NCBI GenBank assembly: GCA_021789555.1
Contig: JAJYJK010000008.1
Location: 1 to 64,000 of the forward strand
From: Nitrospirota bacterium
GTDB taxonomy: Bacteria; Nitrospirota; Thermodesulfovibrionia; Thermodesulfovibrionales; JdFR-88
Length of the DNA stretch: 64,000 bases
Direction: 5' to 3'
Shown: positions 1-64,000 of the stretch, piece by piece
Layout of the letters: each line of letters opens with the position of its first letter
Numbering within the stretch: position 1 is the first letter of the stretch
The notes under the pieces: generated by a model
What the model saw: only the letters and a program-made list of their open reading frames with translations
Told to the model about the DNA's origin: nothing
The model's database searches: none
Made by a program: the position numbers and the translations under genes

Positions 1-92
1 AGCCCCCCCGGCCTGGAGGCATACGGCCCCAGGTGGAGCAAATAAGTGATGGAAAACAAGAAAAAAATTATAAAAAAAATATACGAGGTGGG

Positions 93-977
93 ATGATGAA
101 ATCTTTGAGATGGTTTGCGCTGGCGCTGGCCTGCGGGATTGCGTTAATGGCCGCCGGGTGCGCCGACAACGATGAGATCAGGGCGGACATCAACAACCTT
201 CAAAGCCAGACCTATTCGCTCCAGAACCAGGTGCAGGCCCTGGAGGGCAATGTCCAGACCACGCAAAAATCTTCCTCCAGCCAGACCGAGGCGCTGCATA
301 CCATGAGGACCTCCCAGGCGGACGTCGTGGACCAGATGTCCTCCATGCAAAGTGATATTAAAACATTGCGGGGCAAACTGGAGGAGGACAAGCATTTCAC
401 CCGGAAACTCCTTGCGGACCAGTCCTCCCAGACCTCGGACCTCGCCAAGAGGGTCAACCAGATGCAGGCCGCGCTGGACGCCCAGGGCCAGAAGCTGACC
501 GCACTGGATTCGGAGATAAAACAGATACAGGCCCAGGCCGCCGCAAAGCCGGCCCCGCAGGCGCCCCCCCCGTCCGCACAGAGCCTCTACGATAGCGCCT
601 ACAGCGCCTACAAAAGCAAAAAATATCCCGATGCAAGGAAGGGTTTCGAGGACCTCCTGAATAAATATCCGGAGGACCCGCTTGCCGGAAACGCGCAGTT
701 CTGGATCGGCGAGAGCTATTTCGAGCAGAAAAATTACGACCAGGCCATCCTCTCCTATGAAAGCGTGCTCAAAAACTATCCCAAAAGCAGGAAGGCGCCG
801 GCGGCCCTCCTGAAGCAGGGTGTCGCTTTCATGAATACGAAAGACAACAAGGTCGCCTCCGCGATCTTCCAGCAGGTCCAGGACAAATACCCCCGCACCG
901 AGGAGGCCAGGAGCGCGAAATCCATGCTCGCCAAGCTGGACAAAGGCAAGAAGAAGGCAAAGCGGAGGCGCCGGTGA
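93..977 (+). CDS. ybgF: Tol-Pal system protein YbgF/CpoB-like (signal peptide/lipobox, coiled coil, C-terminal TPRs)
   Basis: Signal/lipobox MKSLRWFALALACGIALMAAGC, coiled-coil region, then SLYDSAYSAYKSKKYPDARKGFEDLLNKYPEDPLAGNAQFWIGESYFEQKNYDQAI. The ATG at 93 follows a GAGGTGGG SD; the supplied ORF starts further upstream. Confidence 0.85.
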   Translation: MMKSLRWFALALACGIALMAAGCADNDEIRADINNLQSQTYSLQNQVQALEGNVQTTQKSSSSQTEALHTMRTSQADVVDQMSSMQSDIKTLRGKLEEDKHFTRKLLADQSSQTSDLAKRVNQMQAALDAQGQKLTALDSEIKQIQAQAAAKPAPQAPPPSAQSLYDSAYSAYKSKKYPDARKGFEDLLNKYPEDPLAGNAQFWIGESYFEQKNYDQAILSYESVLKNYPKSRKAPAALLKQGVAFMNTKDNKVASAIFQQVQDKYPRTEEARSAKSMLAKLDKGKKKAKRRRR

Positions 978-1489
978 AAACTCCTGCCGGCGGCCCGGAT
1001 GCGCTGACCCATCTTGACGGCAGGGGCAGGGCGCGGATGGTCGATGTAAGCGGCAAGCCCCGCACCCGGAGGCGGGCCGTGGCCCGGGCCACCGTCCTCA
1101 TGAAAAAAAAGAGCATCGATCTTATCAGGGAGGGCCGCATGCCCAAGGGCGACGTGCAGGCGGCCGCGCGCATAGCCGGCATAATGGCGGCCAAAAAGAC
1201 TCCGGAATTAATCCCCCTGACCCATCCGATCGCGCTCTCACAGGTGACCCTGGACATCCGGCTGGATGAAAACAGAAACGCCGTGGAGATAGAATCGACG
1301 GCAAAGACCGTGGGTGAGACCGGGGTCGAGATGGAAGCGCTGACCGCGGCCTGCGTGGCCGCTCTCACCGTTTATGACATGTGCAAGGCCGTCGACAAAG
1401 AGGCCGTCATCACGGACGTAATGCTCATGGGAAAAAGCGGCGGGAAAAGCGGCACGTATAAAAGAAAAGTCAAGGCCAAACAAAAATAA
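974..1489 (+). CDS. moaC: Cyclic pyranopterin monophosphate synthase MoaC
   Basis: LTHLDGRGRARMVDVSGKPRTRRRAVARA, IPLTHPIALSQV and TGVEMEALTAACVAALTVYDMCKAVDK are MoaC signatures. Confidence 0.95.
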   Translation: MKTPAGGPDALTHLDGRGRARMVDVSGKPRTRRRAVARATVLMKKKSIDLIREGRMPKGDVQAAARIAGIMAAKKTPELIPLTHPIALSQVTLDIRLDENRNAVEIESTAKTVGETGVEMEALTAACVAALTVYDMCKAVDKEAVITDVMLMGKSGGKSGTYKRKVKAKQK

Positions 1490-1500
1490 ATCTTTTTCCT

Positions 1501-1546
1501 GCCCACCCGCCGCCCTTTAAAGCATGGGGCTCCGCCCCATGCCCCG
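1501..1546 (-). repeat. REP-like element, family A
   Basis: Hairpin GCATGGGGC-TCC-GCCCCATGC with TTTAAAGGGCGGCGGGTGGGC adjacent (read on minus). Confidence 0.8.
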
Positions 1547-1742
1547 GTTAACGACAAAGGCTCATCCAATTCTTAATGCACAGGGCAATTATCTGCCTGC
1601 CCTCGAGAGAGGAAGCTGGCGGACGGATACACATCGTCGCGCCCTGACAACCGTTTGCCATTCGCCATGAAGACGCTTCAACAAAGCCATTTGGACACGC
1701 CCGGAACCGCGCGACCGAATGAAAGGGCGGGCAGATAGTTGT

Positions 1743-3311
1743 TTACTCCCCCAACCGCTCCAGTTGCTCGCGCGCCTTCCGGTTTTCTGGGTCCAGCACG
1801 AGGGATTTTTCGAATTGCCGTATGGCATCCTGGATTTTCTGCTCCTTCAAATAGACCAGGCCCAGCTCCAGGTAGCAGTCGCTCTCCAGCGGGTCTAGCC
1901 CTATCGCCTCCAGCATCGCCCCCTCCGCCTCCTCAAAAAAGCCCCCGTCCTCGATCAGGGCAAGGGCAAGCCGCCTCCAGCCCGCAGGGTCCGACGGGTC
2001 AAGCCTGACCGCCTCCCTCAGGGCGTCAAGCCCCACGGGAATGGCCGGAGCGTCGGCCAAATCCTCCGGCCACTCCTGCGCGGTATTAACGGGTTCCGCA
2101 AGACCGGCTGGCTCCGGGGACTCGCCAGGCGCCTCAGGGACGACCGGCTCCGGAGAATCCGGCTCAACGGCAGGGGCCTCAGGCCCCCACTCCTCCTGAG
2201 CGTTTACAAGGGTTACTGTCTCCTCTTCAACCGGTCCCGGAGGCCCGGCCGATTTGTCGGGGCCTATGGGAAAGGCATCTTCCGCCGCTTCGAGCGGGGA
2301 CGACAGCGAGAGGTAGGCATTTTTGACCGCGTTAAATATCTCGACCAGCTTGTCTCTGAGATGCTGGTCCTCCGAATCGAAAACCCTGTCGGGATGGAAC
2401 TCCCGGGCGAGACGGTAATAGCTGTCTTTAATCTCCTGCAGGTCCGCGGTCTCCGAAACGCCAAGAAGCTCGCGGGGGCCCGGTTGCCGGAGCCTTTCGT
2501 GCACGGAGGCCACCCTCGCCTCGAATTCGTCCCTGGGGTCGTCGTAGGGTTTCAGGAAAAGAACATCGGCGCTGATGTTTCCGTTGTCGCTTTTTTTCTC
2601 GGTCAGTATGCCTATCGCCCAGAAGACATAGACAATCTTCATCGACTCGAAACTGTTCAGGCAGGAGTCCTCGATCACCTGCTTGACCGTCCTTTTGCCG
2701 TCCACGAAAGACAGTATCCTCTTGTCCTTCGCCGAGAACTGGACGCCCTGAAAGAGCCGCATGGGGTCGTCATTGAGTTGGAGGACGGTCCAGGCGGACG
2801 GCAGCTCCTCTTTTATGCGTATCAGGTTGTCGATGCGGCCGACCCCTTCGTATATAAGGCTCCCCATGCTCATCATCAGCGTGATGACTTCCTCCGGTAT
2901 ATCGCCTTCCACGAATTCGTAATCGGCGCGGTCGTACTCGAACATGCTGTAGATTATCTCCCTCACCTGGAATTTCACCGCCCAGAAAAGCTCTTTTGGC
3001 GTGATATATCCCAGCTCGACCAATACCGCGCCGTGCCTTTTGCCGCCTTTCTGCAGTATCTCGGTAGAGTACTCGAACTGCTGGAGCGTTATCTTGCCCG
3101 CCTTTACCAGGGCGACGCCGAGCCAGTCGTCCTTGCTGCTGGAAGAGGCAAAGACGGCCTCCCCCTGTTTCATGTAGAGTTTTTTGGCGAGGTCGCCGGA
3201 TGAGATGCAGAGCGTGCCGGTGCGCCCGGAGGTATGCAGGTACATGAGGAGCCCGGGGAGCGTCTCACTCCCCGGGGAAAAAGTCCCCTTAAACGGCGGG
3301 ACCTCCTTCAT
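1743..3311 (-). CDS. DUF4388-type N-terminal domain + DnaJ domain + TPR protein
   Basis: N-terminal [32 protein letters not shown]-domain [29 protein letters not shown]-terminal TPRs. Confidence 0.75.
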
Positions 3312-3817
3312 AAGTATCTCTTCACCTCGAAGCGGTAGATGTCGAGGTCCTTTTCCCAGGGGGGGATCCCGGCCTTTGCCATGGCGACCCGGAACTGGTC
3401 CTCAACAGTGTCCACGCCTTCCAGGTCGGGCAGAAGGAGCCCCTTTCTGCCGCCTTTCACGACTATCACGCCGTATCTCTTCACGTCGAGGTCCGAGAGG
3501 TCTTTTATCTTTTCCGGCGGGCAAAGGACGTCAACGGAATAGTCCAGGTCATCGAGTTCGTGCTCCGCGACGGGCGGGAACCTCGGGTCTTCCGAGGCCG
3601 AGGCTATCGCGTTTCTGATCGCCTCCTGGGCGGCGCAGGCCGTCGCGGGCTCGATGGTGCCTATGCAACCCCTCAGGCGGCCTTTTTTCTTGAGGCAGAC
3701 AAAAACGCCGGCCTTCTCGATCATCTCACCGGAAAGTTCCCCCGTATCGGCTACGACCCTCCCCTCTTTTACATAAAGCTCGACAGCCTTTCTTACAAGG
3801 TCGACAAACGGATGCAT
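3308..3817 (-). CDS. amrA: AmmeMemoRadiSam system protein A (AMMECR1 family)
   Basis: [22 protein letters not shown] and [15 protein letters not shown] motifs. Confidence 0.88.
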
Positions 3818-3820
3818 CCC

Positions 3821-4813
3821 CTAAAATTCCCTTTGCAGGGCATAATCGGCAAGGGCCAGAAGCTCCTGCCTCTCCGGGCAGTCCCTCAATACGGAAGTCT
3901 CCGCCTTCGCCTCCTTCAGGAATTCACGGGCCTTTTCGAGCGCAAGACCGACGGCGTCGTATTTTTTAAACAATTCGCGTATCCTGTCAAGCCCTTTGGG
4001 TGAAGGGCTCCCCTCGAGGATGGTCTTTATCTCCGCACTCTCATCCAAACCGGCCTGCCGGAGCAGATAGATAAGCGGCAGGGTGATCTTGCCCTCCTCG
4101 AGGTCCTTGCCGAGTTTCTTGCCGAAACCGTTTTCCTGGCCGGCCACGTAATCCAGTATGTCGTCGGCCATCTGGAAGGCTATCCCCGCCTTGAGCCCGA
4201 AGCTCGCCAGCGCCTCTTCCTGCTCGGCGGACACGCCCCCCAGCAGGCCGCCTATCCTGCAGGCGGTCGATATCAGCACGCCGGTCTTGGACGCGATTAT
4301 CTTTACGTAATCCTCTTCGGTAATATTCACGTCGCCCGATTTCTCCAACTGCAGCAGTTCCCCCTCGGACATCGAAGTCACCGCCTGGGAGAGCGCCCCC
4401 ACTATCCTTACGTCCCCGCAGGAGACCGCCCTCCTGAGAGCGTTTGCATACAGGAAATCGCCCACGAGCACCACCACCTGGTTGCCCCACGTGACGTGCG
4501 CCGCGGACCTCCCCCTCCTGACATCCGCCCCGTCGACCACGTCATCGTGCAGCAGCGACGCGGTATGTATGGATTCTATGACACTGGAAAGCGATATGTG
4601 GTCCTCGCCCTCATAGCCCGCGAGCCTGGCGCTGACGAGGAGGAAAAGGGGCCTCATCCGCTTTCCCCCGCCCTCGATCAGGTAACGGCCTATCAGCGGG
4701 ATGAGGAAGACATTGCTGGCAAAAAGCTCCCTGAGTGAACCCTCCATGCATGTGAGGTCCTTTTCGTAGGAGCCGAAAATCTTCCTTATATCGCCGGTTA
4801 TCTGCTTGAGCAC
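3821..4813 (-). CDS. Polyprenyl synthetase family protein
   Basis: GGGKRMRPLFLL, LLHDDVVDGADVRRG and FQMADDILDYVAG (DDxxD-type motifs). Confidence 0.92.
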   Translation of the reverse strand: MLKQITGDIRKIFGSYEKDLTCMEGSLRELFASNVFLIPLIGRYLIEGGGKRMRPLFLLVSARLAGYEGEDHISLSSVIESIHTASLLHDDVVDGADVRRGRSAAHVTWGNQVVVLVGDFLYANALRRAVSCGDVRIVGALSQAVTSMSEGELLQLEKSGDVNITEEDYVKIIASKTGVLISTACRIGGLLGGVSAEQEEALASFGLKAGIAFQMADDILDYVAGQENGFGKKLGKDLEEGKITLPLIYLLRQAGLDESAEIKTILEGSPSPKGLDRIRELFKKYDAVGLALEKAREFLKEAKAETSVLRDCPERQELLALADYALQREF

Positions 4814-5898
4814 CTTGCCCCCGGTAAAAAATAACTTGCCCGCTCCGGGCTGAAACGCCTGCCCCCGGAGAGTTTCTTTATATCGCCGGGCCTGAAAACC
4901 CCAAGCTCGGTTATTATGGCGGTCACATAACGCGCGGGGGTAACGTCAAAGGCCATGTTCCTGATATTCACCCCGCGGGGGGCTATTCTCTTGCCCGCCA
5001 CCGAAGCCACCTCCTCCGGGTCCCTCTCCTCGATGGGTATCATATCACCGGAGGGCATGGAAAAATCAATACTGCTTAGCGGCGCGGCCACATAAAACGG
5101 CACCCGGTTTTCCTTGCAGAGCACGGCCACCGAGTAGGTGCCTATCTTGTTTGCGACATCCCCGTTTCTGGCCGTCCTGTCCGTACCGACTATGGCCAGG
5201 TTGATCTCTGCCTTTCGAAGCAGGGCGCCGGCCGAATTGTCGGTTATGAGCGTCATCGGTATGCCGGCCTCCTTCATTTCGAGGGCCGTGAGCCTGGCCC
5301 CCTGGAGGACGGGGCGGGTCTCATCGACGATGACATGCACCTTCTTTCCCTGCTCATGGGCCGCGAAGATGGCCGCCGTGGCGGTCCCGTAGCCGCCGGT
5401 CGCAAGCGCGCCGGCATTGCAATGGGTGAGGACGACGTCGCCGTCGCTGATGAGCTGCGCCCCCCACTGCCCTATAGTCCGGTTTATCCTGATGTCCTCT
5501 TCATGGATGAGCGCCGCCTCCCGCCAAAGGGTTTCCCTGGCCGCGGAGGCGCTGCCGCCCCCTGGGGCGAGGGCCATCCCGGCAAGCCGGGCCTTCATCC
5601 TGTCCGCCGCCCATTTTATATTGACAGCCGTCGGCCTGGTCGCCAAAAGCCCCTCGAATACCGGCCCAAGGGCCTGGCAGAGGTCCCGCGCGCTCCGGGC
5701 CTTCGCCGCCTGGGCCCCAAGGGCCACACCCATCGCCGCGGCTATCCCTATGGCCGGCGCCCCCCTTATCTTGAGCCCCTTAATGCATTTCGCCACGTCC
5801 CGCCAGTTCCTGCATTCTATCCATAAGATTTCGTGGGGGAGCCTGCTTTGGTCAAGGATGCGGACCTTGCCCTTTTTTTGCTCTATGGCGTTAAGCAT
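4798..5898 (-). CDS. mtnA: S-methyl-5-thioribose-1-phosphate isomerase
   Basis: LKIRGAPAIGIAAAMGVAL, THCNAGALATGGYGTA and VGTDRTARNGDVANKIGTYSVAVL. Confidence 0.93.
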   Translation of the reverse strand: MLNAIEQKKGKVRILDQSRLPHEILWIECRNWRDVAKCIKGLKIRGAPAIGIAAAMGVALGAQAAKARSARDLCQALGPVFEGLLATRPTAVNIKWAADRMKARLAGMALAPGGGSASAARETLWREAALIHEEDIRINRTIGQWGAQLISDGDVVLTHCNAGALATGGYGTATAAIFAAHEQGKKVHVIVDETRPVLQGARLTALEMKEAGIPMTLITDNSAGALLRKAEINLAIVGTDRTARNGDVANKIGTYSVAVLCKENRVPFYVAAPLSSIDFSMPSGDMIPIEERDPEEVASVAGKRIAPRGVNIRNMAFDVTPARYVTAIITELGVFRPGDIKKLSGGRRFSPERASYFLPGARCSSR

Positions 5899-5974
5899 TT
5901 ATGCCCCTATTAAACCAGTCCTTGAAGGGTTTTTGCAACATTACGGGGTTTTTGCTTCGCTTTGGCCGGGCCGC

Positions 5975-6430
5975 TTATCTAAGGCCGAGTTTTTTAAAGA
6001 TCAGCCCCGCATATTTGTTCAGGAAGTGCCGCCTGGGCAGGAAGGGGATGACCGGCTTTTTTCGGAGCCCCAGGGATTCAAGGAGTTCCACGGCCTCCGG
6101 CATGGGCTCCAGGGCAAGCCCTTTTCTCACGATCTCAACCGCTTCGGCCTTGCGCCCGGCCCTGAGATAGAGCCTGCCCAGGTTCAGGCAAACCAGGGGT
6201 TGCCGGGGATATGTGCTCGCCAGCTCCTCCGAGGTCTTTATGGCGCGGTTCAGCTCTCCCCTTTCAGTGGCCGAAAGCAGGGCAATATAGGACTTGCAAA
6301 TGGGGTCCGAAGCGTCAAGGCCGGCGGATTTCTCAAAGCTCGCAAGGGCGGCGAGCCCTTCGCCCTTCCTGAAGAGATACTCCCCTTTATCGAAAAACTC
6401 TTTCGCAGAGTCGTCCATCTTCGCTTTCAC
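5975..6430 (-). CDS. TPR-containing hypothetical protein
   Basis: Short TPR-like helices; single ORF. Confidence 0.6.
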   Translation of the reverse strand: MKAKMDDSAKEFFDKGEYLFRKGEGLAALASFEKSAGLDASDPICKSYIALLSATERGELNRAIKTSEELASTYPRQPLVCLNLGRLYLRAGRKAEAVEIVRKGLALEPMPEAVELLESLGLRKKPVIPFLPRRHFLNKYAGLIFKKLGLR

Positions 6431-6683
6431 GCGCTGCCGGAAATTTTATCAAAACTATAAAAATATTGCGCGCCCTTCACCCTCCGCTTCGCTCCTCCCT
6501 CTCCCACATTATTTATAAATCCTTCATTAAGTTATCAAATTTGGCTCTTTTGAAATTCATATGGGTACTTTTTTACTGGCCCGGTAGCAACAGAAAACCT
6601 TAGGGGCGACCCGCCCCGGTGCCTTCCCGGGATGGGATTAAGGGGTGGGTCAAAGGTTGTGGGGCTTACGCCTTCATTGACGC

Positions 6684-6734
6684 TTCGGGGCATGGGGCGA
6701 AGCCCCATACCTTAAAAGGGCGGGCGGGCGGGTT
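6684..6734 (+). repeat. REP-like element, family A
   Basis: TTCGGGGCATGGGGC-GAA-GCCCCATACCTTAAAAGGGCGGGCGGGCGGG. Confidence 0.8.
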
Positions 6735-9498
6735 ACAATAAATACCTTTTCAGATACCGGCCGGTATGGGAGCGTTGCGCCGCGGTCAGCTCCGCGGGCG
6801 TACCCTGAAAGATGATCCGCCCCCCCTTGTCCCCGCCTTCGGGCCCCATATCGATGACCCAGTCCGCCGCCCCTATCACATCCAGGTTATGCTCGATCAC
6901 CACGACCGTGTCGCCCCTCTTGACGAGTTTCCCCAATATCCTGAGCAGGGCCTCCACATCGTGGTGGTGCAGCCCCACAGTGGGCTCATCAAGCACGTAC
7001 AGCAGCCCGGCCTGATCGGAGAGCGAAAGGCCAAGCTCGGCGCAAATCTTCAGCCTCTGAGCCTCTCCGCCCGAAAGCGTCGTGGCGGGCTGCCCCAGTT
7101 TTAGATACCCCAGGCCCGTCTCCATGAGCTGGGCGAGTTTCTCCGTGACCCTGGGGACCGCGCTGAAAAAATCGATGGCCTCCCCGACCGTCATGCCCAG
7201 CACCTGGCTTATGTCCTTCTGCCTGTAGTGCACGCGAAGGGCCTCGGGGCTGTAGCGCCTCCCTCCGCAGTCCTCGCATTTTATGTAAAGGTCCTCGAAG
7301 AAATACATCTCGAATTTCTGATAGCCCTCGCCCTCGCAGGTCGGGCACCTGCCGCCCGGGACATTGAAGGAAAAGAAACCGGGCCCGTAGCCGTGCGCCT
7401 TCGCCTCCGGCTGGGCGGCAAAGAGCTTCCTGATCTGGTCGAATATCTTCAGATAGGTGACTGGGTTAGAGCGGGGGGTCCTGCCTATCGGGCTCTGGTC
7501 TATGAGCTTCACCCCGCTTACGGCCTCGACCCCGCGCATCGCCTTGAAGGGCAGCGGGGGCTCGGGCTCCACCCTCAACTGTCTTGCAAGCGCCCGGTAA
7601 AGGGTCTCCACGATGAGGCTGCTCTTGCCGGAGCCGGAAACGCCGGAGACCACGGTGAAGGCGCCAAGCGGGATTTTCAAATCCACGCTTTTCAGGTTGT
7701 GGCCCCTCGCGCCGGAGAGGGCGAGCCACCGGAAAGGTCTCTTGCCCCGCTCAGGGCAAATAGCCTTTATCCGGTCGGCGCCCCTGATATATCTTGCCGT
7801 CAGCGTCTCCGCCCCGGAAAGAAATTCCGTTTTCGGCCCTGAAAAAACGATCTCCCCCCCGAACTGGCCGCCCCCGGGGCCAAGCTCCACAATCCAGTCC
7901 GCCCGCTCGATAATGTCCTTGTCGTGCTCCACCACTATCAGGGTATTGCCAAGGGCGGAGAGCTCAGCCATGATATCGGCCACCCTCTCCGTGTCCCTCG
8001 GATGCAGCCCCACCGTCGGCTCATCCAGGACGTAGAGAGTGCCCGTTAGGCGGGAGGCAAGCTGGTTCGACAGGTTCACGCGCTGATATTCCCCGCCCGA
8101 AAGCGTCCTTGCCTCGCGGTCCAGGCTCAGGTAATCGAGCCCCACCTCGCTCAAAAAACCGAGTTTCAGATTTATCTGCCTCAAGGGCTCCTTCGCTATC
8201 TCCGCCTGGCCGGGCGAAAGGGACAGAAAACCGCCCGCGGAAAAGAGCCTCTGAAGCTCCCCTATCGGAACCCTGGTTATATCGGCTATATCGCGGCCGT
8301 CTATTTTATATGCCAGCGCCTCCGGCCTGAGGCGTTTCCCCTTGCAGGAGGGGCAGGTCTGTCCTTTCCTGTAGCGGGAGAGAAAGACCCTCACATGGAG
8401 CTTGTAACGCCTGGCTTCGAGGTCTTCAAAGAAATCATCGATGCCGTAGAAATCACCGCTGCCCTTGAAGAGGACCGTTTTTTCCGCGCCGGAGAGCTCC
8501 CGCCAAGGCTTGTTTACGGGAAATTTATCCCTCAGCGCCTTCAGCATCTGCCTCCTCCACCACCTGTAGGCGGGTTTTTCCCAGGGCTCTATCGCGCCCT
8601 CCGAGACGGAAATATAAGGGTCCGGCACTATGAGGTCCTCCGAGTATTTAAGGATGTTTCCAAACCCCTTGCACTCCGGGCAGGCCCCCACCGGGTGGTT
8701 GAACGAAAAAAGAAGGGGGGTCGGCTCGGGCAAAAGCTCCCTCCCGCAGCTGTCGCAGACATTGCCCGCGCTGAACCTCAGTTCCTCGTATCTCGCACCG
8801 CCCTCACCGGCGCCCTCCACAAGCAGGACTTTCATCCTGCCATTGCCGTGCATGAAGGCGGTCTCGATCGAGTCCGCAAGGCGGGGCTCGTCCCTTATCA
8901 CGAGCCTGTCAAGCACGACCGCTATATCCATCGGCGGCGGCGAAACCCCGGCCCCTTCGAACTCCACCACTCGGCCGTCTTTGAGCTGCCGGTAAAACCC
9001 CCGCCGTTTCAGCTCCTCCGGGGCCTGGCGGCTCTCGAAAACGACGAGGGCGCGCCCGCCCGGATGCTCCTTTAAAAGCGCCTCTTTTATCTCCTGGGGC
9101 TGCCATTTCCTTATAACGGCCCCGCATTCGGGGCACAACGGCACGGCGACCTTTGAATAAAGGAGCCTGAAATAGTCGTAAATCTCGGTGATCGTGCCCA
9201 CGACGGAACGGGAACCGCGCACCGGGTTCCTCTGCTCCAGGGCGATGGCGGGGCGAATGTTCCGGATGGCGTCAACCGCGGGCCGGTCCATCTTCTCCAG
9301 GAAAAGCCGGGCGTAGGTAGACAAGGACTCGATGAACCTCCACTGCCCCTCCGCGAATATGGTGTCAAACGCCAGCGAGGATTTCCCCGACCCCGACACC
9401 CCCGTTACGGCGATGACCTTGTCGTGAGGCAGCACGAGCGAGACATTCTTGAGATTGTTCTGCTTAGCGCCTTCTATTATCAGCTCATCGAAGGACAT
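6733..9498 (-). CDS. uvrA: Excinuclease ABC subunit A
   Basis: GVSGSGKSSLAFDTIFAEGQWRFIESLSTYARLFLEKMDRP, two ABC cassettes, LDEPTVGLHPRDTERV, zinc-finger CxxC pairs. Confidence 0.97.
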   Translation of the reverse strand: MSFDELIIEGAKQNNLKNVSLVLPHDKVIAVTGVSGSGKSSLAFDTIFAEGQWRFIESLSTYARLFLEKMDRPAVDAIRNIRPAIALEQRNPVRGSRSVVGTITEIYDYFRLLYSKVAVPLCPECGAVIRKWQPQEIKEALLKEHPGGRALVVFESRQAPEELKRRGFYRQLKDGRVVEFEGAGVSPPPMDIAVVLDRLVIRDEPRLADSIETAFMHGNGRMKVLLVEGAGEGGARYEELRFSAGNVCDSCGRELLPEPTPLLFSFNHPVGACPECKGFGNILKYSEDLIVPDPYISVSEGAIEPWEKPAYRWWRRQMLKALRDKFPVNKPWRELSGAEKTVLFKGSGDFYGIDDFFEDLEARRYKLHVRVFLSRYRKGQTCPSCKGKRLRPEALAYKIDGRDIADITRVPIGELQRLFSAGGFLSLSPGQAEIAKEPLRQINLKLGFLSEVGLDYLSLDREARTLSGGEYQRVNLSNQLASRLTGTLYVLDEPTVGLHPRDTERVADIMAELSALGNTLIVVEHDKDIIERADWIVELGPGGGQFGGEIVFSGPKTEFLSGAETLTARYIRGADRIKAICPERGKRPFRWLALSGARGHNLKSVDLKIPLGAFTVVSGVSGSGKSSLIVETLYRALARQLRVEPEPPLPFKAMRGVEAVSGVKLIDQSPIGRTPRSNPVTYLKIFDQIRKLFAAQPEAKAHGYGPGFFSFNVPGGRCPTCEGEGYQKFEMYFFEDLYIKCEDCGGRRYSPEALRVHYRQKDISQVLGMTVGEAIDFFSAVPRVTEKLAQLMETGLGYLKLGQPATTLSGGEAQRLKICAELGLSLSDQAGLLYVLDEPTVGLHHHDVEALLRILGKLVKRGDTVVVIEHNLDVIGAADWVIDMGPEGGDKGGRIIFQGTPAELTAAQRSHTGRYLKRYLL

Positions 9499-9552
9499 CG
9501 TAGTATTTTAACCTAAATGCGAGGTCGACGGCATTTCTGTAAGGGAAGTTTC

Positions 9553-9957
9553 CTATCCTAAAAAGCGGGCAAGCCTTTTAACGAGTTTTTTGGTGTCTTT
9601 GATTTCGCATTCCCAGACCACGAACATCCGCCAGCCAAGCGCATTGAGCTTGGCCTCATTCTCTTTATCACGCCGCTTGTTTTTCGCCAGCTTGGGCACC
9701 CAATATTTAAGCCTGGTCTTGGGGATATGCGAATCAATGCAGCCGGGGTGCTGATGCCAGAAGCATCCCCTCACTTCGATAATACGCTTCAGCCGGGGGA
9801 GCACAATATCGGGTTTGCCGGGGAGCCTGGTATCATGTAAGCGGAACCGGAAACCCATGCCGTGAACAAGCCGCCGCACCAGGATTTCAGGCGAAGTATC
9901 ACGGCTGCGTATCTTTCGCATATTCGCCGAGCGGCGTTCGGGTGAGAGCGTATCCAT
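9553..9957 (-). CDS. vsr: Very short patch repair endonuclease Vsr
   Basis: MDTLSPERRSANMRKIRSRDTSPEILVRRLVHGMGFRFRLHDTRLPGKPDIVLPRLKRIIEVRGCFWHQHPGC. Confidence 0.95.
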   Translation of the reverse strand: MDTLSPERRSANMRKIRSRDTSPEILVRRLVHGMGFRFRLHDTRLPGKPDIVLPRLKRIIEVRGCFWHQHPGCIDSHIPKTRLKYWVPKLAKNKRRDKENEAKLNALGWRMFVVWECEIKDTKKLVKRLARFLG

Positions 9958-9998
9958 AAGCCGGAACTCTTTAAGTCCAGTAATGCTCTATTCTACAA

Positions 9999-10592
9999 TT
10001 ATTTTTCGAGGATCTCAGCCGTCTGTTTAGGAAATTTTCTTATCAGCCACTTGAGTACTTCGACCTGATCGGCCCCTGTCGCGCGCCGCACTTGCACCAA
10101 AAGCTTCTGCAATGACGGCCGGTCCAGCGTCAGATTTTGTGCTCCTTCATTGCAAACAGAACAAATGGCTCTTAGATTAGATGGTTCATCACTGCCGCCC
10201 ATCGACTTGTCTATTATGTGGCCGATATGGAGTCGGGTCTTCCGGGCAGGATCGTAAGGATGCGGTTCTCCGGCAACAGCCCCGCACATCTGGCAAGTGA
10301 ACCCGTTACGGTCTAAAACATAAGCCCTGGTTTCTTTCGAAATACCACGTTCAAAGGCAGCAACCGGCTTGGGATTTAACAGCAGGTATTGTCCTGGTTT
10401 CAAGTTGCTGCGGTCATTATGAGTCAGAATCTGGTATCCCTCTTCGGTGCGGAGCTCCCGCACACGCCGCGCCCATTCGCTAATATTCCCCGATGCTCTC
10501 CGGAGTTCATTCGACTCCATTACGCGGCCTATATTCGCAAGGAAATATGCCCGGAGCTTCGCACGAGCACCTTTACTATGTTCGGATTTCAT
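9999..10592 (-). CDS. HNH endonuclease, putative restriction enzyme of the adjacent R-M system
   Basis: CQMCGAVAGEPHPYDPARKTRLHIGHIIDKSMGGSDEPSNLRAICSVCNEG (HNH with two CxxC); directly after the methyltransferase gene. Confidence 0.85.
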   Translation of the reverse strand: MKSEHSKGARAKLRAYFLANIGRVMESNELRRASGNISEWARRVRELRTEEGYQILTHNDRSNLKPGQYLLLNPKPVAAFERGISKETRAYVLDRNGFTCQMCGAVAGEPHPYDPARKTRLHIGHIIDKSMGGSDEPSNLRAICSVCNEGAQNLTLDRPSLQKLLVQVRRATGADQVEVLKWLIRKFPKQTAEILEK

Positions 10593-10594
10593 TA

Positions 10595-11662
10595 CTAACC
10601 CGCTATTCTAACTAAACGAGGCGCACTAAGGCAGATTCTCAAACGTTCAGCAACTGCCCGCGCGTATGGAGGAGGAAAAGCGTTTCCGATTTGGCGATAC
10701 ATCTGTGTCTTGGTCCCGGCGAATTGCCAGTTGTCCGGAAAGCCTTGAAGGCGGGCAACCATGCGAAGGGTGAGTCTTGGCATCCCTATAAAATCAGGGG
10801 CAGGGGCTTCGTTTGCTATGCCAAGCCCGTCCACGCCGAGCGAGGCCCATGCCCTCCGTGCCCGTGTCGGCCCTAGATCAGGCCCCCCATGCTTATGGGA
10901 ACCGCCAACTATAGTAGGAGCAATTTCATTTGCCTGCCTTGCCCATGCCTGCGCGCCGCTCCAACCGTTCGCCGCCATTAAATCAAACAGGCTCTCTCCA
11001 ACCGTCCTCGGCGGAATATCAGATGCCTGCGGCCATGAAAAATGCCCGGTCAAATCTTTTTGCACGGCAATAAAAACCACTCTTGGGCGTAACTGCGGGA
11101 CGCCGAAATCACAGGCGTTCATGAGTTTCCAGCCAGGCTCATATCCCAATTTAACAAGCTCTTTCCTGACGTAACCCCGGTAATCCTCAAAAATGGCATC
11201 CAGGATGCCTCTTACGTTTTCAATCATCACAGCGCGCGGCCGGATTTGATCCACCAGCCGGATCATGGCCGGAAAAAGATTTCGTTCGTCTTTCTTCCCA
11301 AGCTGTTTTCCCGCAATAGAGAAAGGCGGACACGGCAAGCCCCCTGAAATAATATCGGCACCTTTGAATGCCGCTCCATCGAAAGTGTTCAGGTCATGCT
11401 CGATTACGTTCCAGCCGGGGCGGTTCAAACGGAGAGTGGCGCATGCGTGCTTATCAATTTCCACCAATCCGGCATGCGCTATACCAGCTTGTTCCAAGCC
11501 GATCGCCTGGCCGCCGGCCCCGGCACATAATTCCAGAGTAGTTATACTGCTGCACCCCCCATTGCTTTTAGCCGGACCGGACAAAACTGTATTCCAAGGG
11601 TTCTCCGGCCCCGCAGGCATGCCCGGCAACAATAATCCAGATGGGAAAAATCGCTTTTTCAT
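10595..11662 (-). CDS. dcm: DNA (cytosine-5-)-methyltransferase
   Basis: LELCAGAGGQAIGLEQAG (motif I), GGLPCPPFSIAGKQ (motif IV), ENVRGI (motif VI). The first ~40 aa may not be native. Confidence 0.93.
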   Translation of the reverse strand: MKKRFFPSGLLLPGMPAGPENPWNTVLSGPAKSNGGCSSITTLELCAGAGGQAIGLEQAGIAHAGLVEIDKHACATLRLNRPGWNVIEHDLNTFDGAAFKGADIISGGLPCPPFSIAGKQLGKKDERNLFPAMIRLVDQIRPRAVMIENVRGILDAIFEDYRGYVRKELVKLGYEPGWKLMNACDFGVPQLRPRVVFIAVQKDLTGHFSWPQASDIPPRTVGESLFDLMAANGWSGAQAWARQANEIAPTIVGGSHKHGGPDLGPTRARRAWASLGVDGLGIANEAPAPDFIGMPRLTLRMVARLQGFPDNWQFAGTKTQMYRQIGNAFPPPYARAVAERLRICLSAPRLVRIAG

Positions 11663-11860
11663 ATAAATTTTAAAATTTCAGTCCAGCAGTTATCATTTCC
11701 GGCAATATTGCCCGTCCCGCACGAGATAATAATTTAAGTAATTAAACCTTTTTACAATGTAAAAAGCAAGGCCAATCAGGGAAATTCAAGAAAAAACTTA
11801 TTTAAAAATTTTGCCCTTTCTGGTATAAAATCCGTATATCCCTTTTGAAGGAGACAAAAC

Positions 11861-12715
11861 TTGCTGAGTCTTATAGAAAAAGCCAACACCCTGGTGGAGG
11901 CGCTCCCCTATATAAAGAATTTTAGCGGCAAAACTTTCGTTATCAAGTACGGCGGGGCCGCGCAAAAGGACATCTCCCTCAAAAGCGCCTTCGCCCAGGA
12001 CGTCGTCCTGCTGAACTTCATAGGCATCCACCCCGTCGTCGTCCACGGCGGGGGCCCCAGGATATCCGAGATGATGAGGAAACTCGGCAAGGAGCCCGCG
12101 TTCGTCGACGGCCAGCGCGTCACCGACCCCGAGACGATGGAGATCGTCGAGATGGTCCTCGGCGGACTCATAAACAAGGAGATCGTCTCGCTCATAGGGA
12201 GCCACGGCGGAAAGGCCATAGGCCTCACGGGCAAAGACGGCTTCCTCATCAAGGCCGAAAAGAAAGCCGTGCCTCCGGGGGGCGCGGACCTGGGCCTGGT
12301 GGGCAACGTCAGGGAGATAAACAGCGAGATACTCCTAAACCTCCAGAAAGAGGACTTCATAACGGTCATCACCCCGGTCGGCGTCGGGCCGGACGGGCAG
12401 AGCCTGAACATAAACGCCGATACCGTCGCCCAGGCCGTGGCGGCCGCTCTGAAGGCCGAAAAACTTATCCTCCTTACGGATGTGCCGGGAATACTTGAAG
12501 AGGGCAAAACCGTCTCAACCCTCGGCGCCAATAAGGCAGCCCGGATGATCGAGGAGGGCGTGATATCGGGCGGCATGATTCCAAAAACCCTCGCGTGCCT
12601 CGATGCGCTCCGGGCCGGAGTAGGGAAAACCCATATCCTCGACGGGCGCATCCCCCATTGCCTCCTGCTGGAAATCTTCACCAGGGAAGGCGTCGGGACG
12701 GAAATCACGCACTAA
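11861..12715 (+). CDS. argB: Acetylglutamate kinase
   Basis: FVIKYGGAAQ, HPVVVHGGGPRISEMM, VTDPETMEIVEMVLGG; TTG start after a GAAGGAG SD. Confidence 0.96.
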   Translation: MLSLIEKANTLVEALPYIKNFSGKTFVIKYGGAAQKDISLKSAFAQDVVLLNFIGIHPVVVHGGGPRISEMMRKLGKEPAFVDGQRVTDPETMEIVEMVLGGLINKEIVSLIGSHGGKAIGLTGKDGFLIKAEKKAVPPGGADLGLVGNVREINSEILLNLQKEDFITVITPVGVGPDGQSLNINADTVAQAVAAALKAEKLILLTDVPGILEEGKTVSTLGANKAARMIEEGVISGGMIPKTLACLDALRAGVGKTHILDGRIPHCLLLEIFTREGVGTEITH

Positions 12716-12819
12716 AAACAAAAAACGCGTTAAAAAACAAAAACACCCTCTCCCAACCCCCTCCCTCAAGGGAGGGGATTTCACTAAAAAGGCAACTTAT
12801 GTTCAGACCGCCGGTTTTT

Positions 12820-12868
12820 CTGGGCTTGGGGGCGAAGCCCCCAAGTAAAACAGGGCGGGTGGGTGGGA
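12820..12868 (+). repeat. REP-like element, family A
   Basis: CTTGGGGGC-GAA-GCCCCCAAGTAAAACAGGGCGGGTGGGTGGG. Confidence 0.8.
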
Positions 12869-12873
12869 ACCTT

Positions 12874-13746
12874 TCACAGAAGCTGCAGGAGCCAAAACCT
12901 CTCCGCCTCGTACTCGTCCTTGCCGGCATATCTGATACCGGCCCCCGTGCCATTGCCAAGCGCCACGGCCCCCCTGTTTTTGACCGCCTGCGGAAGAAAA
13001 GAAAGCACATCCCGCGCGAGCTTCCCGAAATTCAGGAGCGAGGAGTACTCCTTTCCGCCCCCGAGATAGGAATAATCGAATGACTCGCCGCAGACCCTGA
13101 ACGCTACCCCCCCGGGGGACAAACCGCCGGGAGATATGATGTCCAGATAATGACTCAGACCCTGCCGTTTGGCGGGGGCGCCGCCTTTGTCTTTTTTTTG
13201 ACCCGGTTTCAGTTTCCCCAGCGACGGCATGCCGGTTGCGATTGTAAAGGCGGCGCTCTTCACTATGTCGGAGATTTTTATCCCCGGCCCGTCCTGGGGC
13301 CCTTGCGCCCCCCCCGAAATTGAAACCTCCTCCTCGATAAAACTCCCCGCGCAGACCAGCGCGGAAGCAAAAGACCCCCAGGGGATTTCGGCCTGGCCCG
13401 CGCAACCAGCAGGCCCGAGGCCGGTCTCGATTATCAGGCCCCGCTCCGAAAACGACGCCTTCCTGATATTTTTCAGCGGCGGAAGCTGCCTCAGTTCGGA
13501 GGCGGCGATGATGAATGAATCGAATCCGGCAACCGCAAGCCTTTGACTCAGGCCCTTTGCGCGGCCGAGTTCGTCCGTCTTGAGAAGAAGCCCCCAGTTT
13601 CGCCTGAGGCCCGCCGCCGCGTCATGCACGGGGACCCCAAACGCGCCGCTCAGGAGCGCCGCAAGCTCCTGGAACGGGAAGGAATCCGCCCGCCGCAGGA
13701 TTACGCAGAATGTCTCTTTGCCTTCAAGCAAATTCCCGCCAGGCAC
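12874..13746 (-). CDS. Hypothetical protein
   Basis: Long ORF on the same strand as serS; no family recognised. Confidence 0.6.
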   Translation of the reverse strand: MPGGNLLEGKETFCVILRRADSFPFQELAALLSGAFGVPVHDAAAGLRRNWGLLLKTDELGRAKGLSQRLAVAGFDSFIIAASELRQLPPLKNIRKASFSERGLIIETGLGPAGCAGQAEIPWGSFASALVCAGSFIEEEVSISGGAQGPQDGPGIKISDIVKSAAFTIATGMPSLGKLKPGQKKDKGGAPAKRQGLSHYLDIISPGGLSPGGVAFRVCGESFDYSYLGGGKEYSSLLNFGKLARDVLSFLPQAVKNRGAVALGNGTGAGIRYAGKDEYEAERFWLLQLL

Positions 13747-13763
13747 TCCAAAATGTTTTTTTG

Positions 13764-13804
13764 TGAAACCCTCTCCCTCAAAGGGAGAGGGTTGGGAGAG
13801 GGTG
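13764..13804. repeat. CCCTCTCCC/GGGAGAGGG dispersed palindrome (other copies 12744-12780, 16281-16318, 16341-16377, 25047-25082)
   Basis: GAAACCCTCTCCCTCAAAGGGAGAGGGTTGGGAGAGGGTG. Confidence 0.75.
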
Positions 13805-13810
13805 AAAATA

Positions 13811-15076
13811 CTATCCTATCTTTTCAATCCCCATATACGGCCGCAAGGCATCGGGGATGACGATGCCGCCGTCTTTTTGCTGGTAATTTTCGAGTATCGC
13901 CACCACGGTGCGCCCTATCGCAAGGGCGGAGCCGTTTAAAGTGTGCGCCAACTCCGTCCCCTTCTTGCCGGTCCTTCTAATCCTTATGTCCGCGCGCCTC
14001 GCCTGGAAATCCTCGAAATTGGAGCATGAGGATATCTCCCTGTACCTGCCCTGCCCCGGAAGCCAGACCTCAAGGTCGTAGGTCTTGGCGGAGGAAAAAC
14101 CCAGGTCCCCGGTGCAAAGCACAATCACCCTGTAAGGGAGCCCAAGTCTTCGCAATATGTCTTCGGCGTCCCCCGTCAGCTTTTCAAGCTCGTCATAGGA
14201 GTCCTCCGGCCTTACGAATTTAACCAGCTCGACCTTGTTGAACTGGTGCTGGCGGATAAGCCCCCTCGTGTCCTTCCCGTAGGAGCCCGCCTCACGCCGG
14301 AAGCAGGGCGTATAGGCGGTGTAACGGATGGGGAGTCTTTCCTCCTCGAGTATCTCCTGTCTGTGGATGTTCGTCACCGGCACCTCGGCCGTGGGGATGA
14401 GGTACAACTCGGGATCGGCTATCCTGAAATATTCCCCCTCGAACTTGGGGATCTGCCCGGTGCCCGTCATGCTGTCGCGGTTCACGAGTATCGGCGGAAA
14501 GACCTCCGTGTAGCCCTTCGAGGTGTTCAGGTCGAGCATGAAATTCATGAGCGCCCGTTCGAGCCCGGCCCCCGCGCCCTTCATGAGGGAAAAACGAGCG
14601 CCCGCTATCTTCGAGGCCCGCTCGAAATCCATTATCCCGTGCATCTCGCCCAGGTCCCAGTGATTGAGCGGCGCGAAATCGAACTGCCGGGGCTCGCCCC
14701 ATCTCCTTATCTCGACGTTCTCGGTCTCGTCCTTGCCGACAGGGACCGAGGCATGCGGAACATTCGGCACGGCAAGCAGGAACTCCCTGGCCTTCCTCTC
14801 CGCCTCCCGCTGCTCTTCCTCAAGCTCCTTTATGCGGGCGGAGACCCCTTTCATCTCCTCGATGAGCCCCGCGGCGTCCTGCCTCTGCTTTTTCAGCCGG
14901 GATATCTCCTCGGATACCTTGTTCCTCTGCTCCCGCAGCTCGTCAAGCTGCCGGATGTTTGAGAGCCGCCCCTCCTCGACCGCCATGAAGGGGGCCAGGT
15001 CCATCTCCATATTGCGCTTTTGGAGCGCAGCTTTCACTTTTTCGGGATTTTCCCTTACGAATCTGGCATCGAGCAT
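13811..15076 (-). CDS. serS: Seryl-tRNA synthetase
   Basis: [65 protein letters not shown]. Confidence 0.97.
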
Positions 15077-15208
15077 GGTTATAATATATCATAAGGCAGT
15101 TGAGGCTTTGGCCCGTGAAATGAAAATAAATTGGAACGAAAATAAAATTGATAAAAGGGAAAATAAAAAAGACAAATTGGTAAAAGAAAAAGCCCATCAA
15201 TTGAGGGG

Positions 15209-15895
15209 GTGACGGGGGTGACGGGGGAAAAACTCGGGGACATCTACAGGAGGCTTCTTGACGCCTTCGGCCCGCAGCGCTGGTGGCCGGGCGAAACGCC
15301 GTTCGAGGTGGCCGTGGGCGCCGTCCTCACCCAGAACACCAACTGGGGCAACGTCGAGAAGGCCATCCATAACCTGAAAGAGGCAAACGCCCTTTGCAGT
15401 CTGGCCATGGACAGGATGTCAAATGAGCGGCTTGCGGAGCTTGTCAGGCCCTCCGGATATTTTAACGTGAAGGCCGTGAGGCTCAAGGCGCTCGTCTCCT
15501 TTATCGTGAGCGGTTACCAGGGAAATGTCACGCGGATGAAAGATACCGGCACGGCCGCGCTCCGGGAAAAACTCCTCGCCATAAACGGCATAGGACCGGA
15601 GACGGCCGACTCCATCCTCCTCTATGCGCTCGAAAAGCCGGTCTTCGTCATAGACGCCTATACGAAAAGGATACTCGCACGGCACGGGATCGCCCCCGCA
15701 ATGGCGGACTATTCGCGCCTCCAGGGGCTTTTCCATGAAAACCTGGAGCCGGACGTAAAACTCTATAACGAATTCCACGCCCTTATAGTGAAGACGGGGA
15801 AGACCTTCTGCAGGCCCCGCGCCCCGCTCTGCCGCGCCTGCCCGCTTTCCGACGGAGCAAATAATTTTTCATCCGACGGGGCAAATCGGGCCTGA
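15209..15895 (+). CDS. Endonuclease III-like HhH-GPD DNA repair protein
   Basis: VLTQNTNWGNVEKAI, LLAINGIGPETADSILLYALEKPVFVIDAYTKRI and a C-terminal cysteine cluster. Confidence 0.85.
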   Translation: MTGVTGEKLGDIYRRLLDAFGPQRWWPGETPFEVAVGAVLTQNTNWGNVEKAIHNLKEANALCSLAMDRMSNERLAELVRPSGYFNVKAVRLKALVSFIVSGYQGNVTRMKDTGTAALREKLLAINGIGPETADSILLYALEKPVFVIDAYTKRILARHGIAPAMADYSRLQGLFHENLEPDVKLYNEFHALIVKTGKTFCRPRAPLCRACPLSDGANNFSSDGANRA

Positions 15896-16266
15896 TGGGC
15901 GGCTTTGTCCTGAGGATAGTCATCAACGCGGTCTCGCTCGCCGCGGCCGTGGACCTCGTGGGCGGGCTTAAATTCGAGGGCAAATGGTGGATGATGCTCC
16001 TCATCGCCGTAATCTTCGGGTTCGTGAACTCGTTCATAAAACCGCTCATGAAACTCCTCATGCTGCCCTTCCTCATACTCACGCTGGGATTCTTCACCCT
16101 TGTGATAAACGCCTTCATGCTGGAGCTTACGGCCTGGCTGTCGCGGGGCTTCAATATGGGCTTCTACGTGGAGGGTTTTTGCGCCGCCTTCAAGGGGGCG
16201 CTCGTCATAAGCATCGTCAACATGCTCCTGCAATGGGCCACGGCCGGCATGTACCGGGAAAGATAA
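15895..16266 (+). CDS. Phage holin family (YvlD-like) four-TM membrane protein
   Basis: VIFGFVNSFIKPLMKLLMLPFLILTLGFFTLVINAFMLELTAWL. Confidence 0.8.
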   Translation: MGGFVLRIVINAVSLAAAVDLVGGLKFEGKWWMMLLIAVIFGFVNSFIKPLMKLLMLPFLILTLGFFTLVINAFMLELTAWLSRGFNMGFYVEGFCAAFKGALVISIVNMLLQWATAGMYRER

Positions 16267-16387
16267 AAGGCAACACCTAATACCCTCTCCTAATCCTCTC
16301 CCCTTAGGGGAGAGGATTTTATAAAAATCCGCCTTTTGTGAAACCCTCTCCTTCAGGGAGAGGGTTGGGTGAGGGTGTGCCTTTTTT

Positions 16388-18046
16388 TTACAGGGCGGGG
16401 CCGCCCGTGAGGTCGTTGAAGGCGCTTATGGCGGCAAGGGTGCCCTGGGAGACGGCGACGGTAATCTGCTTCTCGCTGCCCGTGATATCGCCGGCCGCGT
16501 AGACAAGGGGCATTGACGTTTTCATGAGCGCATCGACCTTGATGTATCCCGCGTTGTCGAGATCGAGTCCCATAGTCCTGGCGAGCTCGTTTGAGGGCTC
16601 GTATCCGATGGCTATGAATGCCCCGTCCACCTTTATGTCCCTTACGGATTTGTCCTTCAGGCTTTCGAGCCGGACCTTTTCGAGTTTCTTTTCTCCCAGA
16701 AACTCGACCACTCCGGACTCCCACAGCGTAGGCAGGTCCCGCTGGAAAAAACTCTGTTTCAGCCTGTCTTCCGCCTTCAAAGTGTTTTTTATATGCACCA
16801 GGGTCACATGGGCGCCGAGGCCGTCCAGGTAAAGGGCGTCGGTGATTGCCGTATTGCCGCCGCCGACGACGATGACCGTCTTGCCGTCCTTGAAGAGATA
16901 GCCGTCGCAAGTGGCGCAGTAGCTGATGCCCCGGCCCGCGAGCCTGTCTTCCCCGGGCGCCTTCAGCTTTCTGTAACCGGCCCCCGAGGCGATAATGACG
17001 GCCCTCGCCCGGTAAATCCCGCCCGTAGTGGCGACATCGAAAAGGCCGTCCGTCCTCCTTACATCCGTGACCCCAACTCCCTGCCTTATGCGGGCGTACT
17101 GGGACGCCTGCCTCAGCATCATGTCCACGAGGGTCTTACCCGCCACGGTCTGGAAGCCGGGATAGTTCTCGACGATCGGGGTTATCGAGACCTGCCCGCC
17201 GACGTTGGCCTTTTCCAATAGCAGGCTCTTTAGCCCGCTCCTGCCGGCGTAGATGGCGGCGGTGAGCCCCGCCGGACCGCCGCCCACGATTAGGATGTCG
17301 AGCTTCTCCTTCTCCACCGGCGCCTCTTCGGCGAACTCCGCCGGACGCCCGGCCAGCAGCGATGCGATGAACTCCTGCTCCGTTTCGAGGTGGGAGGCGG
17401 TAAGCTCTTCGTTTATGTACGTCTTCGGAACGGACATCGCGGAATATCTCTCCGCGAGATCGAGGTTCTCGTAAGTCTCTATTATCTCCACGCCGACCAG
17501 ACCGGGTTTTTCCACCGCCGCCGCAATGCCGTAGGCGGCCTCCTGAGGACAATAAGGGCAGGTGGGGCTCACGAAGATCTTCACATCCCGCCTGCTGTCG
17601 AGCGCGGCGAGTTTTTTTGCGGACTCCGCCCCCAGAAAACCCCTCCCCGCCGATGCCATGAGGATAGCGGCTATGAAGGAGCGGCCCTCCTCGCCGATGG
17701 GGGCCCCCGTGTACCTGACCCTGTACCTCTCCGGGCCTATAAGCAGGGTGGGCGACCTCTCGACGCCGTAGCGCCTGGAGGCCACATCCCTCTCGTCGCC
17801 GATGTCATGGAAGTACGCCTTTACCCGCTCGTCAAGAGAGGCAACACCCCTGACGAGGCCGGCGAGGATGTCGTTGAACTGGTCGTTTACCCCCCTTTTC
17901 GTGAATACGTGGAGCGTGACATCATCTTTAAGCCCTTTAAAGGCCTCCTTGAGGGCCTTGACGACTTCCGGGGTCATTATCTCTTCAGCCATAAAACCTA
18001 TTATATGGCTAAAAAATGATCGAGTAAACGTGGGACGAACTTCCAT
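16388..18046 (-). CDS. AhpF-like N-terminal tandem thioredoxin fold fused to thioredoxin-disulfide reductase
   Basis: N-terminal PTCPYCPQEAAYGIAAAVEK redox motif; ILIVGGGPAGLTAAIYAGRSGLKSLLLEK; CATCDGYLFKDGKTVIVVGGGNTA; YAAGDITG. Probable start at 17992 (MAEEIMTPE). Confidence 0.9.
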   Translation of the reverse strand: MEVRPTFTRSFFSHIIGFMAEEIMTPEVVKALKEAFKGLKDDVTLHVFTKRGVNDQFNDILAGLVRGVASLDERVKAYFHDIGDERDVASRRYGVERSPTLLIGPERYRVRYTGAPIGEEGRSFIAAILMASAGRGFLGAESAKKLAALDSRRDVKIFVSPTCPYCPQEAAYGIAAAVEKPGLVGVEIIETYENLDLAERYSAMSVPKTYINEELTASHLETEQEFIASLLAGRPAEFAEEAPVEKEKLDILIVGGGPAGLTAAIYAGRSGLKSLLLEKANVGGQVSITPIVENYPGFQTVAGKTLVDMMLRQASQYARIRQGVGVTDVRRTDGLFDVATTGGIYRARAVIIASGAGYRKLKAPGEDRLAGRGISYCATCDGYLFKDGKTVIVVGGGNTAITDALYLDGLGAHVTLVHIKNTLKAEDRLKQSFFQRDLPTLWESGVVEFLGEKKLEKVRLESLKDKSVRDIKVDGAFIAIGYEPSNELARTMGLDLDNAGYIKVDALMKTSMPLVYAAGDITGSEKQITVAVSQGTLAAISAFNDLTGGPAL

Positions 18047-18056
18047 ATAAAAGCTC

Positions 18057-18085
18057 TTGACAAAGAATCATTTTCAACTTAGAAT
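18057..18085 (+). promoter_or_regulatory. Sigma70-type promoter TTGACA-N17-TAGAAT
   Basis: TTGACA at 18057-18062, 17-nt spacer, TAGAAT at 18080-18085. Confidence 0.65.
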
Positions 18086-18126
18086 AATTTTAAATGAAGA
18101 AAAGCGCAAAGCCGGGGGCGGAGAGA

Positions 18127-18600
18127 GTGAAGCAGGGATCCGGGCCGGAGGGCATATGCAGGGAGCTGGGCCTGAAGCTCACGCCCCAGAGGCTGGCGAT
18201 ACTTGAATACCTGGACGGAAACACCGCGCATCCGGGCGCGGAGGAGATATACGAGGCCGTCTCCGGGCGGTTCCCGGGCCTGTCGCTTGCCACCGTCTAC
18301 AACACGCTTGCCTCTCTCAGGGACAAGGGGCGGCTCCTGGAGCTTGCAATCGACCCGGCGAAGAGACGCTACGACCCCGACACAAAGCCGCACCATCACC
18401 TTATCTGTGTCGCGTGCAGGCGCATCGTCGATATAGAGCACACGTTCGACCTCGAAATACCGGATGCCCTCAGGATGGGGTTTGAGATCAAGGGAAACGA
18501 GATAGGGTTTTACGGGCGATGTCCCGATTGCAAGAAAACGGACGCAAGGAAACAAAAACGGGACTTGCGTCAGGGAGGCGCTTATGTGCGTCGACCATAA
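18127..18600 (+). CDS. Fur/PerR family transcriptional regulator (ORF open from 18094; GTG 18127 preferred)
   Basis: LKLTPQRLAILEYLDGNTAHPGAEEIYEAV, LSLATVYNTLASLRDKG, HHHLICVACRRIVDI. The promoter -10 ends at 18085, so ATG 18094 would be essentially leaderless; GTG 18127 follows GGCGGAGAGA. Confidence 0.88.
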   Translation: MKQGSGPEGICRELGLKLTPQRLAILEYLDGNTAHPGAEEIYEAVSGRFPGLSLATVYNTLASLRDKGRLLELAIDPAKRRYDPDTKPHHHLICVACRRIVDIEHTFDLEIPDALRMGFEIKGNEIGFYGRCPDCKKTDARKQKRDLRQGGAYVRRP

Positions 18601-19039
18601 GATAATCTGCAGGTGCGGGCGGGCGGCGGCCAGCTTCAATCTGAGGGACGAGATAATGCCGGTCGAGGTCATAAGGGGACTTTACTGCCCCGGATGCTCG
18701 GTAGGCATCGCGCTCGATCCGGGGTCGATGATAGCGGACAACGGCTGGGTGATAGACTACGACATGGATATAGCCGGGTTTGCCTCTTTAAACCGGGTGG
18801 CAAACCTTCCGGCCTCAGGCGTTACTGCCGAATTCCTCTTCGACGAGGGCTACTGCACCTGGAAGGGCCTTTATCCAGGGGACGCCGAGGACTCCGCGAG
18901 GGAAAAGGCGGAGCTTCTGGAGCTAAGCAGGCAGGACCGGCTGAAATACATCCGGGAATTCAGGAGATGGACGCTTGATCGCATTGCGCGCCTGGCAGGC
19001 ATGGGATGGAGAAAGGCGCAGGCTGCGGACCTTGATTGA
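18584..19039 (+). CDS. Hypothetical Cys-rich protein
   Basis: CRCGRAA and YCPGCSVG motifs; overlaps the end of the Fur-family gene. Confidence 0.6.
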   Translation: MCVDHKIICRCGRAAASFNLRDEIMPVEVIRGLYCPGCSVGIALDPGSMIADNGWVIDYDMDIAGFASLNRVANLPASGVTAEFLFDEGYCTWKGLYPGDAEDSAREKAELLELSRQDRLKYIREFRRWTLDRIARLAGMGWRKAQAADLD

Positions 19040-19116
19040 TGGACAGCGAGGCCTGATGGACGGCTTGGATTAATGGGCGGCGGGCTTTCAGTCTTTTACA
19101 ACCCGCTTTCAGTCTT

Positions 19117-19560
19117 TTACAATCTGTCTCTTGCCCTCTGGATAGGCGGGATGGCCACCTTGTCGTGTCCCAGGGCCTCGATGGTCCAGAGCGCCCGGGC
19201 GCTCTTGGCGGTGTCCTGGGCGTTTATACCTTCATCATAGATAATGACGAAGGAGCCATTGTTAACGCCGTAGCTGCGGAGCATACGTACAAGCTCCGGC
19301 GCCTTGGGCATCATGTATCCCACGAATTCGTCGTTCATCGTCCGCCAGGGGCCAAACGCCCTTGCCGCCCCTGGTATATGCTGTCTTTCATATTTAGTAA
19401 AGTCGCTGACGTCGAGGACCACGACGCCGGACGTCTTAAGGTTCCCGGCCAGCCAATCGACGCTGACCAGGTGTGTTGCCGCCAGTGCGGCCGACGAGCA
19501 GCCGATTAAAATCACGGCGGCCAGGATGCCAACCAGTTTAGCCTTGAATGTATGCATCAT
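19117..19560 (-). pseudogene. Rhodanese-like protein, exported, probably 3'-truncated
   Basis: Signal peptide then VDWLAGNLKTSGVVVLDVSDFTKYERQHIPGA. The product stops right after LWTIEALGHDKVA, where the neighbouring paralogue continues YLDGGFTKW. Confidence 0.55.
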
Positions 19561-19591
19561 GACTCCTCCATGTTATTGAAATATCATGCCC

Positions 19592-20509
19592 TTACTTCGT
19601 TACAAAGCCCCACGCGAATTTGACCAGGGGGAGGTTGTGTTGCGCGTATTCGAGCATCGAGCCGTCGTACACCTTGACGTTCCTGTAACCGAGAATGTCA
19701 TGGAGAACGAAGTAGCCCATGCCGGCAAACTGGGCGGAATTGCAGTAAACGATGACCGGCCTGGCCCTGGCGGCGGGAAGGCCGACCCCCCGCGCCATGA
19801 CCTCCAGCTCTTTGCTGCTCTTGATAGTGGCGGGAGCGCGGTTGGCCCCGGCATTGCTCATAAAGGGCGCGGGAAAGTTTAGTGAACCGGGTATGTGGCC
19901 GAACCGCATTACCGCTGCTTCCTTCGAGGCGCCGAAGTGCTGCACGGGGGACCTGGCATCCAGGAAAATCGCCTTTTTGGTCTTCAGGTTGGCGATTACG
20001 TCGTCGAGTGTGGCCACCTTGGACATGTCCGGTTTCGCCGTGAAGTTGCCGGCTTGCGGCGCCGGTACAGTTTTGACCACTTTCCGGCCCTCGAAGGTCC
20101 ACTTGGTAAAGCCGCCGTCAAGGTAGGACACGTTTTCAACCCCCATCGCTTCCATGACCCATGTCGCGGACGTCCCCTGGGTCGCATCGCTGATGGTGTT
20201 GCCCTGGCCGTAGATGACAACATGTGACGACTGGTTGACGCCGGGAGAGCGCATCATCTTGCTGAACTCGGGCGGGGTCGGCATCAGGCGGCACATCTTT
20301 TCCTTGTTCATAACCTTGCAGCCGGTGAAGTACGGCAGGCTGACCGCCCCCGGCAGATGGGCGAAGGCATAGTTCGCGTCAGTCCTTACATCGATAACCA
20401 CCAGGTTCGGAGCGCCGATGTTTTTGACGAGCCAGGCCAACGAGGGCGCCACGGCAAGCCCGAACGCCAAAAGCACAATTATAATCGGCTGTATAAGGGT
20501 CCTCTTCAT
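19592..20509 (-). CDS. Exported sulfurtransferase, tandem rhodanese domains
   Basis: Signal MKRTLIQPIIIVLLAFGLAVAPSLA; VVIDVRTDANYAFAHLPGAVSLP; IFLDARSPVQHFG; RPVIVYCNSAQFAGMGYF. Internal ATG at 20509 is the likely start. Confidence 0.85.
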   Translation of the reverse strand: MKRTLIQPIIIVLLAFGLAVAPSLAWLVKNIGAPNLVVIDVRTDANYAFAHLPGAVSLPYFTGCKVMNKEKMCRLMPTPPEFSKMMRSPGVNQSSHVVIYGQGNTISDATQGTSATWVMEAMGVENVSYLDGGFTKWTFEGRKVVKTVPAPQAGNFTAKPDMSKVATLDDVIANLKTKKAIFLDARSPVQHFGASKEAAVMRFGHIPGSLNFPAPFMSNAGANRAPATIKSSKELEVMARGVGLPAARARPVIVYCNSAQFAGMGYFVLHDILGYRNVKVYDGSMLEYAQHNLPLVKFAWGFVTK

Positions 20510-20565
20510 GAAGTAGCCTCCTCTATCGCTTACCGGCATAAAAGTTCCTTCCCCCGGCCAACCGA

Positions 20566-21047
20566 TCATTTTTTGATCCTCGGCGGAATCTTGCCGACGA
20601 TGACCTTGAGGTTGGCTTTGGGGTCTCCAGGCTTCAGGTCGTCTTTTGTCAGGAAGAGTTCCTTGCGCCCATGGCAGGAATTGCAGGAGCGGTTTTGCGG
20701 GGTCCGGAGCCGGATGGTATGGATCGAGGCCGAGTTCCACGTGGGCAGGGCGTCATAGTTGGAAATCAGGTCCTTCGGACCGAATCGACGTAATCCTTGT
20801 CGACGCCCCAGACGTCCCGGCCCCTCACCTGAGGGGCGGAAACGCCTCAACCGGCTATTGTCGCGGCGCCTGCGCTGCTGGCGGCCGCGCCATAGCTGTC
20901 CATCTTGTTGAAATCGATATGACACTTGATACACTCACCGCTGGATGCCCCCGGCTCCGCGGCGGCGAGGACCCCCGCATGGCCCAGCACGAAGACAATT
21001 CCAATGAGGACGAAAGCAACAAAAATCAATTTCGCCTTTTTCCCCAT
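20566..21047 (-). pseudogene. Multihaem c-type cytochrome remnant (in-frame stop plus frameshift)
   Basis: Signal peptide and CIKCH in the 21047-20847 ORF. CNSCH and GPKDLISNYDALPTWNSASIHTIRLRTPQNRSCNSCHGRKELF continue in a second frame (20934-20566 ORF). Confidence 0.65.
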
Positions 21048-21284
21048 CTCATCCCCCCTGAAAGCCGAAGTTGGTTATTACTTCTCTGATCTCAAGAATT
21101 TTTCCGTTCTTTTTTCAAATTCTAGCCCTAAAAATAGAATCCGCCAGCCTTCTTTTGCGCGGGAATGACTCGGAATCCCAAAAGCGGGAAAGGAGGGCGC
21201 AGCTCTACACAAAAACAGCACATCCCATTTTCAATGTTCCAAGCCGAATTCGGGAGCCATTCCTGCCTATGGCATTTGTCTCAT

Positions 21285-21332
21285 CCGGGGGCATAGGGGC
21301 GAAGCCCCTATGCCATAAAGGGGCGGGTGGGC
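21285..21332 (+). repeat. REP-like element, family A
   Basis: GGCATAGGGGC-GAA-GCCCCTATGCCATAAAGGGGCGGGTGGGCC. Confidence 0.8.
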
Positions 21333-21376
21333 CACCGGGGCATAAGTCCCGGGTGAAGATTAAGAAAAATATGCAT

Positions 21377-22108
21377 TCATACCGGCCGCGCGGGCTTTAG
21401 CGCAATGTTCGCGCCCTCCCTGAAATGCATATCCACAAAAGCCCTCAGCTCCGAGAGGAGCGCCTCGCCCGGTTTTATCCTTGCGAGCTTGTCAAGGGGG
21501 AATTCCGAGAGGCTCTTGTGCAGGCCCTTGAGCGCGGCGGATATCTTTATCGCCGGGCCATCCTTTTTGCAGTTTTCGCAGAGTATGGCGCCGTCTCGGG
21601 GATAGAAGCAAAAAATTTCCGATTGCCTGCCGCACCGGGCGCATCCGTTCAGGGATGGGGCGTATCCGGCAAGCGCGAGGACCCTCAGCTTGAACACAAG
21701 CGGGACGAAGGCGCTTCCGGGCTGCTTTTCGAGCCCGTCAAGCCCCCAGAGCAGAAGCTCGAAGGTCCCCGCCGCCCCGGCCGTCTCCCGTTCCGGCAGG
21801 AGTTTCAGGACGAGCCCGGCCAGGCCGCAGGCCTGGACAAAGCCGCCGGAGTTCTCCCTGAGAATTTGAAACGGCCTTATGATGTCCGATTGCGTGAGCC
21901 TGGGCAGGTTCGCGTCCTCCCTGCCCAATAGCGAGATGCGGGCGTGGGTGAAGGGCTCCAGGGAGCCGCCAAAGCGGCTCTTTATCTTCCTGGGGCTCTT
22001 TGCGAATGCCGGGCGGATGCCGAAATCCCTTGTCAGATACTCGACGATGAGGTCGGCCTCGCCCAGGGGCCGGCTCCTCAAGACGATGCCCTCGGTCCTT
22101 CCGAGCAT
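21377..22108 (-). CDS. recO: DNA repair protein RecO
   Basis: TEGIVLRSRPLGEADLIVEYLTRDFG; C-terminal CARCGRQSEIFCFYPRDGAILCENC. Confidence 0.9.
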   Translation of the reverse strand: MLGRTEGIVLRSRPLGEADLIVEYLTRDFGIRPAFAKSPRKIKSRFGGSLEPFTHARISLLGREDANLPRLTQSDIIRPFQILRENSGGFVQACGLAGLVLKLLPERETAGAAGTFELLLWGLDGLEKQPGSAFVPLVFKLRVLALAGYAPSLNGCARCGRQSEIFCFYPRDGAILCENCKKDGPAIKISAALKGLHKSLSEFPLDKLARIKPGEALLSELRAFVDMHFREGANIALKPARPV

Positions 22109-22114
22109 TTTATC

Positions 22115-22567
22115 CTACATTATGTTGCCGAAGTCCTCCGGCTTCAGGTTCTTCAGCCACTCATCAAGCTCGTCGGAGTTCTTGAGCTCAAGTATGCTGT
22201 CCTCGACGTATATGGGGGCGTTCATCCTGAGCGCCACGGCCACGGCGTCCGAGGGCCTGGAGTCCACCGGGGTCTCCTTCTTCCCGTCCGTCAGATGGAT
22301 GAGGGCGTAGTAGGTATTTTCGAGCAGGTCCGTTACGACTATCCTGCTTACCTTCACCTTGAGGTCGTCTATGATATTTCTTACCAGGTCATGGGTGAGG
22401 GGCCTCGGGGTCGTCACCTTCCCCAGGGCCAGGGCGATAGAGTCCGCCTCCGGCTTGCCTATCCAGATCGGCAGCGTGGCGGTCCCCTCCATCTCTCTCA
22501 ACAAAAGTATATACATATTGCTCCTTGGATCGAACAAGAGCCCTTCCACTTTCATCTCTACGAGCAT
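22115..22567 (-). CDS. Bifunctional nuclease family protein (DUF151)
   Basis: MKVEGLLFDPRSNMYILLLREMEGTATLPIWIGKPEADSIALAL; SRPSDAVAVALRMNAPIYV. Confidence 0.88.
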   Translation of the reverse strand: MLVEMKVEGLLFDPRSNMYILLLREMEGTATLPIWIGKPEADSIALALGKVTTPRPLTHDLVRNIIDDLKVKVSRIVVTDLLENTYYALIHLTDGKKETPVDSRPSDAVAVALRMNAPIYVEDSILELKNSDELDEWLKNLKPEDFGNIM

Positions 22568-22575
22568 CTTCTAAG

Positions 22576-23619
22576 CTACCGCCTTTTATCTTGGTCCACA
22601 CTAAAACCCAGTTCCCTTATGGACCTGGCATCCGAGCGCCAGTCCCTCTTGAGCTTCACCCAGAGCTGCAGATAAACTCTCGCGTTTAGGAGTTTTTCGA
22701 TATCCAGCCTGGCCGCAGTCCCGATTTCCTTTAGCATACGGCCGCTTTTCCCTATTATAATACCTTTCTGGCCTTCATGCTCGACCCAGATGTCCGCGCC
22801 TATGTGGATGAGGCCGCCGGCCGCCGCGCCGGCAGGCTCGCCCTCCGGGGGCTGGCCTCCTGGGGACTGGTCCCCTTGGGGCTGGCCTCCCTGAAACTGG
22901 TCACTTTGAGACTGCTCCTGTTGAGACCGGTCTCCCTCACGCCAGTCGACAACATCGACGGCCACGGCATGCGGGACCTCCTCGAAGGTGGCCTCCATCA
23001 CTTTTTCCCTTATTATCTCAGAAACCATGAATCTTTCAACCTGATCGGTGAGAAGGTCCCCGGGATAGTATTTCGGCCCCGCCGGCAGATGGAGAAGGAG
23101 TTTCTCCAGCAGTATGTCCACGCCGTCGCCCTTCAGGGCGGATATGGGTATCACCTCATCGAAGGGGAAGAGTTTTGAATACGCGTCGATAACGGGCAGG
23201 AGTTTCATCTTCCTCACCGTGTCCACCTTGTTTATGAGAAGAAAGACGCTTTTGCCCTTTTCCCCGGCCCTCCCGATGAGCCTTATTATCTCCTTGTCCT
23301 GTGCGCCGGGCAGCCTCGGCTCCACCATGAAAAGCAGGGCGTCCACCTCGCGCATCGCCTCCCTGGCCTCGCGCATCATCACCTCGTCCAGCCTGGTATG
23401 GGGCTTGTGAATACCCGGCGTGTCCATGAAGACGATCTGCGCCCTTTGCTCTTCGAGCGTCTTTATTCCGATTATACGGTTTCTGGTGGTCTGGGGTTTT
23501 TTCGTTACTATGGCGATCTTTTGCCCAAGGACCGTATTCAGAAGGGTGGACTTGCCCGCATTGGGCCTTCCAATGATGGTGACGAAACCGGAGCGATACG
23601 GATTTTCATTTTCTTCCAT
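22576..23619 (-). CDS. era: GTPase Era, with a low-complexity insertion before the KH core
   Basis: GFVTIIGRPNAGKSTLLNTVLGQKIAIVTKKPQTTRNRIIGI; KH part GQKGIIIGKSGRMLKEIGTAARLDIEKLL. Confidence 0.95.
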   Translation of the reverse strand: MEENENPYRSGFVTIIGRPNAGKSTLLNTVLGQKIAIVTKKPQTTRNRIIGIKTLEEQRAQIVFMDTPGIHKPHTRLDEVMMREAREAMREVDALLFMVEPRLPGAQDKEIIRLIGRAGEKGKSVFLLINKVDTVRKMKLLPVIDAYSKLFPFDEVIPISALKGDGVDILLEKLLLHLPAGPKYYPGDLLTDQVERFMVSEIIREKVMEATFEEVPHAVAVDVVDWREGDRSQQEQSQSDQFQGGQPQGDQSPGGQPPEGEPAGAAAGGLIHIGADIWVEHEGQKGIIIGKSGRMLKEIGTAARLDIEKLLNARVYLQLWVKLKRDWRSDARSIRELGFSVDQDKRR

Positions 23620-23684
23620 ATTGAATTATACCCCAACCCCGGGCCTGCATCATGAAAGTGGGTTTGTGTATTTTGTATTATTTG

Positions 23685-23717
23685 ACGTCATTCCGCACCC
23701 CGATGCGGAATCCAGTG
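23685..23717 (+). repeat. GTCATTCCGCA...TGCGGAATCCAG dispersed repeat (same family as 39256)
   Basis: GACGTCATTCCGCACCCCGATGCGGAATCCAGTG. Confidence 0.65.
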
Positions 23718-23755
23718 ACTTTGCCGTTTCCTTTAATATAAAAATCAAAGATGGC

Positions 23756-24934
23756 TTAGAGGGCCTGCAGGGCCGCCCGAATCCGTTCAACCCCCTTTTC
23801 TATCTGCTCGATGCCCGTCGCGTAGGAGAGCCGGATAAAATCATCGTCCCCGAACGCATCCCCCGGCACGACGGCGACCATGGCCTTCTCCAGCAGATAC
23901 ATGGCGAGCTTCGAGGAGGACGATATCACGGGAGATTTCGCATAAAGGGCCCGCGTGTTTGGAAACACGTAAAACGCCCCGGTGGGCGGGATGCACCTGA
24001 TTCCCTCGATGGAGTTTAACGCCTCCACGATGCGCCCTCTGCGCTTGTCGAACTCGGCGGCCATGCGCGCAACCGAATCCTGCGGGCCTGTGAGCGCCTC
24101 GATGGCCGCGGCCTGGGAGATCGAGGTCGGGTTGGAAGTGGACTGGCTCTGTATGGAGGTCATCGCCTTTATGAGCGGGGCCGGACCGGCGGCATACCCG
24201 ATCCTCCAGCCCGTCATCGAATACGCCTTGGACACACCGTTTACGACGATGGTCCTTTTCTTGACCTCTTCGCCCAGCGAGGCGATGCTTACGTGCCTGG
24301 CCCCGTCGTAAAGGAGTTTCTCGTATATCTCATCAGATATTATGTAGATGCCGTTTTTTACGGCTATCTCCGCTATGCGCCCGAGGGCCTCCGAATCATA
24401 GGAAAAACCCGTCGGGTTCGAGGGTGAGTTCAGTATGAGCGCCTTCGTCCTGCCGGTCACGCTTTTTTCAAAGGCGGCCGCGGTGAGCAGGAACCTGTCC
24501 GCCTCGAGCGTCTTTACGAAGACGGGCGTTGCCCCTGCGAGGGCGACCTGTTCGGGATAGCTTACCCAGTAGGGCGCTGGGATTACGACCTCGTCGCCGG
24601 GATCGAGGAGCGCCTGCATGGCGTTATAGAGGCTGTGTTTCGCGCCGCAGGAGACGATTATCTCCGCCCTGCCGTATGCAAGCCCGTTGTCCGCCTCCAG
24701 TTTGCCGATAATGGCGTCCTTCAGTTTGTCGGTGCCCCCCACGGCCGTGTACTTCGTAAACCCGTCTCTTACGGCCTTTATGCCCGCCTCCTTTATGTTT
24801 TCCGGCGTGTCGAAGTCCGGTTCCCCCACGCCGAAACTTATTACGTCCAGGCCCTCCGCCTTCATCGCCTTCGCCTTTGAATCTATGGTGAGGGTCGGGG
24901 AGGGTTTAATCTCCTTTGCACGCTTTGAGAGCAT
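23756..24934 (-). CDS. aspC: Pyridoxal phosphate-dependent aspartate aminotransferase
   Basis: VISFGVGEPDFDTPENIKEAGIKAV, LNSPSNPTGFSYD, VNGVSKAYSMTGWRIGYAAGP. Confidence 0.93.
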   Translation of the reverse strand: MLSKRAKEIKPSPTLTIDSKAKAMKAEGLDVISFGVGEPDFDTPENIKEAGIKAVRDGFTKYTAVGGTDKLKDAIIGKLEADNGLAYGRAEIIVSCGAKHSLYNAMQALLDPGDEVVIPAPYWVSYPEQVALAGATPVFVKTLEADRFLLTAAAFEKSVTGRTKALILNSPSNPTGFSYDSEALGRIAEIAVKNGIYIISDEIYEKLLYDGARHVSIASLGEEVKKRTIVVNGVSKAYSMTGWRIGYAAGPAPLIKAMTSIQSQSTSNPTSISQAAAIEALTGPQDSVARMAAEFDKRRGRIVEALNSIEGIRCIPPTGAFYVFPNTRALYAKSPVISSSSKLAMYLLEKAMVAVVPGDAFGDDDFIRLSYATGIEQIEKGVERIRAALQAL

Positions 24935-25203
24935 TTGGTCCTTGACCTCCGAATGAATTTAACTAAAATTTTACCACATGGACTGAAAAATGATAAAATA
25001 GGGTCAATATATAAATCAAAGAGTTTAGAAATCATCGAACTATTGGTCCCCTCACCCCAACCCTCTCCCAATGGGAGGGGGAGTCCCGCCTTCGGCGGGA
25101 CGGAGGCTGAGGGAATTTTGGACAATGAACCACCCTGTAGCAAGCTATAGAGAATTGAAAGTTAAATTATGCTGGAATCAATAAAAATCTCTAGGAGGAG
25201 ACG

Positions 25204-25389
25204 ATGAAGAAACCGGTTGTTGATTTTGACACCTGTGTAGGCTGCGGCTCATGCGCGGAACTCTGCCCCTCGGTATTCGAATTGAGGGACGAGAAGGCCT
25301 ATGTGATAAACGCGGAGGGCTGCGGCAGTTGCGACTGCGAGGCGGCGGCGGGGGTCTGTCCCGTAGAGGCGATTTCGCTGGTCGACTAA
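25204..25389 (+). CDS. Ferredoxin ([4Fe-4S] type)
   Basis: DFDTCVGCGSCAELCPSVFEL and CPVEAISLVD; SD AGGAGGAG upstream. Confidence 0.92.
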   Translation: MKKPVVDFDTCVGCGSCAELCPSVFELRDEKAYVINAEGCGSCDCEAAAGVCPVEAISLVD

Positions 25390-25406
25390 AGCAAAGACCT
25401 TAAAGC

Positions 25407-25431
25407 GGCCCCGCCTTGAAACCGCGGGGCC
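25407..25431. terminator. Hairpin between convergent ferredoxin and rnc genes, possible terminator
   Basis: GGCCCCGC / GCGGGGCC arms around a 9-nt loop; no strong T-tract. Confidence 0.35.
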
Positions 25432-25438
25432 GGGTCTC

Positions 25439-26140
25439 TCAAGTCTTGTCCTCGGATTTTAATCTCTCGAGGGCTTCCCGCGCGGCGATGGTCTCGGCCT
25501 CTTTTTTTGTCCTGCCTTTGCCTCGTCCGTAGAGTTTTTTGGAGATGAAGACCCCGGAGGTGAAGAATTTCTCGTGCTCCCTGCCTTCCTCCTTCAAAAG
25601 CCTGTAGACGGGCAGCCCGCCGAAGAGTTTTTGGCAGAGCTCCTGGAGTTCGGTCTTCGGGTCGCGGAAATGTCCGCTTTCGATTACGGTCTCCAGCTTT
25701 TCCCCGAATATCCCCATTATCGTCTTTCTTGCCGCGGAGTAGCCGCCGTCCAGGTAAACGGCCCCGATTACCGCCTCGAAGGCCCCCGCCAGGATGGACT
25801 GTTTCGCCCGGCCGCCGCTTGTCTGCTCCCCTTTGCCCAGCAGCAGCGCCCTGCCCAGGGAGATACCTCCCGCCGCCTTCGCAAGCTCGGAGCCCCGGAC
25901 CATGAGCGACCTTATCCTTGACATCTCGGCCTCGTTGAAGCCCGTCTGGTAGAGGTATTCGGAGAATACGAGATTTAGGACGGCATCCCCCAGGAATTCA
26001 AGCCTCTCATTGTGGTTGGCCGCCTGCGCCCCGCGGCCCTCGCCAATATAGGAGCGGTGGGTCAGCGCCTGCCGGAGAAGATTTTTGTCCTTAAAGCTGT
26101 AGTGGAGGTCCGGCCCGGTCTCTGCGGCCTCAGGGCTCAA
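25439..26140 (-). CDS. rnc: Ribonuclease III
   Basis: ALTHRSYIGEGRG, NERLEFLGDAVLNLVFSEYLY and a C-terminal dsRBD. Confidence 0.95.
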   Translation of the reverse strand: MSPEAAETGPDLHYSFKDKNLLRQALTHRSYIGEGRGAQAANHNERLEFLGDAVLNLVFSEYLYQTGFNEAEMSRIRSLMVRGSELAKAAGGISLGRALLLGKGEQTSGGRAKQSILAGAFEAVIGAVYLDGGYSAARKTIMGIFGEKLETVIESGHFRDPKTELQELCQKLFGGLPVYRLLKEEGREHEKFFTSGVFISKKLYGRGKGRTKKEAETIAAREALERLKSEDKT

Positions 26141-26201
26141 ATCTCTTGAAGAGGAGGCAGGCGCCCGATTTTATCAAAAAATTATCCAGGACTATCATGC
26201 G

Positions 26202-27443
26202 TTAAGGTTCAAACCTCTTGAAGAGGAGGCAGGCGTTGGTGCCGCCAAACCCGAAGGAGTTTGACAGGGCGTAGCCCACCGGGCGGCGCCTCGCCTTGTG
26301 CGGGACATAGTCGAGGTCGCATTCCGGGTCCGGGTTGTCCAGGTTTATTGTGGGCGGGATGATGGAATTTACGATTGTGAGGACCGAGACCGCCGCCTCG
26401 ACGCCGCCGGCCGCGCCAAGCAGGTGGCCGGTCATCGATTTGGTGGAACTGACGGCCAGCTTCATTGCATGCGCGCCGAAGACCTTCTTGATGGCGGCCG
26501 TCTCTATCTCGTCGCCCTGCCTGGTGGAAGTGCCGTGGGCGTTTATGTAGTCGACCGCCTCGGGCGGCGCCCCGGCGTCTTTAAGGGCGTTTGCGATGCA
26601 CCGCGCCGCCCCGTCTCCGTCGGCGGAGGGGGAAGTTATATGATAGGCGTCCGAGCTCATGCCGAACCCCGCGAATTCCGCGTAAATCCTGGCGCCCCTG
26701 CCGATTGCGCCCTCACGCTCCTCCAGTATGAGCACGCCCGCGCCCTCACCCATCACGAACCCGTCCCTCCCGGCGTCAAAGGGCCTGGAGGCCTTCTCAG
26801 GCTCGTCATTTCTGGTGGAAAGCGCCTTCATGGCGTTAAACCCGCCGATTCCTAGAGACGCGATGACGGCCTCCGTGCCCCCCGCGATCATGGCGTCCGC
26901 GTCGCCGTACTGGATGATCCTGCACGCCTCGCCAATGGCGTGGCTGCCGGTGGCGCACGCGGTGGAGACGGCGGAATTGGGCCCCTTGGCCCCGAACCTT
27001 ATCGATACGTTGCCGGCGGCCAGGTTGATGGAAAGCATGGGGATGAAGAAAGGCGTTATCCGCCTGGGGCCCTTCTCAAGCAGTATCCTGTGATAGCGCT
27101 CTATTGTCTGCAGACCGCCGATGCCTGAGCCGATGACGACGCCGACCCTCTCGGCATTCGAGGGGCCGACCACCAGCCCGGAGTCGTGAAGCGCCATCCC
27201 CGAGGCCGCAAGGGCCAACTGGACGAAGCGGTCAGTCTTCCTGGCCTCCTTGGCGTCCATGAAATCCTCGGGATCGAAACCACCTACCTCCCCGGCTATC
27301 TGCGTGGGGAAGGCCGAGGCGTCGAATTGCGTTATCCTCCCTATGCCGGAGCGGCCCTCAACAAGCCCCTTCCAGCTCTGCTCGACGCCGATGCCAACCG
27401 GCGTGATAAGGCCCAGACCCGTTACGACTACCCTGCGTTTCAT
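26202..27443 (-). CDS. fabF: Beta-ketoacyl-ACP synthase II
   Basis: [61 protein letters not shown]; start set at the internal ATG. Confidence 0.96.
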
Positions 27444-27532
27444 CTGTCTTGATAGATCATGCTGATCGCCCGATTTGCCCTTCCCCGCGGCCCAGGACCG
27501 CGGGGAATCCAATGTAAGGGTTTAACTTAACT

Positions 27533-27766
27533 TTACTCGCCTTTTTTTGATTTTATATAATCTATGGCGTCCTGCACCTTGACTATCTTCTCGGCGTCCT
27601 CGTCCGGGATCTCGATGTTGAACCCCTCCTCGAAGGCCATTACGAGTTCCACGGTGTCAAGGGAGTCCGCCCCAAGGTCCTCGACGAAAGATGCTTCGGG
27701 CTTCACTTCGGCCATGTCCACCCCAAGCTGTTTGGCTATGATCTCCTTAACGCTCTGTTCTACCAT
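27533..27766 (-). CDS. acpP: Acyl carrier protein
   Basis: [36 protein letters not shown]. Confidence 0.97.
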
Positions 27767-27816
27767 TACGCGCTCTCCTCCTTAGAATGTCGCTTTTTTC
27801 TGTTTTAAATATTGCG

Positions 27817-28557
27817 TCACATGTACATCCCGCCGTTTACGTGCATGACCTGTCCGGTAACATAGCCCGTGGCAGGCAGGCAAAAGAAAGAAACGGCATG
27901 GGCCACGTCCTCCGGGGTCCCGAATTTCCCGGAAGGTATCGCCGCCAGCATCTGGTCCCTCACGGCCTCCGGGAGCTTTTCGGTCATCGCGGTGATGATG
28001 AAGCCGGGCGCAACGGCGTTGGCGGTAATGCCCCTGCCCGCGTACTCCTTCGCGATCGTCTTCGTAAGCCCGACGATCCCCGCCTTCGACGCGCCGTAGT
28101 TCACCTGCCCGGGGTTGCCCATGAATGCCACCACCGAGGCGATGCTCACAATCCTGCCGTAGCGCTGGCGGGACATTATCTTCACGGCCTCCTTCGAGCA
28201 GAGAAACACGCTCCGGAGGTTCACATTCATTACCGCGTCCCAGTCCTCGGGCTTCATCCTCAGCAAAAGCCCGTCCCTGGTGATGCCGGCGTTGTTGACG
28301 AGGATGTCGAGCCTGTCAAAATCATTTTTTATCGCCTCGAAGGTCTTCTCCACGTCCTCGGCCCTGGAGACATCAAGCCCGTAGGCGGCACACTCCGCCC
28401 CGCCCGCCTTGAGGGCCGCTGCGGTTGCCGCCGCTTCTTCGAGGTTCATATCGCCAAGGGCAATCCTTGCCCCCCTGGCGGCCAGGGCTTCGGCGATTGC
28501 CTTGCCAATCCCCCTTGCGCCCCCGGTGACGAACGCTACCTGCCCTTTTAGCTCCAT
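27817..28557 (-). CDS. fabG: 3-oxoacyl-ACP reductase
   Basis: AFVTGGARGIGKAIAEALAARGA, NNAGITRDGLLLRM, YGASKAGIVGLTKTIAKEYAGRGITANAVAPGFI. Confidence 0.96.
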   Translation of the reverse strand: MELKGQVAFVTGGARGIGKAIAEALAARGARIALGDMNLEEAAATAAALKAGGAECAAYGLDVSRAEDVEKTFEAIKNDFDRLDILVNNAGITRDGLLLRMKPEDWDAVMNVNLRSVFLCSKEAVKIMSRQRYGRIVSIASVVAFMGNPGQVNYGASKAGIVGLTKTIAKEYAGRGITANAVAPGFIITAMTEKLPEAVRDQMLAAIPSGKFGTPEDVAHAVSFFCLPATGYVTGQVMHVNGGMYM

Positions 28558-28635
28558 TTGTTTAAAAAATGCCTCCCCTGCAAAAAATTAGAGTAGATTT
28601 TAACAAGAAAAAGGAATATTTTTCCACAGCGGGCG

Positions 28636-30519
28636 TCAATCTTTCAGCAGGAACTTCCTTAAATCGCCCACACGCATCGTCACCTTATGGGAGTCCAGGT
28701 ACTCAAGAAAGGGCAGTGCGTATTTCCTGGTCGTGCCGAGCACGTCCCTGAATTCCGAGACCGCCATCCCCGGTTTGCGCGAAAAAAACCCCTTCAGCAG
28801 CGTAAGCATCTCACCGTAAACGGAAGCCGCGAGATAGAGCGATTCGTTTATCCTTACGACGGAGCCCTCCTTGTCCATCAGCCTGAGCATGTCGGTGAGC
28901 CTCTTTTCATCCATAACGAGCCCTTTTGCAAGCTCGGCCTTTTCCGGGGGCTGAAAGCGGGCCGCCTCGAGCTCCTTGACAATCTTCTGTCTGACCTCCT
29001 CTTCCTTTCCGCTAAAAGCCGCCCGGAAGGATTTTAACCGTATCGAGTCTTTCTCCTGTACGAGTTCGGGGACAAGCGGCACCAGCCCGGCGAAGACCTT
29101 TTGGTCCACCTTCAGGCCGGCCCGCAGCTCCTCAAGGGGCATGCCCGGTTTCAGCGGGTTTTCACTATGAAAACGGCCCAGGAGGCGAAGGGCGGCCTCC
29201 CTGAAACCCGCATATACTTTGGCGTGCACGAAGCTCTCACCCAGGGGGGCCACCGTTTTTTCCTCCTCCAACTGGGAGAGCGCCTTTTCCACTTCGGCGG
29301 TTTCGGCCTTTATCCAGCCCTCCAGTTCCATCTTCCCCATCGCCTTGAGGGCGGACTTCATTATCTTCATCGCCAGTTTTGCCTTTAGCTCGCCCCGCTC
29401 ATAGATTTCAAGGTCCTCAAGCGTGGCGGCCCTCCTTCTTCGCCCGGGTGAGACGTCCAGGACAGAGCCGCCCCCGATGGTCTCAAGCGGCGAGAAGCGG
29501 CGGATTACGAACCTGTCGGTCCCCTGTGCGACTACAGGGCCGGCGAGCCTCAATTGGGCGTAGCAGGACTCCCCGCCCTTAAGTTCCTGCCTGCCGTAGA
29601 GGATGACCCTTGCCACCTTCTCCGATGTGCCCAGGTGGAAATGGACGCTCGAGCCGGTCTTTACGGCGGGCGCCCCCGCCAGGAGTTCGAGCTTCACATC
29701 CATCGCCGAAACAGGCAGGAACCTCCGCGGGCTTACGACCACGTCCCCGCGTTCAAGCTCGTCTTTTTCCACCCCCTGAAGGTTCAGGGCCACCCTCTGC
29801 CCCGCGAACGCCTCCTTCACCGGCTTGCCGTGGCTCTGGAGCCCCCTTATCCTTGTCTCTATCCCCTTGGGCAGTATCTCCACCGCGTCTTCCGCGCGCA
29901 CCATGCCGGAGAGGGCCGTGCCGGTGACGACGGTGCCGAAACCCTTCAGGGTGAAGACCCTGTCCACCGGGAGCCTGAAGAGCCCGCCGGAGGGTTTCGC
30001 CCTGACCTCCACCGCAATTTCCTTTACCTTTTCCTTGAGAAGTTCGATGTTTTTCCCCGATTTTGAGGAGACCGGTATTATCGGGGAGCCCTCGAGGAAG
30101 CTGCCCCTGATGAAATCCTTTACCTCCCCGGTCACCAGCTCCAGCCAGTCTTCCTCCACCAGGTCCGTCTTCGTCAGGGCCACAAGCCCGCGGCTTATCC
30201 TGAGGAGCTCACATATCTGGAGGTGCTCCCGGCTCTGGGGCATCACGCCTTCGTCCGCGGCGACGACGAGCATCACGATATCTATCCCCCCGGCCCCGGC
30301 AAGCATGTTTCTTATGAGTCTTTCGTGCCCCGGGACATCGACGATGCCCACGGTGAGACCGGCCTCCGGATAGTCCAGGTTGGCAAAACCCAAGTCTATC
30401 GTAATTCCCCTCTCCTTCTCCTCCTTGAGCCTGTCCGGATCGGTCCCCGTGAGGGCCTTTACAAGCGTGCTCTTCCCGTGGTCTATATGTCCGGCCGTGC
30501 CAAGCACCACATAACGCAT
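28636..30519 (-). CDS. selB: Selenocysteine-specific translation elongation factor SelB
   Basis: [76 protein letters not shown] (SelB-type G domain); long C-terminal winged-helix region. Confidence 0.96.
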
Positions 30520-30570
30520 AAGGTTAATTATAACTTAATCCCGCCCTCCCGCCCTTAACCCTGTGGGGGG

Positions 30571-30604
30571 ATACGATAACTAACCCCCCGGAAATGCGAT
30601 AAGT
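30571..30604. repeat. Putative left-end transposase-binding direct repeats
   Basis: ATACGATAACT (30571) and ATGCGATAAGT (30594), 23 bp apart, just inside a TG dinucleotide (30562). Confidence 0.35.
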
Positions 30605-30652
30605 CGGTTTTTAGATTCTTAAAAAAAGGATAAAAGAAGGTTTATAAGGGTC

Positions 30653-30677
30653 TAAAATCAAACCAGTTTTGATTTTA
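30653..30677. other. Perfect 10-bp inverted repeat with 5-nt loop near the prophage left end
   Basis: TAAAATCAAA-CCAGT-TTTGATTTTA. Confidence 0.6.
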
Positions 30678-30791
30678 AGGGAAGGGGAAGTCTCAAGGGC
30701 CCTCAACCTGGCCTCCTGACGGCTGCTTTTTGCCGTCGCGGCCGCAAATCCCATTAAAAAATCCCGCCGCCCTCTTCCGACCTAGCCTTAA

Positions 30792-30998
30792 TTATTTTTC
30801 CGCCATCAGCTTTTTATATTTTCCTCGGGTGGCTAGGTATGCCGGGAAACCAACTATCCATAATCCAAGGCATACAACAAACCAGCCGCCAGGCCCCATA
30901 TCCGTCAGGCCTTTTATAAGCCCTTTGCGCACGCCGATGGCCTTTGCGTCGAAATAAACCCAAATGCTCGTCACTAAAATAAATAGGATAAAAAACAT
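30792..30998 (-). CDS. Small membrane protein in the leftward prophage operon
   Basis: MFFILFILVTSIWVYFDAKAIGVRKG...GGWFVVCLGLWIVGFPAYLATRGKYKK: two hydrophobic segments. Confidence 0.65.
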   Translation of the reverse strand: MFFILFILVTSIWVYFDAKAIGVRKGLIKGLTDMGPGGWFVVCLGLWIVGFPAYLATRGKYKKLMAEK

Positions 30999-31018
30999 TT
31001 TTACTGCCCTCCTTTGTT

Positions 31019-31492
31019 TTAATATTGAGCGGTTCCAACCTTTTTTATATAGGCCGCTTTGAGCGTAGGCACATCCAATTTAGCACCGAAGGCATTCTCG
31101 CCTTCAAAATTATCCCCGCCTTCGCCCCATATCTCTATAATATCGTTCTTGTAAATCTTTAAGGTGCCAGGGTAATAAACAATTACCTGGTCCATGTCAT
31201 TATCAATCCACATCTGGAGGGCTGTTTGCCCGTTCTGCTCCTCAATCGTGAATATTGTCCCCCTGATTTTCATCTTTCTGCCTTTATATTCGGCGGGGTT
31301 TTTTACGTAGTCTTTATAATAAATTCCCTTTTCGTTGTCTGTATAAGTTACAGGTGTTGCGGTGGCCTTATAATCAGACTCGCTCAAAACAGGGGGAGCC
31401 GCAGGAGATTCAGTATTACTGCTCGGGGCGCTACCTCCCTGGTTGGTGCATCCCACGACAATAAAAGCCAAGACAAATATCCATTTTTTCAT
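31019..31492 (-). CDS. Prophage lipoprotein, hypothetical
   Basis: MKKWIFVLAFIVVGC lipobox; overlaps the repressor stop by 4 nt (ATGA). Confidence 0.75.
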   Translation of the reverse strand: MKKWIFVLAFIVVGCTNQGGSAPSSNTESPAAPPVLSESDYKATATPVTYTDNEKGIYYKDYVKNPAEYKGRKMKIRGTIFTIEEQNGQTALQMWIDNDMDQVIVYYPGTLKIYKNDIIEIWGEGGDNFEGENAFGAKLDVPTLKAAYIKKVGTAQY

Positions 31493-31914
31493 TTAGAGCC
31501 CTCCTCTTTCTTTTTCCCGGGGTCCGCGAAGGTAATCAAACTTTGTATCGCGGCCATCTTTCGGAAATCCCCCTCATCCATTATACGCATAAGTGCCCCG
31601 ATCATATTATTAAGAACCGTATTATTATGACGGCGGATTAGATCGCAGACATATTCAGCCTTAGATTCCATTATAATTTCACCTATTTCAGATGCTTCCA
31701 TCATCATCGCGCCACTTCCTTTTTGAAGCCATTCCTTATTTATTGCATAGAGATTTGATATAACTATAAGGATCGTGTCCGACGGTTCTTTATAGCCCTT
31801 CTCTATCTCACTTAAATAACCCTGTGAAATACCTAAAGATACAGCAAATTCATGCTGTTTTAGGTGATACTTCTGCCGGATTAACCGTATTCTCTCGCCT
31901 AAATTGCTATGCAA
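31489..31914 (-). CDS. XRE-family HTH repressor (lysogeny repressor candidate)
   Basis: LGERIRLIRQKYHLKQHEFAVSLGISQGYLSEIEKGYKEPS. TTG start at 31914 has AAGGAG upstream; the supplied ORF extends further upstream. Confidence 0.8.
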   Translation of the reverse strand: MHSNLGERIRLIRQKYHLKQHEFAVSLGISQGYLSEIEKGYKEPSDTILIVISNLYAINKEWLQKGSGAMMMEASEIGEIIMESKAEYVCDLIRRHNNTVLNNMIGALMRIMDEGDFRKMAAIQSLITFADPGKKKEEGSK

Positions 31915-31946
31915 TTTTTCTCCTTGACTTTTTATTGCTAGGCAAT
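31903..31946. promoter_or_regulatory. Two copies of ATTGC-N3-GCAAT dyad, candidate repressor operators
   Basis: ATTGCTATGCAAT (31903-31915) and ATTGCTAGGCAAT (31934-31946), 31 bp apart, between the divergent repressor and early genes. Confidence 0.6.
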
Positions 31947-31995
31947 TTAATATTTCCAACAGGTAATAACCTTTACAAAAAAAGGAAAAAAAGAG

Positions 31996-32238
31996 ATGTT
32001 GATGTGCCGAATGAACAAAAAAGACAGACGCTGGGCGATACGCACAAGGCTTCTGCGCCATGAGATTTCGCAAGCTGCCATCGCCCTCCAGGCGGGTGTT
32101 ACGCAAGGGGCCGTATCCCGTGTCATTGGCGGCTCGCTCGATGCGCCGAAAATACGCCGGGCCATAGCGGACGCCCTGAGGCTCAAGTATGAGGCTATCT
32201 GGCCCCGCGAAGACAATAACAGAAAGAAGGGCGCGTAA
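31996..32238 (+). CDS. HTH DNA-binding protein (Ner/Cro-like position)
   Basis: ISQAAIALQAGVTQGAVSRVIGGSLDAPKIRRAIADAL; divergent from the repressor. Confidence 0.7.
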   Translation: MLMCRMNKKDRRWAIRTRLLRHEISQAAIALQAGVTQGAVSRVIGGSLDAPKIRRAIADALRLKYEAIWPREDNNRKKGA

Positions 32239-32241
32239 CTC

Positions 32242-32622
32242 ATGACCGCTGATAATAAAAATCTCGCCGCTGAAAAGCAAGCAAAAAAATCAAGGAGGAA
32301 AATCTTGAGCGAAACCAGCCGCTACCGCATCGACGCCGTTTACAACGCCGGGCGCATCATCGAGATCATTTCAAACGCCAGGGAGCCGATGGGCCCCTCG
32401 GAGCTGGCCCCCAAGGTCGGCGTCTCGCCCAACACAGCCTTCCGGATGTGCGAGACACTGGACGAGCTGCGCATCCTCCAGCGCGTGGGGGACAAATATA
32501 CGCTGGGCATGGCCCTGGCGCATTGCTGGGCCCGGTACAAATCCCGCCGCGAGGGCGAGCGCGACAGGATAGATCAGGAGTTAAAAAATCTTGAGATACA
32601 GGGAGGGAATGATGGCAAATAA
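32242..32622 (+). CDS. IclR-type HTH domain phage protein
   Basis: RIDAVYNAGRIIEIISNAREPMGPSELAPKVGVSPNTAFRMCETLDELRILQRVGDKYTLG. Confidence 0.7.
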   Translation: MTADNKNLAAEKQAKKSRRKILSETSRYRIDAVYNAGRIIEIISNAREPMGPSELAPKVGVSPNTAFRMCETLDELRILQRVGDKYTLGMALAHCWARYKSRREGERDRIDQELKNLEIQGGNDGK

Positions 32623-33568
32623 GCCCAGAAAACGCTACGACGAGGAGTCTGAACACGCGCTGCTGGTGGAAAAGGAGCGGATAGCGGAGGAGGATCACGC
32701 CCTGGTAAGGCAGCAGATAGCCCGCAAAAAGCTCCTGGAGCCCTACTCGGACGGCTTGCCCTATAACCGGGAAAGGGTCGTCGGAGAGGCAAAAAGGCAT
32801 TTATATCAATCATTTAGTAGCGCAATCGAGTGCGGGAAAGCGCTTATATGGATTCATGAGGAGGAGGGAGGCCAAACGTTTGGCCAAATTATGAGAACAT
32901 ATTTACCCTCCACATCATGGAGCACTGCTAAGAATTTCATGCGCCTCGCCCGGCTTTCCGTCGAACATCCAAAATTACAGGGATTCATCGAGAAAAACCG
33001 CTCCAAGGCCATAGCGCTCCTTGAAATCCTCAGCGAGGAGGACCTGAGGGAGTTCGATGAGGCTGATTCCATTGCTGGCATGGAGTTGGATGAGGCTGAG
33101 AAAATACCCGTCAGGCAGTTTAAGGACGAACTGCGTTCCTACACTAAAAAGATCGAGCGCGGTGCCGTTCAGCTCCGCGAGGCTGAGGACAAAATAAAGT
33201 CCCTGGAGCAGGACATCCAAGACCTCAAAAACCCGAAGCTCTTCGGCTCGAAAGAGGAGGAGCTTTTGTCTGTCGTCACGGACCTCGGCAACCGCTTCGA
33301 GCAGATACTCCTGCTCATAAAGACGCGCATTGCCTACGACAAGGGCACGTGCCCCGAGGCCATCATGAAGAAGCTCTATTACCTGCTCGTCTATATGCAG
33401 AAAGAGACGATGGAGGAGCGCCTGAGGCTCGCCGAGCATTACGAGGGCGCTGAGGACGATATCCCCTGGGAGCCGGACACCACTGAAATCCCGCCCGATC
33501 TCCATAATGGCGTCCCGCACCTGGAGCCCGTCTTGAAGGCGATCCAGGAAAGGAAAGGGCACGCATAG
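32609..33568 (+). CDS. DUF3102-like phage protein
   Basis: SSAIECGKALIWIHEEEGGQTFGQIMRTYLPSTSWSTAKNFMRLA; long coiled coil; SD GGGAGGG before ATG. Confidence 0.65.
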   Translation: MMANKPRKRYDEESEHALLVEKERIAEEDHALVRQQIARKKLLEPYSDGLPYNRERVVGEAKRHLYQSFSSAIECGKALIWIHEEEGGQTFGQIMRTYLPSTSWSTAKNFMRLARLSVEHPKLQGFIEKNRSKAIALLEILSEEDLREFDEADSIAGMELDEAEKIPVRQFKDELRSYTKKIERGAVQLREAEDKIKSLEQDIQDLKNPKLFGSKEEELLSVVTDLGNRFEQILLLIKTRIAYDKGTCPEAIMKKLYYLLVYMQKETMEERLRLAEHYEGAEDDIPWEPDTTEIPPDLHNGVPHLEPVLKAIQERKGHA

Positions 33569-33574
33569 GCAGTC

Positions 33575-35407
33575 ATGGGCCAGGTATCCGAGACCATACT
33601 CCAGCACGTCTACCAGAGCCTCTCGGGTCTTACGGACGGACAGGTAAAGAGCAAGGCCGACGAGCTCGCTGGTTATTACGGCGTCCACCTGGCAACCGTG
33701 TACCGCTGGGCGTCCCTGGGGGGCTTGCGCTGGCGCAAACAGAAGGCCAGCAAGGGCCGGTCCAAGGTGCCGGAGTCGGCCCTCATGCAGGCCGGTGCGC
33801 TCCTCTATTCATCCCGTCGCGTCTCGAACGAGATCCCGCTTCCGGGCTGTGACGCCGTGGAGATCCTCGCTGACTCCGGCCTGCTGAATGTGGACGTCTC
33901 AACCGGCCGCTTCCTGGGGATCATGAGGCAAAAGCAGATATCCGCGCAGGACATCCTCCGCCCGTCGCCCCACCAGACGCTTTTAAGCAAACACCCTAAT
34001 CACGTCTGGCAGTTCGACGTGACTAATTGCCTCCAGTATTTCCTTGACACAAGGGGCATGGGAGAGCGGGACCAGGAGATGGAGTTGTACAAAAACAAGA
34101 TCGTAAAAACCGCGAAGACGATCAAAAAGGAGCTGCTCCGGTACGTCGCGGTGGACCACTGCACGGGGGCTTTTTATTTCCGTTATTTCTACGCCAGCGG
34201 CGAACGCGCCATAGACGGCTCTCAATTCCTTTTTGAGGCCATGCGGCCCAAGGACGAGCTTCTGGAAAAATATTTCCCGGAGCCGTTGGCCAAATCCCGC
34301 GCCGGCAAATACCGCATGCACGGCGTGCCATTTATCCTCATCCCGGATAAAGGCTCCATCATCGTCGACAAGGCGAACAAACACCTTTTTGAGTCCCTGC
34401 GGATGGAGGTCATCCCCCACATGCCCGGCAACCCACGGGCAAAAGGCGCGGTGGAAGGGATGATGCATTTTATAAACAGATTTGAATCCAGGCTTAAATT
34501 CAAGCGGCCGCGCGAACTGGACGAGCTTAACCGCTGGGCGCTCGACTGGTGCGTCAAAATCAACGCCATCAACCTCATGCGCGGGGTCGCGCCCCGCTCC
34601 GCGATGTGGTCCCGCATAAAACCGGAGGAGCTTCGTCTCTGTCCGGAGGAGCAGGTTTATCGCCTGCTTATAAGGAAGCCCATAATCACGCCCACGGCGA
34701 ACGGCGCGTGCATCATAAGCGTCTTGGGCGGCAGATACAAAATCCCTCACTCTGGGGCCGCGCACCGGCAGGTGGAGGTGGCGATTTACCCGTATGAATA
34801 CGGGCGCGACGGCTCTATAGAGGCGCATTTCGACGGGCAGGTCTATCTGCTGAAACCCATCCCGCGCGACGACTACGGCAGGCTGTCCCAGGGCACCGTA
34901 TACGGCGAATATCACACGCCGAAGGAGACGGCCACACAAAAGGCGAAGAAAGAGTTTGAGAAGATCGGCGCGGAGTGGGGGCTTACGTTCAAGGGCACAG
35001 GCGATAAGCGCCGCGCTAATGCGCCGGCAGTGGATTTTGAATCTCCGCTCCAGGTGTTCGGCCACCAGGCGGACAAGGTGCCTAACATCGCGTTCATGAA
35101 CCCCAAAGGCTCGGAGCTTGAGATAAAGCGGCCAGATGGGCCGATGAATGAGGCGATAAAAACGCAGGGGCCTATCGAGGCGGACCGCGGCATCGTAAAC
35201 CGGCGCATCCCGATCATGGAATTTCTCATGCGGCTCCGGAGCGAGCTGGGCTCGTTGACAGCCGCGATGAATACGCGCATCCGCTCGGAGTTCGGCGAAT
35301 CAATCGAGATCAAAAAAGCGGAGGAGGTGATAGAGGGCATCAAGGCGGCCACATGGCCCGCTGCCGAGGATGCAGACGCACCGGACGCAAGACGTGAAGC
35401 CATCTAG
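33575..35407 (+). CDS. Mu-type DDE transposase (MuA-like)
   Basis: HVWQFDVTNCLQYFLD, FILIPDKGSIIVDKANKHLFESL, PGNPRAKGAVEGMMHFINRFE (D, D, E) plus a C-terminal beta-barrel-like region. Confidence 0.9.
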   Translation: MGQVSETILQHVYQSLSGLTDGQVKSKADELAGYYGVHLATVYRWASLGGLRWRKQKASKGRSKVPESALMQAGALLYSSRRVSNEIPLPGCDAVEILADSGLLNVDVSTGRFLGIMRQKQISAQDILRPSPHQTLLSKHPNHVWQFDVTNCLQYFLDTRGMGERDQEMELYKNKIVKTAKTIKKELLRYVAVDHCTGAFYFRYFYASGERAIDGSQFLFEAMRPKDELLEKYFPEPLAKSRAGKYRMHGVPFILIPDKGSIIVDKANKHLFESLRMEVIPHMPGNPRAKGAVEGMMHFINRFESRLKFKRPRELDELNRWALDWCVKINAINLMRGVAPRSAMWSRIKPEELRLCPEEQVYRLLIRKPIITPTANGACIISVLGGRYKIPHSGAAHRQVEVAIYPYEYGRDGSIEAHFDGQVYLLKPIPRDDYGRLSQGTVYGEYHTPKETATQKAKKEFEKIGAEWGLTFKGTGDKRRANAPAVDFESPLQVFGHQADKVPNIAFMNPKGSELEIKRPDGPMNEAIKTQGPIEADRGIVNRRIPIMEFLMRLRSELGSLTAAMNTRIRSEFGESIEIKKAEEVIEGIKAATWPAAEDADAPDARREAI

Positions 35408-35425
35408 ACAGGAGGGAAACGAGAA

Positions 35426-36691
35426 TTGCCGACTCTTGCATCAAAAGCGCCGTACAACCCAATCCTGCTGCGCGCATTAGTGGCGCAGGCGCCGGGCATG
35501 TCCCAGGGCGAGATAGCGCGCATCACCGGCTACTCGAAGACGACGGTCAACCTCGCACTTTCGAGCGGACTGTTCCCCGGCGGCGACGATGCGTCGCGCG
35601 CAAAATTCCGCGCCGCCGTCGAGCGGTATGTCTCCTCGAGCGTAACCGCGATGGAATGGCTGGCCGCCCGCGGGGCGACATTGACCGGCATCTGGGAGCG
35701 CGCGGAGAAATTCGGGCTCACCATAGGCAAGCAGACGATGCCTGTGGACCTCGGGGCCCTCGCCCGGGCCGGGCACGCGAGGGGCCGCGCCGCGCTCGTG
35801 CTGGCGGACCCCGCCGCAATCGAAAACCATGAGGAGGTGGAGATGTTATCACAGGAGGCATTGAAGCATTTCAGGCTCTTCCGCTCCCCGTTCACGGGCG
35901 ACATCCGGGACGTGGGCGATATCTACATGTCCGACGAGCACCGCTATATCGAGGCCGCGGCGCTGGACGCCGCCAGGCACGGCGGCTTCCTCGCCATCGT
36001 CGGCGAGGTTGGCTCCGGCAAATCGACTATCCGCAAAAAGGTCGTCGCCGAGCTGCAAAAGGACGAAACGGTGCGCATCGTATATCCGCGCATCATAGAC
36101 AAAACCCTCGTCACCTCGCAGCACATCATGGACGCCATCGTCGCGGACCTCTCCGACGAGAAGCCCAGAATGCGGCACGAGGCGAAGGCGAGGCAGGTGG
36201 AGCGCATATTGCTGTCGCACAGCAAGGCCGGCTGCCAGGCCTGCCTCATGATCGAGGAGGCGCACGACCTCACCGTGCGCACACTGAAGCTCCTTAAGCG
36301 CATCTACGAGATCGAGGACGGATACAAAAAATGCATCTCGATAATCCTCATTGGGCAGCCGGAGCTCGGGCTGCTGTTTGACGAGGGCTCTCACTACGAC
36401 ATGCGCGAGGTGATCCGCCGCTGCCAGGTGGCACGCATCGCGGGCCTGAACGGCAACCTGGCGGAATATCTCTCGCTGAAATTCAGGCGGGCTGGCGCTG
36501 ATATGAATAAGGTCATTTCGGCGGACGCCCTGGAGGCCCTCGGCAGGCGGCTGATGGACACGGACACGCGCGGCCGCAAGGTCTCCCGGGCATATCCGCT
36601 CACGGTGAATCTGTATGTCACCCGCGCAATGAACCTGGCCGCGGAGATGGGCGAGCCGCTTGTCTCGGCCGAGGTGATAAACCAGTTATGA
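35426..36691 (+). CDS. AAA ATPase, MuB-like target-DNA activator
   Basis: LAIVGEVGSGKSTIRKKV (Walker A), ACLMIEEAHDLT (Walker B), N-terminal HTH; directly after the transposase. Confidence 0.9.
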   Translation: MPTLASKAPYNPILLRALVAQAPGMSQGEIARITGYSKTTVNLALSSGLFPGGDDASRAKFRAAVERYVSSSVTAMEWLAARGATLTGIWERAEKFGLTIGKQTMPVDLGALARAGHARGRAALVLADPAAIENHEEVEMLSQEALKHFRLFRSPFTGDIRDVGDIYMSDEHRYIEAAALDAARHGGFLAIVGEVGSGKSTIRKKVVAELQKDETVRIVYPRIIDKTLVTSQHIMDAIVADLSDEKPRMRHEAKARQVERILLSHSKAGCQACLMIEEAHDLTVRTLKLLKRIYEIEDGYKKCISIILIGQPELGLLFDEGSHYDMREVIRRCQVARIAGLNGNLAEYLSLKFRRAGADMNKVISADALEALGRRLMDTDTRGRKVSRAYPLTVNLYVTRAMNLAAEMGEPLVSAEVINQL

Positions 36692-36888
36692 AACCGAAGA
36701 TGTCGTATTGCCCGCTCTCGCGGGAGCTGTGCGAGCACAGCAACGTGCAGCGCATGGCGCGGGTGCTGCTGGGCGCGAATTACGTCTACGCCTGCCGCCT
36801 GGTGGGGATGCTCGTAAAAGACCTGAAAAAATGCCCAGAGGGCAGGGGCGCAGTCTCCGCGCCCGAAGGAGGGAGCAATGCTGAATGA
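36688..36888 (+). CDS. Hypothetical phage protein
   Basis: Overlaps the MuB stop; conserved-looking Cys residues; C-terminus derived from a GC-rich palindrome. Confidence 0.55.
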   Translation: MKPKMSYCPLSRELCEHSNVQRMARVLLGANYVYACRLVGMLVKDLKKCPEGRGAVSAPEGGSNAE

Positions 36889-37021
36889 CCCTTACACGGC
36901 AGCGTGGTTTATCGTCCTGGCCTTTATCGCCGGCATTGTCGTGGGGTGGGTTTTTACCAACCTGGGCAAGGCGGCCAGGTGCATAAACTGCGTGGACCGC
37001 AGCACAGGAGGGGGAAAATGA
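36878..37021 (+). CDS. Small membrane protein (47 aa)
   Basis: MLNDPYTAAWFIVLAFIAGIVVGWVFTNLGKAARCINCVDRSTGGGK; SD GGAGGG; overlaps the next start. Confidence 0.45.
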   Translation: MLNDPYTAAWFIVLAFIAGIVVGWVFTNLGKAARCINCVDRSTGGGK

Positions 37022-37194
37022 TCTGCATATACCGGACAAAAAAATACGGCGCGCATTTTTGCCTGAGGCGCGACACGGTCGGCGGAGGGGTGACGCATTG
37101 CGGCGTCCTCCGGGTGCTGATCTGTATATCCAAAAATCTGCTCGGCTTGGCCCTGGCCGCGATGGGCAACAGGCTAAGGAGGTTGGCGGGATGA
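37018..37194 (+). CDS. Small hypothetical phage protein
   Basis: MICIYRTKKYGAHFCLRRDTVGGGVTHCGVLRVLICISKNLLGLALAAMGNRLRRLAG; overlaps both neighbours. Confidence 0.4.
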   Translation: MICIYRTKKYGAHFCLRRDTVGGGVTHCGVLRVLICISKNLLGLALAAMGNRLRRLAG

Positions 37195-37478
37195 AAGTCT
37201 GCGGATGCGGACGAGAGACAATGGTGGGGAACGGCAACTGCGTGATCTGCAGGGGCACGATAGAGCGCGGCTTCTGCGGCTCGTGCTTCGGTCCGCTCTC
37301 TCCGAAAGAGGACGGCAACTGGGAGTGCGCCACGTGCCAACAGGTTTATTACGCCGCTATGCCGGAGGCGAGAGAGGACGCCGCCCCGGAGGGGGATGAG
37401 ATCGAGGAAGAGACGAGGCCTTTCAATCCGGAGCTTCCGGAGGAAACCAAAACACAGGAGGACGATGAGATGAGATGA
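37191..37478 (+). CDS. Zinc-ribbon phage protein
   Basis: CGCGRETMVGNGNCVICRGTIERGFCGSC...CATCQQ. Confidence 0.6.
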   Translation: MKVCGCGRETMVGNGNCVICRGTIERGFCGSCFGPLSPKEDGNWECATCQQVYYAAMPEAREDAAPEGDEIEEETRPFNPELPEETKTQEDDEMR

Positions 37479-37705
37479 GAGGAGTAAAAGGGTCGGGCAA
37501 AAAGGCGAAGAGGGCCTATGTGAGAAAGGCGAAAGAGGAAACCGCGGACACCCCGGAGAGCGCCATGCCGCGCGCGAGCAACAAGGTAACGCTTGCGGGG
37601 CTTAAATGCATCCTCGACGGAGACGAGCTTGAAATCTATCTGCGCGGGCTCGTCCGGCAGGAGGTGCGCCGTGCACTCAGAGAGCTGGGAGGGGCGAATG
37701 CGTAA
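37475..37705 (+). CDS. Hypothetical phage protein
   Basis: Overlapping ORF in the early operon. Confidence 0.5.
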   Translation: MRGVKGSGKKAKRAYVRKAKEETADTPESAMPRASNKVTLAGLKCILDGDELEIYLRGLVRQEVRRALRELGGANA

Positions 37706-38198
37706 AAGGGTAGCGGCGTCAAAACTGAAATCGTGGGACGAGGTGGACGACTGCCTGAAATTCGTCGGCCTCATAGATTTGAAATTACAGCAGATCGAGG
37801 GCGAGCTGAATATCGCCGTCATCTCCGCGAAAGAGGCGGCGGCGAAAGCGGCCGCGCCGCTCATCGAGAAAAAAGAACTGCTGGAACTTGCTATGAAGGA
37901 ATACGCGGAGGAGCACCGCGAAGATTTCGGAGACCGGAAATCGCGTGCTCTTACATTCGGCACGGTGAGTTTCCGCGTCTCGACGCGGATACTGATCACG
38001 AACGCAAAAAAATGCGTGGAGCAGCTCAAGGCTCTGGGTCTGCGCAAATACCTCATAATCAAAGAGTCTCCCAATAAAGATGAGATGGCGGCCCTGGACG
38101 ATGCCACGCTCGCCAAGGTCGGCGCGAAACGGAAGACCGAGGACGCATTCGGGTACGAGGTCGATTTCGAAAAATTGAAAGGGGAGGTGACGGCATAA
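37698..38198 (+). CDS. gam: Host-nuclease inhibitor Gam-like protein
   Basis: LKLQQIEGELNIAVISAKEAAAKAAAPLIEKKELLELAMKEYAEEHREDF...FGTVSFRVSTRI...LKALGLRKYLIIKESPNKDEM (Mu Gam layout). Confidence 0.85.
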   Translation: MRKRVAASKLKSWDEVDDCLKFVGLIDLKLQQIEGELNIAVISAKEAAAKAAAPLIEKKELLELAMKEYAEEHREDFGDRKSRALTFGTVSFRVSTRILITNAKKCVEQLKALGLRKYLIIKESPNKDEMAALDDATLAKVGAKRKTEDAFGYEVDFEKLKGEVTA

Positions 38199-38425
38199 TG
38201 GAGGCCCCTGATTTCACGCCGCGCCAGGCGGCGTACCTGGCGGACCTGGTAAATAACAAAATTCAGCCCGCGTATGGCGCGCTGGAGAAACTCACCCAGG
38301 GCGAGGCCCCCTCGCGGGAACTGGCCGGCCTGTCGCTGGCTGCGCTTACCGCGCTGGCCGCGCAGATAAATGGGATAGTAAAACAGGCACACGCGGACGC
38401 GATGATGGAGGGTGAGCGTGTTTAA
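38198..38425 (+). CDS. Hypothetical phage protein
   Basis: Overlapping operonic ORF. Confidence 0.5.
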   Translation: MEAPDFTPRQAAYLADLVNNKIQPAYGALEKLTQGEAPSRELAGLSLAALTALAAQINGIVKQAHADAMMEGERV

Positions 38426-38927
38426 GGACCGCTTGGTTCAAACGGCATTTGTTTTTGTATTAATGTATTTTTGTATTAATGTATTTTTTCCCGCGCCCGC
38501 ATTTGCCGGCAATTATCCCCTCGGCGTCCGTCCCGATCCGGCGCTCACGCCTGGGGCCGTGGACCCCACAGTCACCCAGGCAAATATCCGGCAGACGATC
38601 TGCGTGCATGGCTACACGGCGCAGGTCCGGCACATCACGGCGGCGGAAAAGCGGCACGACCTCGCCAGGTACCGGGCGAAATATTCCGCATGGCCCGCGG
38701 GGCCGTATGAGATCGATCATCTGATCAGCCTGGAGCTGGGCGGCAGTAATGATATCCCTAATCTCTGGCCGGAGCCGTATTCCGGTCCGCTTGGGGCCCG
38801 CAAAAAAGACCAGGTGGAGGATTATCTTCACCGCCAGGTCTGTGCCGGCAAGATCACGCTGAAGGACGCCCAGGAGGCAATTAAAAACTGGCCAGCGGTT
38901 TATAAGGAGATGAAGCATGGCAAGTGA
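38412..38927 (+). CDS. Exported HNH-like nuclease
   Basis: Signal LVQTAFVFVLMYFCINVFFPAPAFAG; YEIDHLISLELGGSNDIPNLWPEPYSGPLGARKKDQVEDYLHRQVC. Confidence 0.7.
   Translation: MSVFKDRLVQTAFVFVLMYFCINVFFPAPAFAGNYPLGVRPDPALTPGAVDPTVTQANIRQTICVHGYTAQVRHITAAEKRHDLARYRAKYSAWPAGPYEIDHLISLELGGSNDIPNLWPEPYSGPLGARKKDQVEDYLHRQVCAGKITLKDAQEAIKNWPAVYKEMKHGK
38452..38483 (+). repeat. 16-bp perfect tandem duplication in the signal-peptide region of the exported HNH protein
   Basis: (TTTTTGTATTAATGTA)x2. Confidence 0.9.
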
Positions 38928-39088
38928 ATACACTGCTCCTGGACAAAGTTGCGCAGTAAAAACTCCTGGTATCCCGCAGCATTGTTTTTTTACGGGACTG
39001 ATGTGCGTATATGCGATTTATGCCGCTACCTGTAAGGGCCGGGAATTTCATTGCGCCCGCTGGTTTTATATCCAGGAGGAGGTAAACC

Positions 39089-39286
39089 ATGCCAGGTAAA
39101 TGCCCCTACGCCCAGATACTAAAGGACCGCTTCAAGGACTTCAAAGGCGTCATCGGGGCGGCTTGCGTGGGATGCAAGGGTACCGGCTGCGATCACCAAC
39201 GCGAGGCGAACTGGATGTGGGACCCGAAAGAGGTGGGGCTGCTTTCATCTTCTGCCGTCATTCCCGCGCAGGCGGGAATCCAGTGA
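39089..39286 (+). CDS. Small Cys-rich phage protein ending in repeat-derived VIPAQAGIQ
   Basis: CPYAQILKDRFKDFKGVIGAACVGCKGTGCDH, then SSAVIPAQAGIQ*. Confidence 0.5.
   Translation: MPGKCPYAQILKDRFKDFKGVIGAACVGCKGTGCDHQREANWMWDPKEVGLLSSSAVIPAQAGIQ
39256..39285 (+). repeat. GTCATTCCCGCGCAGGCGGGAATCCAG dispersed repeat
   Basis: Hairpin ATTCCCGC/GCGGGAAT; encodes VIPAQAGIQ. Confidence 0.75.
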
Positions 39287-39291
39287 AATAA

Positions 39292-39600
39292 ATGCCTGAC
39301 CAGCTCTCCATAACCTTCGCGGGGCCGCATAACCCGAGGCGGCACTATGCCAGGGTGGAGGGCTCGCCGCGGCTCCAGAGGCTCCTGCGGGTGCTCCTGG
39401 ACGGGCAGTGGCACTCCACGCGGGATCTGTCCCTGCGCTGCGAGTGCTATTCCGTCGGGGCGAGTATTCAGGAGCTGAGGGACGAGAGGAACGGCTGCAT
39501 CATCGAGGCGAGGCATACGGCCCATGGTGGCCATCAGCGGTGGGAATACCGGCTTACCTACTGCCCGGAGAGGCTGAGGGAATTTATGGAGGGGAGATGA
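39292..39600 (+). CDS. Hypothetical phage protein
   Basis: Operonic ORF with a winged-helix-like pattern (RLLRVLLDGQWHSTRDLSLRCECYSVGASIQELRDER). Confidence 0.55.
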   Translation: MPDQLSITFAGPHNPRRHYARVEGSPRLQRLLRVLLDGQWHSTRDLSLRCECYSVGASIQELRDERNGCIIEARHTAHGGHQRWEYRLTYCPERLREFMEGR

Positions 39601-39606
39601 TGTCGA

Positions 39607-40059
39607 ATGCCTGAGATAACCCCCACGCAGATCAAACTCGTCCACATCGGCAAGGCGCAGCTCGGCCTCTCCGACGCGGACTATAGGCGGCTCCTGAAGG
39701 GATATGACGCCGTCACATGCAAGGGCCTCACGTATGAGGCGGCCTCCGCGCTCATAGATGAGATGAAGAGGATGGGGTTCGAGCTTGCAGGGGCGCGGTC
39801 GCCGCGCCCCAAAAGGCCCAGGGGCGTGACGGGGCTGCCGTCGGCGGCGCAGAGGGAATATCTGGACGCGCTGGCCGGGCAGATAGCCTGGAGGGTGGAG
39901 GACGGTTTCGAACGGCTGTGCGCGAAGATCATAAAAAAGAAACGGCCGGCGACCAGCCGCGAGGCCTCGCGCATGATCGAGTGCATGAAGGGGATGCTGG
40001 GGATAAAGGATGTGCGCAGGGGCGCGGTTTCCGCGCCCAAACAGGAGGATCCGTTTTGA
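39607..40059 (+). CDS. Mu gp16/GemA-like regulatory protein
   Basis: TQIKLVHIGKAQLGLSDADYRRLLKGYDAVTCKGLTYEAASALIDEMKRMGFEL. Confidence 0.85.
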   Translation: MPEITPTQIKLVHIGKAQLGLSDADYRRLLKGYDAVTCKGLTYEAASALIDEMKRMGFELAGARSPRPKRPRGVTGLPSAAQREYLDALAGQIAWRVEDGFERLCAKIIKKKRPATSREASRMIECMKGMLGIKDVRRGAVSAPKQEDPF

Positions 40060-40064
40060 GGGTA

Positions 40065-40259
40065 ATGCTCATAAAATACAACCCGGAGCGGGAGGAACTC
40101 ATAGACCTGCGCTCCGACCGGAAGCTGCGGGAGCTGCCGGGCAACGCCTGCTGCCTGCGGTGGGCGGGGATGGGCGAGCGCGTCCATATGCCCGGCCTGG
40201 GCATGAGGGACATGGGGTTTAACTTTTGCCCGACGTGCGGGAGGAAAATCAAAAGGTGA
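40065..40259 (+). CDS. Small hypothetical phage protein with a C-terminal CPTCG motif
   Basis: MLIKYNPEREELIDLRSDRKLREL...FNFCPTCGRKIKR. Confidence 0.45.
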   Translation: MLIKYNPEREELIDLRSDRKLRELPGNACCLRWAGMGERVHMPGLGMRDMGFNFCPTCGRKIKR

Positions 40260-40555
40260 GCGACGATAAACTCATAGCGCGCCTGCCGGAGGTCCTGCGG
40301 GAGCTCGCCGAGCTGTGCGGGGTGGAAAACGCGCTGAAAATCGCGAAAAAATTCGGCGGCACGAGGCCATATATCCCGAAATTGGACGACATCCTGCGCG
40401 AGGTGAGGGATGCGCGGATACGCGAAGAGTACGCGTCCGGCAAATACACTATTGAGCGTATGGCGACCCGGCACGGATTGTGCATCAGGCAGATATCGTA
40501 TATATTAGGCGAGGAGCCCCGCGAAGCCCCCCCCACTCTCCCCCTCTCGTTTTAG
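40256..40555 (+). CDS. mor: Mor/C-family transcription activator
   Basis: LPEVLRELAELCGVENALKIAKKFGGTRPYIPKLDDILREVRDARIREEYASGKYTIERMATRHGLCIRQISYIL; GTG start overlapping the previous gene. Confidence 0.85.
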   Translation: MSDDKLIARLPEVLRELAELCGVENALKIAKKFGGTRPYIPKLDDILREVRDARIREEYASGKYTIERMATRHGLCIRQISYILGEEPREAPPTLPLSF

Positions 40556-40609
40556 GGCAATAAAATATCTGCAACACTGCACGTTTCCGGCTGCACGATC
40601 ATTCCCGTA

Positions 40610-40629
40610 AACTCAACGCATGATGAGTT
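40610..40629. promoter_or_regulatory. Dyad AACTCA-N8-TGAGTT downstream of mor, candidate middle/late promoter operator
   Basis: AACTCAACGCATGATGAGTT in the noncoding gap before the lysis genes. Confidence 0.4.
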
Positions 40630-40728
40630 CAGCCGCAACTCGGATTATTGCATTACCGGCCTCATTCCCCTCCCATAAGGGCGCGGTCGCGGCGGCCGCG
40701 CCCAAACAAAAGATCAATTGGAAGAATC

Positions 40729-41193
40729 ATGAGCAGAGACCCTAACCTCCTGGCCCCGTGCGTGCGCCTGAAACTGGAGGCCCTCCAGGCCGCGGCGGCA
40801 CATAAGCAAATCGGCTTTGAGGTTATCTGCACCCTTCGGACGGGGGCCGAGCAACTGGCCCTGTTCGCCCAGGGGCGAAAGACGCTGGCCGAGGTAAACC
40901 GGCTCAGGCATGACGCGGGGCTGCCGCCGATAAACGGGGAGCAAAACCGGCGGCCGGTGACGTGGGAGTTGACCAGCATGCACATGTTCGGCTGTGCGTT
41001 CGATGTGGTTGTAATCCGGAGCGGCCAGGCGGACTGGAATGATACTGCGGACTATACGCGGCTCGGCGAGCTGGGCGAGTCCCTGGGGCTGCGCTGGGGC
41101 GGACGGTTCGAGGCTCGGGACCTCGGGCATTTCGAGCACCGGGGCGGCCTGAGCGTCGCGGAGCTGCAGGCAGGAAAGAGGCCGGAGGTATGA
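40729..41193 (+). CDS. Endolysin, M15-type peptidoglycan peptidase
   Basis: FEVICTLRTGAEQLALFAQGRK...TSMHMFGCAFDVVVI...LGLRWGGRFEARDLGHFEHRG. Confidence 0.88.
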   Translation: MSRDPNLLAPCVRLKLEALQAAAAHKQIGFEVICTLRTGAEQLALFAQGRKTLAEVNRLRHDAGLPPINGEQNRRPVTWELTSMHMFGCAFDVVVIRSGQADWNDTADYTRLGELGESLGLRWGGRFEARDLGHFEHRGGLSVAELQAGKRPEV

Positions 41194-41420
41194 ACCTTTT
41201 CTCTGAAATCAAACTGGGCATGGAGACGACGGAACTATACGGGCTCACAAAGGAGGCAATGATGAAAAATTGGAGGACGACGTTGACGGGGCTTTTTGGG
41301 GCCCTCGCGATCGCGGCACACGCGTATCTCTCGCAGCACGGCATTAATGCGGCTGATGTGATACAGATGCTCATCTCCGCGGGGCTCGGGTATTTCGCCG
41401 CGGATGGCCACGCGAAATAG
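41190..41420 (+). CDS. Small membrane/holin-like protein
   Basis: NWRTTLTGLFGALAIAAHAYLSQHGINAADVIQMLISAGLGYFAADGHAK; follows the endolysin gene. Confidence 0.6.
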   Translation: MNLFSEIKLGMETTELYGLTKEAMMKNWRTTLTGLFGALAIAAHAYLSQHGINAADVIQMLISAGLGYFAADGHAK

Positions 41421-41573
41421 ATGTACTCGGAAACCGGCATCGAGACGGAGGACGACCTCCTGCTCAAGCGCGAGGGGATACGGCGGCTCATGTTTTCCGT
41501 GAGCGTGCCGCTCGTGAAAATCGGGGGCGCTTTAAAGGCGCTCATAAAATTCGTTTCGCAAGGAGGAATATGA
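41421..41573 (+). CDS. Small hypothetical protein (50 aa)
   Basis: MYSETGIETEDDLLLKREGIRRLMFSVSVPLVKIGGALKALIKFVSQGGI; overlaps the next start. Confidence 0.35.
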   Translation: MYSETGIETEDDLLLKREGIRRLMFSVSVPLVKIGGALKALIKFVSQGGI

Positions 41574-41794
41574 GTTATTCGCTGAACACGCCGTGCTCTG
41601 GATGTCCCAAATATGGCGTTTGCGCCGACGGAGAAATCCTCAGGGGTGCCGTCAATATCATTCACAGCCTCATGGCGTATGACCAGAATACTAAGGTCAG
41701 TTGCAACAAAGGGCATCATGGGAGCGGTCATATCGAAATGACCTGCGGGCGCAAATGCGAGTATTGCAAGGAGGAGGAGGAAACGAAACAATGA
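41570..41794 (+). CDS. Cys-rich small phage protein
   Basis: CSGCPKYGVC...CNKGHH...CGRKCEYCKEE. Confidence 0.5.
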   Translation: MSYSLNTPCSGCPKYGVCADGEILRGAVNIIHSLMAYDQNTKVSCNKGHHGSGHIEMTCGRKCEYCKEEEETKQ

Positions 41795-42270
41795 AAAGAC
41801 TTGGCTTCATACTCATAACGATGATGGCGCTTTCATTCATGGAGGCGAGCGCGGCGGATACGGCGACGGCCGCGCCGTCGACGACGGACATAGCGTCCAG
41901 CATCAGCGCCTACGTGCAGCACAACACCAACGCTGAGAGCACCCTGGGCATCGTATTCGGCAGTGGCGCACCGCAGTTGGGCGTCGGCGTTTTCGTAGGC
42001 ATCTACAATTCGCCTTCCGGCTTGTGGTCTGCCGGCGTGAAATATACGGGCGTTATCACGAGTGTTTCCCAAGAGAACCTCCTGGGCCTCGGGGCCAAGC
42101 TGAAAATTTTAAAACTGCTGCCCGGCAACATGGCCCCTCCGCTTGGGATAATCGATCCGTCGTTTTATATCTGCGGTGACAACGATCTGGGCATGATCTT
42201 CAAACGGTGGCGGTTCGAGGCCGGAGTTTCGATCATCAACCTTAAATTCAAGAGCGTGCTGGGGTTGTAA
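41791..42270 (+). CDS. Exported hypothetical protein with beta-barrel-like pattern
   Basis: Signal MKRLGFILITMMALSFMEASAA; alternating Gly/hydrophobic beta pattern; GGAGGAGG SD. Confidence 0.6.
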   Translation: MKRLGFILITMMALSFMEASAADTATAAPSTTDIASSISAYVQHNTNAESTLGIVFGSGAPQLGVGVFVGIYNSPSGLWSAGVKYTGVITSVSQENLLGLGAKLKILKLLPGNMAPPLGIIDPSFYICGDNDLGMIFKRWRFEAGVSIINLKFKSVLGL

Positions 42271-44166
42271 ATGAGGGGAACGCTCTTTCTCCTCGCGGTC
42301 GCCCTGCTGCTCGCGTTCTGTCTCGCGCCGAGGCCGGCGAGCTCCGCCATAACGCTGACGGGCAGCAACTGGGCGTATAGCACCCTGGGGACGGCTGTGT
42401 CCAATGCGGCACCGTCTCTCTCGGTCGGCAGCGGCCAGGGCATCCGTTTCCCGGCGTCGGGCAATTTCCGGGCGGTGCTGTTCGACGCCGCGTGCATCTC
42501 TCCGGCCGGTTGCGCGGACAGGGAGATTATGACCCTTACGCATTCGTCGGGCGACACGTTTAATATTATCAACCGCGGGCAGGAGGGGACGACGACGCCC
42601 CCCTTGTGGGTCTCCGGGTCGCAGATATGGGCACCTTTGACTGAGGGGCGGCTAGATGAGATCGACAACGATCTCTCCGGCATCGAGGGCGGCACATACG
42701 TTCTGAATAACATCCGGACGAAAGGCCCCTGGGTGGACGTGCGCGCCTACGGCGCGACCGGCAACGGCGTCACGGACGATTCGGCGGCGCTTCAGAACGC
42801 GATCAACGCGGCCCATGCGGCGGCGGTAATCGCAAACGTGACATCGCTCAGCGCCGGCGCGGTAAACGGGCAGACATATGTCACCGTCTACGCACCTACG
42901 GGCTCGTATTTAATTAAGTCCGCGCTCTCCGTGACCGCGGGCGTCGACCTCCGTTTTGAGGGAGAGATATTGAACGGCCTGACGAATGCGACCGCCCCCG
43001 GCATCGTTTTCCATGCGTTTTCGGCGTGCGACCTCCTGAAGTACAACGCGCAAACGCATGGCGGCGTTTTGTTCGGCGATGCAAATACGCAGAACCAGAT
43101 ACGGATAGGCTACGCGAATGTTGCGCAGGGATCGTACAATCCCGTGTCCGGCGTACACGGGGTTAAATTCCAGGGATGGAATTTTGTGGCTGACAGACTC
43201 GAGGTGAACGGCTTCGATCACGATGTCGATATGGCGTCCGCTTCGGACGTCCGCTTCGGGCAGGTCATCGTGGTCGGCGGCTACAGCGGCCTCGTACTCA
43301 GCGGGTGCGAGCACATATTTGTATCGTTCCTGGACGCCGACACGGTGGACCAGCAGGGCATCGCGATAGATGGCTCCGACGATATAAATCTGAGGGGGAC
43401 AATATGGTACAACGATTCTGGCGGCGCTCCGGCGATAGCGACCGCCGCGTTGATAGGATATTACAGCTCGTCGTCTCCGGATGAAAACCTGCATCTCGAT
43501 CTGAGCATTGCGAATACAGGGGGGGGAGGGATAAAGTTGGCGTACGTGGGGCATTCCGTAGTCCGCATCTCCCTCCTCGCCAACGCAGGACTGTACACCG
43601 GCAACACCCATCCCCTCACTACGGGTATCACCTACGCCACGGGGGTGGATCCCTCCGTCGTGGTCGAGGGATACATCGACCCCACAATCACGACGCCGAT
43701 CTCCGGCGCGGTCATCGGGACGCTCCGGACGAACCTCCGGGAGGATTTGGCGGGCGAAATAAAAACGTATAACGGCATCGCCACGGCGGCGGTCGGGATG
43801 CCGGCGATTTACGCGGCGGCGGACCCGACCGCGCAGGGCGCAGCCATCTCTAATACGGTTATCTATACGCCGCCCGCAAACGGAAGGTATCGCGTCTCCG
43901 CGTATATCGTCGTGACGCAGGCGGCCACTACGTCCTCCACGATGCCCGCCGTCAACGTGGGCTATACCTGCGCGGACAATTCCACGGCGCAGAGCATCCC
44001 GCTCACCAGCACGAGCGCGGGCAACACGCTGACGACGCTGGCGTCGGGCAGCGCGATAATCGACGCCAAAGGGGGTGTCCCCATCACGTTCTCGGCCTCC
44101 GGGTATGCGAGCTCCGGCGCGACCCCCATGCAATATGCCCTCCATATCAGGGTGGAGGCGCTCTGA
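42271..44166 (+). CDS. Pectate-lyase-like right-handed beta-helix protein with signal peptide
   Basis: WVDVRAYGATGNGVTDDSAALQNAINAAHAA (tailspike/pectate lyase entry motif); N-terminal LFLLAVALLLAFCLAPRPASSA. Confidence 0.75.
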   Translation: MRGTLFLLAVALLLAFCLAPRPASSAITLTGSNWAYSTLGTAVSNAAPSLSVGSGQGIRFPASGNFRAVLFDAACISPAGCADREIMTLTHSSGDTFNIINRGQEGTTTPPLWVSGSQIWAPLTEGRLDEIDNDLSGIEGGTYVLNNIRTKGPWVDVRAYGATGNGVTDDSAALQNAINAAHAAAVIANVTSLSAGAVNGQTYVTVYAPTGSYLIKSALSVTAGVDLRFEGEILNGLTNATAPGIVFHAFSACDLLKYNAQTHGGVLFGDANTQNQIRIGYANVAQGSYNPVSGVHGVKFQGWNFVADRLEVNGFDHDVDMASASDVRFGQVIVVGGYSGLVLSGCEHIFVSFLDADTVDQQGIAIDGSDDINLRGTIWYNDSGGAPAIATAALIGYYSSSSPDENLHLDLSIANTGGGGIKLAYVGHSVVRISLLANAGLYTGNTHPLTTGITYATGVDPSVVVEGYIDPTITTPISGAVIGTLRTNLREDLAGEIKTYNGIATAAVGMPAIYAAADPTAQGAAISNTVIYTPPANGRYRVSAYIVVTQAATTSSTMPAVNVGYTCADNSTAQSIPLTSTSAGNTLTTLASGSAIIDAKGGVPITFSASGYASSGATPMQYALHIRVEAL

Positions 44167-44486
44167 TGTTCAGCCTGTCCCCCGCTATCGTCCAGGCGCT
44201 CATAAACGCGGGCGGGGGCCTGCTCATAGCCCTGGTCATCCTGCTCGGCCTCTACAGGCTGGCGGACAAGCACGGAGTGCAGTTTATCGCGGCCCAGCAG
44301 GCCCAGGCCGTGGCGATGGGGAAGCAGGCGGAATCGATGGAGGACATGAAGACCGCGATAAAGGAGTTCGTAGGGCGGGACAACTCGGAGCACCGGGAAA
44401 TACTCATATTGCAGAAACTCACGATAGACAAACTAAAGGACCTGGAGGGCGCGCTAAATGGCGGACGCGAAAAAGGAACGGTATAG
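44166..44486 (+). CDS. Single-TM phage membrane protein
   Basis: N-terminal LLIALVILLGLYRLA followed by a charged coiled coil. Confidence 0.5.
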   Translation: MFSLSPAIVQALINAGGGLLIALVILLGLYRLADKHGVQFIAAQQAQAVAMGKQAESMEDMKTAIKEFVGRDNSEHREILILQKLTIDKLKDLEGALNGGREKGTV

Positions 44487-44760
44487 GCGCATCCGGGGCC
44501 TGATACTCAAGCTCCTGGTCTACGTCCATCCGAAGACTATGGACCCGCTGACGCTCATGAAACTGCTCGACGACCTCGACTACAGGATCACCGAGGACGA
44601 GCTGGACAGCTATATCGATTACCTCGAAGAGAAAAAGCTCGTTGAGGTCATTGAGCGTAAGGGTAATGGCGTCCGTCTGAAAATGGTGAAAATTTCCCCT
44701 CGCGGGATTGATGTGCTGGACGGCGAGTCGGAAACCGGCATCGACGTGTGCGGACTGTGA
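44458..44760 (+). CDS. Winged-helix phage protein
   Basis: LKLLVYVHPKTMDPLTLMKLLDDLDYRITEDELDSYIDYLEEKKLVEVIERKGNGVRLKMVKISPRGIDVLDG. Confidence 0.6.
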   Translation: MADAKKERYRRIRGLILKLLVYVHPKTMDPLTLMKLLDDLDYRITEDELDSYIDYLEEKKLVEVIERKGNGVRLKMVKISPRGIDVLDGESETGIDVCGL

Positions 44761-44776
44761 CGGACACCAGCGGGCT

Positions 44777-45229
44777 ATGACGGACCCCAAGGGCAAGGCA
44801 ATCCGCGCGAACATCGAGATGGCGTTCGGGGTCTACTGCCTCCTCGGCGGCAATGTATCAAAGACCCTGGTCGAACTCGCAAAGCGTGGGTTAAAACTCT
44901 CCCGGCCGACCATGGACAAGTGGATAAAGGATTACCGCTTCGCGGAGCGCATGCAGAGCGCGGACGCCGAGCGGCAAAGAGCGAACGATAGTCAACTCTC
45001 TTTTGAGCAGGCGATGATGTCGAAGCTGGTCGCCCAGATAGAAAAATACGAAATGTACCTGGAGAGCGCGCCTGGCATCGACAACCAGGCGACGTATGCG
45101 TACACGAACCTGCTGAAAACCGTTGTGGAATTATCGCGCAAGGTGAAGGTGAAGGAAGACAAAAATCCGGAGGCGCTGAAACAGGCCGCGGATGAGATAC
45201 TGGAGAGCGAGTATGGGATTAAAAGATAA
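44777..45229 (+). CDS. Small terminase-like (Mu gp27 position, DUF1804-like)
   Basis: FGVYCLLGGNVSKTLVELAKRGLKLSRPTMDKWIKDYRFAERM; directly before the large terminase. Confidence 0.65.
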   Translation: MTDPKGKAIRANIEMAFGVYCLLGGNVSKTLVELAKRGLKLSRPTMDKWIKDYRFAERMQSADAERQRANDSQLSFEQAMMSKLVAQIEKYEMYLESAPGIDNQATYAYTNLLKTVVELSRKVKVKEDKNPEALKQAADEILESEYGIKR

Positions 45230-46673
45230 AATGGAACCCACCCTCCCGCCCTCCAATTTAGATGGGGGCTCCGCCCCCAGGCCCCCGAAAGGCACGGCAA
45301 AATCAAAAAGCATTTTACTGCCATATCAAAGAAATTGGCTGAACGATAAATCTCAAAAAAAAATCTGGCTGGCCGCCAGGCAGGTCGGCAAATCCTTCGC
45401 CCTCTCGATGGAGGCCGTCGTGGAGGGCCTGGAGGCCCGCTGTAACAATATGATCCTCTCATCGAGCCAGCGGCAGAGCACGGAGGTCATGCAAAAGGTC
45501 TATACCCATCTCCGGTACCTCAAGGTCCGTAGCGACGACGTTATACGCGCGGAGAGGGAATCCCGCGAAGAGGTCGAGTTGCCAAACGGTTCCAGGATAA
45601 TCAGCCTGCCAGCCAATCCTGACACGGTGCGCGGTTTTTCGGGCAACGTGTTCCTTGACGAGTTTGCCTTCCATCGGAACTCAAACGAGATCTGGAAATC
45701 GATGTATCCCGCGATCACGCGGGGGAAACGCATCAGGATATCGTCGACGCCCAACGGCAAGAGCAACATGTTTTATCGTCTGTGGACCGAAAGCGATTTC
45801 TCGAAGCACCAGACCAGCATTTACGAGGCGCAGGCCCAGGGCCTCGACGTGGATATAGAGGCGCTCAAGCGCGGCATCGCGGACCCCGACGCCTGGGCCC
45901 AGGAGTACGAGTGCCGCTTCGTAGACGAGGCGACGGCGTTTATCACCTATGAGATGATAACGGGCTGCGAGGATGAAAATGCGACGAAGGAATTGTCGGG
46001 TTACGCTCCGCTAACCCGACCTACGGGCGATTTTTACCTCGGCATGGACGTGGCCCGCAAGGGCGACCTCACCATCTTCTGGCTATGGGAGAAGGTGGGA
46101 GACGTCTTCTGGACCAGGATGGTCAAGGAGATGAGAAACACGCCGTTCAGCGTCCAGCGGGATTTTCTGTATGGGTTATTGGGCGGGGAAACCGTAGGGG
46201 CAGACCCGCGTGTCTGCCCAGATGGGCGCACACATGGGTGCGCCCCTACATTCCGCATCCGCCGCTGCTGCATCGATTCCACCGGCCTCGGGGCCCAGCT
46301 CGCCGAGGAGGCGATTGACAGGTTTGGTCCCACTGTAGAGGCCGTGCTGTTCACGCAAAAGGTCAAGGAGGATTTGGCAGTGACGCTGCGGCGGAAATTC
46401 GAGGACCGGCAGGTCCGCATCCCGGCCGACAGGGACATCCGCGAGGACATCCATTCGGTCAAAAGATTCACAACGTCCGCCGGCAACATCCGCTTCGATG
46501 CGGAGCGGACGGAGCTTGGCCATGCGGACCGTTTCTGGGCGGCCGCCCTGGGTGTTCACGCCGGCACGGGCGCGCCCTGGGTGGCCGAGTTCGAGGTGCC
46601 GGCGAAATCGGAGAGGGCGTTCCTGGGGATGAGGGGTTTTTTCGGGGAGCGGAGGGCGCCGGCATGGCAATAG
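45213..46673 (+). CDS. Terminase large subunit (Mu gp28-like) with two in-frame palindromic repeat insertions
   Basis: KSILLPYQRNWLNDKSQKKIWLAARQVGKSFALSMEAV (Walker A), NVFLDEFAFHRNSNEIWKSMYPAI, FYLGMDVARKGDLTIFWLWE, CCIDSTGLGAQLAEEA. Confidence 0.92.
   Translation: MGLKDKMEPTLPPSNLDGGSAPRPPKGTAKSKSILLPYQRNWLNDKSQKKIWLAARQVGKSFALSMEAVVEGLEARCNNMILSSSQRQSTEVMQKVYTHLRYLKVRSDDVIRAERESREEVELPNGSRIISLPANPDTVRGFSGNVFLDEFAFHRNSNEIWKSMYPAITRGKRIRISSTPNGKSNMFYRLWTESDFSKHQTSIYEAQAQGLDVDIEALKRGIADPDAWAQEYECRFVDEATAFITYEMITGCEDENATKELSGYAPLTRPTGDFYLGMDVARKGDLTIFWLWEKVGDVFWTRMVKEMRNTPFSVQRDFLYGLLGGETVGADPRVCPDGRTHGCAPTFRIRRCCIDSTGLGAQLAEEAIDRFGPTVEAVLFTQKVKEDLAVTLRRKFEDRQVRIPADRDIREDIHSVKRFTTSAGNIRFDAERTELGHADRFWAAALGVHAGTGAPWVAEFEVPAKSERAFLGMRGFFGERRAPAWQ
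45237..45288 (-). repeat. REP-like element, family A, inside the terminase ORF
   Basis: CCCACCCTCCCGCCCTCCAATTTAGATGGGGGC-TCC-GCCCCCAGGCCCCCGAAA. Confidence 0.7.
46194..46249. repeat. MITE-like palindromic repeat inside the terminase ORF
   Basis: Terminal GTAGGGGC...GCCCCTAC with two nested hairpins (GGGCAGAC/GTCTGCCC; GGGCGCAC/GTGCGCCC). Confidence 0.8.
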
Positions 46674-46840
46674 GCCGGCTTAGCCAAATGCCCCAGGATC
46701 GACTTAGGGCGCTGAGTGGCTATCTGGATAAGGGTCGCCCGAGGGTGAACGCGGGTAAACCGTTTACCCGGGGGTCTGGAGCGATTCTGGCGGCATGTCC
46801 GGGAGGTAATTTTAGGATGGGGGAGAGGTTTGATGCCTGA
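46664..46840 (+). CDS. Small ORF between terminase and portal (58 aa), uncertain
   Basis: Open frame overlapping both neighbours; contains the palindrome CGGGTAAACCGTTTACCCG. Confidence 0.3.
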   Translation: MAIGRLSQMPQDRLRALSGYLDKGRPRVNAGKPFTRGSGAILAACPGGNFRMGERFDA

Positions 46841-54623: not shown

Positions 54624-55984
54624 ATAAAATAAAAATAATAATCCTGTGTGCCTGCCTGCTGATAGCCGCCGGCAGGGCGGGGGCCTCCACCGTCTCGGTC
54701 TGCAACTTCCCCTCGGGTTCGGCGGCCGAGGTGAGGATTTACGACCTCACGAGCGCATCCCTCGTCGTGAACACGACCGCCACCGGCGTCACGGAGCGGG
54801 CCGGACTCGGGCTCTCGAAATCCTGCTACGACTACACTGTGGCGCTGACCGCCGGGCACGCCTACCAGATAGACTGGGAGGATGCCGCCACGCCCGCGCA
54901 TGTGGCGAGCGAAACGCTGTATGAAGAGCAGACATATGCCGATGCGGCCACCAGCTCCAGGGCCTCGCAGACGAGCGTAAACGCCATCCCCACGAACCCG
55001 CTTTTGACTACGGACACGAGGCTGAATAATTTAAATGCGCCGGTTGGAAGCATCCCCACAAACCCGCTATTGACTACGGATGCGAGGCTCAATGACCTCG
55101 ATGCGGCCATATCATCCCGCCTGGCCGCCTCGGCCTACACCGCGCCGGACAATACGCATATCGGCCTCATAAACGGCGTGACGGGAAAACTGCAATTCGA
55201 TGGATCGAATAACGTGAAGAGCGCCCCGCAGACGGCGGCCACGCTGACGAGCGCCTACGATGCCGCCAAAAGCGCCGCCTCCCAAGCGAGCGTGAACGCC
55301 ATCCCCACAAACCCGCTATTGATTACGGATGCGAGGCTCAATGATTTAAACGCGCCTATAGGGAGCATCCCCACAAACCCGCTGCTTACGACCGATACGA
55401 GATTGAATTATCTCGATGCAAATATATCCTCGCGCCTGGCCGCCTCGGCCTACACCGCGCCGGACAATACGCATATCGGCCTCATAAACGGCGTGACGGG
55501 GAAAATCCAGTTCGATTCATCGGGCAACGTGAAATCTGACCCGCAGACGGCGATCCAGGCGAGCGTCTCCGCCCAGGACAAAACGGACATCGAAAACGGG
55601 ACGGTCATCCTGCTCACCGGCAGCCTCACTCCAGGCGCGTACCCGGCGAAGATGACCGTGAACTCCGGGCAGCCGATGAATATCTTCCGCGGCGACAGCC
55701 CCACAATAGATATCAATCTGCCCGCCGGCTGGAATTTGCAGAGCCCGGCCGGACAGGCCGTATGGTTCGCGGTGAAGGTGGCTCCGGCCGACCCGGACAG
55801 CAGCGCAATCGTAAACAGCCAGGCGACCATCACCGGGCCGCAGACGGCCACGATCACGCTGACCGGCGCGCAGACGGCGACGGTGGGGCGCTACTGGGCG
55901 GAGTTTAGCGTGGTGGACGCAAGCGGAAACAAGCTTGTGGCCCAGCAGTTCAAGCTCAATATCTTGCAGGACGTGCGGCAATAG
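54614..55984 (+). CDS. Exported repeat protein, fibre/adhesin-like
   Basis: Signal IKIIILCACLLIAAGRAGAS; repeated NAIPTNPLLTTDxRLNxLxAxI and AYTAPDNTHIGLINGVTGKxQFD. Confidence 0.7.
   Translation: MSMNKIKIIILCACLLIAAGRAGASTVSVCNFPSGSAAEVRIYDLTSASLVVNTTATGVTERAGLGLSKSCYDYTVALTAGHAYQIDWEDAATPAHVASETLYEEQTYADAATSSRASQTSVNAIPTNPLLTTDTRLNNLNAPVGSIPTNPLLTTDARLNDLDAAISSRLAASAYTAPDNTHIGLINGVTGKLQFDGSNNVKSAPQTAATLTSAYDAAKSAASQASVNAIPTNPLLITDARLNDLNAPIGSIPTNPLLTTDTRLNYLDANISSRLAASAYTAPDNTHIGLINGVTGKIQFDSSGNVKSDPQTAIQASVSAQDKTDIENGTVILLTGSLTPGAYPAKMTVNSGQPMNIFRGDSPTIDINLPAGWNLQSPAGQAVWFAVKVAPADPDSSAIVNSQATITGPQTATITLTGAQTATVGRYWAEFSVVDASGNKLVAQQFKLNILQDVRQ
54973..55550 (+). repeat. Two-copy internal direct repeat, 315-bp period, inside the exported repeat protein
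   Basis: GAGCGT(A/G)AACGCCATCCCCAC at 54973 and 55288; CGCGCCGGACAATACGCATATCGGCCTCATAAACGGCGTGACGGG at 55141 and 55456. Confidence 0.9.
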
Positions 55985-55985
55985 G

Positions 55986-56516
55986 ATGCTCGCGGAGATC
56001 GAACAGGCGATTATCTCCAGGATCACAAACAAAAATCTCGGCCTCGTGACCGCGCGCGTGCAGACGGAAAAAGGGCCCGTCGCCCGCTATCCCGCGCTCT
56101 ATGTGGCCATCGGCAGCGAGAAGATGCGCAGGACCGGCAATAACCTCAAGTGCGAGCCGGTAATATCCGTCATCCTATTTTTCAAAAACTTACAGAGAGA
56201 GGAACAGCGGCGGGCCGGCATATATCCCATCCTGGAGGGGATCAGGCAAGCGCTTTTCAACCAGTCGCTCGGGATGAGAATCGACGCGCTGCTGCCGGAG
56301 ATCTGGCGCGACATCACGACGGACGATGAGCGCGAGGAGGGATTTCTGATATTCGGGATGGAGGTAAAAACGGGCTACGTGGTGCATACCGTGGACGATA
56401 GCGACGTAGCCGCGGGGAATGATCTTATCACGATCGGGCTCAAATATTACCTGGAGCCCGACATAAACAGCGACGGCGCGGCGGACGCCGAGGACGACGT
56501 AACGACAACGCAATGA
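55986..56516 (+). CDS. DUF1834 (Mu gp37-like) protein
   Basis: MLAEIEQAIISRITNKNLGLVTARVQTEKGPVARYPALYVAIGSEKMRR; operon position. Confidence 0.75.
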   Translation: MLAEIEQAIISRITNKNLGLVTARVQTEKGPVARYPALYVAIGSEKMRRTGNNLKCEPVISVILFFKNLQREEQRRAGIYPILEGIRQALFNQSLGMRIDALLPEIWRDITTDDEREEGFLIFGMEVKTGYVVHTVDDSDVAAGNDLITIGLKYYLEPDINSDGAADAEDDVTTTQ

Positions 56517-56554
56517 CCGGTTTTTAAAGACGGCGTAAAGGAGGATTAAAAAGC

Positions 56555-56746
56555 ATGAAAGTTTTGGCGGCAAAAGGGACGAAATGCCCGATGGAGCGGC
56601 AGCCAAGGAAGTATATCCTGGACACTCCCCCTGATGGGGAGACGGGCTTCGAGGTGCCGGAGGCGGTGTATTACCTGCGGCTGCTGCGGGACGGCTCGCT
56701 AGTGCCCGCTCCGGCCGACACGGCAAAAAAAGGAGGTAACAAATAA
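56555..56746 (+). CDS. DUF2635 (Mu gp38-like) protein
   Basis: MKVLAAKGTKCPMERQPRKYILD...VPEAVYYLRLLRDGSLVPA. Confidence 0.8.
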   Translation: MKVLAAKGTKCPMERQPRKYILDTPPDGETGFEVPEAVYYLRLLRDGSLVPAPADTAKKGGNK

Positions 56747-58194
56747 TGGCAGAAGCAATCCAGTTCAGCCAGATACCCTCCGGGATACGCAAGCCCGGAA
56801 AATATTTCGAGTTCAACACGTCTTTGGCGGTGCGGACGCTGCCCGGCATCGACTGGCAGGTCCTTATAATCGGCCAGAGGCTTGCGGCCGGCAGCGTGGC
56901 GGCGCTCGTCCCCACGCAGGTATTTTCCGAGCAGGATGCGGAAACATATTTCGGCATCGGCTCCATCGCGCACAGGATGGTCCGCGCAGCATTGCAAGCG
57001 AACCCGTACCTTAAACTCACGGTCTGCACGCTGGACGACGCTGCCGCCTCGGTCGCGGCGAGCGGCACCGTCACTATCGCAAATGCGGCAACCTCGACTG
57101 GCGTGCTCAGTCTATATGTGGCCAACGAGGAGGTGGACGTCGTCGTGAACTCCGGGGACACCCCCACCATCATCGCCGGAAACATAGTTACGGCGATCAC
57201 CAACCTTCCGGACCTGCCGGTCACCGCCTCGGCCGCGTTGGGAGTCGTCACGCTCACCGCCAAAAACAAGGGCACAGTGGGCAACCAGATAGGGATGGGG
57301 TATCTGCTTCAGAACGTCTCAGCCACCACCGTGACGATCGTCCAGATGGCAAACGGCACGACGGACCCCACTCTGCAGAATGCGCTGAATGCCGTATTCG
57401 CGCAGCAGTTCGATATTACGATCACGCCGTATAATACACAGGCCAATCTGGCCATACTTAAAACCCAGCTTGAAACGCTGAGCAACGCCATCGAGCAGCG
57501 CCCGGGCGTGGGTGTCTATGCCGTGACCGGGCCGCTCGCCGCGGCCACGACGCTCGCCGGGCAGGTGAACGAGGGACGTATCCTGGGCGCGTATTTGCGG
57601 CTCACTGCCGGCACCACGCAGCAGATGAGCGCGGCCTACGAGCTGGCCGCCGCTTACGGCGCGGTAATGGCGAGCGAGCCGGACCCCGGCAGGCCGCTCA
57701 ATACGCTTGCGCTCACCGGTATCTCGCCCCCGGCCATGGCGGACAGGCTATCGAGGACGGAGCAGGAGAGCTGCCTGGCAAACGGCGTGGCGCCGCTCGA
57801 GGTGGGGCCCGGGCTCACCGTCCAGATCGTAAGAGCCATCAGCACATACACGCTCAACCCGGCGGGGGTCCCGGACGTCTCGCTCCTGGACATCACGACG
57901 ATCCGCGCGCTCGATTACGTGAGGCTCTCCTGCCGGACGAGAATAGCGCTCCGCTTCCCCAGGGAGAAGCTTAACGCGGTGAAAACGCCGCCCAGGGTGA
58001 GGACTGAGCTGCTGGACGTGCTCAAGCAGTTGGAGGACCTCAATATGGTGGAGAACGTGGACACCTATCTGCCTATGCTCGTGGTGCAGCCTGACGGCCA
58101 GGACGCCACGAGACTGGACGCTCAAATCCCGGCGGACATAGTCCCCGGTCTGCACATCTTCGCCGGCGTGATATATCTACTGCTGGGTGCGTAA
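56746..58194 (+). CDS. Tail sheath protein (Mu gpL-like)
   Basis: IQFSQIPSGIRKPGKYFEFNTSLAVRTLPGIDWQVLIIGQRLAAGSV; sheath-like C-terminus. Confidence 0.92.
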   Translation: MAEAIQFSQIPSGIRKPGKYFEFNTSLAVRTLPGIDWQVLIIGQRLAAGSVAALVPTQVFSEQDAETYFGIGSIAHRMVRAALQANPYLKLTVCTLDDAAASVAASGTVTIANAATSTGVLSLYVANEEVDVVVNSGDTPTIIAGNIVTAITNLPDLPVTASAALGVVTLTAKNKGTVGNQIGMGYLLQNVSATTVTIVQMANGTTDPTLQNALNAVFAQQFDITITPYNTQANLAILKTQLETLSNAIEQRPGVGVYAVTGPLAAATTLAGQVNEGRILGAYLRLTAGTTQQMSAAYELAAAYGAVMASEPDPGRPLNTLALTGISPPAMADRLSRTEQESCLANGVAPLEVGPGLTVQIVRAISTYTLNPAGVPDVSLLDITTIRALDYVRLSCRTRIALRFPREKLNAVKTPPRVRTELLDVLKQLEDLNMVENVDTYLPMLVVQPDGQDATRLDAQIPADIVPGLHIFAGVIYLLLGA

Positions 58195-58253
58195 AAAAGG
58201 AGCTTTAAGGGCGGAGCAAGCCCCGCCCTTAAAAAAAAGAAAGGAGCCCAAAC

Positions 58254-58625
58254 ATGGCAGACCAGTACGTCTCAAGGATAAATCTGGAAATCAACGGGCA
58301 GGACGTGGACGATTTCAAGAAGTGTTCGGAAGGGGAAGTGGAGCTTGCCAAGCAGGTAAAGCTCATGAATAAAACGGGCCATTGCAATACGGTCCCCCGG
58401 TTCGAGGTGGAGGTGGATTATGTGATCCCGTCCGGCTCCCCGGAGTTTGACTTCACGCAGCTGACCGCGGCGAACCCCGGCACCCTCACCATAGACCGGC
58501 AGGACGGCACGCGTATCACCTACCAGGGTGTGGTGACAAGAAAGATCGGTAAAACGGAGTATAACGAGGAGAAAGAGGCATCCAAGACGGTTACCCTCGG
58601 CGCTGCGGGGAGGATCAACTCATGA
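58254..58625 (+). CDS. Tail tube protein (Mu gpM-like)
   Basis: YVSRINLEINGQDVDDFKKCSEGEVELAKQVKLMNKTGHCNTVPRFEVEVDYVIP. Confidence 0.85.
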   Translation: MADQYVSRINLEINGQDVDDFKKCSEGEVELAKQVKLMNKTGHCNTVPRFEVEVDYVIPSGSPEFDFTQLTAANPGTLTIDRQDGTRITYQGVVTRKIGKTEYNEEKEASKTVTLGAAGRINS

Positions 58626-58975
58626 TGACCGAAAAGGGGACCTTGCCTGTAGGTGTTGAATACGAAGGTAAGCCGCAGCGGGATTTCGAGCTGCGGCCGC
58701 AGCTCGTCCAGGACAGCGTGGACGCGGTGGAAGAGGAGCGGGCGCAAAGAAACGAAAGCTACCTTGGCGTGTGCGTGCTGGCAAAACAGCTTACAAAGCT
58801 GGGGGACATCCCGAAGGAAAAGATAACGCCCACGCTCCTTATGGGGATGTACGAGGCGGACCTGGGCGTGATATCGGCGGCTGCGCGGAGGCTACAGCAG
58901 CGGCTGGCCCGATTTTCAGGAGCAGACGAAGCCCCTGAGAAAGGTGCTGCTGGCGTTGAGAAAGCTGGGGTTTAG
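58622..58975 (+). CDS. Tail assembly chaperone, Mu gp41-like (0-frame product)
   Basis: GTLPVGVEYEGKPQRDFELRPQLVQDSVDAVEEE; follows the tube gene. Confidence 0.8.
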   Translation: MMTEKGTLPVGVEYEGKPQRDFELRPQLVQDSVDAVEEERAQRNESYLGVCVLAKQLTKLGDIPKEKITPTLLMGMYEADLGVISAAARRLQQRLARFSGADEAPEKGAAGVEKAGV

Positions 58976-59120
58976 CGGTGAGGAGATATCTGCGATGCCC
59001 TATGCCGAGGCAGATGCCTGGCTTGAGGCCTATAGCGAGATCGTTAAGCCGGAAACTGGCAGGAAGACGTTCATCGTGAAACGCGAAAAGTCAGGACGCT
59101 CCAGAAGAGGACGCCAATGA
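58872..59120 (+). CDS. Mu gp42-like extension in the -2/+1 frame of gp41
   Basis: Alternative frame reads GWPDFQEQTKPLRKVLLALRKLGFSGEEISAMPYAEADAWLEAYSEIVKPETGRKTFIVKREKSGRSRRGRQ*. Frame is open from just after TGA 58869-58871 to 59120 and has no obvious own start. Confidence 0.65.
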   Translation, partial: YRRLRGGYSSGWPDFQEQTKPLRKVLLALRKLGFSGEEISAMPYAEADAWLEAYSEIVKPETGRKTFIVKREKSGRSRRGRQ

Positions 59121-59316
59121 GCATGGGGACAACAGCGTAATGGACAAGCTGGAAATGGTCCATAAGGGGCCAAGCAAGGAAATATGCGCCGAGGGCGAAA
59201 ACAGCCGCGCCCGCAAGGTAAAGGATGGCCAGGAGCACATGGTGCAGTTTTACCCATTTGATAAAGGTGAAAGCCAGGGCGAGGCCCAGCGCTATTCCAA
59301 GATAAGAGGCCAGCAT
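59071..59316 (-). CDS. Antisense-strand small membrane protein between gp42 and tape measure
   Basis: MLASYLGIALGLALAFTFIKWVKLHHVLLAILYLAGAAVFALGAYFLAWPLMDHFQLVHYAVVPMLIGVLFWSVLTFRVSR: about three TM segments; no convincing plus-strand gene in 59121-59314. Confidence 0.5.
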   Translation of the reverse strand: MLASYLGIALGLALAFTFIKWVKLHHVLLAILYLAGAAVFALGAYFLAWPLMDHFQLVHYAVVPMLIGVLFWSVLTFRVSR

Positions 59317-61096
59317 GTCTGACACGATGAGACTTACCCTCCAGTTGACCGCCGTGGATATGCTCCAGGGCGTCCTTTCGGCTGCCAGGCGGTCTATCCT
59401 CAGTTTAGGCGATGCGGGCAAAAAAGTCCAGAAGGACTTCGACATCATGACCTCCAATATAACGCGGGGGTTGCGGAACATTGCCGTCGCCCATTACGGC
59501 TGGGAAAAGATGAAGACCGGCATCAATTACGCCGCCAGCCTCCAGGAGGCGCTTCGAGATGTGCGCATGGACATCACAAGGTCCGGCGAGTCGGCGGCGG
59601 ACCTCAACCGGAAACTTGCGCAGGTCCGGAGCACGGCAGTCAGTATCCAGGCGTTTACGCCATTTTCGGCCGAGGATGTGGTGCGCGTCGAGGATACACT
59701 TTTGAAGGCTGGCCTTAAAATGAAGGACGTGGCAGGCCAGGGCGGCGCAGCCTGGGCGGCCTCGGCGCTCGGCACAATCACGGGGAATGCTCCCGAGGAA
59801 ATGGCGGCAGGTCTCGTCCATATCGCCGCTCCCTTCAACATTCAGGGCACCGGATATGGCAAGCTGGCCGATGATCTACAGCGCGTTGCGACGGCAGGCG
59901 GCATGAATATGCAGGATTTACTGCAAGGGATGACGTTTGCCGCCGGGCAGGCGGCGAGCATACATATTCCGCTCCACGAGGTGCTCGCTACGATAGCGAC
60001 TGTGTCCAAATTGACCGGCATGAGCGGCGGCCGGGTGGGACGCAATATCCAGATGTTTCTGGCTATGCTGCCCGGGTTGACCGCCCAGAACCGGCAACTG
60101 ATGCAGCAATTGGGCATTTCGGCCTATGACGCCCATGGCCAAATAAAACCGATGCTCGATATTATCAACCAGTTGCGGGTTGGCCTGGGGAAACTCAGCC
60201 CTGAACAGTTGACTATCGTGGCGCATAAATTGTTCGGGTCGGAAGGGGTGCGCGTCGTCAATGCCCTGATGAACAAGGGGCAATACTCTTACGAGTCCAT
60301 AACCGGACATATGCGGGAAGCGCTTTCCCTTCAAGATAAAATAAATATAAAAACGGGGGAATATATCACCAACCTGCACGCCTTGCAGACGACCTGGCAG
60401 TCCACGATGGCCACGTTTTTCAATCCGCTTTTAACGCCGCTAACAGACCTTCTTAAATTCCTGAATGATATAGCCTCGAAGCTCGGCGAGTTCGGGGAAA
60501 AGCATCCGGCTGGCACCACGGCGTTTTCAGGGCTGGCGCTTGCGGGCGTTACGGCTGTAGGCGGCTATGGCATCCTACAGCTATTAAGGGGAGGCGCAGC
60601 GGGCGCTCGTGTCCTTAAAGGTATGGGTGGCCTGAAAGGGCTTTTAGGCGGCATTGGAAGTGCCGCTGTCGGCATAACGGAAGGGAAAGTGGTACAGGCC
60701 GCGACCGGGGTCACCCCCGTCTTCGTCACCAACTGGCCATCGAATATCGGAGGGGGGGTCGCGCCCGCTGCAGGTTCCGTACTCAACGGCGGATTAAACG
60801 AAGCGGTCACCCTGGCGGCCATCGGGAAAAATGCGGGGCTGATAGGCCTGACTGCGGCCGCAGCTTACGGTGTCGGCTCTATTATCAATAAACTCCCGAA
60901 CTGGTTCGGCCTCAGCAACAACAAAAACGGCCTCGGCGGCATTATTGGAGAGAAGCTTTATAACCTCTTCCATGGTGAATTGAAACCGCAGGTCACTACC
61001 ACCGTCAATATAGACACGCAGAGCGGCCGTGTTTACACGGCAACCAACGGCATGAAAAATCAAGCGAGCGTGAACCTTAAGCGGGGGCGTCAATAA
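59315..61096 (+). CDS. Tail tape measure protein
   Basis: TMP-type region TPFSAEDVVRVEDTLLKAGLKMKDVAG...MNMQDLLQGMTFAAGQAASIHIPLHEVLATIATVSKLTGMSGGRVGRNIQMFLAML. Confidence 0.88.
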   Translation: MSDTMRLTLQLTAVDMLQGVLSAARRSILSLGDAGKKVQKDFDIMTSNITRGLRNIAVAHYGWEKMKTGINYAASLQEALRDVRMDITRSGESAADLNRKLAQVRSTAVSIQAFTPFSAEDVVRVEDTLLKAGLKMKDVAGQGGAAWAASALGTITGNAPEEMAAGLVHIAAPFNIQGTGYGKLADDLQRVATAGGMNMQDLLQGMTFAAGQAASIHIPLHEVLATIATVSKLTGMSGGRVGRNIQMFLAMLPGLTAQNRQLMQQLGISAYDAHGQIKPMLDIINQLRVGLGKLSPEQLTIVAHKLFGSEGVRVVNALMNKGQYSYESITGHMREALSLQDKINIKTGEYITNLHALQTTWQSTMATFFNPLLTPLTDLLKFLNDIASKLGEFGEKHPAGTTAFSGLALAGVTAVGGYGILQLLRGGAAGARVLKGMGGLKGLLGGIGSAAVGITEGKVVQAATGVTPVFVTNWPSNIGGGVAPAAGSVLNGGLNEAVTLAAIGKNAGLIGLTAAAAYGVGSIINKLPNWFGLSNNKNGLGGIIGEKLYNLFHGELKPQVTTTVNIDTQSGRVYTATNGMKNQASVNLKRGRQ

Positions 61097-62385
61097 TGCC
61101 GGACACCTATCAGGCGCAGCTCGGCCCCTTCAACCTGGACATCCAGGATATCGAGGACACGTTTGAAAAAGCGATCGCCACATACGAGTTCCCCTATGTT
61201 GATGGCGCGCTCCTGGAGGACATGGGCCAGAAAGCCCGGAAGATAAAATTCCGCTGCTATTTTTATAACGATACATATCAAACGCATTTCGATCTCATAA
61301 ACTATCTGGAGTACCGGGGCATGGTGGACCTGGTCCATCCGAAATACGGGCTCGTCAAGGGCAAGATAGAGTCCGTGAACGTGCGGCATGACGACCGGAT
61401 TCGGATGGCGCAGATAGATATTGCCTTCACCGAGAACCTCCGCGGCTCCGCGCAGCCCATTGCCACGGTCCAGGTGCAGGGGGCTGTGGAGGATGCGTTC
61501 GCCTCCGGCCAGCAGGACCAGATGGACTGGTTCTCCAGTTACACCAGCTTGCAAATCGGCGCGGAAGGCGCGGCAGTGCTCGCGCAGACGCTCGACTACA
61601 CGCAGCCCGGTGTCCTTTCGCAGTTTACCGGGCTGTCGCAAAAAGCGCAGGCGTATATGGCGCGGGTGGATACGTACGTCCGGACGCTGGACGGGACGCT
61701 CCTCGATGTCACAAACCCCGCGAACGGTCTGGTGAGCGTGCTCGATTACGGGACGACGCTGCCTGGCCGCGTGGTGAGCGCTGTCGCGCGGACGATAGAG
61801 AGATATGCCGTTCTCTGCAATACCGCCGGGTGCGCGCCCTCGCGCTTCCTCAATAACCTGCAACAGGCTATCGGTACGCTGGCCGCGGCCTCGGGGGATT
61901 TCGCGGACCAGACGCAATGCGCAGGCGCGCAGCGGCTCGCCCTGGAGACCTCCTATATCTACGATGCCGATGAGCAAAATTATGCCGCGCAGAAACAAGC
62001 TGAAAATCAAAAGGCGTTTGACACTATGGGCAACTATACAGCCCTCGCGTCGTTGGGCGCCGTCCTCACCGTCGAGGACCTGGAAGCCACGCTGGCCATC
62101 GCCATGTCCGCCATCGAGGCGAGCATAACGGCGGGACGCCTCGCGGGCGAGCTGACGCCCTCGCTAAAAACACAGGCGCTCGCGCTGCTTACGTGGGTGG
62201 AACAGGTGAAGATGGAGCGCGCGACCGTCATCACGATAGGCGTGGCCAACCCCACGCCCATGCATCTGCTCTGCCTTCAGTACGGCCTCGACTACCATGC
62301 GGCCGAGCGGGTTTTCGCTATCAACAAAATAAAGCAGCCATCGTTTACCCAGGGGACAATAAATATGTATTCGGGAGGGGTGTAA
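61096..62385 (+). CDS. DNA circularization / tail protein N (Mu gp43-like)
   Basis: ATYEFPYVDGALLEDMGQKARKIKFRCYFYNDTYQTHFDLINYLEYRGMVDLVHPKYGLVKGKIESVNVRHDDR. Confidence 0.9.
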   Translation: MPDTYQAQLGPFNLDIQDIEDTFEKAIATYEFPYVDGALLEDMGQKARKIKFRCYFYNDTYQTHFDLINYLEYRGMVDLVHPKYGLVKGKIESVNVRHDDRIRMAQIDIAFTENLRGSAQPIATVQVQGAVEDAFASGQQDQMDWFSSYTSLQIGAEGAAVLAQTLDYTQPGVLSQFTGLSQKAQAYMARVDTYVRTLDGTLLDVTNPANGLVSVLDYGTTLPGRVVSAVARTIERYAVLCNTAGCAPSRFLNNLQQAIGTLAAASGDFADQTQCAGAQRLALETSYIYDADEQNYAAQKQAENQKAFDTMGNYTALASLGAVLTVEDLEATLAIAMSAIEASITAGRLAGELTPSLKTQALALLTWVEQVKMERATVITIGVANPTPMHLLCLQYGLDYHAAERVFAINKIKQPSFTQGTINMYSGGV

Positions 62386-62387
62386 TC

Positions 62388-63467
62388 GTGCTGGATACGA
62401 TCGAGCTCCGTGCCCAGGGACAGAAGATACAGCATTTTGAGCGCTACCGCGTGGAGGGGGACCTCTATTGCGCGGACCATGCCTTTGAAATCACGCTGGC
62501 CAACCCGGAGATAAAGTTCACCGCCGGCATGCCCTGCGAGATTCAGATAAACGGCAGCCGGGAGCTATATGGGATACTGGACTGCGTGAACCCCTCGGGC
62601 GATAAGGACAAGGGCCGCAAATTGAAAGTGGCCGGCCGGGATTTAATGGGTTATTTCGTGGACGCATATTGCGAGACGTTTCAGACCCTCCAGGGCGTCA
62701 CACTGCAGCAGCTCACGCAGAGCCTGCTTAAAAATATCCCGAAACAATTCCGCGGCCTGATGAACATCACGTACCAGCAGCACGTGGTTGGCGTGCTCCT
62801 CAAAAAACAACGCAATACCAAAGGCTCCGTTGCGGTCTCGGATTTCCCGCAGGCGTTTAGCCAGATAGAGCCGGGCATGACCATTTTTGAGGTGCTGAAA
62901 GAATACGCGCAGAGCCGCGGCATGATGTTTTTTTGCGACAATCACGGCGATTTCACTTTCGGGCGGCCGAAGGCAGGCGGCGCGCCGCTGTTCAATATCG
63001 TCAACTCGTTTTCCGGGCAGGGGAATAATGTCCTCGAGTGGGAGCTGCACGATAATATATCGAGGCGGTATTCACAGGTGACAGTGGCAGGACAAAAACA
63101 GGGCGAGGGCAGCGACGCGGGGCCCTCCGCCATAAACGTAAAGGCAACGGTTACGGACCCGGCGTTTCCTTTTTACAAGCCTTTTGTCCAGCGCAATAAC
63201 AACGACCGCTACAGCCCGAAGCTCCAGGCGCGTTTCCTGATGGAGAAACTGAAGGCGGACGGATTCCGTATCCGCTACAAGGTCGCCGGGCATAGCCAGA
63301 ACGGCCATAACTGGCAGATCAACGAGCTGGTAAAAGTGCAGGACGAGCCGCTCGGCCTGAACGGAAATTATCTAGTCTACCGCCGGACGTTCATGTTCGA
63401 TAAGCAGAGAGGCCCGGAGACGGAGCTGATATTAGGCTACCCGGGGCTTATAGCGGGAGGGGAATGA
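62388..63467 (+). CDS. Baseplate/tail protein P (Mu gp44-like)
   Basis: FERYRVEGDLYCADHAFEITLANPEIKFTAGMPCEIQINGSRELYGILDCVNPSGDKDKGRKLKVAGRDLMG; GTG start. Confidence 0.88.
   Translation: MLDTIELRAQGQKIQHFERYRVEGDLYCADHAFEITLANPEIKFTAGMPCEIQINGSRELYGILDCVNPSGDKDKGRKLKVAGRDLMGYFVDAYCETFQTLQGVTLQQLTQSLLKNIPKQFRGLMNITYQQHVVGVLLKKQRNTKGSVAVSDFPQAFSQIEPGMTIFEVLKEYAQSRGMMFFCDNHGDFTFGRPKAGGAPLFNIVNSFSGQGNNVLEWELHDNISRRYSQVTVAGQKQGEGSDAGPSAINVKATVTDPAFPFYKPFVQRNNNDRYSPKLQARFLMEKLKADGFRIRYKVAGHSQNGHNWQINELVKVQDEPLGLNGNYLVYRRTFMFDKQRGPETELILGYPGLIAGGE

Positions 63468-64000: not shown

Follow-up and report, generated by a model that had tools for sequence, protein, structure and literature searches.

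The gene for the large terminase subunit (TerL) of a Mu-like prophage in a Nitrospirota bacterium carries, in frame and in a predicted loop, a 56-bp palindromic element that is by its anatomy a dimer of GTAG-type REPs, i.e. a REPIN, and across the host's order this loop and a second one are filled, also in frame, by several different repeats. REPINs are non-autonomous hairpin elements whose movement is attributed to REP-associated tyrosine transposases (RAYTs). The best explanation, to which we give a probability of about 0.82, is the neutral in-frame insertion of such mobile REPs, which are retained only where the protein tolerates them. The window (the whole stretch analysed, 64,000 nucleotides of contig JAJYJK010000008.1) contains the following features of interest:

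45192..46673, + strand: large terminase subunit (Terminase_6N + Terminase_6C) with inserts
45264..45286, + strand: third repeat, GGGGGCTCCGCCCCCAGGCCCCC, in a variable N-terminal coding stretch
45995..46024, - strand: second GTAG REP, a monomer of class GTAG-GTCGGGTTAGCGNAGCGTAACCCGAC, at hotspot 1, the linker joining the ATPase and nuclease domains, encoding SGYAPLTRPT
46194..46249, no strand assigned: 56-bp REPIN of two head-to-head GTAG REPs, at hotspot 2 of TerL and in frame
46194..46219, + strand: REP unit 1, GTAGGGGCAGACCCGCGTGTCTGCCC
46224..46249, - strand: REP unit 2, GTAGGGGCGCACCCATGTGTGCGCCC (minus strand)
46830..48482, + strand: Mu-type portal gene adjoining TerL, whose homologues have no comparable internal insert
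49829..51220, + strand: morphogenesis gene (DUF6582), whose linker varies between lineages and holds repeat-like peptides in G000 (the source genome), G003 and G011

The terminase reading frame (493 aa) contains the Terminase_6N (E 5e-24) and Terminase_6C (E 8e-14) domains and is followed by the Mu-type portal gene, a Mu F-like gene and, further on, sheath and tail genes. The element itself reads GTAGGGGCAGACCCGCGTGTCTGCCC - AGAT - GGGCGCACACATGGGTGCGCCCCTAC. Its outer ends are GTAGGGGC, with two hairpins inverted relative to each other: the outer arms form a 27-nt inverted repeat (78% complementarity), and each inner hairpin has 11-nt arms (91% complementarity). Both REP units start with GTAG, followed by the 11-nt arms, and lie on opposite strands with a 4-nt spacer, the head-to-head arrangement. 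A DNA fold of the 83 nt around the element gives two nested hairpins at -22.6 kcal/mol (mean of shuffles -17, z -2.5; 2 of 200 shuffles equally good), and an Rfam search with the element returned no match. The sequence-only reading had described a palindrome with two nested hairpins inside the terminase frame, which is confirmed at a length of exactly 56 bp; the span that it gave, 46180-46262, contains the element but takes in 14 + 13 flanking bases as well. It was also right that the frame stays open throughout, as the translation of 45192-46673 has the encoded peptide GGETVGADPRVCPDGRTHGCAPTF between RDFLYGLL and RIRRCCIDSTGLG. One of the three forward frames through the element is stopped by the TAG of GTAG, and the gene reads an open one.

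The second insertion that had been claimed for this gene is likewise real. It is the 30-bp REP at 45995-46024 (GTCGGGTTA-CGCTCCGC-TAACCCGAC-CTAC), whose class has three more copies in the source genome (control matches, 0) and which leaves the linker, on balance, ~5 residues longer than in the shortest close relative. The repeat at 45264-45286 recurs at seven other genomic places at <=3 mismatches, again with 0 in the control. Among homologues of the portal and capsid genes, no comparable inserts were found. The linker of the morphogenesis gene at 49829-51220, with the peptides VIPAVGKDSGQAGMT in the window and LDSRLRGNDD in G003, is a third repeat-tolerant site, and a tandem 15-bp repeat lies just past the window (G000:C85:65656-65700; three adjacent matches to a 15-base stretch).

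Copies in the source genome were counted by sequence searches. The exact 56-bp element is single there, and its stem class is likewise confined to this one place, although the class is widespread in other genomes: the matches listed cover at least 120 stretches, with more than 15 phyla named in the record titles, and there are 23 stretches in viral contigs. Within the phylum, the class pattern GTAGGGGCRSACCCRYGTGTSYGCCC gave 14 matches in 8 of 399 genomes against 0 for its reversed control, so the element is not a product of chance. Other REPs with a GTAGGGGC...GCCC hairpin occupy about eight places of the source genome, mostly with the stem GTAGGGGCGCTGCTTGCTGCGCCC, and a fragment of a Y1 transposase gene (PF01797; partial match to NF047646, the model of a REP-associated tyrosine transposase) lies between two of these hairpins. 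This RAYT-like fragment is broken by a scaffold gap and goes with a stem class other than that of the TerL element. Given a unique exact copy and a local RAYT associated with a different stem, no enzyme that would mobilise the element was identified in the host. In a member of the same phylum (L070), an NF047646-related gene has GTAGGGGC motifs of the TerL-element class at both ends; the NF047646-related genes that accompany this class in other genomes score below the curated cut-off of the model.

TerL relatives from the host's order were aligned and the insert site was compared in 19 members, whereas viral homologues (n = 80) were gathered by alignment search, a single-sequence TerL search of viral contigs having matched none; phage homologues from GenBank, at <60% identity, were left out of the insert-site comparison. 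The peptide of the element is present in none of the aligned relatives from the order. According to the sequence-only reading, a unique element with a peptide conserved in homologues would have refuted an insertion; the exact element does occur only once in its genome, but no homologue has the peptide and the REP class is widespread. The hotspot 2 loop, which lies between a helix ending in ...LLxG and the strand RRCCIDSTG, has 4-8 residues in all 80 viral TerLs and 4-9 in those relatives from the order that have no filler, as against 23-74 residues in 7 of the 19 TerLs of the order, where several different repeats occur, all of them in frame. G002 has two GTAG REPs there in an arrangement opposite to that of the window element, a REP at this hotspot having the stem GTAGGGGCGCTGCTTGCTGCGCCC, identical to copies in the source genome; G011 has another GTAG REPIN, different from that of the window; G003 has the LDSRLRHAGM repeat twice; and G039, G048 and G030 have further repeats. 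Hotspot 1 is repeat-filled in G002, G011, G039, G003, G004, G005, G009 and others. The judgement that two insertions in one terminase gene are unusual thus did not hold, since repeats fill these two loops in the majority of close relatives.

In a concatenated search, most of the TerL inserts have many matches within the respective genome (~20 for G039 and G003); for the inserts of G000, G002 (hotspot 2) and G009, no second match was listed in the own genome. As regards INDEPENDENCE and chance, the four closest sequences on the TerL core tree (G000, G002, G003 and G011) bear different inserts and G039 and G048 are placed elsewhere, the node joining G000 and G002 having a support of 0.18. Seven of the ~17 internal repeat-derived inserts fall in hotspot 2 and nine in hotspot 1, a concentration with a probability of about 4e-7 and about 2e-8, respectively, under a rough uniform model, for which the events were counted by hand and some may not be independent. 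Compared with the closest uninserted relatives, the gene is longer by 54 nt net for an element of 56, so the junctions are not clean, and no empty site at near identity was found.

In an AlphaFold2 model with a mean pLDDT of 86, for which 49 viral homologues were combined with the window protein, the insert (residues 295-313) is a coil that follows helix 279-290 and precedes strand 316-322 (block pLDDT 55-66), and the hotspot 1 residues 228-238 also form a coil (block pLDDT 66-74). Both inserts are predicted to lie in low-confidence coil, outside the catalytic core. Foldseek matched the model to the T4 gp17, D6E, HK97 and Sf6 large terminases. The nuclease aspartates D246, D322 and D406 are invariant and, judging by the family, probably catalytic. 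Between insert-bearing relatives, dN/dS is ~0.1 downstream of the insert, a value that cannot date selection to after the insertion.

REPs of this kind lie in other genes as well. In the unrelated viral contigs L344, L352 and L199, the linker of portal-MuF fusions contains a near-identical REPIN in frame, and the relatives L346-L351 have other filler (ISDQWPVASKKG...) at this site. The portal-MuF genes of L345 and L201 carry such a REPIN in their linker too, likewise in frame. The closely related phages L356 and L357 differ in their number of GQTRGE copies, a tandem expansion from half a REP at about residue 430 of portal-MuF. In RAYT-like genes of several bacteria, a REP of the TerL-element class directly follows the HUH motif in frame (MPNHxHGI...VGADPRV...), in four tandem copies in the case of L070:

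L070:2214-3026, L129:2469-3104, L141:6653-7279, L183:1778-2497, L188:1031-1675: RAYT-like genes with in-frame REP

These loci were chosen for containing the REP and thus document its occurrence and not its frequency; the REP transposase seems to be decorated by its own repeat. In the RAYT-like gene L168:890-1825, it is a different GTAGGGGC repeat (PVGAATPGGPHAEAPVAASTSPGSPPAP) that is present in frame, as a tandem array of about five copies, and it precedes the HUH motif.

The preferred explanation would proceed as follows: a REPIN moved into the TerL gene, presumably by the action of a RAYT, and landed in what would be a surface loop between a helix and a catalytic beta-strand of the nuclease domain. 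It would have been retained because the gene stayed in frame, this frame is stop-free and the insert sits in a surface loop, a placement that would let the enzyme go on working. Insertions that break the frame or hit the core would be purged by selection and those in loops would persist, probably reflecting tolerance and not targeting. The strong concentration of inserts, 7 + 9 of ~17 in two places, could instead reflect an insertion bias, that is, active targeting of REPs to TerL or phage DNA, with single-stranded hairpin intermediates of phage replication as one possible route, and REPs of the class lie inside ORFs in 18 of 30 cases in viral contigs versus 32 of 149 in genome contigs. However, viral contigs are short of intergenic space and this count includes duplicates, the concentration model has the limits already given, and the loops in question harbour repeat families that are unrelated and differ in their ends, which fits the tolerance of a site better than the target of one transposase, so we regard targeting as unlikely.

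In-frame retention and the stable hairpin (z -2.5) would also be expected if the peptide or the hairpin had been domesticated, for example as an mRNA hairpin pausing translation between domains or as a loop tuning the nuclease, and a role as RNA elements has been proposed for REPs (PMC3733652); yet the insert differs in sequence and length among all relatives and is missing in many, with neither a conserved peptide nor an Rfam match, which makes domestication improbable. It is likewise improbable that the prophage is decaying and that the insertion marks a defunct gene still open by chance, as several repeats within one gene and the variable linker of the nearby morphogenesis gene might suggest, because the frame is open, the nuclease aspartates are invariant, dN/dS is low, the portal, capsid, sheath and tail genes nearby are open and the inserts of relatives are in frame. 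Repeats do break assemblies and several REPs of the source genome are near contig ends, but a repeat wrongly joined into the contig is scarcely credible for an element that is mid-contig and in frame and that has counterparts in independent MAGs and viral contigs.

Under neutral insertion with retention by tolerance, non-coding mobile hairpins become protein in a likely essential viral motor, repeatedly and at the same two loops, and their repeated landing is a natural insertion-tolerance map of TerL. These loops offer a testable case of insertion bias versus survival after selection. There is also a warning for annotation, as peptides such as VGADPRVCPDGRTHGCAPT are translated REPs and not domains. 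More speculatively, and with little confidence, the two TerL loops and the one loop of the REP transposase might be recurrent landing pads that turn mobile hairpins into protein, giving a steady variation in loop length of which some is perhaps used by the phage.

GTAG REP dimers in frame within genes, including genes hit twice, have already been described (Di Nocera 2013, PMC3733652), loops and linkers have been proposed to absorb intragenic REPs, and one approximate same-site case is known, recB in Xanthomonas (PMC3733652). No description of a phage TerL case or of a two-loop recurrence was found in the literature searched, which comprised papers available without subscription. The interpretation offered by the sequence-only reading is partly supported overall: the likeness to the palindromic elements of Rickettsia (RPE) extends to the behaviour, a palindromic repeat inserted in frame in a coding gene and kept there, but the anatomy is that of a GTAG-type REP dimer. 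RPE membership was set aside for this reason, a judgement by anatomy; intragenic CGTC repeats of R. conorii have been equated with RPE-4 and RPE-6 (PMC3733652). The element shares alternating REP orientation and a presumed RAYT link with the BIME/REP elements of E. coli and Pseudomonas, which, unlike it, are mostly intergenic and of high copy number. The closest likeness is to the GTAG REP dimers of the HH type, or REPINs (PMC3733652; PMC3116915), with an unpaired GTAG end, a short GC-rich stem, a small loop and a head-to-head pair 4 bp apart that is in frame and encodes ~20 residues. Unlike those described, the TerL element resides in a prophage terminase at very low copy number in its genome, and, over an order, the same TerL loops hold repeats from several unrelated families. 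The kind of element is thus already known and the TerL case is a further member of it; the recurrence at the same loops is the interesting part.
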